Positions 1 to 8,721 of a stretch of DNA of 8,721 nt are shown piece after piece. The notes below the pieces were generated by a model, which saw only the letters and a program-made list of their open reading frames with translations, did no database searches and was not told the DNA's origin. Position numbers and translations under genes: made by a program. Location of the stretch: NCBI GenBank assembly GCA_019751475.1, contig JAIENH010000239.1:1-8721 (forward strand), written 5' to 3'. The stretch is from Cyclobacteriaceae bacterium. GTDB lineage: Bacteria > Bacteroidota > Bacteroidia > Cytophagales > Cyclobacteriaceae. Positions within the stretch are counted from its first letter, which is position 1. Every line of letters starts with the position of its first letter.

Positions 1-11
1 ACCTAATCTAG
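1..11 (+). CDS. 3' tip of a probable upstream GIY-YIG nuclease copy (partial)
   Basis: The first eleven bases are identical to 472-482, the last codons (Leu-Ile-stop) of the complete GIY-YIG gene in this window, and the identity continues without a break into the repeat that follows. The simplest reading is that a second nuclease gene ends here and lies mostly left of the window. The alternative is that only the repeat, with a few 3' codons, was copied; the window cannot separate these. Confidence 0.4.
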
Positions 12-15
12 CTAA

Positions 16-41
16 CCTCCTACGCCTTAAGGCTTCGGAGG
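16..41. repeat. Near-palindrome P1, copy 1
   Basis: Outer arms CCTCC/GGAGG flank a three-base internal mismatch segment (TAC opposite TTC, with a central A-T pair), then a perfect 10-base core GCCTTAAGGC. The copy at 487-512 is identical. It can fold as a hairpin in single-stranded DNA or RNA. Confidence 0.85.
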
Positions 42-69
42 CCAAGTCGAATCCCTCTCTCTCCGCTTC

Positions 70-97
70 ACCCTCCGTAGCCTTGGCGAAGGAGGGT
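70..97. repeat. Near-palindrome P2, copy 1
   Basis: Outer arms ACCCTCC (70-76) and GGAGGGT (91-97) flank the triplets GTA and GAA and a core GCCTTGGC (80-87). The plan is the same as in P1, with CCTCC arms, a 3x3 mismatch segment and a GCC/GGC core; the triplets are the reverse complements of those in P1. Copy at 541-568 differs only at base 78 (T to C). Confidence 0.85.
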
Positions 98-110
98 TCA
101 CTTATCCATA

Positions 111-128
111 GCCCCGATTTGTCGGGAC
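111..128. repeat. Short hairpin P3, copy 1
   Basis: CCCGA (113-117) pairs with TCGGG (122-126) around a four-base loop. One outer pair (112/127) is mismatched here but is restored in copy 2 (582-599), where the stem is seven pairs long. Confidence 0.75.
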
Positions 129-245
129 GAAGGAGGGTTTACTTATATAGCTTTACCGAAGATATTCAACGCCAAAGGCTTCGGAAATCAAGGAAGGGTT
201 CACCCAACACTTAAAACCATGCAACCGTCATCCATCTTAGATTCA

Positions 246-482
246 ATGTACTTTGTCTACATCTTACTCTGTTCTGATGGAACATATTATACAGGCTGTA
301 CAAGCGATTTGGCTGAAAGACTTACTCGTCATGAAAAAGGTTATGTCGAGTATACTCAATCAAGGCTTCCTGTTGAGTTGGTCTATTTTTCGAGCTTTAG
401 GAATCAGCAAAAAGCATTCAGTTTTGAAAAGTATTTAAAATCTGGATCAGGAATAGCGTTTAGAAACAAACACCTAATCTAG
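246..482 (+). CDS. Small GIY-YIG domain endonuclease
   Basis: This 78-residue protein is a stand-alone GIY-YIG catalytic domain, the size of the COG2827/UPF0213 (YhbQ-like) group; members are predicted DNA nucleases with mostly unknown biological roles. Residues 3-5 (FVY) and 15-17 (YTG) occupy the two signature triplets, followed by Arg25 in the LAERL helix, His29, and Glu61 in FEKYLKSGSG, the expected metal-binding glutamate. The domain looks catalytically complete. An in-frame ATG at 219 would add nine residues, but the family normally begins at the M-Y-x-V-Y-I strand, so I chose 246; neither start has a clear ribosome binding site. The gene lies between two copies of a palindrome-rich direct repeat, and its last codons are inside the 471-base repeat period. 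It converges on the permease gene at 680. Function beyond nuclease is inference. Confidence 0.88.
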   Translation: MYFVYILLCSDGTYYTGCTSDLAERLTRHEKGYVEYTQSRLPVELVYFSSFRNQQKAFSFEKYLKSGSGIAFRNKHLI

Positions 483-486
483 CTAA

Positions 487-512
487 CCTCCTACGCCTTA
501 AGGCTTCGGAGG
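487..512. repeat. Near-palindrome P1, copy 2
   Basis: Identical to 16-41: CCTCC/GGAGG arms, TAC/TTC internal triplets and the GCCTTAAGGC core. It begins four bases after the nuclease stop codon. Confidence 0.85.
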
Positions 513-540
513 CCAAGTCGAATCCCTCTCTCTCCGCTTC

Positions 541-568
541 ACCCTCCGCAGCCTTGGCGAAGGAGGGT
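541..568. repeat. Near-palindrome P2, copy 2
   Basis: ACCCTCC/GGAGGGT arms with a GCCTTGGC core, as at 70-97 with one substitution (C at 549) in the internal triplet. Confidence 0.85.
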
Positions 569-581
569 TCACTTATCCATA

Positions 582-599
582 GCCCCGACTTGTCGGGGC
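582..599. repeat. Short hairpin P3, copy 2
   Basis: GCCCCGA (582-588) pairs with TCGGGGC (593-599) around a CTTG loop, a perfect seven-pair stem. It is stronger than copy 1 because of one base change at 598. Confidence 0.8.
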
Positions 600-633
600 G
601 AAGGAGGGTTCACTTATCCGTAGCTTTAACGAA

Positions 634-660
634 GATCTCCCCCGCTTAGCTCCTGAGATC
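634..660. repeat. Weak stem at the end of repeat copy 2
   Basis: GATCTC (634-639) and GAGATC (655-660) form a six-pair stem with a 15-base loop. The corresponding part of copy 1 (161-189) keeps only a few of these pairs, so structure here is poorly conserved. Confidence 0.45.
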
Positions 661-679
661 AAGAGAGGGTTTACGGCTG

Positions 680-1909
680 TTACTCAAATCTGAGCGACTC
701 TATTGGATCTAATTTGGAAGCTTTATAAGCTGGATAATATCCTGATAACAATCCGACTGCAATACAAACCACCATGCCCACGGTCATCCACAACCATGGC
801 ATGACGAAGCCATCAATGCCGATTGCGCCCGCGATTACATTACCAATAAGGATACCCAGTATTACACCTGCGACACCTCCAATTAAACAAACCACAATCG
901 CCTCAAGAACAAATTGCTGACGGATACGCAGTGGTGTAGCGCCCAGTGCCTTTCGCACTCCGACTTCACGAGTCCGCTCCGTAACTGACACCAGCATAAT
1001 ATTCATCAATGCAATGGCAGCACCCAGCAATGTAATGAAGCCTACACCAAAACCACCAAAGCGCAAAGCGCTGGTGATTCCTTCCAACTGCTCGCCAAGG
1101 GTCTCGCTCTTATCCAATTCAAACGAGTTTGGATTTCCAATCTGATCTCTGCGGATGGTGCGCATCAGTCCGGTGGCCTCGCCCATTGCCATGTCCATCT
1201 TGGTTACATCGGTCACGCCTACCGCCAGTTCGTAATCCAATCCCCTTCCAGAAGCAAGTTGGTTAGCAACTATAACTGGAATAAACACCATGTTATCGTA
1301 GTTGTCTTCGGCCAATTCACCCTTCTCTTTCAAAATACCTATTACCCTGAACTGAGTTCCTTTAAATGAAATTTCAGAGGCGATGGGATCTTCATTGTCA
1401 TCGTAGATGGCCTTGACAACTTTACTTCCCAACACAACCACCTTAGTACCATATTGAATCTCTAAGGGAGAGAAATTTCTTCCCTTGTCAATGTTTAACC
1501 CTTTGATGCTTAAGTACTCTTCATTCACGCCCGTTACTCCAATATTTGGATTTGTCTTCTTCGATGCGTGCTTCACTTCTGCAATGCCGGTAAGGTCAGC
1601 CGAAAGACTTATGGAGGCCGGGAACTTGTACAAGTCGATGAAGCGCTGTACTTCGTTTAACTGAAGTGATTTATAGACCTTCTCCTTGATGCCCTGGCGA
1701 CTGGAGTTGCGATTGCGCTTGGAGCGAATGTCAAACGTATTGACCCCGAGTGAAGAAAGGCTTTCAGACACTGAGTACTCAATCCCGTCTATGGCCGTAA
1801 GGATGCCCACCAGCGAGGTGATGCCAATGGTAACAATCAGTGCCGTGAGCACCGAGCGAAGGAGATTGGCTTGCACCGAACGGAGGCCTTCTTTTAGATT
1901 TTCGAGCAT
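680..1909 (-). CDS. MacB/FtsX-family ABC transporter permease
   Basis: The 409-residue protein has the MacB/LolC-type permease plan. It has a cytoplasmic N-terminal helix (NLKEGLRSVQANLLRS), a membrane segment at about 19-41, a large periplasmic core domain at about 42-283 (MacB_PCD type), and then three membrane segments at about 284-308, 335-362 and 370-393 (FtsX type). The conserved cytoplasmic coupling segment ERTREVGVRKALGA lies at 311-324, and the C-terminus YYPAYKASKLDPIESLRFE is typical. Such permeases dimerise and work with a separate ATPase in mechanotransmission: efflux of peptides or drugs, or lipoprotein release. The ATPase gene is not adjacent here, so the partner and substrate are unknown. 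Length is normal for the family (about 400). The ATG at 1909 follows an AT-rich leader with a candidate -7 element. The gene converges on the GIY-YIG cassette, only a few bases from repeat copy 2. Confidence 0.93.
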   Translation of the reverse strand: MLENLKEGLRSVQANLLRSVLTALIVTIGITSLVGILTAIDGIEYSVSESLSSLGVNTFDIRSKRNRNSSRQGIKEKVYKSLQLNEVQRFIDLYKFPASISLSADLTGIAEVKHASKKTNPNIGVTGVNEEYLSIKGLNIDKGRNFSPLEIQYGTKVVVLGSKVVKAIYDDNEDPIASEISFKGTQFRVIGILKEKGELAEDNYDNMVFIPVIVANQLASGRGLDYELAVGVTDVTKMDMAMGEATGLMRTIRRDQIGNPNSFELDKSETLGEQLEGITSALRFGGFGVGFITLLGAAIALMNIMLVSVTERTREVGVRKALGATPLRIRQQFVLEAIVVCLIGGVAGVILGILIGNVIAGAIGIDGFVMPWLWMTVGMVVCIAVGLLSGYYPAYKASKLDPIESLRFE

Positions 1910-1937
1910 AGTAAAATAAAATAACCGCTATTGACCA

Positions 1938-1945
1938 CAAAAATA
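1938..1945 (-). promoter_or_regulatory. Candidate -7 element for the permease gene
   Basis: On the minus strand these bases read TATTTTTG, a full match to the Bacteroidota TAnnTTTG -7 consensus, 28 bases upstream of the permease ATG. No TTTG-type -33 box is visible at the usual distance; only a weak GTTCC sits about 17-21 bases further upstream. The element is a candidate from motif and position alone. Confidence 0.4.
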
Positions 1946-2016
1946 CCCGCTTTTGCGTTTCGGAACTGGACGGGAATGATCATTATTTTGTTTCTTTGAC
2001 AATGGTACCTCTAACG

Positions 2017-3273
2017 ATGCGATTCGCCCTTTTGTTTTGCTTTTTATTCGTGGGCTTTGCCGCCCAGGCGAATTACATTTTCATCCCTATGGATGGCAAG
2101 CAGGTGAACCATCTAAAAGCCTATGGCATAGCATATTGGGCACTAAAGAAAGATACTGAAGTTGACTGGCTACTTAACTACAAAGGCGGCAGTTTCATGT
2201 TCAAGTATCATCCCGTCTTTCAGAATGAATTGGTAGTACGAGGTGTGAGCTATGAAATCATCTCCGATGCACAGGCCAACCAGATTCTCACCGAGATCGC
2301 CAGTCCGGCCTTGAACTACGACATCATGAAGCTGGAGAAGTTCCCCAAGATTGCCGTGTATTCTCCCAAATCAAAACAACCTTGGGACGATGCCGTGACC
2401 CTCGTACTCACCTATGCCGAAATTCCTTACGACATCATTTTTGATGACGAGGTGATGAAGAGTGAACTGACCAAGTACGATTGGCTGCATTTGCACCACG
2501 AAGACTTTACCGGTCAGTACGGGAAATTTTATGGTCAATACGCTAACATGCCCTGGTACGTAGAGCAGCAGAAAGAGGCTGAAGATATGGCACGCAAGCA
2601 TGGCTTCTCAAAAGTGTCGCAGCTAAAGCTGGCTGTAGCTAAACGCATAAAAGAATTTGTGGCGGGAGGAGGTTTTCTTTTTGCCATGTGCTCCGCTACC
2701 GATTCGTTCGATATTGCTGTCGCAGCAGAAGGTACAGACATCTGCGAACGCATGTACGATGGCGACCCGGCTGATCCGCGCGCGCAGGAAAAACTGAATT
2801 TTGAGCAGACCCTCGCCTTCACCAATTTTCACCTGGTGCGCGACCCGTACCAATATGAATTTTCAGACATTGATAACAACGCACCTGACCGGGGCTTGCG
2901 GCAAGACAATGATTATTTCAATGTCTTCGAGTTCTCAGCCAAATGGGATCCTATTCCATCCATGCTTACGCAGAATCACACGAAAGTGATCAAAGGATTT
3001 TACGGACAGACAACCGGCTTCAAGAAGCAATTGATCAAACCCGATGTGGTGATCATGGGTGAAAACAAACAAATCAATGAAGCGAAGTACCTTCACGGAG
3101 TATTTGGCAAAGGATTTTGGACGTACTATGGTGGTCATGATCCGGAAGACTACCAGCATACTGTGTATGAAGAGCCAACCGATTTAAATCTTCATCCAAA
3201 CTCGCCCGGCTTCCGGCTGATTTTAAATAACGTTCTCTTTCCGGCAGCGAAGAAGAAGAAACAAAAAACGTAG
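2017..3273 (+). CDS. Conserved exported protein, possible class-I GATase-like fold
   Basis: A 418-residue secreted protein. Residues 1-18 (MRFALLFCFLFVGFAAQA) are a signal peptide, with mature protein from Asn19. In-frame starts at 2002 (ATG) and 1996 (TTG) would only lengthen the leader; 2017 gives the cleanest one. From memory, close relatives in Bacteroidota are sometimes labelled 'asparagine synthetase B'. That name does not fit: there is no N-terminal Cys2 nucleophile, no PP-loop, and the protein is exported. Visible conserved-looking blocks are a YSPKSKQPWDDAV strand-turn, WLHLHHED at 156-163, a glycine-rich strand ending in a cysteine elbow (GGGFLFAMCSATDSFD, 217-232, Cys225), and GGHDPEDYQH at 372-381. 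The GGG-strand-Cys and the GGHDP block recall ThuA/DUF4159-like or class-I glutamine-amidotransferase-like folds, but this is inference. The tail is lysine-rich. The FG-GAP/TIM-barrel gene follows after 31 bases, a likely operon. Confidence 0.85.
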   Translation: MRFALLFCFLFVGFAAQANYIFIPMDGKQVNHLKAYGIAYWALKKDTEVDWLLNYKGGSFMFKYHPVFQNELVVRGVSYEIISDAQANQILTEIASPALNYDIMKLEKFPKIAVYSPKSKQPWDDAVTLVLTYAEIPYDIIFDDEVMKSELTKYDWLHLHHEDFTGQYGKFYGQYANMPWYVEQQKEAEDMARKHGFSKVSQLKLAVAKRIKEFVAGGGFLFAMCSATDSFDIAVAAEGTDICERMYDGDPADPRAQEKLNFEQTLAFTNFHLVRDPYQYEFSDIDNNAPDRGLRQDNDYFNVFEFSAKWDPIPSMLTQNHTKVIKGFYGQTTGFKKQLIKPDVVIMGENKQINEAKYLHGVFGKGFWTYYGGHDPEDYQHTVYEEPTDLNLHPNSPGFRLILNNVLFPAAKKKKQKT

Positions 3274-3304
3274 TCTGCCCTTTCGTTTGACTCATCACCC
3301 ACCT

Positions 3305-5305
3305 ATGATAAAGTCGATTTACTACCCTCTTTGCTTATTGATCAGTTTGCAGAGTTGGGCACAGACCAATTGGAAGCATCTATCTACTGAAAAGGGTTCT
3401 CTTCCATTGCCATGGAAAAGTACGCAGCAGACTTCATTAGTTATTATCGACTTCACCAATGATGGTGTTTCTGACTTTGTTATTGGATGTCGTCAGCAAG
3501 CTCCTGCCCTGGTTGGCTATTCATTTGATGGCAAGCAATGGCAGCGATATGTGTTGGAAAATGAATTTCTAACCATTGAAGCTGGTGGCACTGCCTTTGA
3601 TATTGATGCCGATGGCGATGGCGATCAAGATCTGGTTTTTGGCGGTGACTGGCAATCCAATACAGTGTGGTGGTGGGAAAATCCATATCCCAACCTGGCT
3701 AAAGAAAAATCATGGAAGCGGCACGTTGTGAAAAACTCCGGGACCAATCAGCATCATGATCAGATTTTTGGTGACTTCAAGCAAACTGGAAAAGCGCAGC
3801 TTGCTTTTTGGAACCAGGGAAGTACAACACTCTTCCTGGCGGAGATTCCTGAAAACGTACAAACTGCCGGAGAGTGGAAAAGAGAAGTTGTTTTCAGCGG
3901 GCAGGCCGGGCAGAACGCGCCCTATGCCGAGGGTGTCGCTTCAGCGGATATCGATGGAGATGGATATGCAGACCTATTGGCGGGCAACTACTGGTTTCGC
4001 TATGAAAAAGGTAAAGGCTTTCAACCGATTCGCATTGGCGAAATTGGCGGCCGGATTGCAACTGGCAAATTCAAAGCTGGAAAAAGTCTACAAGTTGTGA
4101 TTGCACCGGGAGATGGCTCCGGTCCTGTAACCTGGTACGAAAACATCGGTGAGATAATTGACCCCAAATCATGGAAAGGTCATAATCTTGCTGGCAGAGA
4201 TTTCATCCATGGTCATGCACTGGAAGTAGCTGACATCAATAGCGATGGCAACCTCGACATCTTTGCGGCTGAGATGGCCAAGTGGACGGAAAGTAAACCG
4301 GATACTGACAATCCGAAAGCAGAAGCACTGATTTTTTATGGAGATGGCCTGGGCAATTTCCGCAAGGAAGTATTTCAAACAGGGTTTGATTTTCACGAAA
4401 CAAAGCTGGCCGACATTGATGGCGATGGTGACATTGACATTATCAGCAAACCGTACAATTGGAAAGCACCGCGCCTGGACATCTGGCTTCAGGGAGGCAC
4501 TGGCAAACGTGTACCTGCAATCAGCACTTATCTGAACGGTCATGTGGGCCTCGAACTCTACAGCCTCCGAGAAGAATTAAAAAAAGATGTGCCGAGTAGT
4601 TTTAGAAAAATTGCGGCTATGGGTATTAAAGAAGTTGAAGTGCCGGGCTTTTACGGATTATCACCTGCAGCCTTCAAAGCCGAACTCATCAAAGCAGGCC
4701 TTACGCCTACGAGCGCGCTTTTTTCTTTCGAATTATTCCGCGATAGTCTCAGCTCCATCATTAAAAGTTGTAAGGCGCTGGGTGTTACGCAGGCCGGCAC
4801 CGCCTGGATTCCTCATGGCAAAACATTTACACGCGAAGATGCCCTCACCGCCATTGATCTTTTCAATCGAGCGGGCGCTTCGCTCAAAGCCGCAGGCATT
4901 CGTTTCTTCTACCATCCACATGGTTACGAATTTGTGCCCTCTCCTGAGGGAACACTGTTTGACTTAATGGCAACCAAGATGAAACCTGGCCTGGCTGACT
5001 TTCAGTTGGATGTGTTCTGGGCCGTGCGGGGCGGGGCCGACCCTACGCTACTGTTAAAAAAGTATCCCGGTCGGTTTATATCGCTTCATGTAAAAGATGT
5101 TGAAGTGGGATTATCCACCGGAGATGCACAAGGTGGCGCCCCGGAAGAGACCAGCGTAATCATTGGCAAAGGTCAGGTTGATTTTAAAGCAGTCTTCAAG
5201 GCCACTATCCAAAATGGCATCAAACATTTCTACATTGAAGACGAGCATCCAAAAGCGATCGAGCAGATTCCGCAGTCGTTGGCTTATATTCGGTCGCTGA
5301 AATAG
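3305..5305 (+). CDS. Exported FG-GAP repeat protein fused to a xylose-isomerase-like TIM barrel
   Basis: The 666-residue product starts with a signal peptide (1-20, ending SLQSWAQ). Residues about 30-395 form a VCBS/FG-GAP beta-propeller-like region with calcium-binding repeats of the DxDxDGxxD type at about 99-109, 215-223, 310-318 and 370-378, and a degenerate one (DFTNDG) at 49-54. From about 413 to the end lies a sugar phosphate isomerase/epimerase (AP_endonuc_2) TIM barrel beginning GHVGLELYSLREEL. Candidate metal and active-site residues are His537/His539 in YHPHGYEF, Asp569 in QLDVFW, His595 in HVKD, and the acidic cluster IEDEH at 644-648. The barrel alone equals a full-length secreted isomerase of this family (about 250 residues here), so this is a fusion, not a read-through remnant; no frameshift is visible. 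A TTG at 3287 could add six residues but the ATG at 3305 gives the better signal peptide. A periplasmic or surface sugar-modifying role is plausible; the substrate is unknown. It ends four bases from miaE, convergent. Confidence 0.9.
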   Translation: MIKSIYYPLCLLISLQSWAQTNWKHLSTEKGSLPLPWKSTQQTSLVIIDFTNDGVSDFVIGCRQQAPALVGYSFDGKQWQRYVLENEFLTIEAGGTAFDIDADGDGDQDLVFGGDWQSNTVWWWENPYPNLAKEKSWKRHVVKNSGTNQHHDQIFGDFKQTGKAQLAFWNQGSTTLFLAEIPENVQTAGEWKREVVFSGQAGQNAPYAEGVASADIDGDGYADLLAGNYWFRYEKGKGFQPIRIGEIGGRIATGKFKAGKSLQVVIAPGDGSGPVTWYENIGEIIDPKSWKGHNLAGRDFIHGHALEVADINSDGNLDIFAAEMAKWTESKPDTDNPKAEALIFYGDGLGNFRKEVFQTGFDFHETKLADIDGDGDIDIISKPYNWKAPRLDIWLQGGTGKRVPAISTYLNGHVGLELYSLREELKKDVPSSFRKIAAMGIKEVEVPGFYGLSPAAFKAELIKAGLTPTSALFSFELFRDSLSSIIKSCKALGVTQAGTAWIPHGKTFTREDALTAIDLFNRAGASLKAAGIRFFYHPHGYEFVPSPEGTLFDLMATKMKPGLADFQLDVFWAVRGGADPTLLLKKYPGRFISLHVKDVEVGLSTGDAQGGAPEETSVIIGKGQVDFKAVFKATIQNGIKHFYIEDEHPKAIEQIPQSLAYIRSLK

Positions 5306-5309
5306 GGCG

Positions 5310-5903
5310 TCAGTGCATCCTGTCCTCACGCGGTTTCATGTTTTTTATGATTTCAGTTTCGCCTGCCAGGATTTCGCGCCAGCGCTTCTCCACTAACTCT
5401 GGGCTGGCGTACAGCTTGGCAAGCGACAAGAAGTTCTTGTAGTGCCCAGCCTCTGACACCATCAGGTCGTAGTAAAACTGGGAGAGTTCTGGATCACCGA
5501 TTTCTTTCCACAGCAGCCGGAAGCGCTCACAGCTGCGCGCTTCGATCAGTGCATTGAGCAGCAATCGCTCCATCAGTTGTTGATCGCGGTTGCCTCCCTT
5601 CTTTATCAGAGCGCTGATTTTCTCAACGTAGTCGTCTTTGCGCTGCGGACCTAATACCCAACCACGGGCTTGAAGTTTGGCCAGCACCATTTCAAAGTGT
5701 GTCCACTCTTCGGCTACCACAGGCGCTAGTTGATTGACCAGTTCTGTTTTATCCGGGTATTGAATAATCAATGAAATACATGAAGAAGCGGCTTTTTGTT
5801 CGCAATAAGCATGGTCGATTAGCACATCACGAATACTCGTGCGTGCATTTTCAACCCAGCTCGGGTCAGTGGCCATCTCCAAACCCAACACATGCTTTTC
5901 CAT
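5310..5903 (-). CDS. miaE: tRNA-(ms2io6A)-hydroxylase, MiaE-like
   Basis: A 197-residue cytoplasmic non-haem diiron monooxygenase of the ferritin-like MiaE family, which hydroxylates the isopentenyl side chain of ms2i6A at position 37 of tRNAs using O2. The four-helix bundle and its ligands are visible: Glu35 in DHAYCEQKAA, Glu66-x-x-His69 in EEWTHFEMV, Glu121 in EARSCERF, and Glu151-x-x-His154 in SEAGHYKNF. The length is normal for the family. It is the last gene of the minus-strand operon. Its ATG shares one base with the porin stop codon (TGATG), which implies translational coupling. Use of O2 suggests an aerobic or microaerobic host. The upstream enzymes MiaA and MiaB would have to be encoded elsewhere. 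Confidence 0.93.
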   Translation of the reverse strand: MEKHVLGLEMATDPSWVENARTSIRDVLIDHAYCEQKAASSCISLIIQYPDKTELVNQLAPVVAEEWTHFEMVLAKLQARGWVLGPQRKDDYVEKISALIKKGGNRDQQLMERLLLNALIEARSCERFRLLWKEIGDPELSQFYYDLMVSEAGHYKNFLSLAKLYASPELVEKRWREILAGETEIIKNMKPREDRMH

Positions 5904-7810
5904 CAGTCAAACAGCAAAAAGTCAAAACCAAAGTCTATAATATTCCGCTGCCCCGGGTAATTGGGAGTAATCAGGTAGCCTGATTTTGTAATAGCCTGTA
6001 CAAGGTTGTGATACTTAAAAAAGAAACGGCCACGTCTCATTTTTCCATTTACAAAAATATCAACCAACGGATACGATGCGATGGTAGTTCTGTCTTGAAC
6101 GTAAAACTGTTGGATGACTGGATCATAGTCCATCGCCTGATAAGCGGAGCGCCAATGAACATCCACACCTGCCTGCAATTGTAAGTGTTCTTTGAAAAGC
6201 AGGTTCTCATACGCCAGTTGGAAGTTCGAGAATACCTGTGGAATGCGCAAAGCGCTATCGGCATTATTGATAAACTTGGTATAGATTATCTGCGGCCTGA
6301 AATATACGTGCTTTAGAAATCGTACTTCTGCGCGTACTTCAGGAGAAACAAATGTCTGATTTCCGGAGGACTGATAGGGAAGTACTCGTTGCTTTTCGGT
6401 AGTTGAGATGCGCTCTCGAAAGTAAATATAGTCGCGCTGCGATGTGTAGCTGCCTCCAGCCTGGAGTTTAATCGGTCCAAGACCGTATTTGACAAAGACT
6501 TGCGTCTTAGTGAAATTAAAACCCGAAAAAGGCTGGTTCCAAAAATCGTGACTTCCGCGATACATCATTTGCATAAATCCCGGCTTAGAGTAAGAATTAA
6601 TAAAATCTCCATCTAACCATGGTGTTCGTATCTTGCCCTCAATCCGGTAGAAACCACCATCCAAATATTCAGCTGCACCGGAAAGTTGTGAGAGCGAATC
6701 GAGGTTATATCCCAATCGGCCCCCAATGTACTTTTCATTTCCAGAAGTTGGCACAACCAACTTAATCGTATCCAAGTAGGGATTGGAGTAGTTAAAATCT
6801 CTCAAGCGAATGTAGGCATCATAAAAAAAGGAAAGGGCGTTTCCCTTAATACCCACTTCATTTTGCGAACTAATAAATGATGTTTGGTCATTCGTCTTTT
6901 CACCATCAATGATTGTAATATCAAACAAGGCGTTAGCATCGACTGCACGATCGGCTGTAAAGCCATTGATATGCTTGCTGATATCTGCGATGTGGTAGAC
7001 TTGAAGACTTTTGGCGAATTGGTAGTGATGTGACAAATGGATGTTTCTTCTATACTCTTCACTGCGGGCCGTAGTAAATCGCGGTCTTGCATTCACATCA
7101 AAAAAAAGCGGGAAGGGATCAAGTTCTTGCAATACAATTCCTCCGTTTTCAAACACACGATGTCGGATGCGCCTGTAATTTGCAAGCAAAGCATAGCGCT
7201 CATTTTTCGAAGTATAGCTTGTAAAGAAGTCGTAGTAGTGGCTCGTGGTTTGATAGTCTCCTCGGCCTTTGCTTTGAATCTGTTTCTCCACAAGGATAGG
7301 TCGATAATTAAATCCAAAGTTCCACCGCGGGTTAATGTTGCGTGCAAACTCCACGTGCGTCATGGCTCTGCCTTTACCGCCCCAGATGATATGAATGCGT
7401 GTGTGAGGCGACTTGGTATCGTAGTAGCGCGGGTCTTCAGTAAAGTAATAGGGAGCATAGACCGAAAAACCATTAGTCGCCCCGATGATAGAGGGCGCCT
7501 GGGCGAAAATCGGATTAAGGGCGGTGCCCATGGCACCTAGGTCCTGATAAAAATTATTGAACCGTTGAACGTAGGTCCAGCGGTGGTAATTGGTAATCGT
7601 TGTATCGAGAGGCCGGTAGTTGGGCCGATTTACAAATAAGTCAGACTCAGTAGTCCACTTGGAAGTATTGGGGCCATAGATATTCTTCGTGCTATCATCC
7701 ACAATAGACGATCCTTTATTGGTTGGTGGAGGTTGACCCCGTTGACCTAAAGCCGAAAAAGTGGCTAAGGACAGTCCAAAACAAAGAAAAATGGCAAAAC
7801 GCACGCGCAA
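5903..7810 (-). CDS. Putative porin, Bacteroidota outer-membrane beta-barrel
   Basis: A 635-residue outer-membrane protein resembling the 'putative porin' (Porin_10) family common in Bacteroidota. A signal peptide covers about 1-22 (ending SALG). A short periplasmic N-terminal stretch follows with the family-like blocks NIYGPNT (43-49), YVQRFNNFYQDLGAMGTALN (80-99), YYDTKSPHT (129-137) and the GGKGRAMTHVEF/NPRWNFGFNYR region (144-170). The rest is a run of alternating hydrophobic/aromatic strands ending NIIDFGFDFLLFD, a typical barrel C-terminal strand. There is no in-frame ATG near the start: the frame opens at TTG (7810), with GTG at 7804 as the alternative; both leave a good signal peptide. 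The start lies 10 bases after the lpxK stop, and the stop overlaps miaE, so all three are probably one transcript. The transported solute cannot be predicted. Confidence 0.88.
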   Translation of the reverse strand: MRVRFAIFLCFGLSLATFSALGQRGQPPPTNKGSSIVDDSTKNIYGPNTSKWTTESDLFVNRPNYRPLDTTITNYHRWTYVQRFNNFYQDLGAMGTALNPIFAQAPSIIGATNGFSVYAPYYFTEDPRYYDTKSPHTRIHIIWGGKGRAMTHVEFARNINPRWNFGFNYRPILVEKQIQSKGRGDYQTTSHYYDFFTSYTSKNERYALLANYRRIRHRVFENGGIVLQELDPFPLFFDVNARPRFTTARSEEYRRNIHLSHHYQFAKSLQVYHIADISKHINGFTADRAVDANALFDITIIDGEKTNDQTSFISSQNEVGIKGNALSFFYDAYIRLRDFNYSNPYLDTIKLVVPTSGNEKYIGGRLGYNLDSLSQLSGAAEYLDGGFYRIEGKIRTPWLDGDFINSYSKPGFMQMMYRGSHDFWNQPFSGFNFTKTQVFVKYGLGPIKLQAGGSYTSQRDYIYFRERISTTEKQRVLPYQSSGNQTFVSPEVRAEVRFLKHVYFRPQIIYTKFINNADSALRIPQVFSNFQLAYENLLFKEHLQLQAGVDVHWRSAYQAMDYDPVIQQFYVQDRTTIASYPLVDIFVNGKMRRGRFFFKYHNLVQAITKSGYLITPNYPGQRNIIDFGFDFLLFD

Positions 7811-7820
7811 AGATAGGGAC

Positions 7821-8721
7821 TCACTTCGTTTCGGCAGTGGCCTTCACTGCCTTCAAGACCAATTCATCAAATTTCAGTCCATCTTCTAAAATGACCTGGC
7901 GAATGGGAATATAAAACCAGGGAAGCCTGTCCATCCACGGGCGGAATTGCTCATCGTTGAGCTTCACCATGTCTTTCTCTGTTGTGACGATGGACACTGG
8001 CTGGGTTTGCGCCCGATAGAAGTTTTCAATAGTGGTAAGATCGGCAACCGTGTAGCGATGGTGATCAGGGAATTTGAAATGTTTAACAACCTGATAGTTG
8101 GATTGACAAAATCCATTCAAAGAAGTAGTCTTCGCAATGCCACTTACAATGATCACATTCGAAGTTAGTTCTGCAGCTTTTCCTATTGGCCTGGGATTAT
8201 CATAGCCAATGCTGGAGAAAAAAACAGGCTTCTCACCTGCATATCGCCTGATCTTCCGCATCATATCATCCTTTTCCTTTTGTGCAACGGTCTCATCGCA
8301 CTTGGTCACCACAATGATATCCGCACGGGTCGCTCCCTTACGCGCCTCACGCAATCGGCCAAAGGGCATGAGAAAATCACTATAAAAGGGATTTGAAAAC
8401 TCGGTCACCAGGATTGTCAACTGTGGCCGCACGGGGCGGTGCTGAAGAGCATCGTCCATGATGATCACTTCTGTACCCGGAAGGTCTTGAAGGATGTTTG
8501 GGATAGCAAATACCCTATCTTCACCCACCACAACATTGATGTCGCGGCCAAATTTGCGATACAACTGCAATGGCTCATCACCAACAGTATGGGCGGTGTC
8601 TCCATCCCCAGCAATCCGGTAGCCTTGTGTCTCACGCTTGTATCCTCGGCTCAACGTTACCGTGCGATGAGTTCGGCTAAGCAACGTGATCAGGTATTCT
8701 ACCATGGGTGTCTTTCCCGAT
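7821..8721 (-). CDS. lpxK: Tetraacyldisaccharide 4'-kinase LpxK (N-terminus beyond the right edge)
   Basis: LpxK phosphorylates the 4' position of tetraacyldisaccharide-1-phosphate at the inner membrane to give lipid IVA, the sixth step of the Raetz lipid A pathway. The frame is open to the window end and begins inside the Walker A P-loop (SGKTP, 8720-8706), so the ATG at 8705 is internal and roughly 45 N-terminal residues, including the membrane-anchor helix, are missing. Downstream landmarks are intact: SRGYKR (8651-8634), GDEPLQL, the catalytic-type DDALQH (from 8456), FGRLREARKGATRADIIVVT, SGIAKTTS, the DHH motif (from 8066) and TEKD. Apart from the edge truncation nothing is broken. It is the first visible gene of the lpxK-porin-miaE run, with 10 bases to the porin. 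Essential for most lipid A producers, it shows a Gram-negative outer membrane. Confidence 0.95.
   Translation of the reverse strand, partial: SGKTPMVEYLITLLSRTHRTVTLSRGYKRETQGYRIAGDGDTAHTVGDEPLQLYRKFGRDINVVVGEDRVFAIPNILQDLPGTEVIIMDDALQHRPVRPQLTILVTEFSNPFYSDFLMPFGRLREARKGATRADIIVVTKCDETVAQKEKDDMMRKIRRYAGEKPVFFSSIGYDNPRPIGKAAELTSNVIIVSGIAKTTSLNGFCQSNYQVVKHFKFPDHHRYTVADLTTIENFYRAQTQPVSIVTTEKDMVKLNDEQFRPWMDRLPWFYIPIRQVILEDGLKFDELVLKAVKATAETK

Follow-up and report, generated by a model that had tools for sequence, protein, structure and literature searches.

Small GIY-YIG nuclease genes beside chromosomal tRNA and tmRNA genes of Bacteroidota: probable homing elements with partial RNA-gene copies

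Introduction

One contig (C714) of a Cyclobacteriaceae genome (G000; 813 contigs, 3.93 Mb) opens with a tandem repeat in which a small nuclease gene recurs together with hairpins, raising the questions of what this nuclease is tied to and how such units arise. The stretch analyzed here, termed the window, is bases 1–8721 of this contig. REP/BIME palindromes spread with RAYT transposases (Y1 HUH), and a first-pass annotation of the window suggested a similar logic, in which the palindromes are the partner of the nuclease.

A tandem array with tRNA-Ser remnants

The direct repeat that had been described at positions 1 and 472 is real: bases 1–146 and 472–617 are 97% identical at a spacing of 471. 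The period contains, as also described, one complete small GIY-YIG gene (ORF 219–482, 87 aa). The repeat boundary, which the first-pass annotation placed inside the nuclease 3' end, is instead an assembly edge because window base 1 is contig base 1, and the bases at this edge end another, upstream nuclease copy. The features are as follows.

3..11, plus strand: 3' end (codons L, I, stop) of another nuclease copy farther upstream, truncated at the contig edge; in register with 474–482 at a spacing of 471
16..41, plus strand: hairpin before the partial tRNA copy of unit 1 (14–42 folds at -5.4 kcal/mol, z -1.74)
47..66, plus strand: tRNA-Ser piece of unit 1, running from the T-loop to the 3' end (20/20 identity to the tRNA-Ser(cga) 3' end of locus L078)
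70..99, plus strand: hairpin after the tRNA tail, unit 1 (-7.6 kcal/mol, z -2.85)
112..138, plus strand: another hairpin-like repeat, after the tRNA tail and before the nuclease (weak, z -1.08)
219..482, plus strand: small GIY-YIG nuclease gene, likely start at 246 (Pfam PF01541, E 5.9e-13; invariant residues; AF2 pLDDT 92)
487..512, plus strand: hairpin before the partial tRNA copy of unit 2, a copy of 16–41 (485–513, z -1.74)
518..537, plus strand: tRNA-Ser piece of unit 2, running from the T-loop to the 3' end (20/20 identity to the tRNA-Ser(cga) 3' end)
541..612, plus strand: hairpins after the tRNA tail, unit 2 (541–570, z -1.62; 580–612, z -3.09)
680..1909, minus strand: MacB/FtsX-like permease outside the element (Pfam MacB_PCD and FtsX), adjoining tRNA-Ser(cga) in a relative

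Hairpins were folded as ssDNA and compared with shuffles to give the z-scores. The hairpin block proposed earlier holds for 70–99 and 580–612, which beat their shuffles; 14–42, 485–513, 541–570 and 112–138 are weaker. A hairpin-like counterpart of 16–41 was seen by eye at the same place in three other loci (L037, L038 and L041). What had been overlooked is the piece of tRNA-Ser in each unit: 47–66 and 518–537 are the best matches in the whole G000 assembly to the tRNA-Ser(cga) of a same-genus relative. The full tRNA-Ser(cga) gene was not found in this assembly, in which 21 tRNAs were found (tRNA-Ser genes seen: gga and tga). The window evidently holds part of a tandem array, each unit of which carries a small GIY-YIG nuclease gene and a 20-base copy of the tRNA-Ser 3' end.

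The neighboring permease points to the origin of the array. It is 79% identical over residues 264–409 to a gene of the relative G007 (L309), and in G007 tRNA-Ser(cga) begins 64 bp past the stop of this orthologue; the window array is therefore assigned to tRNA-Ser(cga), to which it very likely belongs. The tRNA partner escaped the first-pass annotation because the tRNA gene lies off the contig. Relative to the permease, the array is oriented oppositely to tRNA-Ser(cga) of G007, and the contig ends there. Local inversion has precedent, as tRNA-His is inverted between the same flanking genes in G061, G059 and G014 (L159, L160 and L161), and not in G021, G027 and G015. Farther along the window (1999–5302), a 424-aa protein without a Pfam match precedes one that combines FG-GAP repeats with a xylose-isomerase-like TIM barrel.

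As the window begins at a contig end of an 813-contig genome, misassembly of the repeat at the contig start might be considered. This is extremely improbable, because the same architecture and tandem arrays of near-identical units are present in independent assemblies, including the single-contig genomes G024 (L060) and G191 (L191). The earlier proposal that nuclease and hairpins were copied as a single unit is borne out, with comparable units forming tandem arrays in other genomes as well.

The nuclease protein

Among 15 aligned proteins, Tyr14, Tyr24, Gly26, Arg34, His38 and Glu70 are invariant. The other 14 begin to match the window protein at ATG 246, and in the AF2 model of the latter the first ten residues have a mean pLDDT of 63, compared with 91–98 for later residues (overall mean, 92); alignment and model confidence indicate that ATG 246 is likely the real start. 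The GIY-YIG fold with its catalytic Tyr, Arg and Glu, expected of a homing endonuclease of this type, is present, and the nearest solved relatives of the fold are UPF0213 proteins and Slx1. Pfam reveals no extra domain besides GIY-YIG in the window protein, and the proteins are only about 80–90 aa long, which counts against a homing function; neither is there a Y1 HUH (TnpA-like) nuclease in the window protein by the same Pfam search. dN/dS is 0.10–0.35 in five of the 12 protein-gene pairs tried, two of the five resting on only 3–4 changes; among the remaining pairs, two have a single synonymous change and three are saturated.

Linkage to tRNA and tmRNA genes

Small GIY-YIG matches lie on seven contigs of G000, and on five of these a same-strand tRNA immediately precedes the nuclease.

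C766: tRNA-Ser gga upstream; the nuclease carries an internal deletion
C798: tRNA-His upstream; three nuclease copies
C583: tRNA-Pro upstream of the nuclease
C774: tRNA-Pro upstream; the nuclease is broken
C781: tRNA-Val upstream of the nuclease
C714 (window): cut by the contig start
C758: no tRNA beside the nuclease

When 57 relatives are included, 35 of the 58 genomes gave a small GIY-YIG match, and 75 of 113 loci lie within 500 bp of a same-strand tRNA or tmRNA gene, the nuclease being downstream of the RNA gene in 55 and upstream in 20. An opposite-strand tRNA or tmRNA gene beside the nuclease was found at none of the 113. By best model, 93 loci fall in the linked subgroup and 18 in a generic group of about 100-aa GIY-YIG proteins, two being undecided; linkage within 500 bp on the same strand is seen for 75/93, 0/18 and 0/2, respectively. 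As these subgroup models were hand-seeded (13 of 15 linked-subgroup seeds were linked according to ARAGORN, and 5 of 5 generic seeds unlinked), the label-free count is 75/113. Of the 18 linked-subgroup loci scored as unlinked, two (L039 and L040) stand behind tmRNA by sequence, eight, including the window, run into a contig start within 250 bp, and one (L089) keeps tRNA-like remnants. The other seven (L043, L044, L045, L062, L081, L124 and L142) are truly unlinked and count against homing.

Similar linkage extends through the phylum. The linked-subgroup model matches 95 of 148 genomes phylum-wide, and 25 of 29 loci taken from the best-scoring genomes are linked. For the window nuclease, 118 named relatives were found; of the best 80, 60 have a same-strand RNA gene within 450 bp upstream (41 tmRNA, 12 Ser, 4 Ala and 3 others), four have tmRNA at 464–810 bp, two have an RNA gene recognized by Rfam, two keep a T-arm remnant and 12 have no RNA gene nearby, the last counting against homing; an opposite-strand RNA gene within 700 bp was seen in none of these 80. 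The gap between nuclease and upstream RNA gene is 0–465 bp with a median of 88 (136 loci). Nuclease counts are underestimates, given that a GIY-YIG array behind tRNA-Val(tac) of G007 (L287) was missed by the protein search (E 0.001) and found by profile.

Other hosts for the gene were considered. In an Rfam scan of 44 sources no intron family rose above threshold; tRNA, tmRNA and one Flavo-1 RNA were the sole matches to do so, so that an intron or another structured RNA host was rejected. Free-standing homing endonucleases are expected outside introns and inteins and near their targets, and the nuclease genes lie in this way near RNA genes that are their putative targets. Carriage on phages or plasmids was likewise rejected: a pattern-based scan of viral contigs with the single window protein gave no relative, and tblastn matches in 23 phage and 18 plasmid records were all below 60% identity among the matches listed, none of which is named Bacteroidota, three phages being without a named host. 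The Flavo-1 RNA lies at 4153–4241 of L021 on contig C590, which also holds a lone copy of the window hairpin.

The palindromes do not show such constancy. The window hairpin pattern has exactly three matches in the 3.93 Mb of G000, one of them at a GIY-YIG gene, and hairpins differ between nuclease lineages. A TCCCGA...TCGGGA hairpin has 26 matches in G000, 13 within 150 bp of a tRNA by eye (two of the 13 overlap at one spot), and CCTGCC...GGCAGG has five. Abundant dispersed palindromes of the gene-flanking REP type are thus lacking for the window pattern, and RAYT-like spread of the window palindromes was rejected on account of this rarity. The palindromes are consequently not the constant partner of the nuclease; that partner is a tRNA or tmRNA gene.

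Nuclease lineage and RNA identity

Nuclease lineages agree with the identity of the linked RNA. The 97-protein tree (96 labeled, with 15 RNA labels) requires 31 label changes, compared with a mean of 71 and a minimum of 64 in 1000 label shuffles. Vertical descent at fixed loci would also yield this agreement, and therefore the agreement alone is no proof of targeting. In the window clade, tRNA-Ser and, at L039 and L040, tmRNA are followed by almost the same junction (AAG, AGG or TAG, then TCGAATCC), and the T-arm GAGGGTTCGAATCCCTC is common to both of these RNA genes. By leaf order alone, the tmRNA-linked L039 protein sits among Ser-linked proteins. These features fit movement of the lineage between non-homologous RNA genes that share a T-arm.

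Partial copies and loop hairpins

Two arrangements of units are found. In type A, the RNA gene is followed by a usually present terminator-like hairpin (by eye), the nuclease and a partial 3' copy of the RNA gene; in type B, a partial 5' copy precedes the nuclease and the RNA gene. Where a same-strand RNA gene lies downstream, the nuclease ORF stops exactly at tRNA positions 8–10 in 12 of 37 loci. In two arrays (L016 and L060) the last terminator is unlike those inside the array, as expected if the last one is native. Array units are roughly 320–470 bp and, in the loci read, contain a single GIY-YIG ORF and no integrase gene.

With a partial copy defined as an exact match of at least 12 nt to the RNA gene across the nuclease, and another isotype as control, partial copies of the linked RNA gene were found at 76 of 160 loci versus 19 of 800 control comparisons. 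They are frequent at tRNA genes (72/116 loci) and scarce at tmRNA genes (4/44); this scarcity, and the 84 of 160 linked loci without a partial copy at the threshold used, count against homing. L039 and L040 are outside these counts, as they were not called by ARAGORN; L039 has a tail. In a series of loci (L210–L284, including L225 of Roseivirga pacifica, L242 of Marinilabilia salmonicolor and L244/L251 of Winogradskyella), relatives of the nuclease stand behind tmRNA, mostly without a partial copy. Such tmRNA-linked nucleases are perhaps old or domesticated insertions.

The ends of the copies are regular: downstream copies reach the RNA 3' end in 51 of 58 cases, and upstream copies start at the RNA 5' end in 18 of 20. 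Forty-four insertions are spread over 40 of the 78 scored partial copies. The D-, anticodon or T-loops, with boundaries as defined by the authors, hold 34 of the 44, compared with 21 expected if insertions were uniform over the matched span. A perfect stem of at least 6 bp is present in 30 of the 44, versus 145 of 2200 sets of shuffled letters. A T-loop module of three hairpins with changing stems is common to His-linked units and nuclease-less Gly units (L024 and L297), and at L072 the downstream tRNA copy itself has a D-loop hairpin.

Several loci depart from these patterns. In the partial tRNA-Glu copies of L083 and L088, inverted repeats enclose far longer insertions in the loops (L088, 99 nt), in place of short hairpins. 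At tRNA-Arg(ccg), an open frame extends from within the tRNA gene into the nuclease (L096 and L129), and therefore tRNA sequence might be translated. The nuclease at L111 belongs to the tRNA-Pro(tgg) clade and has a tRNA-Pro tail; upstream of it stand tRNA-Pro(tgg) and then tRNA-Arg(tct), so that the Pro tail mismatches the nearest tRNA.

An intact RNA gene with a partial copy is also what decayed tRNA-targeted integrative elements would leave, the partial copy being an att scar and the GIY-YIG gene the sole remnant. This origin is highly unlikely, because tandem units of about 320–470 bp hold room for the GIY-YIG gene only, and because each nuclease lineage keeps its own RNA target.

Gain, loss and nuclease-less units

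The tRNA-His locus was compared at 25 loci, five of which were chosen for having the nuclease gene; in one of the five (L090) it is truncated to 70 codons. Two loci (L162 and L163) are cut at contig ends inside the nuclease, three have decayed nuclease remnants, recognized by profile in L155 and L160 and by eye in L164, and in 15 of the 25 the nuclease is absent by eye and by profile scan, one of these (L157) ending 124 bp after the tRNA. In G021, G027 and G015, both genes flanking tRNA-His are arranged as in G000, and the distance from the tRNA to the aligned downstream gene is about 46–180 bp, compared with 1.1 kb in G000, where three units are present. Empty sites at orthologous loci, for which the first-pass annotation proposed to look, are found at tRNA-His. 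Within one genus, the site between the shared flanking genes is thus occupied in some genomes, decayed in others and empty in still others, and element-free alleles at the same locus are what a homing endonuclease requires.

These observations bear on a further explanation. Ssn proteins, known from Neisseria, are GIY-YIG enzymes that cut ssDNA at a genome-repeated sequence and modulate transformation. The nucleases could belong to this family or similarly act on ssDNA, with tRNA-like hairpins as sites and a role in DNA uptake or genome dynamics; ssDNA naturally folds into hairpins and cloverleaves, and the resemblance to UPF0213 proteins and Slx1 would agree with this. The tight tie to functional RNA genes, the tandem arrays and the empty sites, however, look like mobility rather than scattered sites, which makes an Ssn-like role improbable.

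Partial copies also occur away from nuclease genes. In a census of sequences within 400 bp of tRNAs, they were found at 11 of 21 tRNAs in G000 (control, 1/210) and at 16 of 39 in G007 (control, 3/390); in G064, one distant genome without a GIY-YIG match, they were found at 0 of the 20 tRNAs examined of 43 (control, 0/200). By profile scan, the stretch read contains no nuclease at 7 of the 11 copy-bearing tRNAs of G000 and 11 of the 16 of G007. Three tandem nuclease-less units with partial tRNA copies follow tRNA-Gly(ccc) and tRNA-Arg(ccg) in G007 (L297 and L302). Of the RAYT/REP-like logic, the existence of nuclease-less units therefore stands, and the palindromes as a constant partner do not.

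The abundance of nuclease-less copies and their tandem arrangement in G007 would also suit a passenger role, in which copies and hairpins result from recombination or replication slippage at tRNA genes independently of the nuclease, whose gene profits from the tRNA transcript. This is unlikely, although less so than an Ssn-like role: the single distant genome without a GIY-YIG match lacks copies at the tRNAs examined, and lineage–RNA specificity and invariant active sites fit targeting better.

Proposed mechanism

The best reading is that the elements would be free-standing homing elements specialized on chromosomal tRNA and tmRNA genes, with arrays and nuclease-less relatives. On this reading (probability of about 0.6), the units are likely selfish, and each is predicted to cleave a tRNA or tmRNA gene and to enter the break as a copy when it is repaired. 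Each nuclease would cut its own RNA gene in or near the loops, in the T-loop for the window lineage, and repair from an element-bearing copy would insert the unit. The RNA gene would stay whole because the element supplies the missing half. Arrays could then grow in tandem through repeated cutting with unequal repair. Loop hairpins would likely render the partial copy uncuttable or non-functional, and nuclease-less units would be deletion derivatives. Next to each element, the loops of the intact tRNA are unchanged in sequence, which counts against homing; according to the SegB study, free-standing GIY-YIG enzymes typically cut the donor inefficiently (PMC13096335).

A broader formulation is held only tentatively and is rather doubtful: throughout the phylum, the elements might be a natural cut-and-rescue class in which each GIY-YIG lineage cuts one RNA gene within the cloverleaf loops and makes good its missing half, with loop hairpins immunizing the leftover copy and nuclease-less units as satellites, thereby forming a tRNA-specific counterpart of REP/RAYT with another chemistry.

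If homing is correct, tRNA and tmRNA genes across the phylum would be a dedicated niche of very small selfish nucleases. This would explain partial tRNA copies, hairpins and local inversions of tRNA genes in Bacteroidota, and would provide a compact, testable model of a selfish element inhabiting an essential gene without host death, together with a set of nucleases of about 80 residues with predicted lineage-specific targets.

Comparison with known systems

Like REP/BIME–RAYT systems, the elements combine a nuclease gene with hairpins and with nuclease-less units elsewhere; unlike them, they have a GIY-YIG instead of a Y1 HUH nuclease, and the units hold tRNA pieces and cluster at tRNA genes. 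Small GIY-YIG proteins tied to sequence repeats are also the common ground with Ssn, but the partner sequence here is a functional RNA gene.

Integrase-borne elements at tRNA and tmRNA genes likewise have one intact and one partial RNA gene copy at their ends (PMC9897764). The units here differ: they measure a few hundred bases, hold no gene other than that for GIY-YIG, and are inserted at both the 3' and 5' sides of RNA genes.

No description of chromosomal tRNA-linked GIY-YIG elements appeared among the matches listed in the open PMC literature, a body that leaves preprints and most subscription papers outside. Among the closest known systems is one of phages. SegB, a free-standing GIY-YIG homing endonuclease of T4 and T6, is encoded beside tRNA genes (PMC13096335; PMC2988022). 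In T4, segB occupies a tRNA intergenic site, and free-standing enzymes cut at a distance from their own gene (PMC2988022). Co-localization of SegB with tRNAs is reported to be significant in phages, and SegB-dependent tandem amplification of a tRNA–nuclease segment to proceed via homologous recombination, which the authors ascribe to short stretches of homology shared by the 5' region of the tRNA and the 3' end of segB (PMC13096335). As in SegB, a GIY-YIG gene outside introns adjoins tRNA genes of many isotypes, and a tRNA–nuclease segment occurs in tandem. Unlike the phage gene SegB, the elements here are chromosomal, widespread in Bacteroidota and small, with one lineage per RNA gene; they also occur at tmRNA, and partial tRNA copies with loop hairpins often form their borders. 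The working mode would be that of a free-standing homing endonuclease; the chromosomal tRNA/tmRNA niche throughout a phylum, the duplication of half of the RNA gene and the hairpins in its loops did not appear among the literature matches listed.
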